DNA from: a virus
Direction: 5' to 3' (one strand)
Virus record (IMG/VR): IMGVR_UViG_3300045303_000037
Coordinates: 1-42,066 of that record
DNA length: 42,066 bases
This document shows, piece by piece, positions 1-42,066 of this stretch. Position numbers and translations under genes: made by a program. A model generated the notes under the pieces. It was not told where the DNA came from, did not search any database, and saw nothing but the letters and a program-made list of their open reading frames with translations. The stretch's first letter is position 1; every line of letters begins with the position of its first letter.

Positions 1-330
1 TGATAGTAATTTTGATATCACCTCATTCGACCGTCGAACCATTTCCTCTCTATCATCCATTTTCGGTACTCCTTGGGGTGGTACGGATTCCTTAAAGTCA
101 TCAACGCAGGATAGGAGTTGCGCAACAACTACGCTAACGGCTTCCTCTCGTGTGAATTTATTATCATTGTCCTCGGCTAGATTACCGAACTCGCGATAAC
201 TACGCTTGATGAATTCTGCGACAGTGATTGTGATAAGGCAGCCAATGTTTGTCTTGTCATCAATAGTTTTATCCAGGAATGTCTGTATAATTTCCCGAGT
301 TCTGGCCTTAACGTCTTTTCTGATATCCAT
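1..330 (-). CDS. Early operon protein, runs off left edge; copy A plus start of copy B of a tandem family
   Basis: The frame is open from the ATG at 330 to position 1 with no stop (110 codons seen). Its Shine-Dalgarno is GGGGG/AAGG just upstream, and it starts 2 bases after the 333-530 gene. No function is recognised. The first part is a helical, acidic domain of about 90 residues (...ITITVAEFIK..., then FTREEAVSVVVAQLLS). From residue 91 a second, related start appears in the same frame (MDDREEMVRRSNEVISKLLS), resembling the N-terminus MDIRKDVKARTREIIQTFLD. The rest of that second copy is found at the right end of the window (41852-42066), so the gene probably continues across the join of a circular genome. 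As given, the join is out of frame. Confidence 0.6.
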   Translation of the reverse strand, partial: MDIRKDVKARTREIIQTFLDKTIDDKTNIGCLITITVAEFIKRSYREFGNLAEDNDNKFTREEAVSVVVAQLLSCVDDFKESVPPQGVPKMDDREEMVRRSNEVISKLLS

Positions 331-332
331 CC

Positions 333-530
333 TTATCCCCCAATTAATAGCTCATAAGCTTCGATAATGTTGTGCAGAAACTCCTCACATTGCTCAAGAG
401 TCCAATTATATGTCTTCTGGTAGCGTGATATTGTCTCGTGTTTCTGCTGGTTCGCGCACCATACCAGATCACTGATTTCGGAGCTAGTTGATTTAAAGAG
501 CGTGTGCTGAATCGCTGTATCTACATTCAT
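333..530 (-). CDS. Small early protein, unknown
   Basis: 65 residues from the ATG at 530. An upstream in-frame ATG at 545 exists, but GGAGGACAACACA directly before 530 is the same leader as before three other leftward genes, so 530 is chosen. The product is soluble and mostly helical, ending in HNIIEAYELLIGG. It has no recognised domain. The next gene starts 2 bases after its stop, so it belongs to the leftward early operon driven from about 1637. Confidence 0.6.
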   Translation of the reverse strand: MNVDTAIQHTLFKSTSSEISDLVWCANQQKHETISRYQKTYNWTLEQCEEFLHNIIEAYELLIGG

Positions 531-557
531 TGTGTTGTCCTCCATTAAGATTAAAAT

Positions 558-742
558 TTACTCACTACATTGGCATTCATGTTCAAGTATATCGTCCACA
601 ATATGAGAAATTATGGCGTCCATAAGCTTTAGAGTCTCGATAGGTACTTGACCTAATATTCGCTATAGTTGAATTGTAGGAGCTGTGCGCAATGCTTCGA
701 CTATGGCGTCTATCTGTTGCTGCTCTAGATTATCTAATGTCA
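558..742 (-). pseudogene. Small early ORF split by an in-frame amber codon
   Basis: A strong Shine-Dalgarno (AGGAGG) precedes the ATG at 742. The frame codes for 26 residues (MTLDNLEQQQIDAIVEAL...), meets TAG at 665-663, then stays open for another 33 residues (...LMDAIISHIVDDILEHE...) to TAA at 560-558. The part after the stop still looks like coding sequence and echoes the first part (IDAIVEAL versus MDAIISHIV). It is either a recent nonsense mutation, a sequencing error, or a gene read through by amber suppression. No tRNA with a CTA anticodon was found in the array. Confidence 0.4.
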
Positions 743-760
743 TAATATTATCCTCCTAAG

Positions 761-967
761 TTAATCAGTATTGCCACATTTGGTACAACGCCAAATTTCC
801 TGCTCGCTGTAGGTATTCTGCCAGTCGTGGTCACAGTAGTTCTCGATTAATCCATCAAGCTTCTGATTGAGCTGCAAGAGCTTATGATTGATATCTGGGC
901 AATCCTTCCGGTGCAGGTTGTCACGGATAAGCTCAAGTTCTTCTAGTGTGAAATTGTTATCTCTCAT
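761..967 (-). CDS. Small protein with C-terminal zinc-knuckle-like pair
   Basis: 68 residues. The start overlaps the stop of the upstream gene by ATGA, suggesting translational coupling. The N-terminal half is helical. The C-terminus has C-x-H at about residues 45-47 (YCDHDW) and CTKC near residues 62-65, a possible metal-binding C/H...CxxC site of the kind seen in small phage proteins. Its function is unknown. Confidence 0.6.
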   Translation of the reverse strand: MRDNNFTLEELELIRDNLHRKDCPDINHKLLQLNQKLDGLIENYCDHDWQNTYSEQEIWRCTKCGNTD

Positions 968-1155
968 GCTTGCACACCCAGATATTCGAATGCTTTAGCC
1001 CTGCATGGGATTAAGTCCGATATAGGCTCACTTTGGTAAACCAGCTTGAACGTCATAGGATCAATAATTCGAAAGTAATAATTATCTGTCACGATGTTAT
1101 GCTCTATACAAAGTTTCTGGCCGTCAATCTTGTACTCATTGATAATGATGTTCAT
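964..1155 (-). CDS. Small early protein, unknown
   Basis: 63 residues from the ATG at 1155. Longer starts exist up to 1206, but they would run back into the preceding gene. AGGGG lies just before 1155, and the preceding stop is 4 bases away. The product looks like a small beta-rich protein (IDGQKLCIEHNIVTDNYYFR). No family is recognised. Confidence 0.55.
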   Translation of the reverse strand: MNIIINEYKIDGQKLCIEHNIVTDNYYFRIIDPMTFKLVYQSEPISDLIPCRAKAFEYLGVQA

Positions 1156-1159
1156 TGGA

Positions 1160-1555
1160 TTAACCCCTAGCAATGTAAGAGTTTTCAAATCCAGCATGTA
1201 GTGCAAGTTTCTCTAGCAAGGCATCAACACGGGACATACCACGCCCTGAGATAGGTTCATCGGAGTATATGCCAGCAGAATTTAATGCCCTCTCGAATGA
1301 ATCGCTAAGCTTGCAAAATCCATACCCAGAAGTGTGGCCATGGCCAGAAGTGTATTGACCGAATACATGGCCAGTAACCCAGATTGAGCAGTAAACCCTA
1401 TCGGCAGATTTAGAGCGAGACATATACCATCTGACTGTAGCTAGCTCCTTAAATTCCTTACCATCGAAGGCTATGAGCTGTCGTATTTCTACAATCTCCT
1501 TCTCAACCCCAAGGTTCTTGCCGTTATCTTGTGACTCAGTAAATTTAATAGTCAT
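1160..1555 (-). CDS. Conserved phage protein of unknown function (TSGHG...SGYG type)
   Basis: 131 residues. The ATG at 1555 is chosen because it follows the GAGAGGACAACAAC leader shared by other leftward genes; upstream starts lie inside the promoter leader. The sequence YTSGHGHTSGYGFCKLS followed by ALNSAG and ISGRGMSRVDALLEKLA is a pattern I recognise from proteins common in phages of enterobacteria and relatives. Their role is not known. It is the first gene of the leftward early operon and lies directly downstream of the promoter/operator at 1609-1637. Confidence 0.75.
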   Translation of the reverse strand: MTIKFTESQDNGKNLGVEKEIVEIRQLIAFDGKEFKELATVRWYMSRSKSADRVYCSIWVTGHVFGQYTSGHGHTSGYGFCKLSDSFERALNSAGIYSDEPISGRGMSRVDALLEKLALHAGFENSYIARG

Positions 1556-1608
1556 GTTGTTGTCCTCTCTTATAGTTAAAATCCGGTATATCTCTATCTC
1601 ATGCAGCG

Positions 1609-1637
1609 AGTATATCAACCCCGGTTGATGTGGTCAA
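1609..1637 (-). promoter_or_regulatory. Leftward early promoter with nested operator O1
   Basis: Read on the minus strand: -35 TTGACC (1637-1632), 17-base spacer, extended -10 TGA-TATACT (1614-1609). The spacer holds the perfect 16-bp inverted repeat ATCAACCCCGGTTGAT (1614-1629 on the plus strand). The position between -35 and -10 means a bound repressor would block polymerase. It drives the operon 1555 to 1 and beyond. Confidence 0.8.
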
Positions 1638-1681
1638 GCGATTATAGCAAATAATTTTCATCACGGGCTAAGGGTGGTACT

Positions 1682-2002
1682 ATGAGTATAAGTATTAATC
1701 TAGGGAGTGGAATTGTGAGCGAATCTATACGTTGTCCGGCATGTCGGGGTAGTAAGAAAGTAGCTAAATTGGGTGGTGTAATCGGTGATTGCAATATGTG
1801 CAGTGGTAAAGGGTCGATACTTGCGGTTGATAAGCCTAAGCCTGTTGAGCCTGAAGTGCCTGAGTTAATCCAAGTATTGATTGAGGCTGTAGCTGATAGC
1901 ATTCCGGCTAGCAATATCGATGTTCTGCCAGTGGGTGATGTAATTGAGGCTGTCGCCAAGATCGACGGCAAGAGAGCTGTATTCAAGAAGAAGAGGGCAT
2001 AA
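1682..2002 (+). CDS. Small protein with DnaJ-type CxxC zinc-finger motifs
   Basis: 106 residues. AAGGGTGG lies before the ATG. An N-terminal CPACRGS motif and a CNMCSGKG motif (about residues 18-45) are the CxxCxG pattern of DnaJ zinc fingers, with no J domain. The C-terminal half is rich in I, V, A and P and ends in a basic tail (KRAVFKKKRA). The gene is immediately upstream of the small-terminase-like gene (2-base gap), so it may belong to packaging or late control, but this is only inference. Confidence 0.6.
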   Translation: MSISINLGSGIVSESIRCPACRGSKKVAKLGGVIGDCNMCSGKGSILAVDKPKPVEPEVPELIQVLIEAVADSIPASNIDVLPVGDVIEAVAKIDGKRAVFKKKRA

Positions 2003-2004
2003 TC

Positions 2005-2373
2005 ATGGTTCTATATGACAATACGCATGTTCCAACACAAGACCAGCGCACAAGAGTGAAGGATTTAGCTATCGCAGGAATCCCAAAGTATCTTATAGCT
2101 AAGATTATCAAGATTGATGATGAGACGCTGACTAAGCACTATGATCGTGAATTACTATGCGCTGAGCCTGAAGCGGTTGAACGTATCGCCAAGACTGTGA
2201 TTATGCAAGCTGATGAGGGTTGTACTAAATCACAAGCTTTGTATATGAAGACGAAGGGTGCAAAGTATGGCTGGGTCGAGAAGCAGATTGTGGAGAATGT
2301 CAGCAGCGAGGATACTCAAGCCCTTAAAGATAAGATTAAAGAACTTGAGGGTAAGTTTGAGCGGGATTACTGA
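2005..2373 (+). CDS. Putative terminase small subunit
   Basis: 122 residues. The N-terminal part (about 10-50) reads as a DNA-binding helix-turn-helix (QRTRVKDLAIAGIPKYLIAK, then IDDETLTKHYDREL). It is followed by a helical region with QADEGCTKSQALYMKTKGAK and YGWVEKQ, then a charged coiled tail. This layout matches many phage TerS proteins (HTH, then 'A.F.LKT..GW.E'). TerS recognises the packaging site and hands DNA to TerL. It is unusual in lying 9 kb from the large subunit at 11454. An alternative is another HTH regulator of the same fold. Confidence 0.6.
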   Translation: MVLYDNTHVPTQDQRTRVKDLAIAGIPKYLIAKIIKIDDETLTKHYDRELLCAEPEAVERIAKTVIMQADEGCTKSQALYMKTKGAKYGWVEKQIVENVSSEDTQALKDKIKELEGKFERDY

Positions 2374-2562
2374 TTATCTAAATGTTGATTTAACGATCTT
2401 AACTGGCTCTATATCCCCATCAAGATGGATGCTGATCATAAAGCCCTTAGGAGAGTAGATGTTATCAAATGCCTCTAATGCTGACCTCATAGACTTAAAC
2501 TTGCTATGAAGGAATTCTGGAGGTGTTGCGCCTTGACTATTGATTACTGCCAGTTCATACAT
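2374..2562 (-). CDS. Small early protein, unknown
   Basis: 62 residues. The ATG at 2562 follows the GAGAGGACAACACA leader. The sequence MYELAVINSQGATPPEFLHS...SALEAFDN resembles no family I can name. It ends back-to-back with the terminase-like gene (stop codons adjacent) and is second in the leftward unit driven from 2766-2793. Confidence 0.6.
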   Translation of the reverse strand: MYELAVINSQGATPPEFLHSKFKSMRSALEAFDNIYSPKGFMISIHLDGDIEPVKIVKSTFR

Positions 2563-2588
2563 TGTGTTGTCCTCTCGTTCGGTTGAAA

Positions 2589-2735
2589 TTACTCTGCTAA
2601 TGCTACAAGTCGTTGACTAGCTGATTTAGTCGCTTGGTCACATTTGTAACCAAACATACCAGCACCGATTAATATGCCTACTGCACATACTGCGAATATC
2701 ACATGGTTGATTATGTCTGTCATTCTGTCGCTCAT
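2589..2735 (-). CDS. 48-residue membrane microprotein
   Basis: The ATG at 2735 follows the shared leader GAGAGGACAACATC. There is one clear transmembrane segment (about residues 8-27, IINHVIFAVCAVGILIGAGM), then a short positively charged, soluble tail. It is the first gene after the very strong promoter/operator at 2766-2793, so it should be made early and in quantity. Function is unknown; superinfection exclusion or another membrane effect are possibilities only. Confidence 0.65.
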   Translation of the reverse strand: MSDRMTDIINHVIFAVCAVGILIGAGMFGYKCDQATKSASQRLVALAE

Positions 2736-2765
2736 GATGTTGTCCTCTCTTTAAGTTAAGTTGCT

Positions 2766-2793
2766 ATTATATCAACCGTAGTTGATGTGTCAA
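2766..2793 (-). promoter_or_regulatory. Consensus leftward promoter with nested operator O2
   Basis: Minus-strand -35 TTGACA (2793-2788), 16-base spacer, TGA-TATAAT -10 (2771-2766): both hexamers are perfect. The operator ATCAACCGTAGTTGAT (2771-2786) fills the spacer. This is the best promoter in the window and drives 2735-2374. Confidence 0.85.
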
Positions 2794-2845
2794 TGGTTAT
2801 TGTAGATATATTATTACTACATAGTGCGCATAATGTGGTGGATGT

Positions 2846-2862
2846 TATAATGTATCATTATA
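2846..2862. repeat. Inverted repeat TATAATG-TAT-CATTATA
   Basis: A perfect 7-bp inverted repeat with a 3-base centre lies between the O2 promoter and the resolvase stop codon. It may be a weak terminator for the resolvase or a recombinase half-site pair. There is no T-run. Confidence 0.4.
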
Positions 2863-2878
2863 TAGATCGATCGATAGC

Positions 2879-4189
<1,311 letters not shown>

Positions 4190-4792
4190 TCATACAGAGT
4201 TTATACACGGGTAATCCCTATGGTTATCCAGAGAAATTGTGGATATCCAACCCCACTGACTAGCCATAGCATCAGCGATACCTTGATACGTCAGGCTCCT
4301 AAGTTTCCATCGATCCTTACTGGGTGGAAGCATATGGCATCTAGGCTCACGACCTTCCACAACCTCTGTAGGTATTAATTTAGGCAACCCTTTCAGCCAG
4401 AGACATGTGGCTTTGGTTTCACCATGACCGAATTGCCAAGGCTGGATAATCTGGTCTGGCTTACGGAACTGGGTGGACATGATACCAATGGGATTCTCAA
4501 TGGCTATGCGAGGAATATTGGCACTCGCTAACTTCAGGAAGAACTCCACGGCCTCAGCTTGCTCGACTACCTTATCCTTAAACCATCGTGCACCACTAGA
4601 GGCTAAGTGGGTACATGGAGGATGGGCTATCATTAAGTCCCAATCCCAGTGTAGATACTTTAGGACGTCACTCTGGATGTGCTTACCTGGTATCTCAGTA
4701 GGCAGAAGGTCACATGACCATGCGTTATGACCACGGGCTTTAAAGGCTTCTCGGACGATTCCTGAGAATTCACATGCTATGAGGACGTTCAT
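4190..4792 (-). CDS. Phage DNA methylase (C5-cytosine-methyltransferase-like)
   Basis: 200 residues. The N-terminus MNVLIACEFSGIVREAFKAR carries the SAM-binding loop (CEFSG), followed by the acidic turn CDLLP (28-31 region). HPPCTHLASSGARWF at 57-71 is the PPC catalytic motif of cytosine C5 methylases. A conserved AIENPIGIM segment (motif VI, ENP) follows near residue 117. The protein is about half the usual length and has no separate target-recognition domain, as in many phage 'DNA methylase' genes. It may protect phage DNA from restriction. The gene stands alone, leftward, between the gene-free stretch and the rightward small-gene block. Confidence 0.8.
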   Translation of the reverse strand: MNVLIACEFSGIVREAFKARGHNAWSCDLLPTEIPGKHIQSDVLKYLHWDWDLMIAHPPCTHLASSGARWFKDKVVEQAEAVEFFLKLASANIPRIAIENPIGIMSTQFRKPDQIIQPWQFGHGETKATCLWLKGLPKLIPTEVVEGREPRCHMLPPSKDRWKLRSLTYQGIADAMASQWGWISTISLDNHRDYPCINSV

Positions 4793-4882
4793 TCGCTCTC
4801 CTAAGTAATTTACCCTAGAAGATTACACCATCTGGAGCATAACCTAGAAATGGTTTATCCTTGTGGCTGATCAGGAGGAATC

Positions 4883-5098
4883 ATGAGCCAATCCGATATT
4901 GAGCAATCCTTGAAAATTGTGACCTATATTGACAGATATGACAAAATATGGCGTGGATTTGAATTTTCCATCCTTGAGAAGGACAATTATCGATGGATTA
5001 TTATGATAGGTGATATTCCAAGCATTATGGAGCATGACAATTACTTAGAGGCATCTGCTTACGGGCATGGCTATATTGACGGAATTATTGGGAGATAG
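4883..5098 (+). CDS. Small protein, unknown; first gene of the 4883-6193 block
   Basis: 71 residues with a strong Shine-Dalgarno (CAGGAGGAATC). The sequence contains an aromatic-rich centre (KIWRGFEFSILEKDNYRW) and a GHGYIDGIIGR end. No family is recognised. The following gene starts 3 bases after the stop. No clear promoter was found in the 90 bases upstream. Confidence 0.6.
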   Translation: MSQSDIEQSLKIVTYIDRYDKIWRGFEFSILEKDNYRWIIMIGDIPSIMEHDNYLEASAYGHGYIDGIIGR

Positions 5099-5101
5099 GG
5101 C

Positions 5102-5287
5102 ATGATCATCAGTGAGAAGCAGATACAATACTTGATACATTATGCCAATGAATTCAGATGCGAGCTGTTGTGTTTTCAGGAGAAAGGTCTGCTTAGCGAG
5201 GAGGGCAACGCAAATCTTGAGCAAGTCTGTAGCTTGCTTGAAAGTATTTGCAACCAGCAATCCGATGAACTTAAGGTGGTGGAATGA
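5102..5287 (+). CDS. Small helical protein, unknown
   Basis: 61 residues, predicted almost fully helical (MIISEKQIQYLIHYANEF...LEQVCSLLESICNQQ). Its last codons overlap the start of the next gene by ATGA, which indicates translational coupling. No domain is recognised. Confidence 0.55.
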   Translation: MIISEKQIQYLIHYANEFRCELLCFQEKGLLSEEGNANLEQVCSLLESICNQQSDELKVVE

Positions 5288-5505
5288 TCGAATTTAAAGC
5301 AACAGACGAATGGTACGAAAATGCTGCTAAGATCGAAGAAATGGCAGAAATTGAGGAATGGCTTTCCAATCGACCCTCAGCCACAATGGATCCCTGTTAC
5401 GATGAAGTCCTTGTAAAGCGTTCCAGGCTTAGGGAATTGAAATCAAGATCTAGGAAGGAACGTTTGCCCTCTAAGATGATGGACTCTCAGCAGGTGGTGG
5501 AATGA
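5284..5505 (+). CDS. Small protein, paralogue of the 5993 gene
   Basis: 73 residues beginning MIEFKATDEWYENAAK. The gene at 5993 begins MIEFKATDEWYQRAAK, so the two are duplicates within one operon. Both continue with an acidic helix; this one ends in a basic stretch (RELKSRSRKERLPSK). It overlaps its neighbours by 4 bases on both sides. Function unknown. Confidence 0.6.
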   Translation: MIEFKATDEWYENAAKIEEMAEIEEWLSNRPSATMDPCYDEVLVKRSRLRELKSRSRKERLPSKMMDSQQVVE

Positions 5506-5819
5506 CCTGGACTCCAGGACGACAGAATTACTTCTATCATAAGCTCAAGATTTACTCATTCTGGAAGATTGATTGCTATCTAATCAGGTACTCAAAGGGC
5601 TTGGCTATTGGCTACCATGTCGATGATGTTCCAGGTCATAAGCACTATCGGCTTAACATTCAGCTAAGAGGCATTAACCGTCTATGCCTACTGGAAGACT
5701 TAAACCGCAAGATGGGCAGGTTCACATGGTTCCGGTCTGATAGAATGCACTCCTTTGGGATAACCTTAGAGCCTGGGTTGATATTATCATTTGGATTTGC
5801 GATTAAGGAGCGGGAATGA
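5502..5819 (+). CDS. 2OG-Fe(II)-oxygenase-fold-like phage protein
   Basis: 105 residues. YHVDDVPGHKHYRLNIQL (about 38-55) supplies His39 and Asp41 of an HxD motif, and MHSFGITL supplies a distal His83. The following strand ends LILSFGFA, as in small phage double-stranded beta-helix proteins of the 2-oxoglutarate/Fe(II) type. The arginine that normally binds 2-oxoglutarate near residue 92 is not seen, so it may bind metal without the usual co-substrate or be inactive. It overlaps the preceding gene by ATGA. Confidence 0.5.
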   Translation: MTWTPGRQNYFYHKLKIYSFWKIDCYLIRYSKGLAIGYHVDDVPGHKHYRLNIQLRGINRLCLLEDLNRKMGRFTWFRSDRMHSFGITLEPGLILSFGFAIKERE

Positions 5820-5877
5820 ACGACTTTACCAAGAAGAACTAGTTTTGATTGGATGCTGGTCAGGTAGCAGGTATCTA

Positions 5878-6000
5878 ATGGTCGGGATCGAACAAGCGGA
5901 AGATGAAGGCACGTTTGCGTTATCCCATAAGATACAAGACATGATCAACAATTACCAAGAACTCAAAATCCCAACTGTGGAGGATTATGACCATGATTGA
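5878..6000 (+). CDS. Short ORF with unclear or broken start
   Basis: About 40 residues from the ATG at 5878 (MVGIEQAEDEGTFALSHKIQ). The frame stays open upstream to a TTG at 5791. The only well-placed Shine-Dalgarno (AGGAG) precedes an ATG at 5817 in another frame that stops after 8 codons. A one- or two-base indel near 5830-5845 may have separated the original start from the rest. The 3' end reaches the next gene's start. Confidence 0.4.
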   Translation: MVGIEQAEDEGTFALSHKIQDMINNYQELKIPTVEDYDHD

Positions 6001-6193
6001 ATTCAAAGCTACAGATGAGTGGTACCAAAGGGCTGCTAAATCGGAATCTGAGATTGAACGCTCCGAAGCTTGGTTTAAGGAAAATTACTCTCAGAACCCC
6101 GAAGCCAAGCAATACGCAACCCAAGAAGACCTTGACCGCGTCACTGAAACTATCCTAGAGCGATATAAGGATGCATTAGAGAGGTTAGCGTAG
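5993..6193 (+). CDS. Small acidic helical protein, paralogue of the 5284 gene
   Basis: 66 residues from the ATG at 5993, which has GGAGG 9 bases upstream (the ATG at 5987 is too close). The N-terminus matches the 5284 gene over MIEFKATDEWY. The rest is an amphipathic helix (QEDLDRVTETILERYKDALE). Function unknown. Confidence 0.6.
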   Translation: MIEFKATDEWYQRAAKSESEIERSEAWFKENYSQNPEAKQYATQEDLDRVTETILERYKDALERLA

Positions 6194-6350
6194 CTATGCG
6201 GACGAACTTGCTATATAATCCTTCCCGCCGACAGTGTCTACCATTGTTTAATTCTTGAAGCAGCAATTGCTAGGGGCTGGAGGCACCATCTAGTCGACCT
6301 GCTTGCGATACCGCGTTCTAAATATCCTCATAGCCACCCAAATTAATTTA
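6194..6350 (+). other. Gap before operator O3; possible small transcript
   Basis: There is no ORF. A TATAAT at 6214-6219 has only a poor -35. The 10-bp palindrome AGCAATTGCT lies near 6261-6270, within a GC-richer run. This could be a leader or small RNA, but the support is weak. Confidence 0.25.
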
Positions 6351-6390
6351 ATCAACTCTAGTTTAACTCATGATTTAATTCAGATACAAT
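6351..6390 (+). promoter_or_regulatory. Rightward promoter with operator O3
   Basis: ATCAACTCTAGTTTAA (6351-6366) matches the operator family with a degenerate right half. A -10 TACAAT is at 6385-6390, with a -35-like TTAACT at 6363-6368 (16-base spacer) overlapping the operator. It probably drives 6420-7905. Confidence 0.6.
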
Positions 6391-6419
6391 GACCACAATG
6401 TAGCTAATTAAGGATGATT

Positions 6420-6731
6420 ATGCAGTTCTCGATGAAGGAATGGCTTCGATGTTACGATACAGTCCATGATTTAGGCAGTCAGCTTAAAGCATCTCAGCGA
6501 ACTTTTGACTACAACGGCAAGATAATCCCAGCAATTCATCCCCTTAAGAAACGTGAGCAGAAGGCAATAGAGTTCAATATCCGAGGTTTAATTCAACGCA
6601 GTTCCGCATATCTGAATCACTGTGGCATGCCGATGCCTAAGCCACTATGGCGTTATGACAAGGACGACCCTACGACCCATGCTTCTAGCCCTGAGTTTAA
6701 GTATCAGCACTTGGTGGGGTGGGGATGGTAG
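6420..6731 (+). CDS. Early protein, unknown
   Basis: 103 residues from the ATG at 6420; AAGG sits 6-7 bases upstream, whereas the ATG at 6414 is too close to it. The protein is basic and helical in the first half and has an aromatic, polar end (YQHLVGWGW). No domain is recognised. It overlaps the next start by 7 bases. Confidence 0.6.
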   Translation: MQFSMKEWLRCYDTVHDLGSQLKASQRTFDYNGKIIPAIHPLKKREQKAIEFNIRGLIQRSSAYLNHCGMPMPKPLWRYDKDDPTTHASSPEFKYQHLVGWGW

Positions 6732-7051
6732 GATTAGGCCATTGTATTAAATGCGACCATTATCATGGGAACTTTGGCTATGACTTGCTATGTCTAAAGT
6801 GTCATAATGATGAGCTTAAATTATCTAAGCCTGGAGTTCTCCTCACTACCGCTTCTGGAATGGCATCCATGACTCATGCTGCTCTATCTAAGCACCAATT
6901 TGAGCTAGCTAATGCAGCCCATCAGGTCACAGCTACAGGCGATAGGATTATGAGTAATATAGTTGGACATGTGGGAAACATACTCTTCGATGACGCTCCA
7001 AAGATTACAGGAAGGCGCGATAGGTTGTTACTGCTGGGAAGGCGTGTATGA
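6725..7051 (+). CDS. Early protein with N-terminal zinc ribbon
   Basis: 108 residues from the ATG at 6725 (GGTGGGG upstream). CIKC (about 7-10) and CLKC (about 23-26) form a treble-clef-like CxxC...CxxC site. The remainder is helical with many Ala and His (MTHAALSKHQFELANAAHQV), ending in a basic RRDRLLLLGRRV. It overlaps the next gene by ATGA. The role is unknown; such small zinc-ribbon proteins are common in phage early operons. Confidence 0.6.
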   Translation: MVGLGHCIKCDHYHGNFGYDLLCLKCHNDELKLSKPGVLLTTASGMASMTHAALSKHQFELANAAHQVTATGDRIMSNIVGHVGNILFDDAPKITGRRDRLLLLGRRV

Positions 7052-7242
7052 GCTATGTATGCTGCAATTGCGATTATAAAGTTATCTCTGATTTCAATAT
7101 GTGCCCACGTTGCCTGATGTATGGATCCTTTACGACTGAAGGTTTCGGGCAGGAATGTTTCCAGGTGAGAATTATCCATCCCGACGAGAAGTTACACTCA
7201 CACAGGCGCAACCAACTTTTACTACTAAGGAGATCCAAATGA
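7048..7242 (+). CDS. Rubredoxin-like zinc-ribbon microprotein
   Basis: 64 residues. CCNCDYKV (5-8) and CPRCLMYG (19-22) give a two-knuckle CxxC...CxxC zinc ribbon in the first third. The tail is basic (SHRRNQLLLLRRSK). It is coupled by ATGA overlaps to the genes before and after. The function is not known. Confidence 0.6.
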   Translation: MSYVCCNCDYKVISDFNMCPRCLMYGSFTTEGFGQECFQVRIIHPDEKLHSHRRNQLLLLRRSK

Positions 7243-7517
7243 GCTTAATGAAGTATAAAGATGTACTTGTTTTGGCCAAGGAGAAGATTAATGAAGTTAT
7301 GGCACCCCTTCGCGCTAGAGAGATGCGTAAGAAAGCCGAGCTAGAGTCCTGTAAGCTTGATTCTATGATTGCGACACATGAGCAGGATATTCAGGAATTA
7401 GCTTCCGAGTATCCGATTGATTTCGATAAGATGATTGATGCCCTTGACGAGCTAGAGCTAACTAAGCGCCGTAAAGAGCAATTCGAGCAGATTATTACTG
7501 AGATGTTTGGGGAATAA
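7239..7517 (+). CDS. Coiled-coil early protein
   Basis: 92 residues from the ATG at 7239 with AAGGAG upstream; a longer frame starts at 7155 but lies inside the preceding gene. It is almost entirely charged helix (EKINEVMAPLRAREMRKKAE...LDELELTKRRKEQFEQII), typical of a dimeric coiled coil. Its function is not recognised. The Acb2/Tad1-hairpin gene follows after 2 bases. Confidence 0.6.
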   Translation: MSLMKYKDVLVLAKEKINEVMAPLRAREMRKKAELESCKLDSMIATHEQDIQELASEYPIDFDKMIDALDELELTKRRKEQFEQIITEMFGE

Positions 7518-7519
7518 CT

Positions 7520-7732
7520 ATGAGTGACAGATTTCGCAAGGTTTACCTACCGTTAACCCAGGATAATCATAATCTAATCATGGCTATCAAGGAGGCTGCG
7601 GAACATTTAGAGCGCCAGTTACTTAGGGTTCAAGGTCGTGAGATGTCTCTTGCGATTACCAATCTTGAGCAATCAATTATGTGGGCTAGTAAGGCTGTAG
7701 CTCTTCATAATGAGCATGAGGCGAGTAAATGA
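7520..7732 (+). CDS. acb2: Acb2/Tad1 hairpin-domain protein (predicted immune-signal sponge)
   Basis: 70 residues. The C-terminal half GREMSLAITNLEQSIMWASK matches the hallmark of the Acb2/Tad1 hairpin family ('GRE.SLA.T.LE.A.MWA..A'). It is preceded by a helix AIKEAAEHLERQLLRV, as in the two-helix Acb2 fold. Known family members assemble into oligomers that bind cyclic di-/tri-nucleotides (anti-CBASS) or ADP-ribose-derived signals (anti-Thoeris) and so stop effector activation. It lies in the early rightward unit behind operator O3, consistent with a function needed soon after entry. Which ligand it binds cannot be told from sequence. Confidence 0.8.
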   Translation: MSDRFRKVYLPLTQDNHNLIMAIKEAAEHLERQLLRVQGREMSLAITNLEQSIMWASKAVALHNEHEASK

Positions 7733-7905
7733 AAGTTACTCTGCAATTTCCTACAGTGCTATTCCTTATCTTCCTAGTGCTGAAGCTTACCCACTATATT
7801 GACTGGTCATGGTGGTGGGTGACTGCACCCCTATGGCTGCCATTTGCCTTAGTGCCAGTTGCAGCGATTATCGCAGTAATCATCCGAGAAGTTAATAAGC
7901 CATAA
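7729..7905 (+). CDS. 58-residue membrane protein ('transmembrane Fragile-X-F'-like)
   Basis: The ATG overlaps the stop of the Acb2-like gene (ATGA), so the two are translationally coupled. There are two hydrophobic segments: about residues 8-20 (PTVLFLIFLVLKL) and 30-50 (TAPLWLPFALVPVAAIIAVI). The aromatic motif IDWSWWWVTAPLW between them is typical of a family of small phage membrane proteins carrying that odd annotation. The function is unknown; holin-like or exclusion roles are possible. Confidence 0.65.
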   Translation: MKVTLQFPTVLFLIFLVLKLTHYIDWSWWWVTAPLWLPFALVPVAAIIAVIIREVNKP

Positions 7906-7925
7906 TCTCTCTTAACCCCATCATC

Positions 7926-7954
7926 TTGACCTAAAACATCAACCGTGGTTTAAT
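7926..7954 (+). promoter_or_regulatory. Rightward promoter with nested operator O4
   Basis: -35 TTGACC (7926-7931), 17-base spacer, -10 TTTAAT (7949-7954). The operator ATCAACCGTGGTTTAA (7938-7953) lies in the spacer and over the -10. It drives the TnpA/TnpB-like and RNA ligase genes. Confidence 0.75.
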
Positions 7955-7982
7955 TAATGTTGTTAACTACAGGAGTGCAGGG

Positions 7983-8183
7983 ATGGGGACAACAGAATTG
8001 CAGGAAATTACGGATTATTGGGCTAATAAGTATCCTAATGTCACGATAACGCTGTATCCACAGTCTGGTAATGGCAAGTATTGCGGACTCATGCTCACTC
8101 ATAACTGTAGTTTCGATTTACAGGCTGACACCATTGGAGAGCTGATTAGCCAGGGTGAAAGTTTCTTACGGAAGGTAATTTGA
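7983..8183 (+). CDS. Small early protein, unknown
   Basis: 66 residues with GGAGTGCAGGG upstream. It starts with a helix (LQEITDYWANKYPNVTITLY), then beta-type sequence, and ends QGESFLRKVI. It is the first gene behind operator O4, and its stop overlaps the start of the IS66 TnpA-like gene by one base. Confidence 0.6.
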   Translation: MGTTELQEITDYWANKYPNVTITLYPQSGNGKYCGLMLTHNCSFDLQADTIGELISQGESFLRKVI

Positions 8184-8728
8184 TGCGGAATCCAGGTAAA
8201 CCAGTAGATCTAGATAAGTTTTGGGTTACATATGATCATGTTACGAACGCCAAGACATCTGGTGTTCGGGATACCCAGTATTGCCAAATTCACTTATTGT
8301 CTTTGAATTCATTTAATGCATTCAAGCGTAAGTTAGAGCTTTATAATTATTATGACAAAGATCGCTATGATGAACTCTGCGCTTTGGTTCGGGACTACAT
8401 GGCTGATCTAAGAATTTCCAAGCAAGATTTTATTTCAAATTACGATATTTCTGAACATGAGCTTCATGAATTTCAACCACATATTAATTATCTCAAGATC
8501 TTGGAAGAGAATCGCAGACCTCCAGAGAAGACCGTGTCCTTCATAGAGATTACTCCAGCTCAGCCACGTATTCCAGCTCCCGTAAAGATTGATTATCCTG
8601 AGAGTGAAGTTATCCATCAGCAGAATGATATCCAAATTAGCATCACGCAAGGCATCAAGGTTTTAGTTTCACCCAGTATTGACTCTATGAAGATTATTAA
8701 AATTATTGAACTACTTAAGGACTTATAA
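8183..8728 (+). CDS. tnpA: IS66-family TnpA-like DNA-binding protein
   Basis: 181 residues from the ATG at 8183. The N-terminal region DKFWVTYDHVTNAKTSGVRD, followed by YCQIHLLSLNSFNAFKRKL, fits the IS66 TnpA helix-turn-helix ('W..H......SG.S...YC..H.LS...F..WR.KL'). A second, weaker HTH-like stretch (ISKQDFISNYDISEHELHE) follows. The C-terminus ISITQGIKVLVSPSIDSMKI plus IIELLKDL is the TnpA end domain ('I.LP.G..V.V....D...L..VL..L'). In IS66 elements TnpA and TnpB accompany the transposase TnpC; here TnpB follows directly, but no TnpC exists. The pair looks kept by the phage for another use, perhaps DNA binding or regulation. Confidence 0.75.
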   Translation: MRNPGKPVDLDKFWVTYDHVTNAKTSGVRDTQYCQIHLLSLNSFNAFKRKLELYNYYDKDRYDELCALVRDYMADLRISKQDFISNYDISEHELHEFQPHINYLKILEENRRPPEKTVSFIEITPAQPRIPAPVKIDYPESEVIHQQNDIQISITQGIKVLVSPSIDSMKIIKIIELLKDL

Positions 8729-9078
8729 TGTTGATTCCGTATGAAGGCAGAAAGGTATATGCAGCGAATAAGCCAATAGATTTCAGGATGGGCATTAACT
8801 CTCTAACGGGGTTAATCAATCGAGAACTCGGTGGAAATATTCATGATGGATCGCTATACGTGTTCCACAATAAGGCTCTCGATAAACTCAAGATATTCTT
8901 CTGGGATCGCAATGGATTTGTCAGCTACTACAAGCGCCTAGAAGGTGGATGTAAGTTCAAGGTTAAACTTAGCTTAGGATTAATTTCAGGCATCACTTAT
9001 GAGGACTTAGATATACTATTATCTGGAGTTGAGCCAAGTACGATTCAACGGCATTCATATCTGGAGCATATGGCGTGA
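8728..9078 (+). CDS. tnpB: IS66 Orf2/TnpB-like protein
   Basis: 116 residues. The start overlaps the TnpA-like stop (TAATG), the same coupling seen in IS66. NKPIDFRMGINSLTGLINRE corresponds to the family's 'K..DFRKG...L..LV', and SLYVFHNKALDKLKIFFWDR with FVSYYKRLEGG corresponds to 'L.VF.....DR.K.L.WD..GF...YKRLE.G'. YEDLDILLSGV matches the C-terminal 'L..LL.GI'. The length is normal (about 115), so the protein is intact. The family's biochemical role is unknown, although it is needed for IS66 transposition. No flanking inverted repeats or transposase were found. Confidence 0.85.
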   Translation: MLIPYEGRKVYAANKPIDFRMGINSLTGLINRELGGNIHDGSLYVFHNKALDKLKIFFWDRNGFVSYYKRLEGGCKFKVKLSLGLISGITYEDLDILLSGVEPSTIQRHSYLEHMA

Positions 9079-9269
9079 TTACCCAAATTATAGATATTAT
9101 ATTAAGCCTCGTCATTCTATATATGCTTTCTACAGAATCAAAGATTTATAGAGAATTACAACGACGCATAGAGCTAATAGAGTCAATTCTTAAGGAAATT
9201 CAATTGCAAGGAGGAACCAATGACACCAGAATTCAAAGTATGGCCGAAAATCCCAAGGTGGCAGAATGA
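9075..9269 (+). CDS. Single-pass membrane microprotein
   Basis: 64 residues from a GTG at 9075 that overlaps the TnpB-like stop. An N-terminal membrane segment (IIDIILSLVILYMLS, residues 4-19) precedes a charged helix (KIYRELQRRIELIESILKEI). The last 16 codons overlap the RNA ligase start, which is unusual but compatible with coupling. Function unknown; the topology resembles small i-spanin- or holin-like proteins. Confidence 0.55.
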   Translation: MITQIIDIILSLVILYMLSTESKIYRELQRRIELIESILKEIQLQGGTNDTRIQSMAENPKVAE

Positions 9270-9717
9270 GTCTTATGTCATCACTGAGAAGATTGATGGG
9301 ACGAACGGGTGCATCATCATTACCGAGTACGGTGATATCTTCGCACAGTCGAGAACGCGGATTCTGGATCAAACGTCAGACGGTGATAACTTCGGCTTCT
9401 GCAAGTGGGTGCTTGGTAATAAGGACGATTTACTCAGTCTCGGAGAAGGCTACCACTACGGCGAATGGTGGGGACAAGGTATCCAGCGTAACTACGGATT
9501 GACTGAACGGCGATTTAGCCTCTTCAATGTCTGGCTTCACGAGATACCAGAGTGTGTAAGTAAGGTTCCAGTCATAGGGACTAAGCTTGCTGAATCACTT
9601 ACTGACATGAGTGAACTTGGCTCTAAGGCTGCACCTGGCTTCATGAAACCTGAAGGTCTGGTGATGTCGGCTACTCAGAATCGTGGCATCAGATATAAGT
9701 ACATAATCAATGAGTAG
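9220..9717 (+). CDS. Small RNA ligase (covalent nucleotidyltransferase)
   Basis: 165 residues with AAGGAGG before the ATG. All ligase motifs are visible: motif I TEKIDGTNG with Lys24 as the AMP-accepting lysine; SRTR (44-47) as motif Ia; GEWWGQGIQ (81-89) as motif III; FSLFNVW (99-105) as IIIa; KPEGLVM (143-149) as motif IV; RYKYI (158-162) as motif V. This is the Rnl2/DRB0094-type RNA ligase core with no C-terminal domain (family members often exceed 300 residues). It lies directly before the tRNA array, whose promoter overlaps its stop codon. A role in repairing tRNAs cut by host anticodon nucleases is likely. No polynucleotide kinase was found. Confidence 0.85.
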   Translation: MTPEFKVWPKIPRWQNESYVITEKIDGTNGCIIITEYGDIFAQSRTRILDQTSDGDNFGFCKWVLGNKDDLLSLGEGYHYGEWWGQGIQRNYGLTERRFSLFNVWLHEIPECVSKVPVIGTKLAESLTDMSELGSKAAPGFMKPEGLVMSATQNRGIRYKYIINE

Positions 9718-9742
9718 ACAGCTCAATCAGATTTGATATACT
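9715..9742 (+). promoter_or_regulatory. tRNA-array promoter
   Basis: -35 TAGACA (9715-9720), 16-base spacer, extended -10 TGA-TATACT (to 9742), starting within the ligase stop codon. Each hexamer differs from consensus by one base. The first tRNA starts 70 bases downstream. Confidence 0.65.
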
Positions 9743-9811
9743 GGATTTGCACTGGGTTTTCTTTGTTTCCCTTTCTACTTGCCGCCCTCAAGTGTGCGAA
9801 ATGGGCAACTT

Positions 9812-9886
9812 GCCGCAATAGTTCATCAGGTAGAACACGAGTCTTGTAAACTTGAGAGGGTAGTTCGAGTCTATCTTGCGGCACCA
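9812..9886 (+). tRNA. tRNA-Thr (TGT)
   Basis: Acceptor GCCGCAA pairs with TTGCGGC and is followed by encoded ACCA. The anticodon stem CGAGT/ACTTG holds the loop CTTGTAA, giving anticodon TGT. The T-arm contains GTTCGAG. 75 bases. Confidence 0.9.
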
Positions 9887-9888
9887 AT

Positions 9889-9964
9889 GCTTGGGTAGCT
9901 CAGTGGCAGTAGCGTAAGCCTGTTAAGCTTATGGTCGAAGGTTCGATTCCTTCTCCAAGCTCCA
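9889..9964 (+). tRNA. tRNA-Asn (GTT)
   Basis: Acceptor GCTTGGG/TCCAAGC with TCCA. The anticodon stem TAAGC/GCTTA holds CTGTTAA. The T-arm contains GGTTCGATTCC. 76 bases, 2 bases after the Thr gene. Confidence 0.93.
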
Positions 9965-9965
9965 T

Positions 9966-10043
9966 CTGTGAGTAGCTCAGCCTGGTCAGAGTTCTCGGTT
10001 TGGAACCGAGAGGTCGTTGGTTCGAATCCAGCCTCACAGACCA
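9966..10043 (+). tRNA. tRNA-Pro (TGG)
   Basis: Acceptor CTGTGAG/CTCACAG with ACCA. The anticodon stem CTCGG/CCGAG holds TTTGGAA. The T-arm contains GGTTCGAATCC. 78 bases, one base after the Asn gene. Confidence 0.93.
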
Positions 10044-10049
10044 AATTAT

Positions 10050-10154
10050 GACAATCGCGGCGTGGACAGTGACACGTATTTGGCTTCGGAACTTAACCGT
10101 TCATCCAGATATATTACTAGTATATAGCAGGTGCAATTCCTGCCGATTGTCCCA
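10050..10154 (+). ncRNA. tRNA-like element 1 (class-II shape, abnormal core)
   Basis: An 8-bp end stem GACAATCG/CGATTGTC is followed by CCA. The T-arm GCAGG-TGCAATT-CCTGC is nearly normal and abuts the acceptor. A long variable arm ATATA...TATAT is present, and CGTG/CACG makes a D-arm-like hairpin. The anticodon region is wrong: only GAAC-TTAACC-GTTC (6-base loop) can be drawn, with an 11-base linker before it. It may be a degenerate Leu/Ser tRNA (TAA if Leu) or a tRNA mimic. G-1 paired with C73, as in tRNA-His, is also odd. Confidence 0.5.
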
Positions 10155-10160
10155 AATTCA

Positions 10161-10237
10161 GCCACGGTAGCTCAGATGGTTAGAGCAACCGGCTCATAAT
10201 CGGTGGGTCAGAGGTTCGAGTCCTCTTCGTGGCACCA
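10161..10237 (+). tRNA. tRNA-Met (CAT), elongator type
   Basis: Acceptor GCCACGG/TCGTGGC with ACCA. The anticodon stem ACCGG/TCGGT holds CTCATAA. The first pair is G-C, so it is not an initiator. A CAT anticodon could also be Ile2 if C34 becomes lysidine. 77 bases. Confidence 0.9.
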
Positions 10238-10244
10238 GTATTTA

Positions 10245-10320
10245 GCGCCTATAGCTCAGTTGGAAGAGCGTGCGGATACGAACCGTAAGGCCGGAGGTTC
10301 GAATCCTTCTAGGCGCACCA
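10245..10320 (+). tRNA. tRNA-Arg (ACG)
   Basis: Acceptor GCGCCTA/TAGGCGC with ACCA. The anticodon stem TGCGG/CCGTA holds ATACGAA, giving ACG, which normally needs A-to-I editing by host TadA to read CGN codons. 76 bases. Confidence 0.9.
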
Positions 10321-10332
10321 GAATTGGCTATT

Positions 10333-10369
10333 GACCGTTTCGCCAATAAAGGCAGTCAAGAAAACGGTC
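10333..10369. other. Hairpin GACCGTTT/AAACGGTC between tRNAs
   Basis: A perfect 8-bp inverted repeat with a 21-base loop sits in the 58-base gap between the Arg and second CAT tRNAs. It may be a processing signal or a relic of another tRNA. There is no CCA. Confidence 0.35.
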
Positions 10370-10378
10370 GTACATTAC

Positions 10379-10454
10379 AGCGAGGTAGTTCAGCGGTTAG
10401 AATCTTGGCCTCATACGCCGAGGGTCGTTGGTTCGAATCCAACTCTCGCTACCA
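10379..10454 (+). tRNA. tRNA-Met or Ile2 (CAT), second copy
   Basis: Acceptor AGCGAGG/TCTCGCT with ACCA. The anticodon stem TTGGC/GCCGA holds CTCATAC, anticodon CAT. The D-stem GTTC/GAAT is weak but possible. The body differs clearly from the first CAT tRNA, so one of the two may be the AUA-reading Ile2 form. 76 bases. Confidence 0.8.
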
Positions 10455-10629
10455 GAATTCTCTATCATATGAAGGGAGAATCGTAAGTTAGATTGCGTCA
10501 ATCGATGGCCACTCTCTGGGGTAGGGTCGGTATCTAACAGCCACTGTATTATAGGTCGTCCTAAAAACCTACCTAGAACTTCGACGGAAGGATATAGAGT
10601 GCCGAGTGAGAGTCTTGGCGCCAATCTAC
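10455..10629. other. Structured spacer inside the tRNA array
   Basis: There is no ORF and no ordinary tRNA. Several short helices can be drawn: ATTCTC/GAGAAT, GTTAGAT/ATCTAAC (10487-10538), CTTC-GACG-GAAG, and GCCGAG-TGAGAGT-CTTGGC (10601-10619) directly followed by GCCA. It may be a decayed tRNA or a small structured RNA. Confidence 0.35.
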
Positions 10630-10716
10630 GGAGACAACGCCTATTAGGGAGGGCACCAGGCTGTAACCCTGCGGTCGGCTAGTTCCGTCTAGGTTCGAAT
10701 CCTAGTGTCTCCACCA
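10630..10716 (+). tRNA. tRNA-Tyr (GTA)
   Basis: Acceptor GGAGACA/TGTCTCC with ACCA. The anticodon loop CTGTAAC sits between CAGG and CCTG. There is a long variable arm as expected for bacterial Tyr, and the T-arm contains GGTTCGAATCC. 87 bases. Confidence 0.92.
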
Positions 10717-10721
10717 ACTTT

Positions 10722-10797
10722 GGCATTAAGCAGTGCAATGAACGACTAGCTACGCGCGTAAATTTAGATATAGGTTCGGCTGAACTTAGTGCCACCA
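10722..10797 (+). ncRNA. tRNA-like element 2 (acceptor plus ACCA, no normal arms)
   Basis: Exactly 76 bases. The 7-bp acceptor GGCATTA/TAGTGCC is followed by ACCA. Inside, the T-arm is replaced by an AGGTTC-GGCT-GAACTT hairpin, and no anticodon stem can be drawn around the expected position (which holds TACGCGCGTA). The ends are tRNA-like but the core is not. Confidence 0.45.
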
Positions 10798-10802
10798 ACT
10801 TT

Positions 10803-10927
10803 GGCAAATGCGGCAGTAAATGCAGATAGTACTTTTAAGCCCTGAGCTATATTCTGAGAAGTCCTAGACCTGGGCATGAGTTGAGGTGGAAACTTCTCCT
10901 AAGCTGAGATGCTTACATTTGCCACCA
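10803..10927 (+). ncRNA. tRNA-like element 3 (125 bases, large variable arm)
   Basis: The 8-bp end stem GGCAAATG/CATTTGCC is followed by ACCA. Next to it is a T-arm-like TAAGC-TGAGAT-GCTTA. Before that is a 7-bp GAGAAGT/ACTTCTC arm with a 29-base inside, and near the 5' side a GCA-GTAAA-TGC hairpin. No anticodon arm is evident. It ends 3 bases before the Shine-Dalgarno of the next gene. Confidence 0.45.
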
Positions 10928-10940
10928 CTTGAGGATAATC

Positions 10941-11348
10941 ATGGCTGAAATATTCGTATTCGGAAGCAATCTATTAGGAATCCATAAGCGTGGTGCAGCA
11001 CTAACAGCATTGCAGAAGCATGGTGCGATACTAGGTCAGGGTATTGGGCTACAGGGGAATTCATATGCCATCCCTACTAAGGTTAATCCAAGGCGCTCGC
11101 TAGAGTTAGTCTGTATTAATAAGTTCGTGGCAGACTTCTTGCAGTACGCTCATTACACCCCAGATAATATCTATATGGTCACTAAGATTGGATGTGGACT
11201 TGCTGGATGGGAACCATGTCAGATAGCGCCAATGTTTCGTCTTGCTAAATTCTTGGATAACGTAAAGCTGCCCAAAGAGTTCATAGAATTTATACCAGGA
11301 CTAGAACTTATGCCTGATTCTATCGCTCACTTCCCTGATTTCGACTGA
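10941..11348 (+). CDS. A1S_2505-like phage protein, possibly macro-domain-related
   Basis: 135 residues from the ATG at 10941 (GAGGA 6 bases upstream; a TTG at 10929 overlaps that site). EIFVFGSNLLGIHKRGAALT, then GQGIGLQGNSYAIPTK and MVTKIGCGLAGWEPCQIAPM, are the hallmarks of a widespread phage family usually annotated A1S_2505. The GSN-x-G...GAA, GNSYAIPTK and IGCGLAG segments recall the nucleotide loops of macro domains, so ADP-ribose or a related nucleotide may be the ligand; that is inference. It lies between the tRNA array and the terminase. Confidence 0.65.
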   Translation: MAEIFVFGSNLLGIHKRGAALTALQKHGAILGQGIGLQGNSYAIPTKVNPRRSLELVCINKFVADFLQYAHYTPDNIYMVTKIGCGLAGWEPCQIAPMFRLAKFLDNVKLPKEFIEFIPGLELMPDSIAHFPDFD

Positions 11349-11385
11349 AACTTGATCGATTAGATGATCATCTTCACGAATTTCA

Positions 11386-11394
11386 TGCTATCTT
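11386..11394 (+). promoter_or_regulatory. Candidate late promoter L1 (extended -10)
   Basis: TGC-TATCTT lies 60 bases before the terminase start. Similar TGC-TATACT elements precede the scaffold and the lysis genes. No good -35 is present, as expected for an extended -10 or activator-dependent promoter. Confidence 0.45.
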
Positions 11395-11453
11395 AATATC
11401 GATATCTTCATTTGGGTTCTCAGGATGAGAGTCTGGCAAAGGATTGCCCCTAC

Positions 11454-13010
11454 ATGGATAAAGCGATACAACTCAAGCTTGAGAATGCAGAACTTGCGTC
11501 CAAGCTCAAGGGTAGCCTCCTACTCTTCATACAAGCATTCTTCCCGCTACTAACTGGTAGAGACTTTATAATCTCACGCCCAGTTGGTAGGGAAAGCCAC
11601 TTCATTACCATTTGTCGTGCCTTGACGAAATGTACACGGCTAGAATCCCTGCGTCTGCTAATTAACGTTCCGCCTGGTCATGGTAAATCCGCTATCGTGA
11701 GCTTTTGGGTAGCATGGTGTATGGCGAAGTACCCTGACAGCAACTTCTTGTATATCTCATATTCTAAGACGCTAGCATCGACCCATACCGATATTATCAA
11801 GCGCATCATGTCTCTACCCCAATATAAGGCGATATTCGATGTCCACTTACGAGATGACTCTCAGGCAAAGGATTACTTTACAACAGAAGCTGGAGGAACA
11901 GTTGCGGCGTTCGGTTCGGCAGGAGCTATCACGGGTCGAAATGCAGGACTCCCTGGTCTCGACCGATTCTCTGGCGGAGTTATCATCGATGATAGTCATA
12001 AACCCGATGAAGTCCACTCAGACCTCATCCGAGAATCTGTCATCACTAACTTTAGAGAAACAATCCAGCAGCGACCAAGGGGAATCAACGTCCCTATCGT
12101 CTTCATTGGTCAGCGCTTACATGAGCAAGACTTGCCCGCCTACTTCCTTGCAGGTGAGGATGGCTACGATTGGGATAAGGTGATTCTTAAATCACTGGAT
12201 GACGCAGGTAATGCGCTTTATCCCGAAGCTTTCCCTCTCGACATGCTTAAGATTCGGCAGGAGAAAGACCGATATGTATTTGCAGCTCAGCATCAGCAAG
12301 ACCCTCAACCCGCTGGTGGTGGACTCTATATGCCAGAAGACTTCCCGCTATTAGCCGATGAGCCTGAATATAAGTTTACCTTCATCACAGCCGATACAGC
12401 CGAGACTGAAGACCCGAGGAATGACGCTACCGTATTTAGCTTCTGGGGGTTATATACCATTCAGACCCAAGGTCGAAGCACTGGTGTATTTGGTCTGCAC
12501 TGGATTGACTGCCGCGAGATGCGTGTTGAACCCAAGTATCTGGAGAAGGAATTCTTAGACTTCTGGCAGAACTGCGCAAGACATAAGCACCCTCCCCTCA
12601 CAGCCTTCATCGAGAAGAAATCCACAGGCGTTACCCTGATATCAATTCTTAAGGGAATGCGCGGTCTAAAGGTTCGTGAGATAGAACGTACTCGCAAGTC
12701 AGGCAGTAAGGCTCAGAGATTCATCGACATCCAGCCCTATATAGCTAGTAAGCAAGTTTCACTACCAGCTCATGGCAATCACACTGAGATGTGCATTAAC
12801 CACATGAAGAAGATTACCAACAATGACTCACATGCGCATGATGACATTGCGGACACCTGTTCAGATGCTGTACGCATTGCACTAATTGACAAGCTATTGA
12901 ACATGTATCTCTACAAGGACGCGCTATTCAGGGATACCACTAAGGTTGCGAATTCACGATTGGAAGTACTGCGTGATCTCAAGAAGAGAGCATATAAGAC
13001 AAGGAATTAG
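11454..13010 (+). CDS. terL: Terminase large subunit
   Basis: 518 residues from the ATG at 11454 (AAAGGA upstream); a TTG at 11412 would add 14 residues and cannot be excluded. ATPase domain: Walker A NVPPGHGKSA (71-80), YISYSKTLAS, and Walker B GGVIIDD (174-180). Nuclease domain: TADTAETEDPRNDATVFSFW (from about 313) and the C-terminal HDDIADTCSDA (about 462-472), giving the acidic residues of the RNase H-like site. It pumps DNA into the prohead through the portal encoded next. The small subunit is probably the distant gene at 2005. Confidence 0.95.
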   Translation: MDKAIQLKLENAELASKLKGSLLLFIQAFFPLLTGRDFIISRPVGRESHFITICRALTKCTRLESLRLLINVPPGHGKSAIVSFWVAWCMAKYPDSNFLYISYSKTLASTHTDIIKRIMSLPQYKAIFDVHLRDDSQAKDYFTTEAGGTVAAFGSAGAITGRNAGLPGLDRFSGGVIIDDSHKPDEVHSDLIRESVITNFRETIQQRPRGINVPIVFIGQRLHEQDLPAYFLAGEDGYDWDKVILKSLDDAGNALYPEAFPLDMLKIRQEKDRYVFAAQHQQDPQPAGGGLYMPEDFPLLADEPEYKFTFITADTAETEDPRNDATVFSFWGLYTIQTQGRSTGVFGLHWIDCREMRVEPKYLEKEFLDFWQNCARHKHPPLTAFIEKKSTGVTLISILKGMRGLKVREIERTRKSGSKAQRFIDIQPYIASKQVSLPAHGNHTEMCINHMKKITNNDSHAHDDIADTCSDAVRIALIDKLLNMYLYKDALFRDTTKVANSRLEVLRDLKKRAYKTRN

Positions 13011-13012
13011 TT

Positions 13013-15175
13013 ATGGCGGTTATTGCTAGGAAGTATACTACGCAGTTGGACAAGATTAAGCAGTCGGTAGAACAGGCTTATACCTACTTCAGGCCGAATT
13101 ACGAGCGCTATCATCAGTTCATGCGATTCGTGTACAAGTCTACGCTTACGGAAGATGACATTGCAGTATTGACTACACTTGGCCGCCCGCAGATTGAATT
13201 CAACATGATGGAAGCTTATATCTCCAGACTACGTGGTGAGTTCTCTCGTATGGAACCTGGCTTCGTAGTGCGCGCTCAGGATGGCTATGACGACATTGAC
13301 CCGCAATTACTGAGCATTCTTGAGGCACACTTCAGGGCGATTCTCAATGACTCAGACAATGATGGTTTTAGCTACGATGTCTATACTGATTTACTGGTGG
13401 GAGGATTCTCAGTAGTCGAGGTCTACACTGATTACATATCTCCTATGTCTATGGATCAGAAGATTTGTGCCAATCGCGCTTTCGATCCAACCCTATGTGG
13501 CTTTGACCCACTAGCACGCAGGTCACACAAGGGTGATGGTAGTTTCTGCTTCCAATTATTCCCGAAAGAGGCTGACGAAGTAGAGAAGGAATATGGCTCC
13601 AATGCTCTCAAAGGTCTTAAGTACGCACGCAGCTTCTCAGGATTCAACTGGTCATACCGTGCTGCTAAGCGTGATATAGTCCTTATGTGTCAGTACGACC
13701 ACAAGAGCTTTAAGAAGGAACGCATCACCAAGCTATCCAATGGCCGTGTAGTCTCAGTCAAGCATTATGAGAAACTCCTAGGCATGTGGGATGAAGCTGG
13801 ATATATCGAGCAGCCACCTATCCCAATCGGTAAGATGCGTGACACCATGATTGAGGAAATCACAAGACACACATTCTCTGGTGCTGAGCTAATCAAGGTC
13901 GAGAAGACTGACTTCAGTATGCTGCCATTGATATTCTTCGACGGGAATAGCGCTATCCTTCGGGATAACAATGACTCTACCGCTGAGCAGATGACCAGAC
14001 CTTACATCTACAACGTACGTGATGCGCAGAGGCTTAAGAACTATGCTGGCCAATCACTGGCCAATGAACTTGAGAACACCGTAGAGCATAAATTTATCGC
14101 CTCTGTAGAATCTATCCCAGAGGACTACCTTGATGCCTACATCGATGTGCAGAAGCCTGGAACTCTGCTGTACAACGCATTCCACGATGGTAATCCAGAA
14201 ATCCAACTTCAGCCTCCACGCGAGATTATGCGTACACCCATACCACCCCAGATTAGCGAAACTTTCCAGATGTCGGATAATTTGATTCAAGGCATCCTTG
14301 GGTCTTACGATGCAGCTCTAGGTATCCAGAATAACGAGTTATCCGGTGTAGCGATCATGCAAGGCGCAATGCACTCTAATGCCGCAGCTATGCCATATAC
14401 CGTTGGATTCATGAAGGGCTGGAACCGAGTGTGTCAGCAGCTACTGGATTTAATACCTAAGTACTATGTGACACCACGCAGCATACCTATTGTACTTCCA
14501 GATGGTAAGCGCTCCTATCAGACCATTAATAAGCCTGGTAATCCGTATATGAACTACGACGCCATGAGTCTGGATGTCAAGGTAGAAGCGGGAGTTAACT
14601 TTGCAGTACAGAAGCAAATATCGCTTGAAACCATTATCCAGCTTATGCAGACCTCTCAATCCTTTGCTGCCTTCATCAACACTAAAGGTCTGGGAATCCT
14701 GCTTGATAACATTGATATCCGTGGTATCGAGGGCTTACGTCAAGCTGCGGGTCAATACATGGAAGAGACAGCACAGCAGCAGGCTCAGGCTCAGCAGATG
14801 GCTATGCAACAGGCTCAACAGCAGTTAGATCCGAAGCAAGTTATGGCGATGCAAGCTCAGGCCGAGATGGCCAAAGTTGCTCAGAAGAAGGAAGCTGTCG
14901 CAACCCAGGCTCAGGTCGCTCTGACTAAGATTGCAACCGATGATGCCGTTAAGAATAAGCAGGCTGATATCGATTTCCTCAAGGTCATGGCTGATATCCA
15001 GGGCGCTAAGATTGACCAAGTTCTGAAGCAAGAGACTGTCGATGCCGAGCAAGCTAGGACTGCCGTTGATATGGCTATCAGTGTATCCGCGCATCATCAT
15101 GAAGTTAAGCACGCCGATAGAACACATGAGTTGGATAAGAAAGCTTTAACAATGAAGCCTAAGAAGGAGAAATGA
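13013..15175 (+). CDS. P22-type portal protein
   Basis: 720 residues, similar in length to P22 gp1 (725). AAGGAA precedes the ATG, 2 bases after the terminase stop. The N-terminal YFRPNYERYHQFMRFVYKS with GRPQIEFNMMEAYISRLRGE is the family's entry motif. IIQLMQTSQSFAAFIN and a very Gln/Ala-rich coiled C-terminus (about 580-700) recall the long barrel of P22-like portals. It forms the dodecameric ring through which DNA enters and leaves. Confidence 0.93.
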   Translation: MAVIARKYTTQLDKIKQSVEQAYTYFRPNYERYHQFMRFVYKSTLTEDDIAVLTTLGRPQIEFNMMEAYISRLRGEFSRMEPGFVVRAQDGYDDIDPQLLSILEAHFRAILNDSDNDGFSYDVYTDLLVGGFSVVEVYTDYISPMSMDQKICANRAFDPTLCGFDPLARRSHKGDGSFCFQLFPKEADEVEKEYGSNALKGLKYARSFSGFNWSYRAAKRDIVLMCQYDHKSFKKERITKLSNGRVVSVKHYEKLLGMWDEAGYIEQPPIPIGKMRDTMIEEITRHTFSGAELIKVEKTDFSMLPLIFFDGNSAILRDNNDSTAEQMTRPYIYNVRDAQRLKNYAGQSLANELENTVEHKFIASVESIPEDYLDAYIDVQKPGTLLYNAFHDGNPEIQLQPPREIMRTPIPPQISETFQMSDNLIQGILGSYDAALGIQNNELSGVAIMQGAMHSNAAAMPYTVGFMKGWNRVCQQLLDLIPKYYVTPRSIPIVLPDGKRSYQTINKPGNPYMNYDAMSLDVKVEAGVNFAVQKQISLETIIQLMQTSQSFAAFINTKGLGILLDNIDIRGIEGLRQAAGQYMEETAQQQAQAQQMAMQQAQQQLDPKQVMAMQAQAEMAKVAQKKEAVATQAQVALTKIATDDAVKNKQADIDFLKVMADIQGAKIDQVLKQETVDAEQARTAVDMAISVSAHHHEVKHADRTHELDKKALTMKPKKEK

Positions 15176-15176
15176 T

Positions 15177-15326
15177 ATGCCATTAGTTAAGGGTAAAGCC
15201 GCTAAGAGTCGTAAAGGTTTTTCAACCAATGTTAAGCGTGAGATGGAAGCTGGTAAGCCTCAGAAGCAAGCCGTCGCCATAGCATATTCGGAAGCTGGTA
15301 AATCTAAGAGGAGAAAGAAGATATGA
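15177..15326 (+). CDS. Basic microprotein of the 'GKPQKQAVAIAYS' type
   Basis: 49 residues. AAGGAG precedes the ATG. MPLVKGKAAKSRKGFSTNVK, then EMEAGKPQKQAVAIAYSEAG, is a motif widely found in small proteins encoded next to phage portals. It is strongly basic at both ends. Its function is unknown, with DNA or capsid association suspected from context. It overlaps the next start (ATGA). Confidence 0.7.
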   Translation: MPLVKGKAAKSRKGFSTNVKREMEAGKPQKQAVAIAYSEAGKSKRRKKI

Positions 15327-15484
15327 AGAAGATTAAGAATGATAGCGCATCCAAGATGAGCAGGGATTTAAAATCGGCTGGAGAGTATAAGCGTGGGGTT
15401 AATCCTAAGAAGGTTAAGAATGACTCAGCTTCTAAGATGAGCAGAGATTTGTCTGAGAAAGGTGAATATAAGAGGGGCAAGTGA
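15323..15484 (+). CDS. Tandem-repeat basic microprotein
   Basis: 53 residues built of two near-identical units: KKIKNDSASKMSRDL..., then KKVKNDSASKMSRDL..., each ending GEYKRG. The repeat is also visible in the DNA. It is coupled to the preceding gene by ATGA. No family is recognised; high lysine content suggests nucleic-acid or scaffold binding. Confidence 0.65.
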   Translation: MKKIKNDSASKMSRDLKSAGEYKRGVNPKKVKNDSASKMSRDLSEKGEYKRGK

Positions 15485-15657
15485 TTAACCCCTATTCCAA
15501 TTGACTGAAACATTGCTATACTGATTTCAGACAAGTTGTATACCTGACTAGACAGGTTAAAGGATTCTAGGCCAATTACGCAGCTATGCGGTCAAAATAG
15601 TCGGACTACCACGGATGGTAGGTGATCACGGTCACGCCGGAAACAGTGAGGTTTCAA
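15485..15657 (+). promoter_or_regulatory. Scaffold leader: candidate late promoter L2 and hairpins
   Basis: Extended -10 TGC-TATACT at 15514-15522. The leader then holds ACCTG-ACTAGA-CAGGT, CGCA-GCTA-TGCG and a GTGATCAC palindrome. This may set the high expression of scaffold and coat or be an RNA processing site. Confidence 0.5.
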
Positions 15658-16422
15658 ATGGATGCAAAGGATATTGCAGAAGATTTATTGCAAGATGCTA
15701 ATGTGGTTGCAGAAGAGGCAGAAAGTGCCGAATCTGTGGCTCCTGAGAAGATGCTTCCTGCTTCCCGAGTGAATGAGCTGATTATGAAGGCCAAACGCAA
15801 AGGAGAGCAGAAAATGCAAGAGCAATTAGACGCCGCAAGGCAGGAAATCGAGCAGCTACAAGCCCAACAGGGTCAGCAGCAAGCTCCTGTACAGCAAGCA
15901 CCCCAAGCTCAGCCGCAAGGTCAGAGTGTTGATGCCCAGCAGATACAGCAGCAAGTGATGCAACTCCTAGAGCAGAAGATGCAAGAAGACCAGCGCAAGG
16001 CACATGATGCACAGCTCGAACAGGAAGTTAATCAGGTAGCCCAGCAGTATCTCGGTAAGATGGCTCAAGGTAAAGATTTATACGAAGACTTTGAGGCAAT
16101 GACTGCCGATTTTAACCCTGCTGAGTTTCCACAGTTAGTATTTCTAGCTAACCAGATGGATAACACCCCAGCCATTATCTATGAGCTGCGGAAGAATCCA
16201 GGCAAGTTGGCCGACTTAACGGTATTACTGGATAAGTCCCCAACGATGGCTAGGAACGAGTTGTCAAAGCTTTCCGAATCAATTAAGCGGAATGACGAAG
16301 CAAAGCGTAACTTGCAAGAACCTCAAGACCCCTTAAGCCGTCTGAAACCTTCGCCCGTGGGAACAGACAATGGTACTAAGAATGTACGGGATTACAAGAA
16401 CGCATCTTACCTTCGCGTGTAG
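15658..16422 (+). CDS. Scaffolding protein
   Basis: 254 residues from the ATG at 15658 (GTGAGG 8 bases upstream). An acidic N-terminus precedes a long Gln-rich coiled coil (residues about 55-145), then FNPAEFPQLVFLANQMDNTP and a basic C-terminus (SESIKRNDEAKRNLQEPQ...). Position between portal and coat, composition and size all fit a P22-like scaffold that guides prohead assembly. Sequence identity to known scaffolds is low, so the call rests mainly on context. Confidence 0.8.
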   Translation: MDAKDIAEDLLQDANVVAEEAESAESVAPEKMLPASRVNELIMKAKRKGEQKMQEQLDAARQEIEQLQAQQGQQQAPVQQAPQAQPQGQSVDAQQIQQQVMQLLEQKMQEDQRKAHDAQLEQEVNQVAQQYLGKMAQGKDLYEDFEAMTADFNPAEFPQLVFLANQMDNTPAIIYELRKNPGKLADLTVLLDKSPTMARNELSKLSESIKRNDEAKRNLQEPQDPLSRLKPSPVGTDNGTKNVRDYKNASYLRV

Positions 16423-16485
16423 TAGTCCAGCCGAACTGGTCATGTCTGTTCCTGATGAATATGGATATTTATCGGAGATGATGAC

Positions 16486-17724
16486 ATGGCCGTTCCTAAT
16501 AACATTTTGCAACAAGTACAAACCTACCAGATGTCGAATCTGGCATATCTACAGAACCTCAATTGCTTCGTAGCTACAGCTAATACCAAATTCAAGAACT
16601 TCGAGAAGCTTACTGCTAATCTTGGGGACACAGTGACTTTCGATTTACCACCTAGATTCACAGTTGCACAGTCTCTAGTAGCTACATTCCAATCTGCTGA
16701 CCAACGCGTAGAGAACCTGACTGTAGATCAAGCGATCAACGTGAGTTACGCCTTTACAGCACAGCAGTTCATCTTCAACGTCGAAGAGTACATGGAGAAG
16801 TTCGGTAAGTCTGCTGTGATGGAAATGTCTGCCACAATTGAAGCAAATATTGCCGAAGTGTGTGTGGAAGCTCCATATAGATTCTACGGTGACGGAATCG
16901 TTCCAATTAATTCTTACGGTCAATTAGCAGCAGCATTAGCTATGTTCCGCAACTACGGTGCAGCTAAGGACAATACTAAGTTCTATCTGAGTGATATCGC
17001 CCAATCAGCTATCGTTAATACTGGTCTGAATCAGTTCGTACCAAGACGTAATGATGAGATTGCTAATTCTTGGGATGTGGGTAACTTCGATCGCGCTGAG
17101 TTCTATGTATCCAACTTGCTACCGGTTCACACAGCGGGAACTATCGGTGAAGACGGTACAGTGCTGACAGTTGTCTCTGTAGTTAAAGACGCTAATGATG
17201 CGGTAATTCAAATCGTATTCTCTGGTGCCGGAACTGATGCAGACGCGATCAAACTGTACGATAAAGGTCAATTCTCTGATGGTGTGGCTGGACAGCCTAA
17301 TCTTCGCTACCTGACATTCATTGGTCACAAGGTATCTAGTAACCCAGTCCAATTCCGAGTAACTGCTGATTCAGCTTCCTCTGGTGGCAACGTTACAGTT
17401 GACGTTTATCCTCCATTGAAGGCTTCTGCTGGCGCTACACGCAACTTGAACTTCGAGATTGCTGCTGGAATGCAAGTAACCTTCTTACCTTCTCATAGAG
17501 GTGGAATGATCACTGCTGGTAACCCACTGTTCTTGGGTATGCCTATGCTTCCTGAAGAAGTACCTTTCCCTACTGGTAATGAGACTGACCCTGATACTGG
17601 TGTGTCATTGCGTATGTACTACGGTTCCCTGTTTGGTCAAAACCAAAGAGGAATGATTCACGACGCGATATGGGGTAAGAAATGCGTACCTGAATATTCC
17701 ATGGAAGTTGTGTTCCCTCTGTAA
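16486..17724 (+). CDS. Major capsid protein (P22-coat-like)
   Basis: 412 residues with GGAG upstream. The opening MAVPNNILQQVQTYQMSNLA, followed by FEKLTANLGDTVTFDLPPRF, and the body (VSYAFTAQQFIFNVEEYMEK; ATIEANIAEVCVEAPYRFYG) match the P22 coat/'gp5' family of HK97-fold proteins in size and position. The end reads GKKCVPEYSMEVVFPL. It forms the icosahedral shell around the scaffold. Confidence 0.9.
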   Translation: MAVPNNILQQVQTYQMSNLAYLQNLNCFVATANTKFKNFEKLTANLGDTVTFDLPPRFTVAQSLVATFQSADQRVENLTVDQAINVSYAFTAQQFIFNVEEYMEKFGKSAVMEMSATIEANIAEVCVEAPYRFYGDGIVPINSYGQLAAALAMFRNYGAAKDNTKFYLSDIAQSAIVNTGLNQFVPRRNDEIANSWDVGNFDRAEFYVSNLLPVHTAGTIGEDGTVLTVVSVVKDANDAVIQIVFSGAGTDADAIKLYDKGQFSDGVAGQPNLRYLTFIGHKVSSNPVQFRVTADSASSGGNVTVDVYPPLKASAGATRNLNFEIAAGMQVTFLPSHRGGMITAGNPLFLGMPMLPEEVPFPTGNETDPDTGVSLRMYYGSLFGQNQRGMIHDAIWGKKCVPEYSMEVVFPL

Positions 17725-17745
17725 TTTCGTCCAACACATGATTCA

Positions 17746-17767
17746 TGAGGGGGTTAATTCTCCCTCA
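17746..17767 (+). terminator. Hairpin after the coat gene
   Basis: TGAGGG-(10)-CCCTCA hairpin between coat and the next gene, without a T-run. It is more likely an mRNA-stabilising or partial terminator that raises coat levels over downstream genes. Confidence 0.45.
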
Positions 17768-17786
17768 CACTATAAGGATATAACAA

Positions 17787-18602
17787 ATGGCTATCTCAAC
17801 ACCTATCGTCAATGCTCGTATGTACTACATCAATGGTCTGAAACTAGCATATCTGACCGCGACAACTATGACTGTGACTGCGGGTCGATGCAGTAATTCT
17901 ACTAATGTGAATGATATTGCTGTCGGCTTACCCTTGAATGTTGCTGCTACCCAGACAGGTGTATTACCTGTAACTGCTGGTACTGGCACAGTGACTATCA
18001 ATACCGCGGCTCATGGTGCTGGTGGACTTGATATCGGCGCAATGGCTAATGATACCTTCTATGCGGTATACGCTATCGGTGACAGCTTCGGCGTAGAACC
18101 TGGCTCAGCATGTATCTCTGCTAACCTAACTACACCATTGCTACCTGCTGGCTATGATATGTACTTTCGTATCGGATTCATCAAATCCAATGGCTCGGCT
18201 CAAATCCTGCCATTCAGACAAGATGGCTGTGATTTAGACCGCTGGATGTGGTATGACGCGCCTATTGCGACCAACATCACTGCTGGCTCGTCTGCAACAT
18301 ATGCGCCTGTAGATTGTAGCGCTGGACTCCCTGCTAATACTCCTACAATGGTGAATTTCCGCTATGTATTCGCACCTACTGCTGCTGACAATACTTTAGT
18401 GCTTGCCCCTGGGACTTCAACATCTACTCAAGGATATGCGACTGCTTCAGGTGCTGTAGCTGGTATACCTGAGATTGGTAATCTGATTTGCCCGACTGAT
18501 AGCCCTACCACAGATGCCATTGACTACAAAGTCGTTGGTTCTGGTGTGGCGTTATTCGTTACAGCTTATCTTGACCAACTGGCGACTTCTATCACAGCAT
18601 AA
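17787..18602 (+). CDS. Head-associated structural protein, possible decoration protein
   Basis: 271 residues, rich in Thr, Ala, Gly and Ser, and beta-type (MAISTPIVNARMYYINGLKL, AVYAIGDSFGVEPGSA, YMWYDAPIA-like segment RWMWYDAPIATN). Its location between coat and the gp4-like connector, together with its composition, suggests a virion surface or head protein. No specific family is named with confidence. Confidence 0.6.
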   Translation: MAISTPIVNARMYYINGLKLAYLTATTMTVTAGRCSNSTNVNDIAVGLPLNVAATQTGVLPVTAGTGTVTINTAAHGAGGLDIGAMANDTFYAVYAIGDSFGVEPGSACISANLTTPLLPAGYDMYFRIGFIKSNGSAQILPFRQDGCDLDRWMWYDAPIATNITAGSSATYAPVDCSAGLPANTPTMVNFRYVFAPTAADNTLVLAPGTSTSTQGYATASGAVAGIPEIGNLICPTDSPTTDAIDYKVVGSGVALFVTAYLDQLATSITA

Positions 18603-18611
18603 GGAATTGCT

Positions 18612-19316
18612 ATGGCCTACACGACATTACAGCTAATTAACAACGCTTACTATGAGTCAGGCATTGTATCCAGAGGCTTTGAGACTGTGTCAGGCCAGCA
18701 AGCCATCGATGGGCTTCAGTTCCTAAACGACCTTATTGCGGATAAGACTGTAGAGAACAATCTTATCCCCTACTACCAGCAGTACGACTTTAATGCAGTG
18801 ATTGGGCAAGAGCGCTACTTCATCGAAGACCTAATCGAGATTGAAACATTCGTCTTCTACATCGACACCGTGCGTTACGCTACTGAGAATCGTGCTAGGC
18901 GTGAGTACTTCGGCTCATCACGTGCTGACAATATTCAGTCCCTCCCAGGTAGCTGGCATATGGAACGCTGCTTCAATGGGGCAAATCTATACATCTACTT
19001 CAAGCCTAATCTTAACTTCCCGTTGACTATATGGGGGCAATTCAGGCTTCAATCAGTAGCAATTAATCAAGACCTATCACTGACTCTGGATAGGTTTTAC
19101 ATCAATTTCCTGAAGTTCGATTTAGCTGAGAGACTCTGCGCTGAGTACAACTACACTGTGCCTCCAGGAGTATCTAAGGCATTAGCGGCTTATCAGGACA
19201 ATATTAGCAAGAAGAGTGGCCCTATGGACTTGCGGCTGATTAAGCTTTCTAGCTTGCAGAGACGTGGAGGCATTAACTACGGTCAGGTCAATATTGGCCA
19301 TGGCTGGGTCTCATGA
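18612..19316 (+). CDS. P22 gp4-like tail accessory/head-completion protein
   Basis: 234 residues. MAYTTLQLINNAYYESGIVS, then GQQAIDGLQFLNDLIADK, followed by W-G-QF and LTLDRFYINFLKFDLAERLC, fit the gp4 family, which binds under the portal and starts tail assembly. AAGGAA precedes the ATG; the next gene overlaps by ATGA. Confidence 0.85.
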   Translation: MAYTTLQLINNAYYESGIVSRGFETVSGQQAIDGLQFLNDLIADKTVENNLIPYYQQYDFNAVIGQERYFIEDLIEIETFVFYIDTVRYATENRARREYFGSSRADNIQSLPGSWHMERCFNGANLYIYFKPNLNFPLTIWGQFRLQSVAINQDLSLTLDRFYINFLKFDLAERLCAEYNYTVPPGVSKALAAYQDNISKKSGPMDLRLIKLSSLQRRGGINYGQVNIGHGWVS

Positions 19317-20905
19317 TAAGCACTCCTAGAGGCACTCCAGTCCCCGTCAAGATAGTCGGTAGCAGCATATTCGGCCGTCACCCTATTATCTCCGACGAGC
19401 GCACTTGGAATCTCTTCATCTCAGACGACTGGCTAATCAACTTCGCGGGCTATGAACTCGCTGTAGATATCCAACCAGAAGGTGTAGAGGGCAGAGGATT
19501 ATTCCATTCGACTCGTGGTAACTTCCTACTGACGGTATTGGGTTCCAATATCTACCGCATCGACCAGAATCTGGGATTCACATTCCTCTTCAGCATAGTA
19601 GGCTCTACTGGCGAGGTCTTCATGGATGAGAACCTAAGTTCACAGATTGCAATAGTCGATGGCACGAGTACGGCTTACATCTACAACTACACTGTCGGCA
19701 CCGTTGAACCTATCGTCTGGAACTACGGCACTAGCGGAACACCATTCACCCCAAATTACGTTACCTACCAGAATACATATTTCATCTTCGGTAATGGTGA
19801 CAATACTAATTCCGGCTCACAGTGGTTCGTCTACAAGAGCGGCTTCGTTGCGCCTTCAACTAATCCATTCCAGCTAGATTGGGTTCAGACCCTGACCCTC
19901 CAGACTAAACCAGACTTCGCTAGAGCCTGTATCAGGATTCCCAGTCATGGTAATAACCTCCTAGTACTGGGTTCCACAGTGGGAGAAATCTGGACGAACG
20001 TTGCAGGGATTCAAATCTACCAGCGTCAATCCTCGATTAATATCGACTATGGCGTGGCCTCAGTGGCTACCATCGCAGCTTCAGATGACATGGTTGTCTG
20101 GCTTGGGATCAATGAGAAATCCTCTCCGGCAATCATGGTTATGGCTGGAGGTCAGGCGCAGAGAATTTCTACAGATGGTATAGATTATCTACTGAGTCGT
20201 GTGAGACATCCTGAAGACTCTACAGCTATGTTCTATCGCCAAGATGGTCATGTCTTCTACATTCTTACGTTCTTCCATGCTTTGGATAATTTCTCAATCA
20301 TGTACGACTTCACGACGCAGAAGTTCTTTGATATTACAGATTGGGACTTCACTTACCACCCTGCACGACAGATGGCCTACTTTAACAACGAAATTTACTT
20401 CGTCTCTCTGAAGCAGGGGAGTCTGATGAGATTTAGTACAGACCTGACTTCGATATCAACTAACATCCAGAATGATTATGAAATCCCGAGAGTACGCATA
20501 TGTGACACTTACCGATTGCCTGGTGGGGAACGCTTCATCGTCAATCAGTTCAGCTTTACGATAGAGAATGGTGTTGAGCAGGATGTAGACTTTAGCTTCG
20601 AGTGCGAGGGTTACATACTTGGTGAATCCAGTGGCGACATCATGTACTCAGAAGATGACTTACCGCTATTAATCGAAGGTGGTAGCTGTCAGATATATCG
20701 ACCTAGAATTGATGTTACTTGCTCTAAGAACGGTGGAGAAACGTATGGTAATGCTGTTCCGTACTATATGCATGGCACTGGACGCTATAAGAATCAGCCT
20801 AGATTTAATCAGCTTGGTGAGGCTAATCAGTTCACGATTCAGATGAGGTTCTGGGGATTCGGGGCGATAGCTGCGGCCAATGGTATGTTGGAGCTTAGAC
20901 AATGA
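19313..20905 (+). CDS. P22 gp10-like packaged-DNA stabilisation protein
   Basis: 530 residues (P22 gp10 is 472). MISTPRGTPVPVKIVGSSIF, followed by GRHPIISDERTWNLFISDDW and VEGRGLFHSTRGN, is typical of this family. Further on, the repeated beta-propeller-like segments with YRIDQN, GEVFMDEN and WVDG-type turns, and NIDYGVASVATIAASDDMVV, agree. It forms the tail hub that plugs the portal and keeps DNA in. Confidence 0.88.
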   Translation: MISTPRGTPVPVKIVGSSIFGRHPIISDERTWNLFISDDWLINFAGYELAVDIQPEGVEGRGLFHSTRGNFLLTVLGSNIYRIDQNLGFTFLFSIVGSTGEVFMDENLSSQIAIVDGTSTAYIYNYTVGTVEPIVWNYGTSGTPFTPNYVTYQNTYFIFGNGDNTNSGSQWFVYKSGFVAPSTNPFQLDWVQTLTLQTKPDFARACIRIPSHGNNLLVLGSTVGEIWTNVAGIQIYQRQSSINIDYGVASVATIAASDDMVVWLGINEKSSPAIMVMAGGQAQRISTDGIDYLLSRVRHPEDSTAMFYRQDGHVFYILTFFHALDNFSIMYDFTTQKFFDITDWDFTYHPARQMAYFNNEIYFVSLKQGSLMRFSTDLTSISTNIQNDYEIPRVRICDTYRLPGGERFIVNQFSFTIENGVEQDVDFSFECEGYILGESSGDIMYSEDDLPLLIEGGSCQIYRPRIDVTCSKNGGETYGNAVPYYMHGTGRYKNQPRFNQLGEANQFTIQMRFWGFGAIAAANGMLELRQ

Positions 20906-21228
20906 TTATACCTACTTTCCAGTCAGTACAATTCGTCGACGACAAGGGCTATCTTACCAGTCAGATGCAGATGTGGCATGATGAATTGAACAACGTATTG
21001 CGAAATGGACTTTCCGATAACGGCTGGACATTACCGACTGTGACTCAGGCTGAACTTGCTTCGATTATAGCGCTTCCGGCTGACCAGCAGCTTCCTAATG
21101 GGACTATCTGGTATGTCGCTAATCCAGCTATCAATCCGACCTACAATGAGATTGTGATTAAGCTCGATGACGGCACTGGAATGGGCACGAGCGCATTATA
21201 TAAGTTAACTAAATCGGCTTACCCGTAA
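20902..21228 (+). CDS. Small virion-region protein, unknown
   Basis: 108 residues, overlapping the gp10-like stop by ATGA. It contains an N-terminal helical part (SQMQMWHDELNNVLRNGLSD) and a C-terminal 'LPNGTIWYVANPAINPTYN..IVIKLDDG' pattern that I have seen in small proteins at this place in related phages. Its role may be a tail needle or connector piece, but this is unproven. Confidence 0.6.
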   Translation: MIIPTFQSVQFVDDKGYLTSQMQMWHDELNNVLRNGLSDNGWTLPTVTQAELASIIALPADQQLPNGTIWYVANPAINPTYNEIVIKLDDGTGMGTSALYKLTKSAYP

Positions 21229-21237
21229 GGATACGAC

Positions 21238-21888
21238 ATGGGCATATTAGATAGCATTTTCGGCGGTGGCCATAAGAATAACCCTATGGATGCGGCCAAT
21301 AAGTACTTGAACCAGATTCCTGGCATTGCACATGAGGGTTACGATCCCTATGTTGAGGCTGGCATGGACGCTTCTGGTAGGACTAAGACTGCCTATGAGC
21401 ACCTCATGGACGACCCTTCAGGTTTCATCAATAAGATTATGGAAGGATATCACCCCTCAGAGGGCTACCAGTTCCAGAAGGATGAGCTTACTAAGACATT
21501 GGGCAACACTGCTGCTTCTGGTGGTGTAGCTGGAACTCCACAAGACCAGATGAATCAAGGTAAAGGTGTGCAGCAATTACTCTCAGGCGACATGCAGCAA
21601 TTCCTCCAGAACATACTTGGCGCCTATAAGACTGGATTGGAAGGTGAACAGGGCATTGCTAATCGCGGCTATGATGCCTCTGGGAAGCTCACAGATACAC
21701 TAGGTAGCGCTTTGAATCAGCAAGGTGGGTTGGCATTTCAGGGTGTGCAGCAGAAGAATCAGAATCGCAATGATCTGTGGAGTATGTTTGGTAAGGCTCT
21801 TGGGGCTGGTGCTGGATTTGCTCTAGGTGGCCCTGCTGGAGCGCTAGCTGGTGGAGGATTAACTTCCAGTATGTATGGGGGAGGCTAA
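21238..21888 (+). CDS. Ejection protein (P22 gp7-like)
   Basis: 216 residues with AAGGA upstream. A Gly-rich start (MGILDSIFGGGHKNNPMDAA), a GYDPYVEAGMDASGRTKTAY segment, and a hydrophobic Gly/Ala C-terminus (GKALGAGAGFALGGPAGALA) resembling a membrane-inserting peptide are seen. It is the first of three ejection-type genes; such proteins leave the head ahead of DNA and help it cross the envelope. Confidence 0.75.
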   Translation: MGILDSIFGGGHKNNPMDAANKYLNQIPGIAHEGYDPYVEAGMDASGRTKTAYEHLMDDPSGFINKIMEGYHPSEGYQFQKDELTKTLGNTAASGGVAGTPQDQMNQGKGVQQLLSGDMQQFLQNILGAYKTGLEGEQGIANRGYDASGKLTDTLGSALNQQGGLAFQGVQQKNQNRNDLWSMFGKALGAGAGFALGGPAGALAGGGLTSSMYGGG

Positions 21889-21889
21889 T

Positions 21890-23203
21890 ATGGCGATACA
21901 ATTTACTGATTTCTCCAAAGCCAAGCTTCTAGACGCACCTGGCAAGAATATCTTCGAAGACGTTCTTAAGGGATATGCTATCTCCCAAGAGCCAGCCAAG
22001 ATGAAGGAAGAACAGTCTGCACGTCAATTGGCTAATAAGTTACGTGAGCTTGAGGTTGAGCATAAGCCGACAGAGTATGCCCTTAATGATCAGCATGTGA
22101 GCCTGGCTAATTCTATTCAGTCCAAGGCTTTGGAACATTATGACGAGAAGCTTCAGCTTGAGAAAGACTTTAAGAACGCGCAGATTGCTAAGGCTTTGCG
22201 ACCGGCTAATGCTGGGACATTAAAGCCTAATGCTGCTGTAGCGAATGAGGAATATATCTGGAATCTTGAGCATCCTGGTGGAGACACTACTCCTGAAGAG
22301 AAGACGGAGCATGTAGTTAAGTTGAAGGAGGCATTGAAGAAAGGTCAAGATTCTGTGGAGGCTAATACTAAGCGTAAAGAACAGATTATCCGAGGGGCAT
22401 ACTTTACCACACAACCAGCTAAGTGGAAGGATCAACAATTCGCACTTGCAGCAGGGATGGGTATTCCATCATCTGAAGCGTCTAAAGCATTTATCGATGA
22501 AGGCAAGACGGTATCGCAATTAGCTAAGGAGAAGGGTATTGACCCCACCAAGATTGTACCTGTCTACCCTATGGCTAATGAGAACATTAAGCAGTATCAA
22601 ATCCGCTCATCACTGGTTTCTGAACTTCTAAATTTCGAGAAGAATCTTGCTGACATTCAGGGCAAATATTCCCGCAAGTTCTTAGGGTATTCACCTAAGC
22701 AGATATGGGGAGCGTTGAAGGATAAAGACCCAGAAGAAGCTGGTATGATTCTCGCAGCCAGAAACTTGGCGCCGGAAATCTCAGCTTTAAGGGCTAAAAT
22801 TGCTATTAACGGAGCTATCGGTATCGAAGCCCTGAAGGAATTAACCAGTAAATCTCTGGGCAACCTGAAGATATTCGAGCCATTGGTCAGTGAGAAAGCA
22901 CGTAATGCAATGAGCCGTTATACTGATAAGTTAATCATGGATGCTAATCAAGCTTACGGGTCTAAAATGCAATCTTACAGCCAGCTTCAGCCCGCAATGG
23001 CATTACCTAATGCAGCCCAGGAAACTCCATCTAATGTGCAGGGGCAGAATTCAGTATTCAGCAATCAATCATCATCCGTATCTCCTACAGCACCTCCTAT
23101 TCCAAGCAGCGTAACTAATGATCAGCAGTTCAGGGATTGGATGAAAACTCTTACTCCTGAGCAACGTGCAGCCGTTAAAGCGCAACATACCGGAGGTCAA
23201 TAA
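21890..23203 (+). CDS. Ejection protein, second
   Basis: 437 residues from the ATG at 21890, with GGGGGAGG 8 bases upstream (the frame is open from 21875 but that start overlaps the SD). Long charged helices occupy residues 40-110 and 215-330. The C-terminal third is rich in Ser, Pro and Gln with little structure, ending in a helix (DQQFRDWMKTLTPEQRAAVK). Size, place and composition fit an internal virion protein such as P22 gp20, without clear homology. Confidence 0.65.
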   Translation: MAIQFTDFSKAKLLDAPGKNIFEDVLKGYAISQEPAKMKEEQSARQLANKLRELEVEHKPTEYALNDQHVSLANSIQSKALEHYDEKLQLEKDFKNAQIAKALRPANAGTLKPNAAVANEEYIWNLEHPGGDTTPEEKTEHVVKLKEALKKGQDSVEANTKRKEQIIRGAYFTTQPAKWKDQQFALAAGMGIPSSEASKAFIDEGKTVSQLAKEKGIDPTKIVPVYPMANENIKQYQIRSSLVSELLNFEKNLADIQGKYSRKFLGYSPKQIWGALKDKDPEEAGMILAARNLAPEISALRAKIAINGAIGIEALKELTSKSLGNLKIFEPLVSEKARNAMSRYTDKLIMDANQAYGSKMQSYSQLQPAMALPNAAQETPSNVQGQNSVFSNQSSSVSPTAPPIPSSVTNDQQFRDWMKTLTPEQRAAVKAQHTGGQ

Positions 23204-25179
23204 TGTCTTATAAACCTTCTGCTGCTGCCTTTGAAGATATCGATGACACAGGGACTTATAAACCTAGTGCTGCTGCATTCGAGGAAGAGCAAGACCCAAT
23301 GCAAGTCCGAGATGAGAAGATTCGTGAGATGGGTGGATTCAAGGGTTTGGCTGCTGAGACTCTATTGAACCTATCCAATGCGATGAAGTCTAGTGTTCTG
23401 TTCGCCAAAGATTTACCCAAGATGGTTAAGACTGCTACTAAGGCTGAAGAAGAACGTCCACTTAGACCATATGCTGCCACAGGCTCTGGATTGCTTGAAG
23501 CAGGTAAAGCTGCAATCAATGCTCCTGCTGACCTGAATAAGTTCCTGTCTAGGAAGCTAGATTTCATACCCGACATTAGCGGCATAATTCCTCATATCCC
23601 AGAAGATACCGGAGTTGCGAGCATATTCGGTCTTGATGAAGAGAAGCCAGAGGATAGGCTCTATAAGGGTCTTGGCGCAGCATTATCTCTCGGATTACCA
23701 GGTGCAGCAGGTAAGCTCAAAGGCATTGAAGGTGGCACTAAGGCTGCCAAAGTCCTTCCGAAGCATCTTGAAGCTCAGATATCCAAGGAGCGCAATCTAC
23801 TTGATATAACTGGTAAGCGCTTGGATAAGTTTAAGGAGGCGCTTGACAGTAGTCCTCAATACCGCTCTGCAAAGCCATCTACATTGCGTAGAACTGCTGG
23901 TGACTTAGAAGCTAAGATTGATGAACTTAAGCCATTGACTAAGATTGCCGAGCAAACCGTTCCTGAATTACCTGTTGCGCCTGATACAGCGAGAATGAAA
24001 CGCCATGCTAAAGCAGATGTCACGCAGGCTAGCGAACTCCTGAGTAGGGGTTTGCGGGAAGGTAAGCCCGTACATACTGAGGGTGGAAAAATAGCATTAG
24101 ATGAAGTTGAAACCGTTCGTAAAGCGGCTAGTCAGAAATTTACCGATCTTAGGAAATACGCTGCTGAGAATAAGATTCAGGTAGATAAATCAGCGGAAAT
24201 CGATGCCATGCAGGGTAAATTGAAAGACCTTGAATCGCATTACAAGGATATTCCTGGTTATGAAACTGATACTCCTGATGTTAAGCTTCTTCAGACACAG
24301 CTCAAATCTCTTGAGAAACCAGAATTCATCAAAGGTACAGATGTATTGGATACTTATCAGACCTTACACAAGCTTGCCAAGGATGCTTATGATAAGATTT
24401 ATGAACGTGGTAGCAGTCTTAGCCAAACAGAGAAGACAGCTCTGCAATCTATAGCCAAGAAGTACGAAGGTCTGGCTGATGACGTAGGTGGTGTACTTGA
24501 GAATTTAGGTGACAATAATGCACTTGAAATGCTAGGAGAGGCCAAAGGAGCATGGAAGGAATATGCATCGCTATATGGCAATCCTACTTTCCAATACCTT
24601 GAGAAGCATAAGGCTCTTCACCCAAGCACGATGGCCAACCTTGAATTAGGTACGCGAGGCAATGAGTTCTTGAATAAGATTGTCGCTAGCAACCCTGAGT
24701 TACGGCAAGCAATCTTTGGACAGCGATTCGCCTCACGTGCTAGCCATCAGAAATTGTTGCGCCCAAGTGATGTGCATGACAAGTACTTAAGCCAGTTACC
24801 GGAAGTTAATGATTTGGTAAATGCCTTTCGCAACGCCGCTGAAGTCGAGAATGAAGTTAAAGCCACTGCTGCTGACTTGAAGTCTGAGCATAAGGAATTG
24901 GCTGACTCTATCACTCAGATTGCCAATGAGCAGAAGCTACGGCAGGACGCTATAGCCAATGTGAAGAAGTATCAGGATTTAAGTAATAAGCGTACCAAAG
25001 CTGCTGATATTGTTAAGCGCAAGATTGATAAAGCTAAGTCTCGGGGTGAAAGCATTAAATCCCTTGAGGCAGAACTTAAGACTCTAGAAGCTGATAGAGC
25101 GAAGTTCAAGAACCTGTTGAAGACCGCTCTGAAGTTGGCATATCAATATGGTGGAATTAAATCAGCGATAGGACGTTAA
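23203..25179 (+). CDS. Ejection protein, third (large, coiled-coil)
   Basis: 658 residues; the start overlaps the preceding stop. The N-terminus repeats the motif YKPSAAAFE twice (residues 3-11 and 19-27), a motif seen in phage internal proteins. A Gly/Ala-rich hydrophobic stretch at about 145-165 (LYKGLGAALSLGLPGAAGK) precedes very long coiled coils to the end. It fits a P22 gp16-type protein that forms part of the DNA-translocation channel. Confidence 0.7.
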   Translation: MSYKPSAAAFEDIDDTGTYKPSAAAFEEEQDPMQVRDEKIREMGGFKGLAAETLLNLSNAMKSSVLFAKDLPKMVKTATKAEEERPLRPYAATGSGLLEAGKAAINAPADLNKFLSRKLDFIPDISGIIPHIPEDTGVASIFGLDEEKPEDRLYKGLGAALSLGLPGAAGKLKGIEGGTKAAKVLPKHLEAQISKERNLLDITGKRLDKFKEALDSSPQYRSAKPSTLRRTAGDLEAKIDELKPLTKIAEQTVPELPVAPDTARMKRHAKADVTQASELLSRGLREGKPVHTEGGKIALDEVETVRKAASQKFTDLRKYAAENKIQVDKSAEIDAMQGKLKDLESHYKDIPGYETDTPDVKLLQTQLKSLEKPEFIKGTDVLDTYQTLHKLAKDAYDKIYERGSSLSQTEKTALQSIAKKYEGLADDVGGVLENLGDNNALEMLGEAKGAWKEYASLYGNPTFQYLEKHKALHPSTMANLELGTRGNEFLNKIVASNPELRQAIFGQRFASRASHQKLLRPSDVHDKYLSQLPEVNDLVNAFRNAAEVENEVKATAADLKSEHKELADSITQIANEQKLRQDAIANVKKYQDLSNKRTKAADIVKRKIDKAKSRGESIKSLEAELKTLEADRAKFKNLLKTALKLAYQYGGIKSAIGR

Positions 25180-25235
25180 TTGTCGTTAGCTACTGACCAT
25201 GCTGCTAGAGCGAAGATGATGATTAGAATGAGCAT
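25176..25235 (-). CDS. Possible 19-residue hydrophobic peptide
   Basis: MLILIIIFALAAWSVANDN reads on the minus strand with AGGA 8 bases before the ATG. A leftward promoter, TTGCGT (25294-25289), 18 bases, TATAAT (25270-25265), lies just upstream. It could be a toxin-like or membrane micropeptide, or chance. Confidence 0.25.
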   Translation of the reverse strand: MLILIIIFALAAWSVANDN

Positions 25236-25245
25236 TAGATTGTCC

Positions 25246-25275
25246 TAGTGTGTATTAAATTAGCATTATACACTA
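25246..25275. promoter_or_regulatory. Inverted repeat before the tail fibre gene
   Basis: TAGTGTGTA (25246-25254) pairs with TATACACTA (25267-25275) over 9 bases with one G-U pair. The minus-strand TATAAT at 25265-25270 overlaps the right arm. It may be a weak terminator or an operator between the ejection and fibre genes. Confidence 0.4.
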
Positions 25276-25309
25276 TGGGCTAAACAGAACGCAAGCAAAA
25301 GGATTTGCT

Positions 25310-27469
25310 ATGACGATACCATTAGACCCAAGGTTCATCCCGGCCTTCTCCATAGAGGATGTCCTGCTCGATAAGGATACTGGAGCACCACTATCCGGCG
25401 GACAAGTATACTTCGAAATTGACGATCAGCGCGGGATGCTCAAGCCTGTCTATCAGATTACAGGTGCATCACCGAATTACACTTTCATCCAGCTACCAAA
25501 CCCAATGACGCTAAGCTCCATCGGCACATTCGAGGACGCGCTAGGCAACCCAGTCATCCCGTACTTCTATCCCTACAAAGCTAATGGCGACGTTGAGCTA
25601 TATTATGTCAGGGTGACAAGTTCTGATGATGTACCACAGTTCGTGCGTGAAGCGGTTCCCTACATAGCTGCATCTAGCAGTAGTGATATCCAGAGCGTGA
25701 TCACTAATGAGATTGCTAATCCGCAGTTCTCTGAGGTGCTGTTCGACACCAGTAGTGTATATACATATGATGTTAATGGTGTAACTAATGACGTTATCCC
25801 TCTTGCACCTGATTGGGACTTAGTGGTCACTTCTCCAGGATTGGGATCGATCACGGTAACGCAATTTGATCCTCCGGGTAGCCTGAATGTTATATCTAAT
25901 CCAGCTACCATACTCACGATTTCATCATCAGGGTTAACGAGTTTAGTACTGCGTCAGCGTAAGTATGGCTCTCCTAACCTATGGGGTGGTGGATATGTGT
26001 CAGCAAGCTATGTGGCTAGAACTCATAGTGGGACAGCAGTATCACTCAATATGTACTACAGTCAGTCAGATGGCACAGTAATTGACGTACTCCTAGTTGA
26101 GGGTACATTGCCATCGAGTGGCGCATATGTGAATCAGACAGGGAGCGCATTAATTCCGGTATCAACGAGTACGCAAACCTTTCCAAATTCATATATTGAT
26201 ATCTTCCTAGACCTGCCAGTGACGATTGAAATCGATATAACTAGCATTATGGTTGCCTTCACTGGCCAGACTAATATCCAGAGTATTACGTCAGATCAGG
26301 AGTCACTACCAAGACAGATTGATCACTTATTCCACTACTATAAGCCTGAATTAGAATTCATGCCAATTCCAAGCTACCTGATTGGCTGGGACTTCCCGCT
26401 GAATCCTGCGCAATTCGGTGAAGCTGTGGCACCCAATGCTGTAGGGGCTAATAAGTCCTACTATGTCTGGGATCAAACTATAGTCTTCCAATCGGTGAAC
26501 TCAAGCTTGACCATATCACGTGAAGCTGTAATCGGTAATTTCACTATCCAGGCAGCAGCTACAGGTCGTCACGCCATCATCCAATATCTTGGAGGCAAGG
26601 AAGCTGATGATGTCTTCGCTGCACTCGTCCTCAATGGCGTAAGTGCTAATGTGGTGATGGAAAGCACTGTGGTTCAGGATATGAATATCGCTATGTATTG
26701 GACGGCTTCTGCTTCGCTACCGACTATGAGTACCGGGACTTCTCTGGTAACTGGATTTGATGTAAATGGCTATCCCACTGTATCTGCCGGATGGATCGAG
26801 ATTGCACGAACTGGATTCGATAAGTCTGATTTTACTACAGGTGGCGGATTAAGCCTTGAGTCCCATGATTTCTCAAACTTCGCTGACCTTAATGCATATA
26901 ATACTGCTAAGTTCTTCGCAATCGTGGTAAGCACTAAGAGTACATTAGCCTTGGGTAACACCGTGGAGTACAAGTCCATATCTCTTGTCCCTGGCAAGGT
27001 GCCGACTATCCCTGCGCCACAGACTTCTGATGAGGTTCTACGGGAGTGCTCAGCTTATTACACTAAGAGCTATGAGACAACTACGACAGTAGGAACTGCA
27101 GCAACTCTCCCAGGAGCATTCAACTTCGTATTGCCATCGATAGGTTCCGGTGCTGTGACTTCTTCTTGCTACCCAGGGGCATTCACACTCAGATTCCCTG
27201 TGCCAATGTTCAAGACTCCGACAGTGACCTTGTATTCGCCAGTGTCTGGTACAGCTAGTACGGTGTATATAGAGATGGTTACCGCAGCAGCGGCGCCTCA
27301 TACCGATAGCCAAGCCATTACACCATGGACACAGACTGGTCTTAGTACCAAGGGAGTTTCGTATGTACCTGCTGTAACTGGTATAGCTGCATTACTATCG
27401 GGAGCAGTAAGTGCAAGTGCTGCAAGATTAAGCTGTCATTATCAGGCAGATGCCAGACTAGGATTCTAA
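25310..27469 (+). CDS. Tail fibre / tailspike
   Basis: 719 residues with AAAGGA upstream. The N-terminal 130 residues (MTIPLDPRFIPAFSIEDVLL, DKDTGAPLSGGQVYFEIDDQ, DVELYYVRVTSSDD) form the head-binding/adaptor domain seen in many podophage fibres. The middle is beta-rich. The C-terminus (about 560-719) has the collagen-free 'SVSASAARLSCHYQADARLGF'-style end of receptor-binding proteins. It is expected to decide host range. Confidence 0.8.
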   Translation: MTIPLDPRFIPAFSIEDVLLDKDTGAPLSGGQVYFEIDDQRGMLKPVYQITGASPNYTFIQLPNPMTLSSIGTFEDALGNPVIPYFYPYKANGDVELYYVRVTSSDDVPQFVREAVPYIAASSSSDIQSVITNEIANPQFSEVLFDTSSVYTYDVNGVTNDVIPLAPDWDLVVTSPGLGSITVTQFDPPGSLNVISNPATILTISSSGLTSLVLRQRKYGSPNLWGGGYVSASYVARTHSGTAVSLNMYYSQSDGTVIDVLLVEGTLPSSGAYVNQTGSALIPVSTSTQTFPNSYIDIFLDLPVTIEIDITSIMVAFTGQTNIQSITSDQESLPRQIDHLFHYYKPELEFMPIPSYLIGWDFPLNPAQFGEAVAPNAVGANKSYYVWDQTIVFQSVNSSLTISREAVIGNFTIQAAATGRHAIIQYLGGKEADDVFAALVLNGVSANVVMESTVVQDMNIAMYWTASASLPTMSTGTSLVTGFDVNGYPTVSAGWIEIARTGFDKSDFTTGGGLSLESHDFSNFADLNAYNTAKFFAIVVSTKSTLALGNTVEYKSISLVPGKVPTIPAPQTSDEVLRECSAYYTKSYETTTTVGTAATLPGAFNFVLPSIGSGAVTSSCYPGAFTLRFPVPMFKTPTVTLYSPVSGTASTVYIEMVTAAAAPHTDSQAITPWTQTGLSTKGVSYVPAVTGIAALLSGAVSASAARLSCHYQADARLGF

Positions 27470-27483
27470 TTTAAGGATGAATT

Positions 27484-27873
27484 ATGACTACACAATATAA
27501 GTTACAGAAGGATGTCGCAGGTTACAACGGTTTTGGACTACCATTCTGCGATACGATTTTCAGCGCCTCACTTGCTATCACAACCGATACTACCCTGACA
27601 GTGCCTTTGAAGGGAGCTATGGGAGCGGCTTTGAATTCAGTCAATAAGTGGATTGCTATCATCCAGGTAGAAGCCAATCTATCCGTATGGTTCGCATTGA
27701 ATGCAGTGGCTGCGGTTCCAGCTGGAGCGAGCTTCGCTGCTACAACATCAGACCTAATCCTTGGTACTGAATATTACGCCGTAGAGGTCAAGGCTGGCGA
27801 TGTAATGCATTTCTTAGCGCCTACTGCTGGCACAGACATTATGGTCAAGTTCTACGCATTACCAGCTAATTAA
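27484..27873 (+). CDS. Small fibre-associated structural protein
   Basis: 129 residues; AAGGATG precedes the ATG. It is beta-rich and Ala/Thr-rich (LAITTDTTLTVPLKGAMGAA, KWIAIIQVEANLSVWFALNA), ending MVKFYALPAN. Such jelly-roll-like proteins between fibre genes are often decoration or fibre-tip subunits. No firm family. Confidence 0.6.
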   Translation: MTTQYKLQKDVAGYNGFGLPFCDTIFSASLAITTDTTLTVPLKGAMGAALNSVNKWIAIIQVEANLSVWFALNAVAAVPAGASFAATTSDLILGTEYYAVEVKAGDVMHFLAPTAGTDIMVKFYALPAN

Positions 27874-27902
27874 GATACACCTATATCACAAGGAGTGTGG
27901 TT

Positions 27903-29798
27903 ATGGCTTTAGTACCAGATCAAAAGTTTAGTACCTTCCAGAATGGAGGTTCGGTAGCGGTGGGAGACATTCTCGTCGGTCTACGTGGTGGGCTTAATAC
28001 CAGATTTACCTATTCTGCCCCAGTATCAGTACCAAGCATCACGGGTACGGCCAATCAAGTGTTAGCGAATGGCAGTAGTGGTATACCCGTCAGTGGCGCT
28101 GTCACCCTGACTACACCGCAGGATATTGCAACTACCAGTAGTCCAACCTTCGATACCATTATATTAGATGGAGAATTCATTAAAGGCTCGTCTGGAAATG
28201 TAGTCATCGATGCAGTAGACCAAGCAAGTGCTGTGAATTACGCATCTATCGTCAACAGCCCAACACTTAGTCCGGTCGTATTCGGGGTTAACGGTACTGA
28301 TAATAACATTGATGCAGAGTTTGGCACTAAGGGTACTGGTAAATTTAGATTCCTATCAGCCGCATTAACTCAACCAATGTCAATCCTGAGTGGGACTAGC
28401 TATCAGCATCAGACAGACTTCACCTTTGCCAATACCGCAGCTACAAGGACAGTCACATTTCAGGACTCCAGCGGTACATTAGCCTATCTGACTGACATTC
28501 CAAGCGGGGTACTGAGTGTATCCGGTACAGCCAATAGGATTACCTCAACTGGTGGCGCAAATCCAATCATTGACATCGCGGCAACTTATGTCGGTCAAGC
28601 CTCTATTACGACTCTTGGTGTTGTGACTACTGGCGCATGGCAAGGATCACTAATCTCGCCAACTTATGGTGGAACTGGGGTTAACAATGGATCAAATACA
28701 ATAACATTAGGTGGTGTTATCAATACAGCCGGAAGTTTACAGACCGCTGGAAATTTTAATACCTTTGGAGCATTCCCTCTAGTATTGAGAGCCACTGCCA
28801 GTACAGACGTTACCCTCCCCACGACTGGAACATTGGCTACTGTAGGGCAATTGCCAGTACCTAATGCTCTTACCGAGACAGATGATACTAATGTCACCAT
28901 GAGTCTTACAGGCTCTCCTGCGACAGCATTGATGCAAGCTGTGAATATGACCTTGGGATGGACGGGGCAATTAAGTCTGGCTAGAGGGGGGAGTGCAGCT
29001 AATCTCAGCCCAAGTATTGGTGGAATTGTATACAGTACGGCTTCTGCAATGGCAATCTTAGCAGGAAGTCCCACTGCAAATCGTATGTTGCAAACAAGAT
29101 CACTTGCCGCGCCTGCATGGTCAACCACTACATGGCCTTCAATACTCACCATAAATCAGATTTTATATTCATCAGCTGCTGACACAATTACGGGAATCTC
29201 TCCTAATACTAACTCGGTATTAGTAAGTGATGGATCTCAAGTTCCATCTATGCAAAAAACTTTGCCATCTGGACTGACTATACCAGGGGCACTTCTAACA
29301 GCCACACCTCATTTAACCACACCTAGTGTCATCGGAAATCTTACATTTTCAACTGATCCTGTAGGTATTACAGGAGTCATTACAACCACAGGTAAGAACG
29401 CTGGAGTCGTAGGAGAAGTATTATCTCAGGTGGTTACTATTGCGGGGCCAGTAGTTTCAGCAACAGCAACAAATATTGCGACTATTACTCTTACGGCTGG
29501 TCAATGGCTTGTGACTGGCGAACTGTGGATGACTTCTCCAGGTGGTACAACCCTGATGACTAACATGGTAGCTGGTATATCGCAAACTACCGGAACTCAG
29601 CCCACACTTACTCTAGGTACTTCAAAGGCTCAGGTAAGCTATGCCGCTCCGACAGCTGGGACACAGACTACATTGCCAACAGGGACAGCGGTAATTTTGA
29701 CGGCAGGAAGCTTGGCTGTCTACTTAGTGGGGACAGCTACATTCACAGGCTCGGCTGCTAACTTGGCCGGAAAGATACAAGCTGTACGATTTTGTTAA
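27903..29798 (+). CDS. Large fibre protein with repeated fibre motifs
   Basis: 631 residues from the ATG at 27903 (AAGGAG upstream). The repeated fibre motifs SITGTANQVLANGSSG, GVLSVSGTANRITSTGG and ISPTYGGTGVNNG, and ARGGSAANLSPSIGGIVYST with ILTINQILYSSAADTITGIS, are typical of long trimeric phage fibres. The C-terminal 130 residues (TIAGPVVSATATNIATITLT) form a compact beta domain likely to hold the receptor-binding tip. Confidence 0.75.
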   Translation: MALVPDQKFSTFQNGGSVAVGDILVGLRGGLNTRFTYSAPVSVPSITGTANQVLANGSSGIPVSGAVTLTTPQDIATTSSPTFDTIILDGEFIKGSSGNVVIDAVDQASAVNYASIVNSPTLSPVVFGVNGTDNNIDAEFGTKGTGKFRFLSAALTQPMSILSGTSYQHQTDFTFANTAATRTVTFQDSSGTLAYLTDIPSGVLSVSGTANRITSTGGANPIIDIAATYVGQASITTLGVVTTGAWQGSLISPTYGGTGVNNGSNTITLGGVINTAGSLQTAGNFNTFGAFPLVLRATASTDVTLPTTGTLATVGQLPVPNALTETDDTNVTMSLTGSPATALMQAVNMTLGWTGQLSLARGGSAANLSPSIGGIVYSTASAMAILAGSPTANRMLQTRSLAAPAWSTTTWPSILTINQILYSSAADTITGISPNTNSVLVSDGSQVPSMQKTLPSGLTIPGALLTATPHLTTPSVIGNLTFSTDPVGITGVITTTGKNAGVVGEVLSQVVTIAGPVVSATATNIATITLTAGQWLVTGELWMTSPGGTTLMTNMVAGISQTTGTQPTLTLGTSKAQVSYAAPTAGTQTTLPTGTAVILTAGSLAVYLVGTATFTGSAANLAGKIQAVRFC

Positions 29799-29822
29799 TT
29801 AACTTAAGGATGAGGTGACTAA

Positions 29823-30821
29823 ATGGCTATACTTAATATTACGATTTCACAGACAGGTCTAGCTGGGGTTAAACCTGCTTTGGCTTATATTGAAACCAAT
29901 GATCCGGTCGCTACTATTTTGGCCACAGGATATCTGAACCACGTGGTCGAGCAAGGTTATAGCTTTCCTCTGCCCTGCATTGCCACAGTAAGCACCAAGG
30001 AAACTCCTACTTCTGAAGCCAAGGTAGGCTGGTATGGCTTAAGTCATGTCGGAGCTAACTGGTCTCTTGTATTAGATACTAGCAGTTCAGGTGGCGTAGA
30101 TCTCCCAACCACTACAAATCACATTGCAGTCTATAAGGATGCATTAGGATTGATTGGTGAAGATGCAGCTACTGCGATTAACTTTGGTAACATCCAAGCT
30201 GGTGGAGTGCTGGGAACTGCTGGTTACTTCAGGTCTTACCCGAATAATCCTGCTAATGGGCATCTTGATTTCTTCGCTACTGCTAGCCTTGGCCCTGCTG
30301 CTGTAAGAATCACAAATGCCGATCATAATCAGGACTCTACATATAGCTTTCCTGATACTGGAGCAAGTACTGCGAATGTCTTGATGTCAGAAGGAATAGC
30401 CCCTAAAGCGTCCATTACCGTTTTAAAGACAGGTTCAGGTAATGCGCCTCTTATAGATCCGGCTCAAACTGAAATCCAGATTGTGGCAGGAGGTATTAAT
30501 AGTGCGCTAATATTCATTCAGGTTAAAGATGGTGCTGGGAATAATGCAACTCAGAATATTCCATTCACCTGCTATGCATCCCAATTAGCAAATGGTATGT
30601 TAGTAGCTGCCGCAGCTTCTACTGGATTCTCACTATCTGGGTCTGGTGTTGTTCTAATCAATGGTGCTGCTGTTACTACCCAGATTAGTGGTGTTACAGA
30701 TGAGAATGGACAATGTGTTCTTAATCTGCTTGATACTGCGAAGCAAACTAGTTGGATCGTTGTGGCTATGGGCAATGGAATTAAAATTTCTGCGCAGATG
30801 ACTGCCGGAAGTTATGGTTAA
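29823..30821 (+). CDS. Fibre/surface protein with C-terminal Ig-like domain
   Basis: 332 residues with AAGGATGAGG upstream. The N-terminus is beta-rich (MAILNITISQTGLAGVKPAL). Residues about 215-330 read as a bacterial Ig-like (invasin/Big) domain: AGGINSALIFIQVKDGAGNN, GVVLINGAAVTTQISGVTDE and NGQCVLNLLDTA. Such domains bind cell-surface carbohydrate or stabilise virions. Confidence 0.7.
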   Translation: MAILNITISQTGLAGVKPALAYIETNDPVATILATGYLNHVVEQGYSFPLPCIATVSTKETPTSEAKVGWYGLSHVGANWSLVLDTSSSGGVDLPTTTNHIAVYKDALGLIGEDAATAINFGNIQAGGVLGTAGYFRSYPNNPANGHLDFFATASLGPAAVRITNADHNQDSTYSFPDTGASTANVLMSEGIAPKASITVLKTGSGNAPLIDPAQTEIQIVAGGINSALIFIQVKDGAGNNATQNIPFTCYASQLANGMLVAAAASTGFSLSGSGVVLINGAAVTTQISGVTDENGQCVLNLLDTAKQTSWIVVAMGNGIKISAQMTAGSYG

Positions 30822-30839
30822 TCAACATAAGGATATCAA

Positions 30840-31007
30840 ATGAACTTAGACAAGCTGTTAGAGAGAGTTAAGGAGATTGAGGATATTATTACTCAAGCGA
30901 CGGGGAATCTTCATGCATTGTTTGGTCGGAAGGCTGAAGTAGAGGCTATGATTGAAGAGCATAAGAAATTGCAAGTTGACCCTCCTGAACCTCCTGTGGT
31001 AGATTAG
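30840..31007 (+). CDS. 55-residue coiled-coil microprotein
   Basis: AAGGA precedes the ATG. MNLDKLLERVKEIEDIITQA is an amphipathic helix. It ends in an acidic proline tail (PPEPPVVD). It is the last gene of the late unit before a large hairpin. It could be a fibre chaperone or other assembly factor, but nothing identifies it. Confidence 0.6.
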   Translation: MNLDKLLERVKEIEDIITQATGNLHALFGRKAEVEAMIEEHKKLQVDPPEPPVVD

Positions 31008-31013
31008 CCTCTC

Positions 31014-31070
31014 ATGGCTTTCACTTACTCTAAGGTGGCCTGTCCTCCGCCTTATTGACGTGAAAGCCAT
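31014..31070. terminator. Long nested hairpin ending the late operon
   Basis: The outer stem ATGGCTTTCAC/GTGAAAGCCAT is 11 bp and perfect. The inner stem TAAGGTGG/CCGCCTTA (31031-31054) is 8 bp with one G-U pair. TTTC follows. The structure separates the virion genes from the lysis genes and could stop transcription in both directions. Confidence 0.6.
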
Positions 31071-31088
31071 TTCAATCTATAGAATCAA

Positions 31089-31097
31089 TGCTATACT
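31089..31097 (+). promoter_or_regulatory. Candidate late promoter L3 (extended -10)
   Basis: TGC-TATACT, the same core as L2, 86 bases before the lysis genes and just after the hairpin. No matching -35 is seen. Confidence 0.5.
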
Positions 31098-31182
31098 GAC
31101 CCTGATAGTCGTGGTCAATTAGCTAGTAATTTCCAGCAGATGTTATTATCCACTCCCGCGACTGTCCCTATTGGGAATCAAG

Positions 31183-31632
31183 ATGAAGATAGTACGCCAA
31201 GGATTGCAGTTCATATTCATTACATATCTATCTCTAGCCTACATGGTTGGATGCGCGCACTTCCATCCCGTTAAATTCCTAAATAAAGCTTGTATCATTC
31301 CCTTCGAAGGCTATGAATACAAGACCTGTCAGCCCCTTAGAGTAACCATTGATGATAAGAAGTATACAGTCCCTAAGAGTTTTGAGACGGATTTGGCGAG
31401 TATCCCGCGCTTGCTATGGCCTATATTGGCGCCTCAGTATTCAAACTTTGTGGCTCCAGCAATACTTCACGATTATCTCTATCGTTGCAACCCTGGGATT
31501 ACTCGCCTCTACGCTGACGAAGTTCTATATTCTGCTCTGATAGCTGCCAATGTGACTGCATTCACGGCTTCCAAGTTCTATCTAGGCGTACGACTATTCG
31601 GAGAATCCCACTTTAAGCACGGAGAATGCTGA
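31183..31632 (+). CDS. DUF1353 lipoprotein in the lysis region
   Basis: 149 residues from the ATG at 31183. A signal peptide with a lipobox (SLAYMVGC) would leave an N-terminal lipidated Cys. The mature part has VPKSFETDLASIPRLLWPIL and APAILHDYLYRC, the two hallmarks of DUF1353 ('VP.GF.TDLASVPR...' and 'HD.LY'). The function of this phage family is unknown; lipidation would place it at the outer or inner membrane, near lysozyme action. The stop overlaps the lysozyme start. Confidence 0.8.
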   Translation: MKIVRQGLQFIFITYLSLAYMVGCAHFHPVKFLNKACIIPFEGYEYKTCQPLRVTIDDKKYTVPKSFETDLASIPRLLWPILAPQYSNFVAPAILHDYLYRCNPGITRLYADEVLYSALIAANVTAFTASKFYLGVRLFGESHFKHGEC

Positions 31633-32042
31633 TGGATGAATTAGCTCAACGGATTGAAGTCCATGAGAGTTTAAGGCTATTTCCCTATACTGACACGGTG
31701 GGCAAGCTTACTATCGGCTACGGACGTAATCTTCAGGATAGAGGACTATCCAAGGCTGAGGCAACATATCTGATGATGAATGACCTAGACGAATCTCGTA
31801 TGGAACTTATACATTACGACTGGTTCAATAAGCTCGATAAGGTTAGGCAGGAAGTACTAATTGAACTGCATTTCAACATCGGTTTAACCCGATTACTCAA
31901 GTTTAAGCAGATGATAGCGTATCTGATAATTGGCGATTACACCAAGGCAGCAGAGCAACTACTCGATAGCCTTTGGGCAAAGCAGGTTGGCAGAACCAGA
32001 TCACAGGATATGGCTAATAGACTCACTACAGGGAAGTACTGA
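31632..32042 (+). CDS. Endolysin, T4-type lysozyme (GH24)
   Basis: 136 residues from the ATG at 31632 (GGAG 8 bases upstream). The catalytic triad is visible: Glu12 in RIEVHES, Asp21 in PYTDT, and Thr27 in GKLTIGYG, spaced as in T4 lysozyme. It hydrolyses the glycan strands of peptidoglycan. No signal or anchor segment is seen, so it needs a holin, but none is recognisable next to it. Confidence 0.92.
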   Translation: MDELAQRIEVHESLRLFPYTDTVGKLTIGYGRNLQDRGLSKAEATYLMMNDLDESRMELIHYDWFNKLDKVRQEVLIELHFNIGLTRLLKFKQMIAYLIIGDYTKAAEQLLDSLWAKQVGRTRSQDMANRLTTGKY

Positions 32043-32443
32043 TGGCACGACAACACACAGAATCTAATGAGCAGATAGCAGCTATGGAGTGGCTAAGACT
32101 TCAGCACCCGAAGATTGCGCTACACACAATGCACATTGGCAACGAGCGTAAAATTTCGTACTGGGCGGGCTACATCATGAAGCAGATGGGAGTCCTCAAG
32201 GGTGCTAGTGACCTCTTCATGGCATGGCCTTGCGGTGGGTATCATGGACTCTTCATAGAAGTTAAATCTAAGACTGGTAAGCCTACTCCTGAGCAGGTAG
32301 CCTTTATAGAGCGTGTTCGTGACGTTGGGTACAGAGCAGAGATTTGCTATGGTGCTGACGAGGTTATCAACACCATGAAGGATTATCTATCTCACCAAGG
32401 CACATCACCATCAGCAATGTCAGCCCCGAATGAAGCAGCTTGA
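32042..32443 (+). CDS. VRR-NUC domain nuclease
   Basis: 133 residues. ALHTMHIGNERKISYWAGYI, then GVLKGASDLFMAWPCGGYHG and LFIEVKSKTGKPTPEQVAFI, hold the VRR-NUC catalytic residues (GASD and ExK). Members cut branched DNA, including Holliday junctions. It overlaps the lysozyme stop by one base and its 3' end overlaps the convergent SSB gene by 52 bases, so it lies next to the recombination operon it may serve. Confidence 0.85.
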   Translation: MARQHTESNEQIAAMEWLRLQHPKIALHTMHIGNERKISYWAGYIMKQMGVLKGASDLFMAWPCGGYHGLFIEVKSKTGKPTPEQVAFIERVRDVGYRAEICYGADEVINTMKDYLSHQGTSPSAMSAPNEAA

Positions 32444-32781
32444 GTCGAAGGTGGATGCTCTTTAGTCTTAGGCATTAGCTGAAGCTGGTAGCCAAGGATG
32501 AAGTGCTTAACCTTGCTGACGCCATCCTTCTCATACTTCTGACTATCGATTTCACCCTGCACATAGAGCAAATCACCGATGTTGACGTACTTCTCTGCAA
32601 TCTCAGCGTTATTGGCATAGAAGGTTACATTATGCCAGGTAACTTTCTCCTGAGTTTCACCGTCTTTCTTAAACTTCTTCGTTGTAACTAAACTAATGTT
32701 ACTAACGCGGATTCCAGTATTGGTAGACCTAGATTCAATCTTACCCACTCTGCCTATAATGTGTGCTGAATTAACGAACAT
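32392..32781 (-). CDS. ssb: Single-stranded DNA-binding protein
   Basis: 129 residues. An OB-fold N-terminus (SAHIIGRVGKIESRSTNTG; VSNISLVTTKKFKKDGETQE; WHNVTFYANNAEIAEKYVNI) is followed by a short linker and an acidic tail ending DGDVPW, like the DDDIPF tip that binds partner proteins. It is the last gene of the leftward recombination operon. Confidence 0.92.
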   Translation of the reverse strand: MFVNSAHIIGRVGKIESRSTNTGIRVSNISLVTTKKFKKDGETQEKVTWHNVTFYANNAEIAEKYVNIGDLLYVQGEIDSQKYEKDGVSKVKHFILGYQLQLMPKTKEHPPSTQAASFGADIADGDVPW

Positions 32782-32790
32782 GATATATCC

Positions 32791-33723
32791 TTATAATTTT
32801 AAAAGCTGGTCAATGAAGTGCTGCGCGTGCTCTACTGGGAGATTGTCGACGCTATCGACCTCATAGTACTTCAACGCCTTATGTAATCGCTCTTCAGTAA
32901 AGATTCTCTCAGTGATGAGTCGTTTAATCTCAGAATGTAATTCAGGCGCTGAGACGACCATAGCAATCTCTTCTCCAGATTCGATGACTTCAGGGTCTTC
33001 CTGAGCAATCGGTCTATCAGGCGAAGGCGCACACAGTCCATTAATCTCCCGAGCATTATTCTCTCCCTGTTTAGCCACAATCTCTTGGGTAAGCCTTTGA
33101 GTCCGTGAACCCTTATTATCGGACACAGTGTAATCGGCATCGATATAATCCTCAACTTCTTCACGAGATTTAATACCCTTTAGCGCATCAGGGAAGGCAT
33201 CTCGGAGACAGAATCCTCTAGCCCTAAGCTTAAGCATACGCTCAGGATATTGCGCCCAGACACCACCTTTGGCTAATAGCCCAGCACGCTTCGCCATGTC
33301 GAGTGTAAAGATGTTCTCCTTATCTTCACGACCCCTGCGCTTGATAACACAGCTATAGCCAACCACAGCATCAGCCTTGACCATGGGAGTCTCAACGATG
33401 TCCACGAAGTCCTTATGAGCCATGCAAAGAGCGAGCATCTCATCACCCCACATACAGGGCTTGCCGTTGATTAGGACAATGCACTGCATAGACTGCTCTG
33501 GTGACATGCCTATGGAGTATCCTATTGCCCAGACCATGAATAGGTCTTGCGGTTTATTACGGAAGCACTTCGGCACAAGCTCTGAGCCAGCCAACTTTGT
33601 GGCCAACTGCATATAGTGTGGCGCTAAGTCCTTCGAGAATAAGCTATCATCCAGACGACTAGCTCTCATGTGATTGCCTTCCGGTAAATCTTCTACAACG
33701 GTTGCTAATGCTGTATCGCTCAT
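32791..33723 (-). CDS. recT: RecT-family annealing protein
   Basis: 310 residues from the ATG at 33723, with GAGGG upstream. DLFMVWAIGYSIGMSPEQSM (early), then NGKPCMWGDEMLALCMAHKD and KENIFTLDMAKRAGLLAKGG, with VWAQYPERMLKLRARGFCLR, are the diagnostic RecT motifs. It anneals single strands exposed by the exonuclease encoded upstream. The spacing between the genes is 8 bases. Confidence 0.92.
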   Translation of the reverse strand: MSDTALATVVEDLPEGNHMRASRLDDSLFSKDLAPHYMQLATKLAGSELVPKCFRNKPQDLFMVWAIGYSIGMSPEQSMQCIVLINGKPCMWGDEMLALCMAHKDFVDIVETPMVKADAVVGYSCVIKRRGREDKENIFTLDMAKRAGLLAKGGVWAQYPERMLKLRARGFCLRDAFPDALKGIKSREEVEDYIDADYTVSDNKGSRTQRLTQEIVAKQGENNAREINGLCAPSPDRPIAQEDPEVIESGEEIAMVVSAPELHSEIKRLITERIFTEERLHKALKYYEVDSVDNLPVEHAQHFIDQLLKL

Positions 33724-33731
33724 GTGATCCC

Positions 33732-34562
33732 TCACTTCAAGTTAAAAACTCTATGTCCCTTCTTGCTAGCCTTCCATGTGGCTAATAATTCACCATCCAG
33801 ACCTACCAGATATTCAGCCGTACCCATATGCGACATAATCGCCATCTTGAATTCTTCCTCACGCGCTGCTAAGTCCTTAAGAGATGATTTAACCTGAGTC
33901 AAACCACTCAGGGCGCCAGATGTCCGGTAGTTAGATTCAACTATCTTATCAGGATGTGGCTTAGGGAATTTCAATCGGCAATCTGAGGTTGATATAGGGT
34001 CAGGCTCAATGCGATTCTGCACACAATGCCAGAAGTCTAAATCCGCTTGCAATATCAGGGATTCCAGAGCTGTATCGCGCTCGTAGATGAACTGCTTGTA
34101 CTCCATTCCACCAATTAGTACAGCACAGTAACCACGTGAAGCATTAGTGATTAAGCACTGTTTGGCAATCTGGATTAGGTATGCTATAGGGATGCCGTCA
34201 GTAAGCGCCATATCCCACTCTTTGCGTTGGAAACTATTGGCTGACTTAGCTTCTACTATTGCGTTCTCGGACTCAATCCAGCCATCCAGATTAGCGAATA
34301 TGAACGGATAATCTGGATGGTATACTGTATCTGGAAAGATGACTGCGAGATCATTTTCTTCTGCGAACCTCTTGATGATAATCGGCTCAAGGGCATTACC
34401 CCAATATTGCTGCTCGGTAACTTCATCAGATGGCTCTATAATTCCGGTCTTCTCAAGGTATAATTGATATGGAGTCTTGTAGCTACTGTAGCCCATTATA
34501 ATGGCAGTATCACTCGCCCCAAGTCCTTCACATCTTCTAGCACGTTGCTCATCCGTTAGCAT
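33732..34562 (-). CDS. YqaJ-family phage exonuclease
   Basis: 276 residues with GGAGGAATT upstream. GLGASDTAIIMGYS, QYWGNALEPIIIKRFAEE, FANLDGWIESEN, AIVEAKSA and AYLIQIAKQCLIT match YqaJ viral recombinases: active-site Glu/Asp/Lys in G-L-E, DGW and EAK, and the QhQ-like helix. It partners RecT and SSB in double-strand break processing. First gene of the leftward operon from the divergent O5 promoter. Confidence 0.9.
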   Translation of the reverse strand: MLTDEQRARRCEGLGASDTAIIMGYSSYKTPYQLYLEKTGIIEPSDEVTEQQYWGNALEPIIIKRFAEENDLAVIFPDTVYHPDYPFIFANLDGWIESENAIVEAKSANSFQRKEWDMALTDGIPIAYLIQIAKQCLITNASRGYCAVLIGGMEYKQFIYERDTALESLILQADLDFWHCVQNRIEPDPISTSDCRLKFPKPHPDKIVESNYRTSGALSGLTQVKSSLKDLAAREEEFKMAIMSHMGTAEYLVGLDGELLATWKASKKGHRVFNLK

Positions 34563-34585
34563 TCAATTCCTCCATGGAAAGCGAT

Positions 34586-34633
34586 ATTATACCACTACAT
34601 GATCTATACATCAACTAGGGTTTATATTATAAT
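34586..34633. promoter_or_regulatory. Divergent promoters sharing operator O5
   Basis: Leftward: -35 TTGATG (34614-34609), 17 bases, perfect -10 TATAAT (34591-34586). Rightward: -35-like TATACA (34605-34610), 17 bases, perfect -10 TATAAT (34628-34633). The operator ATCAACTAGGGTTTAT (34610-34625) overlaps the leftward -35 and fills the rightward spacer, so one bound regulator would control both exo-RecT-SSB and the cro-to-helicase units. Confidence 0.8.
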
Positions 34634-34658
34634 AGACAATTTGCGAGGAGAAGCGCCA

Positions 34659-34862
34659 ATGACCATTGAAGAAGTTGAGAACTGGTTTGGCAATCTGAAT
34701 AAAGTTTGCGTAAGACTAGACATAGCTCCACAGAATTCCACTAGATGGAAGCAACAGGGTTATATCCCTTGGAAGCAGCAGTTCAGGATAGCATTTTGCA
34801 CGGAAGGTGAGTTAATGCCGGATGAGAAAGATCCATATCCAGGTAGATGTTTCAATCAATAG
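34659..34862 (+). CDS. cro: Cro-like repressor
   Basis: 67 residues from the ATG at 34659 (GAGGAG upstream). MTIEEVENWFGNLNKVCVRL, then DIAPQNSTRWKQQGYIPWKQ, is a helix-turn-helix with recognition helix around NSTRWKQQ, followed by the FRIAFCTEGEL segment typical of P22-type Cro/YdaS proteins ('AYQIE..TGG.L'). It is the first gene after O5, which fits autoregulation. No partner CI repressor was found. It is the natural candidate to bind the five ATCAAC...GTTGAT sites. Confidence 0.8.
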   Translation: MTIEEVENWFGNLNKVCVRLDIAPQNSTRWKQQGYIPWKQQFRIAFCTEGELMPDEKDPYPGRCFNQ

Positions 34863-34883
34863 CAACTTAACTTAGGGAAGAGT

Positions 34884-35741
34884 ATGCAACTAAAGCACAA
34901 GATTCAAGCGGGTATAGCTAGCGGTGTGATATTAATTGGATCTCTATATATAGCCTGTAATTTAACTCGCGTCCCTGCTGGCTATAGAGGTGTAATTGTG
35001 AACCTGTATGGCAGCGAAAAGGGTGTATCAGAAGAGTCGGCTGGAGTAGGGCGCTACTACTTAGGATGGAACAAGGAGATGTACCTCTTTCCCACATTCC
35101 TCCAAAATCGCTCATGGACTAAGGGTCAAGCCATTACGATGCAGACTTCAGAGGGTCTTACGATCACCACTGATGCAGGTATTACCTACCAGATTGAGCC
35201 TGACAACATCGTGAAGGTCTTCACTAAGTACCGCTTGGGCATAGATGAGATTACCGACACCTTCCTCCATAATATGGTTCGTGATGCTATGAATGAGGTT
35301 GCAAGCAGGATGACAGTTGACCAGATTTACGGGCTTAAGAAGGAAGAATTCATCAAAGCCGTTAACGCCATCGTAGTTCGAGAAGCTAAGGATAACGGCA
35401 TCAATGTCGACAAGATTTACCTCATAGGCAGCTTTGTACTTCCACCTTCGGTCATGAATTCCATTAACACTAAGATAGAGGCTTCCCAGAATGCGGTTAA
35501 AGTTGAGAATGAGATTGCTACGAGCAGAGCTGAAGCGCAGAAGACTATTGTGGACGCTCAAGCTGCTGCACAACGCATTATCATCAACGCAGAGTCGCAG
35601 GCTAAGGCTAATAAGATTCTTGCGGATAGTCTGACGCAGGAGTTCGTGTCCTATCAAGCTATCCTGAAGTGGGATGGTCGATTACCGACTACCAGTGCAG
35701 GTGGCGCAATACCCTTTATCAATTTAGGAGAACAGAAATGA
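34884..35741 (+). CDS. SPFH/prohibitin-domain membrane protein
   Basis: 285 residues. An N-terminal membrane anchor (about 10-27, AGIASGVILIGSLYIACN) is followed by an SPFH/Band-7 domain (VPAGYRGVIVNLYGSEKGVS; AITMQTSEGLTITTDAGITY; ITDTFLHNMVRDAMNEVASR) and a coiled coil with repeated AEAQKTIVDAQAAAQRIII. Such proteins form large membrane rings that organise domains or guard proteases such as FtsH. In a phage it may modulate host membrane proteolysis or envelope sensing. It is cro's immediate neighbour in the early unit. Confidence 0.85.
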   Translation: MQLKHKIQAGIASGVILIGSLYIACNLTRVPAGYRGVIVNLYGSEKGVSEESAGVGRYYLGWNKEMYLFPTFLQNRSWTKGQAITMQTSEGLTITTDAGITYQIEPDNIVKVFTKYRLGIDEITDTFLHNMVRDAMNEVASRMTVDQIYGLKKEEFIKAVNAIVVREAKDNGINVDKIYLIGSFVLPPSVMNSINTKIEASQNAVKVENEIATSRAEAQKTIVDAQAAAQRIIINAESQAKANKILADSLTQEFVSYQAILKWDGRLPTTSAGGAIPFINLGEQK

Positions 35742-35956
35742 GATGGATGCTCTTTAAGATTATATCGTTCGTATCGGTGTTCATATTCGTGCAGGGTGCA
35801 ATCCTACCTTGGGCAATATCGAATAATGTTATGCCATTATGGGCAGATATCATACTAATTACATTGATTCTCATGATGTGGTTGGCTGTGATTGACCGAC
35901 TTGCACACCATTTACTTAAGGTCTTAAGGAGGAATGATGAACTTTCGGCCGATTGA
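35738..35956 (+). CDS. Two-pass membrane protein
   Basis: 72 residues from the ATG at 35738, which overlaps the SPFH stop (ATGA); GGAGAA upstream. Hydrophobic segments at about residues 6-25 (LFKIISFVSVFIFVQGAILP) and 31-50 (VMPLWADIILITLILMMWLA). The coupling suggests it works with the SPFH protein in the membrane, as NfeD-like partners do, although no NfeD sequence is seen. Confidence 0.6.
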   Translation: MRWMLFKIISFVSVFIFVQGAILPWAISNNVMPLWADIILITLILMMWLAVIDRLAHHLLKVLRRNDELSAD

Positions 35957-36407
35957 TAGCATGGGTGAGGATGAAATCAGGGCTGATCTTGCTCATATTG
36001 AGAAGGAATTAGGCTTAGAAGTGTACCGTCCGTCTATGCACTGGAGAGTTAAATATTCATTAGCAGACCGCGCTAGAGACTTAAGTGCAGCTTTACGTAA
36101 TATGGTAAAGCGCAGACCCATAGGCATACCAGGTAGTAATTCTCCCAATAATGAACACTTAGCTAAGGATGGAATCATGCATATCGAATTTGAAACTGAA
36201 GTAGCCGGAAAATTAACATTCGCGATGGTAGCTGACGGTCAATTATTTGCAACAACCCATGGCTTATATCAGAAATCTTCTGACACCTTACACGAGGCAT
36301 GGCATATATGTAATCCCCAAGGTGACCCAGTAGGTCAGACTGAAAGCTTTGACCATAGTGAAGAGATTGGGAGAATCCTCCCCCCAATTAGAAGGATTGC
36401 GTTCTGA
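35937..36407 (+). CDS. Early protein, unknown
   Basis: 156 residues; AGGAGG is best spaced for the ATG at 35937. A helical, basic first half (LAHIEKELGLEVYRPSMHWR, RDLSAALRNMVKRRPIGIPG) and a beta-type second half (MHIEFETEVAGKLTFAMVAD) might be two domains. No family is recognised. Overlaps both neighbours. Confidence 0.55.
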   Translation: MNFRPIDSMGEDEIRADLAHIEKELGLEVYRPSMHWRVKYSLADRARDLSAALRNMVKRRPIGIPGSNSPNNEHLAKDGIMHIEFETEVAGKLTFAMVADGQLFATTHGLYQKSSDTLHEAWHICNPQGDPVGQTESFDHSEEIGRILPPIRRIAF

Positions 36408-36595
36408 TGAGATCTATAGCTGAGATAGACCAATACCTCACCGCTAATGTCGTAGATGCGAATGAAACATTTCACCTTGAGATTAGCACCGATGAGAATA
36501 AAGATTATCGGAGGGGATTCTACGCCGGGGTTCTTTTCGCCTTCCTCCATGCCAAAGCTAATATAGGGAATATTGAAGATGCTGCTCCTGAATAA
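36407..36595 (+). CDS. Small acidic early protein, unknown
   Basis: 62 residues, coupled to the preceding stop. Its central segment DYRRGFYAGVLFAFLHAKAN is amphipathic. It overlaps the start of the PRPP-synthetase-like gene by 17 bases, placing it in the same translational chain as the NAD genes. Confidence 0.5.
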   Translation: MRSIAEIDQYLTANVVDANETFHLEISTDENKDYRRGFYAGVLFAFLHAKANIGNIEDAAPE

Positions 36596-37415
36596 CCGAC
36601 CCATAGACCATTTCATCTTCCCAGGTGGCGAGATTCAAGTCAGATTGCCTGAGAAGATTGACTCTGAGCGTGTAATCCTGACTTGGAAGCCCATTAACGC
36701 CAGTGAGATTATGTTCCTACAGCTCGTGGTGAATGCCCTTAATCACGCTGGAATTACAGATATTGACCTTGATGTGCTGTATCTGCCATATGCCAGGCAG
36801 GATAGAGTTTGTCAACCAGGTCAGGCATTGAGCCTAGAGGTGATATGTGAGGTGCTTAATCAATTAGAGGTGAAGTTCATGCGCTTCTGGGATGTGCATA
36901 ATCCTGATGTAATGTATGAGCACATATCAGATTTCCGTATGAGCAATATCTCAGACGAAAGCATATTCAAGCGCTATAAGATCTTAGATAACTTTGACCT
37001 TGATAACACCATTATATGCGCTCCAGATAAGGGTGCTAGAGGCAAAGCAGAGGACATTGCTTCATTACTTGAGGTAGGATTTGCAATACATTTCGACAAG
37101 GTCAGATGTGCGGTCAATGGTGCAATTACTGGCATTAAGCCTAATGAGCACAATAGTGATATTGCTGGATGGGAAGTCCTAGTCGTGGATGATATCTGCG
37201 ATGGTGGCAGAACATTTATCGAGGTAGCCAAGGAACTTCGCCTTACCACCGGTGAGAATCTGTACCTCTACGTCACCCACGGCATCTTCAGTAAAGGCTT
37301 AGACGAGCTGCTAGAGTACTACACCCATATCTACTGCCATCACGTTCTGCACGACGATAAGTTCCAATCCAATGACCGCTTAACCATATTGAGGGAATTT
37401 CCGCATGTTCCATAA
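36579..37415 (+). CDS. adps: PRPP-synthetase-like enzyme, candidate ADPR-pyrophosphate synthetase (Adps)
   Basis: 278 residues from the ATG at 36579. The fold and site residues of ribose-phosphate pyrophosphokinase are present: YARQDR (71-76), DVHNP (105-109, catalytic His107), APDKGARGKAEDI (148-160) and the PRPP loop VVDDICDGGRTF (202-213). It is shorter than typical PRS (about 315). It overlaps the NAMPT-like gene by 11 bases. PRS plus NAMPT could simply make NMN. In the NARP1 pathway a PRS homologue instead pyrophosphorylates ADP-ribose so that a NAMPT homologue can attach nicotinamide, rebuilding NAD+ that host immunity destroyed. The absence of an NMN adenylyltransferase favours NARP1, but substrate choice is not proven. 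Confidence 0.8.
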   Translation: MLLLNNRPIDHFIFPGGEIQVRLPEKIDSERVILTWKPINASEIMFLQLVVNALNHAGITDIDLDVLYLPYARQDRVCQPGQALSLEVICEVLNQLEVKFMRFWDVHNPDVMYEHISDFRMSNISDESIFKRYKILDNFDLDNTIICAPDKGARGKAEDIASLLEVGFAIHFDKVRCAVNGAITGIKPNEHNSDIAGWEVLVVDDICDGGRTFIEVAKELRLTTGENLYLYVTHGIFSKGLDELLEYYTHIYCHHVLHDDKFQSNDRLTILREFPHVP

Positions 37416-38904
37416 TCCGCTATTTGCTATCGATTTCTACAAGGTTGACCATCGGAGACAATATCCTGCTGGCACAACAGAGATTTACAGTAATTTTACC
37501 CCGCGATATGTGAAGGAATGCCATAGCTTGCTACCGGATTTCGATAATCAGGTGGTGGTCTTCGGGATTCAAAGCTTTCTGAAGCTCCTTATAGACTACT
37601 GGCAGATAGGATTCTTCGATTGGGATAAGCGTACTGTGATCTCAATCTACAAAGGGTTAATAGAGAAGGCTTTGGGCATTAAGGACTTCGATTGCAGCCA
37701 CTTAGAAGCGCTCCATGACCTTGGTTATCTGCCCATTAGAATCAAAGCTATTGAGGAAGGATCACGTGTCCCAATCGGTGTTCCAGTCCTAACGATAGCC
37801 AATACGCACCCTGAGTTCTTCTGGCTCACTAATTACCTGGAAACCATTATCTCAGCTAGTCTCTGGAAGCCAATGACTTCAGCTACTATTGCGTTCGAGT
37901 TCAAGCGACTCTTGACCAAGTATGCTATCAAGACTGGTGCAGATTTAGACTTCGTAGACTATCAGGCGCATGATTTTAGCTTTAGGGGAATGTCTGGTAT
38001 AGAAGACGCGAGCCTTTCTGGTGCTGCCCATCTTACGAGCTTCAAGGGTACTGACTGCGTAAGTGCGATAGAGCTATTGTATGATCAATACTACGGCATG
38101 AGTGAGGCGGTTGTAGGTGCTAGCGTTCCAGCTACTGAGCACTCAGTTATGACCTGCGGTGGCTCGGAAGGTGAATTCGACACCATCAAGCGCTTAATCA
38201 CTGAGGTTTACCCAGAGGGAATTGTATCAATTGTGTGCGATTCGTATGACTTCTGGAGAACATTGACGGAGTATTTACCCAAGCTTAAGGATGAAATCAA
38301 TGCCAGAGAAGGTAAAGTTGTTGTTCGCCCTGATAGTGGTTATCCCGTTGATATTATTTGCGGGGATGACAGTGGGATGCGTGTTCTTCCAGCTTCACGA
38401 GGCGCTCTCGAATGCCTATGGGACGAATTCGGAGGCACAATCAATGCAGCCGGATACAAGGTACTTAACCCCAAAGTCGGACTCATCTACGGCGATGCAA
38501 TCACCGTGGAGCGAGCTAGTCTAATCTTGGAGAAGATGGAGCAAATGGGGTTCTGCTCTAGCAACATCATATTCGGGGTAGGTAGCTACACATATCAGTA
38601 CGTCACACGCGATACTTTCGGCTTCGCAATGAAGGCTACCAGTGCAGTGATTAATGGTGAGCGCGTGGCTATCTGGAAAGACCCAAAGACTGCGGATGGG
38701 AGTAAGAAGTCTGCTAAAGGGTTGCTGTGTGTCGATTGGGATTTAGAATCTGAGAGATTTAAACTCTATGATAATGTGGATGAAGCTACGGAATTGGCAG
38801 GTATGTTAGAAACCGTATTCGTCGATGGTCAGCTCTGCAATCTTACTAACCTCGGCAAGATACGCGAGAATTTAGATCTTGAATTACAACAACTTATGGA
38901 GTAG
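37405..38904 (+). CDS. namat: NAMPT-like enzyme, candidate nicotinamide ADPR transferase (Namat)
   Basis: 499 residues, close to human NAMPT (491). Catalytic landmarks align: HDFSFRGMSGIEDASLSGAA (189-208), FKGTDCVSA with Asp217, VPATEHSV with catalytic His246, SDSYDFW-like CDSYDFW (278-284), and VVRPDSG (307-313). These residues bind nicotinamide and the phosphoribosyl pyrophosphate in NAMPT. In NARP1 the homologue uses ADPR-PP in place of PRPP and gives NAD+ directly. It is translationally coupled to the gene before and under the Cro-regulated early promoter. Confidence 0.85.
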   Translation: MFHNPLFAIDFYKVDHRRQYPAGTTEIYSNFTPRYVKECHSLLPDFDNQVVVFGIQSFLKLLIDYWQIGFFDWDKRTVISIYKGLIEKALGIKDFDCSHLEALHDLGYLPIRIKAIEEGSRVPIGVPVLTIANTHPEFFWLTNYLETIISASLWKPMTSATIAFEFKRLLTKYAIKTGADLDFVDYQAHDFSFRGMSGIEDASLSGAAHLTSFKGTDCVSAIELLYDQYYGMSEAVVGASVPATEHSVMTCGGSEGEFDTIKRLITEVYPEGIVSIVCDSYDFWRTLTEYLPKLKDEINAREGKVVVRPDSGYPVDIICGDDSGMRVLPASRGALECLWDEFGGTINAAGYKVLNPKVGLIYGDAITVERASLILEKMEQMGFCSSNIIFGVGSYTYQYVTRDTFGFAMKATSAVINGERVAIWKDPKTADGSKKSAKGLLCVDWDLESERFKLYDNVDEATELAGMLETVFVDGQLCNLTNLGKIRENLDLELQQLME

Positions 38905-38924
38905 ATTGATCCCAATTAATGCGG

Positions 38925-38954
38925 GGATTATCCAGGCCTTATACTAGATAATCC
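38925..38954. terminator. Inverted repeat after the NAMPT-like gene
   Basis: GGATTATC (38925-38932) pairs with GATAATCC (38947-38954) across 14 bases; no T-run follows. It may attenuate transcription between the NAD and replication genes. Confidence 0.4.
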
Positions 38955-39102
38955 TCTAATCTCAACCCTTATCCAATGAGTATAGTTAGTAGCCACACAA
39001 GGATCGAAACTATGATAATTTTACCTCATACCGTGCTGATATCAAGCATTTCACAATATTTATTTCAATCCACGATTTATGTTAAGACAAAGGATGTCAA
39101 TT

Positions 39103-39216
39103 ATGAACATATTGGACGTATTGCGTACGAGAATCCTAGAAGAATTCCCAGATATTACAGACGAAGAGTTAACTTTGAGGATAGCTATCGCACATAGATT
39201 GCTTGAAAGAGTGTAG
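39103..39216 (+). CDS. 37-residue microprotein
   Basis: AAGGA precedes the ATG at a good distance. MNILDVLRTRILEEFPDITD followed by EELTLRIAIAHRLLERV forms two amphipathic helices. Nothing else in the 420-base gap is coding. The function is unknown. Confidence 0.45.
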   Translation: MNILDVLRTRILEEFPDITDEELTLRIAIAHRLLERV

Positions 39217-39225
39217 AATTAAAGT

Positions 39226-39238
39226 GGGCTTCCTGCCC
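39226..39238. other. Short hairpin GGGC-TTCCT-GCCC
   Basis: A 4-bp GC hairpin ten bases after the microprotein stop, followed by TAAATAG. It is perhaps an attenuator; too small to be called a terminator with confidence. Confidence 0.3.
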
Positions 39239-39246
39239 TAAATAGC

Positions 39247-39283
39247 GTAACGCATGAAAGTTTAGCCGACCGAATTGCGTTAC
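39247..39283. repeat. GTAACGCA / TGCGTTAC inverted repeat upstream of the O-like gene
   Basis: 8-bp perfect arms (39247-39254, 39276-39283) 21 bases apart, both followed or preceded by CATGAA-like sequence. It could be a binding site for the replication initiator or a regulator of it. Confidence 0.45.
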
Positions 39284-39323
39284 ACATGAACACTATGGTT
39301 ACCAACCACAGGAGAATTATACC

Positions 39324-40118
39324 ATGTCTCAGGCTAAATTAAATACATCTTTAGTAAATAAACGCATCAACCCACGTTACATAGTTATTGATGAAGATAT
39401 CCACGCAGCATTAGACTTATACACATTGTCCTTATACATGGCTTTCCGATACGAAGCGGACTATACATCTGAGGATTCCATGATTCGACGTTCTGCTAAA
39501 TTCCTTAGTGAGAAAGCACATATATCTACTCGCCAGTTCTTTAAATCTTTGAACCTTTTAGAAGATTTTGGCTTAATCCAGAGAGATCCATCTAGCCCTG
39601 CAAACTCCCTATCTATATACCATGTAGCGCAGAAGTTGCATTATTTTACTACACAGTGCTTAGGGGTGCATGATATGCATAGGGGTGTGCACATGGTGCA
39701 TACGGATCATTATTCTTTACCAATAATTATTAATACTAATAGCGAATCTTGCGATTCTCCAGTAGCAGCAATTAAGGATAAACCCCAAAAGCAGTCATCC
39801 GGGGAATTGCTTCACCTCCTCATCGATTGCTATCGGCGTGAGTTCCCTAATAATCCGCAGCCACATGCTAGGGTAATCTCCACAAGCCTACAGAAGACCT
39901 TGCAAAGCTTGATTAAACGATGGCCAGAGCTAGACCCGAATGGCAATCCATTGACACCAGAGCTATTTGGCCGATACCTGTATTTGCTTCGCACTACTGC
40001 GCCTAAGTTCTCTCTTGGTGAATACGAGACGCAATCGGGTAATCGCAAGAAGAACGGACTTGAAACCTTTGCTAGATGGAACACAGTGGTTAAATTCATG
40101 GAGAATCAATACTCATGA
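39324..40118 (+). CDS. Replication initiator (lambda O-like, HTH)
   Basis: 264 residues with AGGAGAATTATACC upstream. The N-terminal ~100 residues form a winged-helix type domain (IVIDEDIHAALDLYTLSLYM; STRQFFKSLNLLEDFGLIQR). A His-rich linker (GVHDMHRGVHMVHTDHY, about 114-130) follows, then a C-terminal region (LIDCYRREFPNNPQPHARVI ... WNTVVKFMENQ) similar to helicase-loading ends. It is coupled to the DnaB-like gene by ATGA, the lambda O-P type layout. Repeats inside the gene (39661-39701) could be origin iterons. Confidence 0.75.
   Translation: MSQAKLNTSLVNKRINPRYIVIDEDIHAALDLYTLSLYMAFRYEADYTSEDSMIRRSAKFLSEKAHISTRQFFKSLNLLEDFGLIQRDPSSPANSLSIYHVAQKLHYFTTQCLGVHDMHRGVHMVHTDHYSLPIIINTNSESCDSPVAAIKDKPQKQSSGELLHLLIDCYRREFPNNPQPHARVISTSLQKTLQSLIKRWPELDPNGNPLTPELFGRYLYLLRTTAPKFSLGEYETQSGNRKKNGLETFARWNTVVKFMENQYS
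39661..39701. repeat. Short repeats inside the O-like gene, candidate origin iterons
   Basis: AGGGGTG occurs at 39662-39668 and 39681-39687; TGCAT occurs at 39667, 39676 and 39697; palindromes ATGCAT and TGTGCACA lie between. Lambda and relatives keep origin iterons within the O gene at an equivalent place. Confidence 0.35.
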
Positions 40119-41494
40119 ATACACCTAAATTCTGCTATGAACTTGAATCACGCGTATTGGAAACGCTGATGGATCTTGAATCCCCCACTGAGTATCGCGT
40201 ACAGCAAGCTATGCTGAAGCTAAAACCTAAATGCTTCTACAAGCCGGAGAATGTCGAGATATTCGGGTTAATACGCAAAACCTTTGATGAATCGCGAACA
40301 TTTGGCTTTGTAGATATCCTGATTGAGTGCTCCGTGAATACTGATCTACACGAGCATATGGCAAAGATAATGTCTGATTTTCGAGAATACCATGCTTCCA
40401 ATGTCCACTTTGAATCTGATATCGACAAGCTACTTACTCTTGCCAATCTTCGGAAGCAACTTAGTCTGAATTCTGCGATTATTAATGCTGTGGATGACTG
40501 TACAGACCCGATAGAAGCCCAGACTATCTTGGCTGATGGCTTACGCGATATGGCAGCTTTAACGCTAATTGAATCGAAGCATGGTATTAGTAACGACGAG
40601 ATTGCAGAGGATTATCTAGATGGTAAGATTGCTGAAGATATGAAGCTCCCAACTACTTCCGATCAGCTCAATAATCTTCTAGCAGGTGGTATCATGCCGA
40701 AAAGCCTTATCATCGTTGCAGCTGGCGCTAGTGTTGGTAAAACTGGATTTTCAATCTGGCTACTTGATGCAATAGCACGCAATCAACCTAATCATGAGTC
40801 ATTGTTCTTCTCAATCGAGATGGAATATAAACACATTTGGATGCGTCATGTCGGGGTTTGCGCTGGCAAAACCTTTGACAAGCTAACTGAAGAGGAACGC
40901 ATTCGAGCAGTGCAGAAGTCCATGGGAGTCCCAATGAAGATTTATGATGCTGCAATCTGTAGGCAGGTAGCAGATATTGACTTCATCCTAAATACCGCGC
41001 GATTACGAGCTTTACAACGGCCTATATCAGTAGTCGTGATTGATTATCTTGGCTTAGTGCAGAGCAATGGAAAATTCGATAGCAATTACCTCAAGCATGA
41101 ATACGTTACCTCTCGACTTGCTGAACTCGCGATACAGCTTAATTGCACAGTAATTGCACTATCGCAGATTAACAGAGGTGCAGCTAACCGAAGCAATGAT
41201 GACCGTTGTCCATGGCCTCATGATGCAGCCGATAGCTCAGGAGGTCACAGAAGTTCTAGTCTATGGCTTGGTGTAGATAGGCCAGAATTATATCAAGACG
41301 AGCCATGCTATCGAGGGCAATTCGTAGTTAAAGCTCGTAAGAATCGCTTTGGCAACACGTTCGACTGGCTACTGAATTTCAAAGATGGTGCATTTGGAGA
41401 AGTTCCGGCTGGGTGGTTCAAGCAATCCACAAGTAAGACTCAGAATCGCGAGCAAGCCCTTTTTTCACCCCATAGTGATGATTTACATAGGTAG
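40115..41494 (+). CDS. dnaB: DnaB-type replicative helicase
   Basis: 459 residues. The N-terminal helical DnaB domain occupies about 1-130. RecA-like core: Walker A GASVGKTG (204-211), FFSIEME (231-237), VVVIDYLGLVQ (306-316), VIALSQINRG (346-355) and the arginine-finger region VKARKNRFG. Hexameric, unwinds DNA 5'-to-3' at the fork. The gene is 3' of the O-like initiator, with a hairpin terminator after it. Confidence 0.95.
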   Translation: MNTPKFCYELESRVLETLMDLESPTEYRVQQAMLKLKPKCFYKPENVEIFGLIRKTFDESRTFGFVDILIECSVNTDLHEHMAKIMSDFREYHASNVHFESDIDKLLTLANLRKQLSLNSAIINAVDDCTDPIEAQTILADGLRDMAALTLIESKHGISNDEIAEDYLDGKIAEDMKLPTTSDQLNNLLAGGIMPKSLIIVAAGASVGKTGFSIWLLDAIARNQPNHESLFFSIEMEYKHIWMRHVGVCAGKTFDKLTEEERIRAVQKSMGVPMKIYDAAICRQVADIDFILNTARLRALQRPISVVVIDYLGLVQSNGKFDSNYLKHEYVTSRLAELAIQLNCTVIALSQINRGAANRSNDDRCPWPHDAADSSGGHRSSSLWLGVDRPELYQDEPCYRGQFVVKARKNRFGNTFDWLLNFKDGAFGEVPAGWFKQSTSKTQNREQALFSPHSDDLHR

Positions 41495-41522
41495 GCAATA
41501 GGTTGGCTAGGTAAAAGATTTT

Positions 41523-41551
41523 AACCTCCTTAGTGAGATTCTATGGAGGTT
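41523..41551. terminator. Terminator between convergent operons
   Basis: AACCTCC (41523-41529), 15-base loop, GGAGGTT (41545-41551), then TT on the plus strand. It sits between the helicase stop and the stop of the leftward operon and may serve both. Confidence 0.65.
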
Positions 41552-41567
41552 TTAGGGATATAGTGGT

Positions 41568-41855
41568 TTAAGATGAAGTGGTATTAGCTAGCATCTGCTC
41601 CATAAAGCTATCGAAGCTACCGCGAATCTCTGTTAAATCCTCACGAGCATTACCTTCACCTGACTTAATGGACTCTTGCATAACTTCATCGGCAATAATG
41701 ATTAGCTGACTAACTAGCGTGACGATAATGCCACCCCTAGCCCAATTTACGTCGATATTTGGGTCATCAACGCGCATCAAGTCTTTCTTGAGCTGATGCA
41801 TTGTGGCTAAGGTGTAATCAATTCCACCCATAATTGTACGTCTTTGGCTTATCAT
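41568..41855 (-). CDS. Early operon protein, copy C of the tandem family
   Basis: 95 residues. The start overlaps the stop of the upstream copy (ATGA). VNWARGGIIVTLVSQLIIIA, then an acidic REDLTEIRGSFDSFMEQML helix, follows the plan of the copies at 1-330 and 41852-42066 (hydrophobic helix, then acidic R-E/D helix). The function is unknown. It is the last gene of the leftward operon. Confidence 0.55.
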   Translation of the reverse strand: MISQRRTIMGGIDYTLATMHQLKKDLMRVDDPNIDVNWARGGIIVTLVSQLIIIADEVMQESIKSGEGNAREDLTEIRGSFDSFMEQMLANTTSS

Positions 41856-42066
41856 TGCATTGTCTCCGTAGCTAGTGACATCATTAATTTCCCATCATTC
41901 ATATCAGTTATGCAGAATTCCAAGGCCGACACGATAGCATGGTGAAGTTCGTCACGCGATAAGGTGTCTTTATCACGAGTAGTAATCATGTACATCGAGA
42001 TAAGTTTAGCCACAATGAATTTCAGCACCGAGCCAGCATCTTGTGGATCATCATCCTTGGTATCTG
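41852..42066 (-). CDS. Early operon protein, copy B, runs in from right edge
   Basis: 71 codons are open from the edge to TGA at 41854-41852; no start lies inside the window. GSVLKFIVAKLISMYM and LSRDELHHAIVSALEFCITD align with copy A (...LITITVAEFIKRS..., FTREEAVSVVVAQLLSCVDD). Its N-terminus is probably the MDDREEM... segment at 60-1. The frames differ by 2 bases at the join. Confidence 0.55.
   Translation of the reverse strand, partial: DTKDDDPQDAGSVLKFIVAKLISMYMITTRDKDTLSRDELHHAIVSALEFCITDMNDGKLMMSLATETMQ

Follow-up and report, generated by a model that had tools for sequence, protein, structure and literature searches.

A putative, optional NARP1 gene pair at an early site in an uncultured phage lineage

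The window analysed here is a whole viral record of 42,066 nt (IMG/VR IMGVR_UViG_3300045303_000037, positions 1 to 42,066), which carries two adjacent genes putatively encoding an ADP-ribose pyrophosphate synthetase (Adps) and a nicotinamide ADP-ribose transferase (Namat) (Table 1). The Adps-like ORF starts with an ATG at 36579, shortly after an in-frame TTG at 36573, stops at 37415 and overlaps the Namat-like ORF by exactly 11 nt (37405-37415). The initial annotation had described this overlapping pair of a PRPP-synthetase (PRS) and a NAMPT homologue, and Pfam domains agree with it (Pribosyltran_N and Pribosyltran in the former, NAMPT_N and NAPRTase in the latter, E to 1e-43), as do the catalytic residues, which are in place and conserved (His107, Asp217, His246 and R308-P-D-S-G312). 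The synthetase is indeed short when set against the 315 aa of Escherichia coli Prs, yet its 278 aa are the usual size for Adps, since the proteins of SPbetaL1 and DyoEdafos have 272 and 286 aa, respectively. Compared with the nearest relative (L002), dN/dS is 0.10 for each of the two genes, which are therefore real and under strong purifying selection.

Table 1. Features of the early region surrounding the gene pair, with positions in the window.
Feature	Position	Strand	Basis
Predicted leftward promoter TTGATG-17-TATAAT (extended -10), towards exo-RecT-SSB	34586..34614	-	scan
Predicted rightward promoter TATACA-17-TATAAT	34605..34633	+	scan; -10 region conserved in relatives (alignment)
Cro-like HTH regulator, 67 aa, first gene of rightward early operon	34659..34862	+	weak P22_Cro match; PHROG 409; start conserved in relatives
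Band-7/SPFH protein, optional operon gene	34884..35741	+	PF01145, 1.3e-25; PHROG 200; only in some relatives
157-aa protein without known family, optional, fast-evolving	35934..36407	+	no Pfam/PHROG family; dN/dS 0.38
62-aa ORF, overlapping Adps start by 17 nt	36407..36595	+	
Putative Adps-like gene (PRPP-synthetase family), 278 aa	36579..37415	+	tree, ribose-5'-phosphate loop, predicted fold, dN/dS
Adps ribose-5'-phosphate loop VDDICDGGRTF, residues 203-213	37185..37217	+	alignment
Putative Namat-like gene (NAMPT family), 499 aa	37405..38904	+	PDB matches, signature, NAD+ contacts
Namat clamp loop RYVKECHSLLPDFDNQVV, residues 34-51; third residue Lys37, fourth Glu38	37504..37557	+	
Namat selectivity-clamp helix motif GSYTYQYVTRD, residues 393-403	38581..38613	+	signature defined in PMC12774641
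Replication initiation protein, downstream of pair	39324..40118	+	PHROG 8102, E 0.00023 (weak); syntenic in relatives
DnaB-like replicative helicase, downstream of pair	40115..41494	+	PF03796; PHROG 19

The gene order recurs in relatives, with SSB, RecT and YqaJ exonuclease genes leftward and, rightward, the Cro-like gene, an optional stretch of Band-7 and small ORFs, Adps, Namat, rep and dnaB. The operon had been called 'Cro-controlled' and placed behind a site 'O5'. A Cro-like gene is present, albeit below the P22_Cro threshold (23.5 bits vs 30.2), and divergent promoters are predicted by a scan that overall did no better than shuffles, but a search for repeated dyads that could act as operators found none. 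Early timing of the pair is plausible from its position, which is downstream of a conserved -10 box and of the Cro-like gene and ahead of rep-dnaB. Neither an integrase (PF00589) nor an HTH_3 repressor was found in the window. The Band-7/SPFH gene is strongly conserved (dN/dS 0.04) though optional in the lineage, and a candidate accessory anti-defence gene is the one for the 157-aa protein ahead of the pair, which only some relatives have and whose structure was modelled with low confidence (mean pLDDT 54).

A search of the lineage anchored on the exonuclease, rather than on the pair itself, recovered both genes in nine loci and neither in five, single genes being seen only at contig ends. The cro-to-rep interval measures 0.6-1.3 kb when empty vs 3.3-5.7 kb when filled (Fisher p 0.0005, uncorrected for relatedness). 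This joint presence or absence and the shift in interval size are the behaviour of a two-gene accessory cassette, which occupies a fixed site between the Cro-like and replication genes. Searching phage records with the nucleotide sequence of the early region gave no match, and the portal protein and exonuclease found only distant matches in the same records; the lineage is therefore absent from that collection. Hints as to the host conflict, one relative being from a Desulfosporosinus bin (L020) and another a prophage-like record (L230, IMGVR_UViG_2660238140_000001), while no related exonuclease was found in 36 genomes of the order of a Coxiellaceae MAG. The relative in the prophage-like record (2614-7914) lacks the pair and has bacterial-looking genes on its flanks (a sensor kinase, a metabolic enzyme), which means that some members of the lineage may be prophages. 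A record listed as 'Acinetobacter phage MD-2021a' (CAKLQF020000015.1, L016) resembles a bacterial chromosome, with iron transport, AraC and metabolic genes, which makes its phage listing doubtful.

The best PDB matches of the Namat-like protein are the SPbetaL1 Namat structures 9w5x/9w5w (E ~3e-156), with mammalian NAMPT at 5e-76. In a maximum-likelihood tree, it falls in the Namat-like clade, from which Nampt (human, Xanthomonas and KVP40-like) is split off at 100/100, and within a 40-row clade (86/85) that includes ICP1, DyoEdafos and a Felixounavirus and leaves SPbetaL1 outside. The Felixounavirus reference used throughout (L180) is not itself the assayed phage; Bas63 is a member of this genus. 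The clamp helix is a perfect match to the signature defined for Namat (PMC12774641) and is the same as in the ICP1 protein, the human, Xanthomonas and KVP40-like Nampt having GGALLQ or GGGLLQ at this site; its conservation suggests selection for adenine recognition. An alignment at the substrate pocket, which had been called for, revealed that 18 of the 20 NAD+-contact residues of SPbetaL1 Namat are identical in the window protein and that the other two are conservatively replaced (R40 by K37, F392 by Y395), in both cases by the states found in ICP1 and Felixounavirus. According to the published NARP1 criterion, the clamp loop supplies an adenine-stacking residue, which is either Arg or the residue after Lys/Tyr. 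In the window, Lys37 is followed by the non-aromatic Glu38, whereas Felixounavirus and ICP1 have an aromatic residue after Lys, and across Lys-type viral clamp loops an aromatic residue or His follows in 23 of 46.

For the Adps-like protein, a maximum-likelihood tree rooted with bacterial housekeeping and archaeal PRPP synthetases as outgroup places the window with all four NARP1 references (SPbetaL1, DyoEdafos, ICP1 and a Felixounavirus), PRS being split off at 100/99. The initial annotation had named grouping with ordinary PRS and NAMPT as the outcome that would speak against it; in the two trees, however, fully supported branches put both proteins with Adps and Namat, and on this ground and that of the contact residues an ordinary PRS and NAMPT was rejected. 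The pocket of the synthetase also has the form of the Adps clade. In PRPP synthetases, the loop aligned with residues 203-213 holds the 5'-phosphate of ribose-5-phosphate. Thr225 of E. coli Prs, invariant in nine sampled PRPP synthetases, is replaced by Gly209 in the window and Leu229 by Phe213, the Adps clade having mostly D-G-G-x-T-F; the loop differs from that of Felixounavirus in its first residue only and from that of DyoEdafos in one residue. We infer that this change may create the space needed for the AMP moiety of ADP-ribose. The structure of Adps is unresolved according to PMC12774641. The predicted fold of the window protein is of the PRS type (pLDDT 77.8), its best PDB matches are all PRPP synthetases, and, unlike SPbetaL1 and DyoEdafos Adps, it scores above the general PRPP-synthetase cut-off (120.5 vs 113 bits).

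Several variants of these genes were encountered elsewhere. In IMGVR_UViG_3300044648_000136 (L234, 3337-5793), the Namat homologue is a single ORF of 818 aa in which the catalytic motif is split as RPD|SG by an insert of ~310 aa that begins with Cys and ends in ..VAVCGN before Ser, which are hallmarks of inteins; Pfam at E 0.1 found no intein domain, and when interrupted Namat genes were scanned against Rfam, no intron family was recovered. PHROG 12872 (547 aa) matches the window synthetase with its first half and the transferase with its second, suggesting natural Adps-Namat fusions. In Rheinheimera phage Barba31A, a macro-domain gene (L190, 1184-1687) lies directly upstream of the Adps-Namat pair and is a possible supplier of free ADP-ribose.

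Profile searches of the window found neither an NMN adenylyltransferase (NMNAT; PF01467), as had been noted from the outset, nor a Nudix domain (PF00293). Since the genes at the two ends of the window adjoin each other in L020, the record probably represents a circularly permuted genome that is nearly complete, which makes these absences meaningful. The nearest sequences outside the phage lineage are bacterial pairs from Acinetobacter, Geminocystis and Micavibrio (Namat 57-58%, Adps 36-39% identity), the phage references SPbetaL1, DyoEdafos, ICP1 and Felixounavirus being less close (46-52% and 27-33%). Proteins with the Namat signature are common on bacterial chromosomes of several phyla (L020-L099), mostly in an operon with Adps-like and NMNAT-Nudix genes. 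In the bacterial loci sampled, an NMNAT-Nudix gene is nearby in 68 of 80 and an Adps-like gene in 71; in viral stretches, the corresponding counts are 0 and 76 of 93. The clamp motif, or a variant close to it, occurs in all 80 bacterial relatives sampled, and the nearest bacterial pairs also have the loop signature of the synthetase. The motif alone is therefore no proof of NAD+ as the product, and its use as sole proof of NARP1 was dropped; more generally, because the nearest bacterial pairs share these signatures and are mostly NMNAT-Nudix-linked, signature and tree alone cannot exclude a route from PRPP to NMN.

Such a route, NARP2-like in nature, would have the synthetase convert ribose-5-phosphate to PRPP and the transferase make NMN, with an NMN adenylyltransferase of the host finishing the work. 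The gene neighbourhood of the bacterial homologues fits NMN as their product, cyanobacterial NadV/NadM, which may or may not belong to this clade, are reported to be an NMPRT and an NMNAT (PMC6610520), and purified Namat retains the conversion of PRPP to NMN in vitro (PMC12774641). This is nevertheless unlikely for the window, where the transferase has conserved the adenine-clamp residues that Nampt lacks and the synthetase a loop unlike that of PRPP synthetases, and NAD+ synthesis has been verified for phage pairs that lack an NMNAT gene; moreover, as hosts have Prs, an extra PRPP synthetase would presumably be of little use to a phage. NARP2 itself, in which NAMPT and NMNAT make NAD+ via NMN, was rejected on account of the missing NMNAT and the position of the transferase outside the Nampt clade.

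A bifunctional or ancestral-type pair, with useful rates on ADP-ribose and on ribose-5-phosphate alike, would suit the placement among NMNAT-linked bacterial relatives, the non-aromatic clamp-loop residue and the synthetase score above the PRS cut-off, but is very improbable given the selection for adenine recognition that the clamp helix suggests. That the genes are decayed, or serve unrelated metabolism and play no part in anti-defence, is scarcely credible in view of their low dN/dS, the integrity of every catalytic residue and the conserved position across relatives. A broader and rather doubtful idea places the window lineage together with its NMNAT-linked bacterial relatives in an Adps/Namat branch that has a different adenine clamp (Lys37-Glu38) and perhaps dual use of ADP-ribose and ribose-5-phosphate. 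If true, the NARP1 signature would be ancestral, inherited from a NAD+ salvage operon that is widespread in bacteria and that phages trimmed by dropping NMNAT.

Phylogenetic bracketing and the missing NMNAT thus make the pair very probably a NARP1 module. The NARP1-like identity originally suggested is supported at the level of sequence by both trees, the Namat signature, the NAD+-contact residues and the lack of NMNAT; substrate choice, an anti-defence effect and early expression are inferred. In the proposed mechanism, host defences with TIR, SIR2 or SEFIR effectors convert NAD+ to ADP-ribose and nicotinamide, Adps would transfer pyrophosphate from ATP onto ADP-ribose to yield ADPR-PP, and Namat would join ADPR-PP with nicotinamide to give NAD+ directly, making an NMN adenylyltransferase dispensable. 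Rebuilding NAD+ in this way would let the phage survive bacterial defences that destroy it. NARP1 would thereby be extended to unstudied, uncultured P22-portal phages of ~41-42 kb, in which the two genes form a cassette that is optional but fixed in its early position. The published Namat signature being common to many bacterial pairs, mostly beside an NMNAT-Nudix gene, annotation of NARP1 by signature needs gene neighbourhood or an assay, and whether the pathway arose as a bacterial salvage operon or as a phage shortcut becomes directly testable.

Among known systems, NARP1 of the Bacillus phage SPbetaL1 (PDB 9W5W/9W5X; PMC12774641) likewise combines the two families in one operon without NMNAT, in the order seen here, and shares the clamp-helix motif and most NAD+ contacts with the window. 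However, its Namat and Adps are only 52% and 27% identical to those of the window, its clamp loop is shorter and contains Arg40, and its synthetase loop reads VDDLSSFGGTF instead of VDDICDGGRTF. NARP1 of the mycobacteriophage DyoEdafos (PMC13232231) and NrsAB of the Vibrio phage ICP1, for which the evidence consists of in vivo NAD+ levels and homology rather than purified enzymes (PMC11559045), belong to the same clades as the window in both trees. The Adps loop of DyoEdafos (VDDICDGGGTF) deviates by a single residue and the clamp helix of ICP1 by none, although overall identity is 47-49% for Namat and 31-33% for Adps, and the DyoEdafos operon has an inserted RyDEP gene that has no counterpart in the window. 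The bacterial Adps-like/Namat-like/NadM-Nudix operons (Acinetobacter, Geminocystis, Micavibrio, Bacteroidota) have the clamp and loop signatures and, in the first three, the highest identity to the window pair, but they are chromosomal and include the NMNAT-Nudix gene, of which the window has neither domain. Finally, canonical NAMPT/NadV (human, Xanthomonas and the KVP40-like Vibrio phage R11Z) and E. coli Prs share fold and catalytic core with the window proteins, but identity drops to 34% and 28%, they form separate, fully supported clades, and they have GGGLLQ in Nampt for GSYTYQ and DTGGTL in Prs for DGGRTF.
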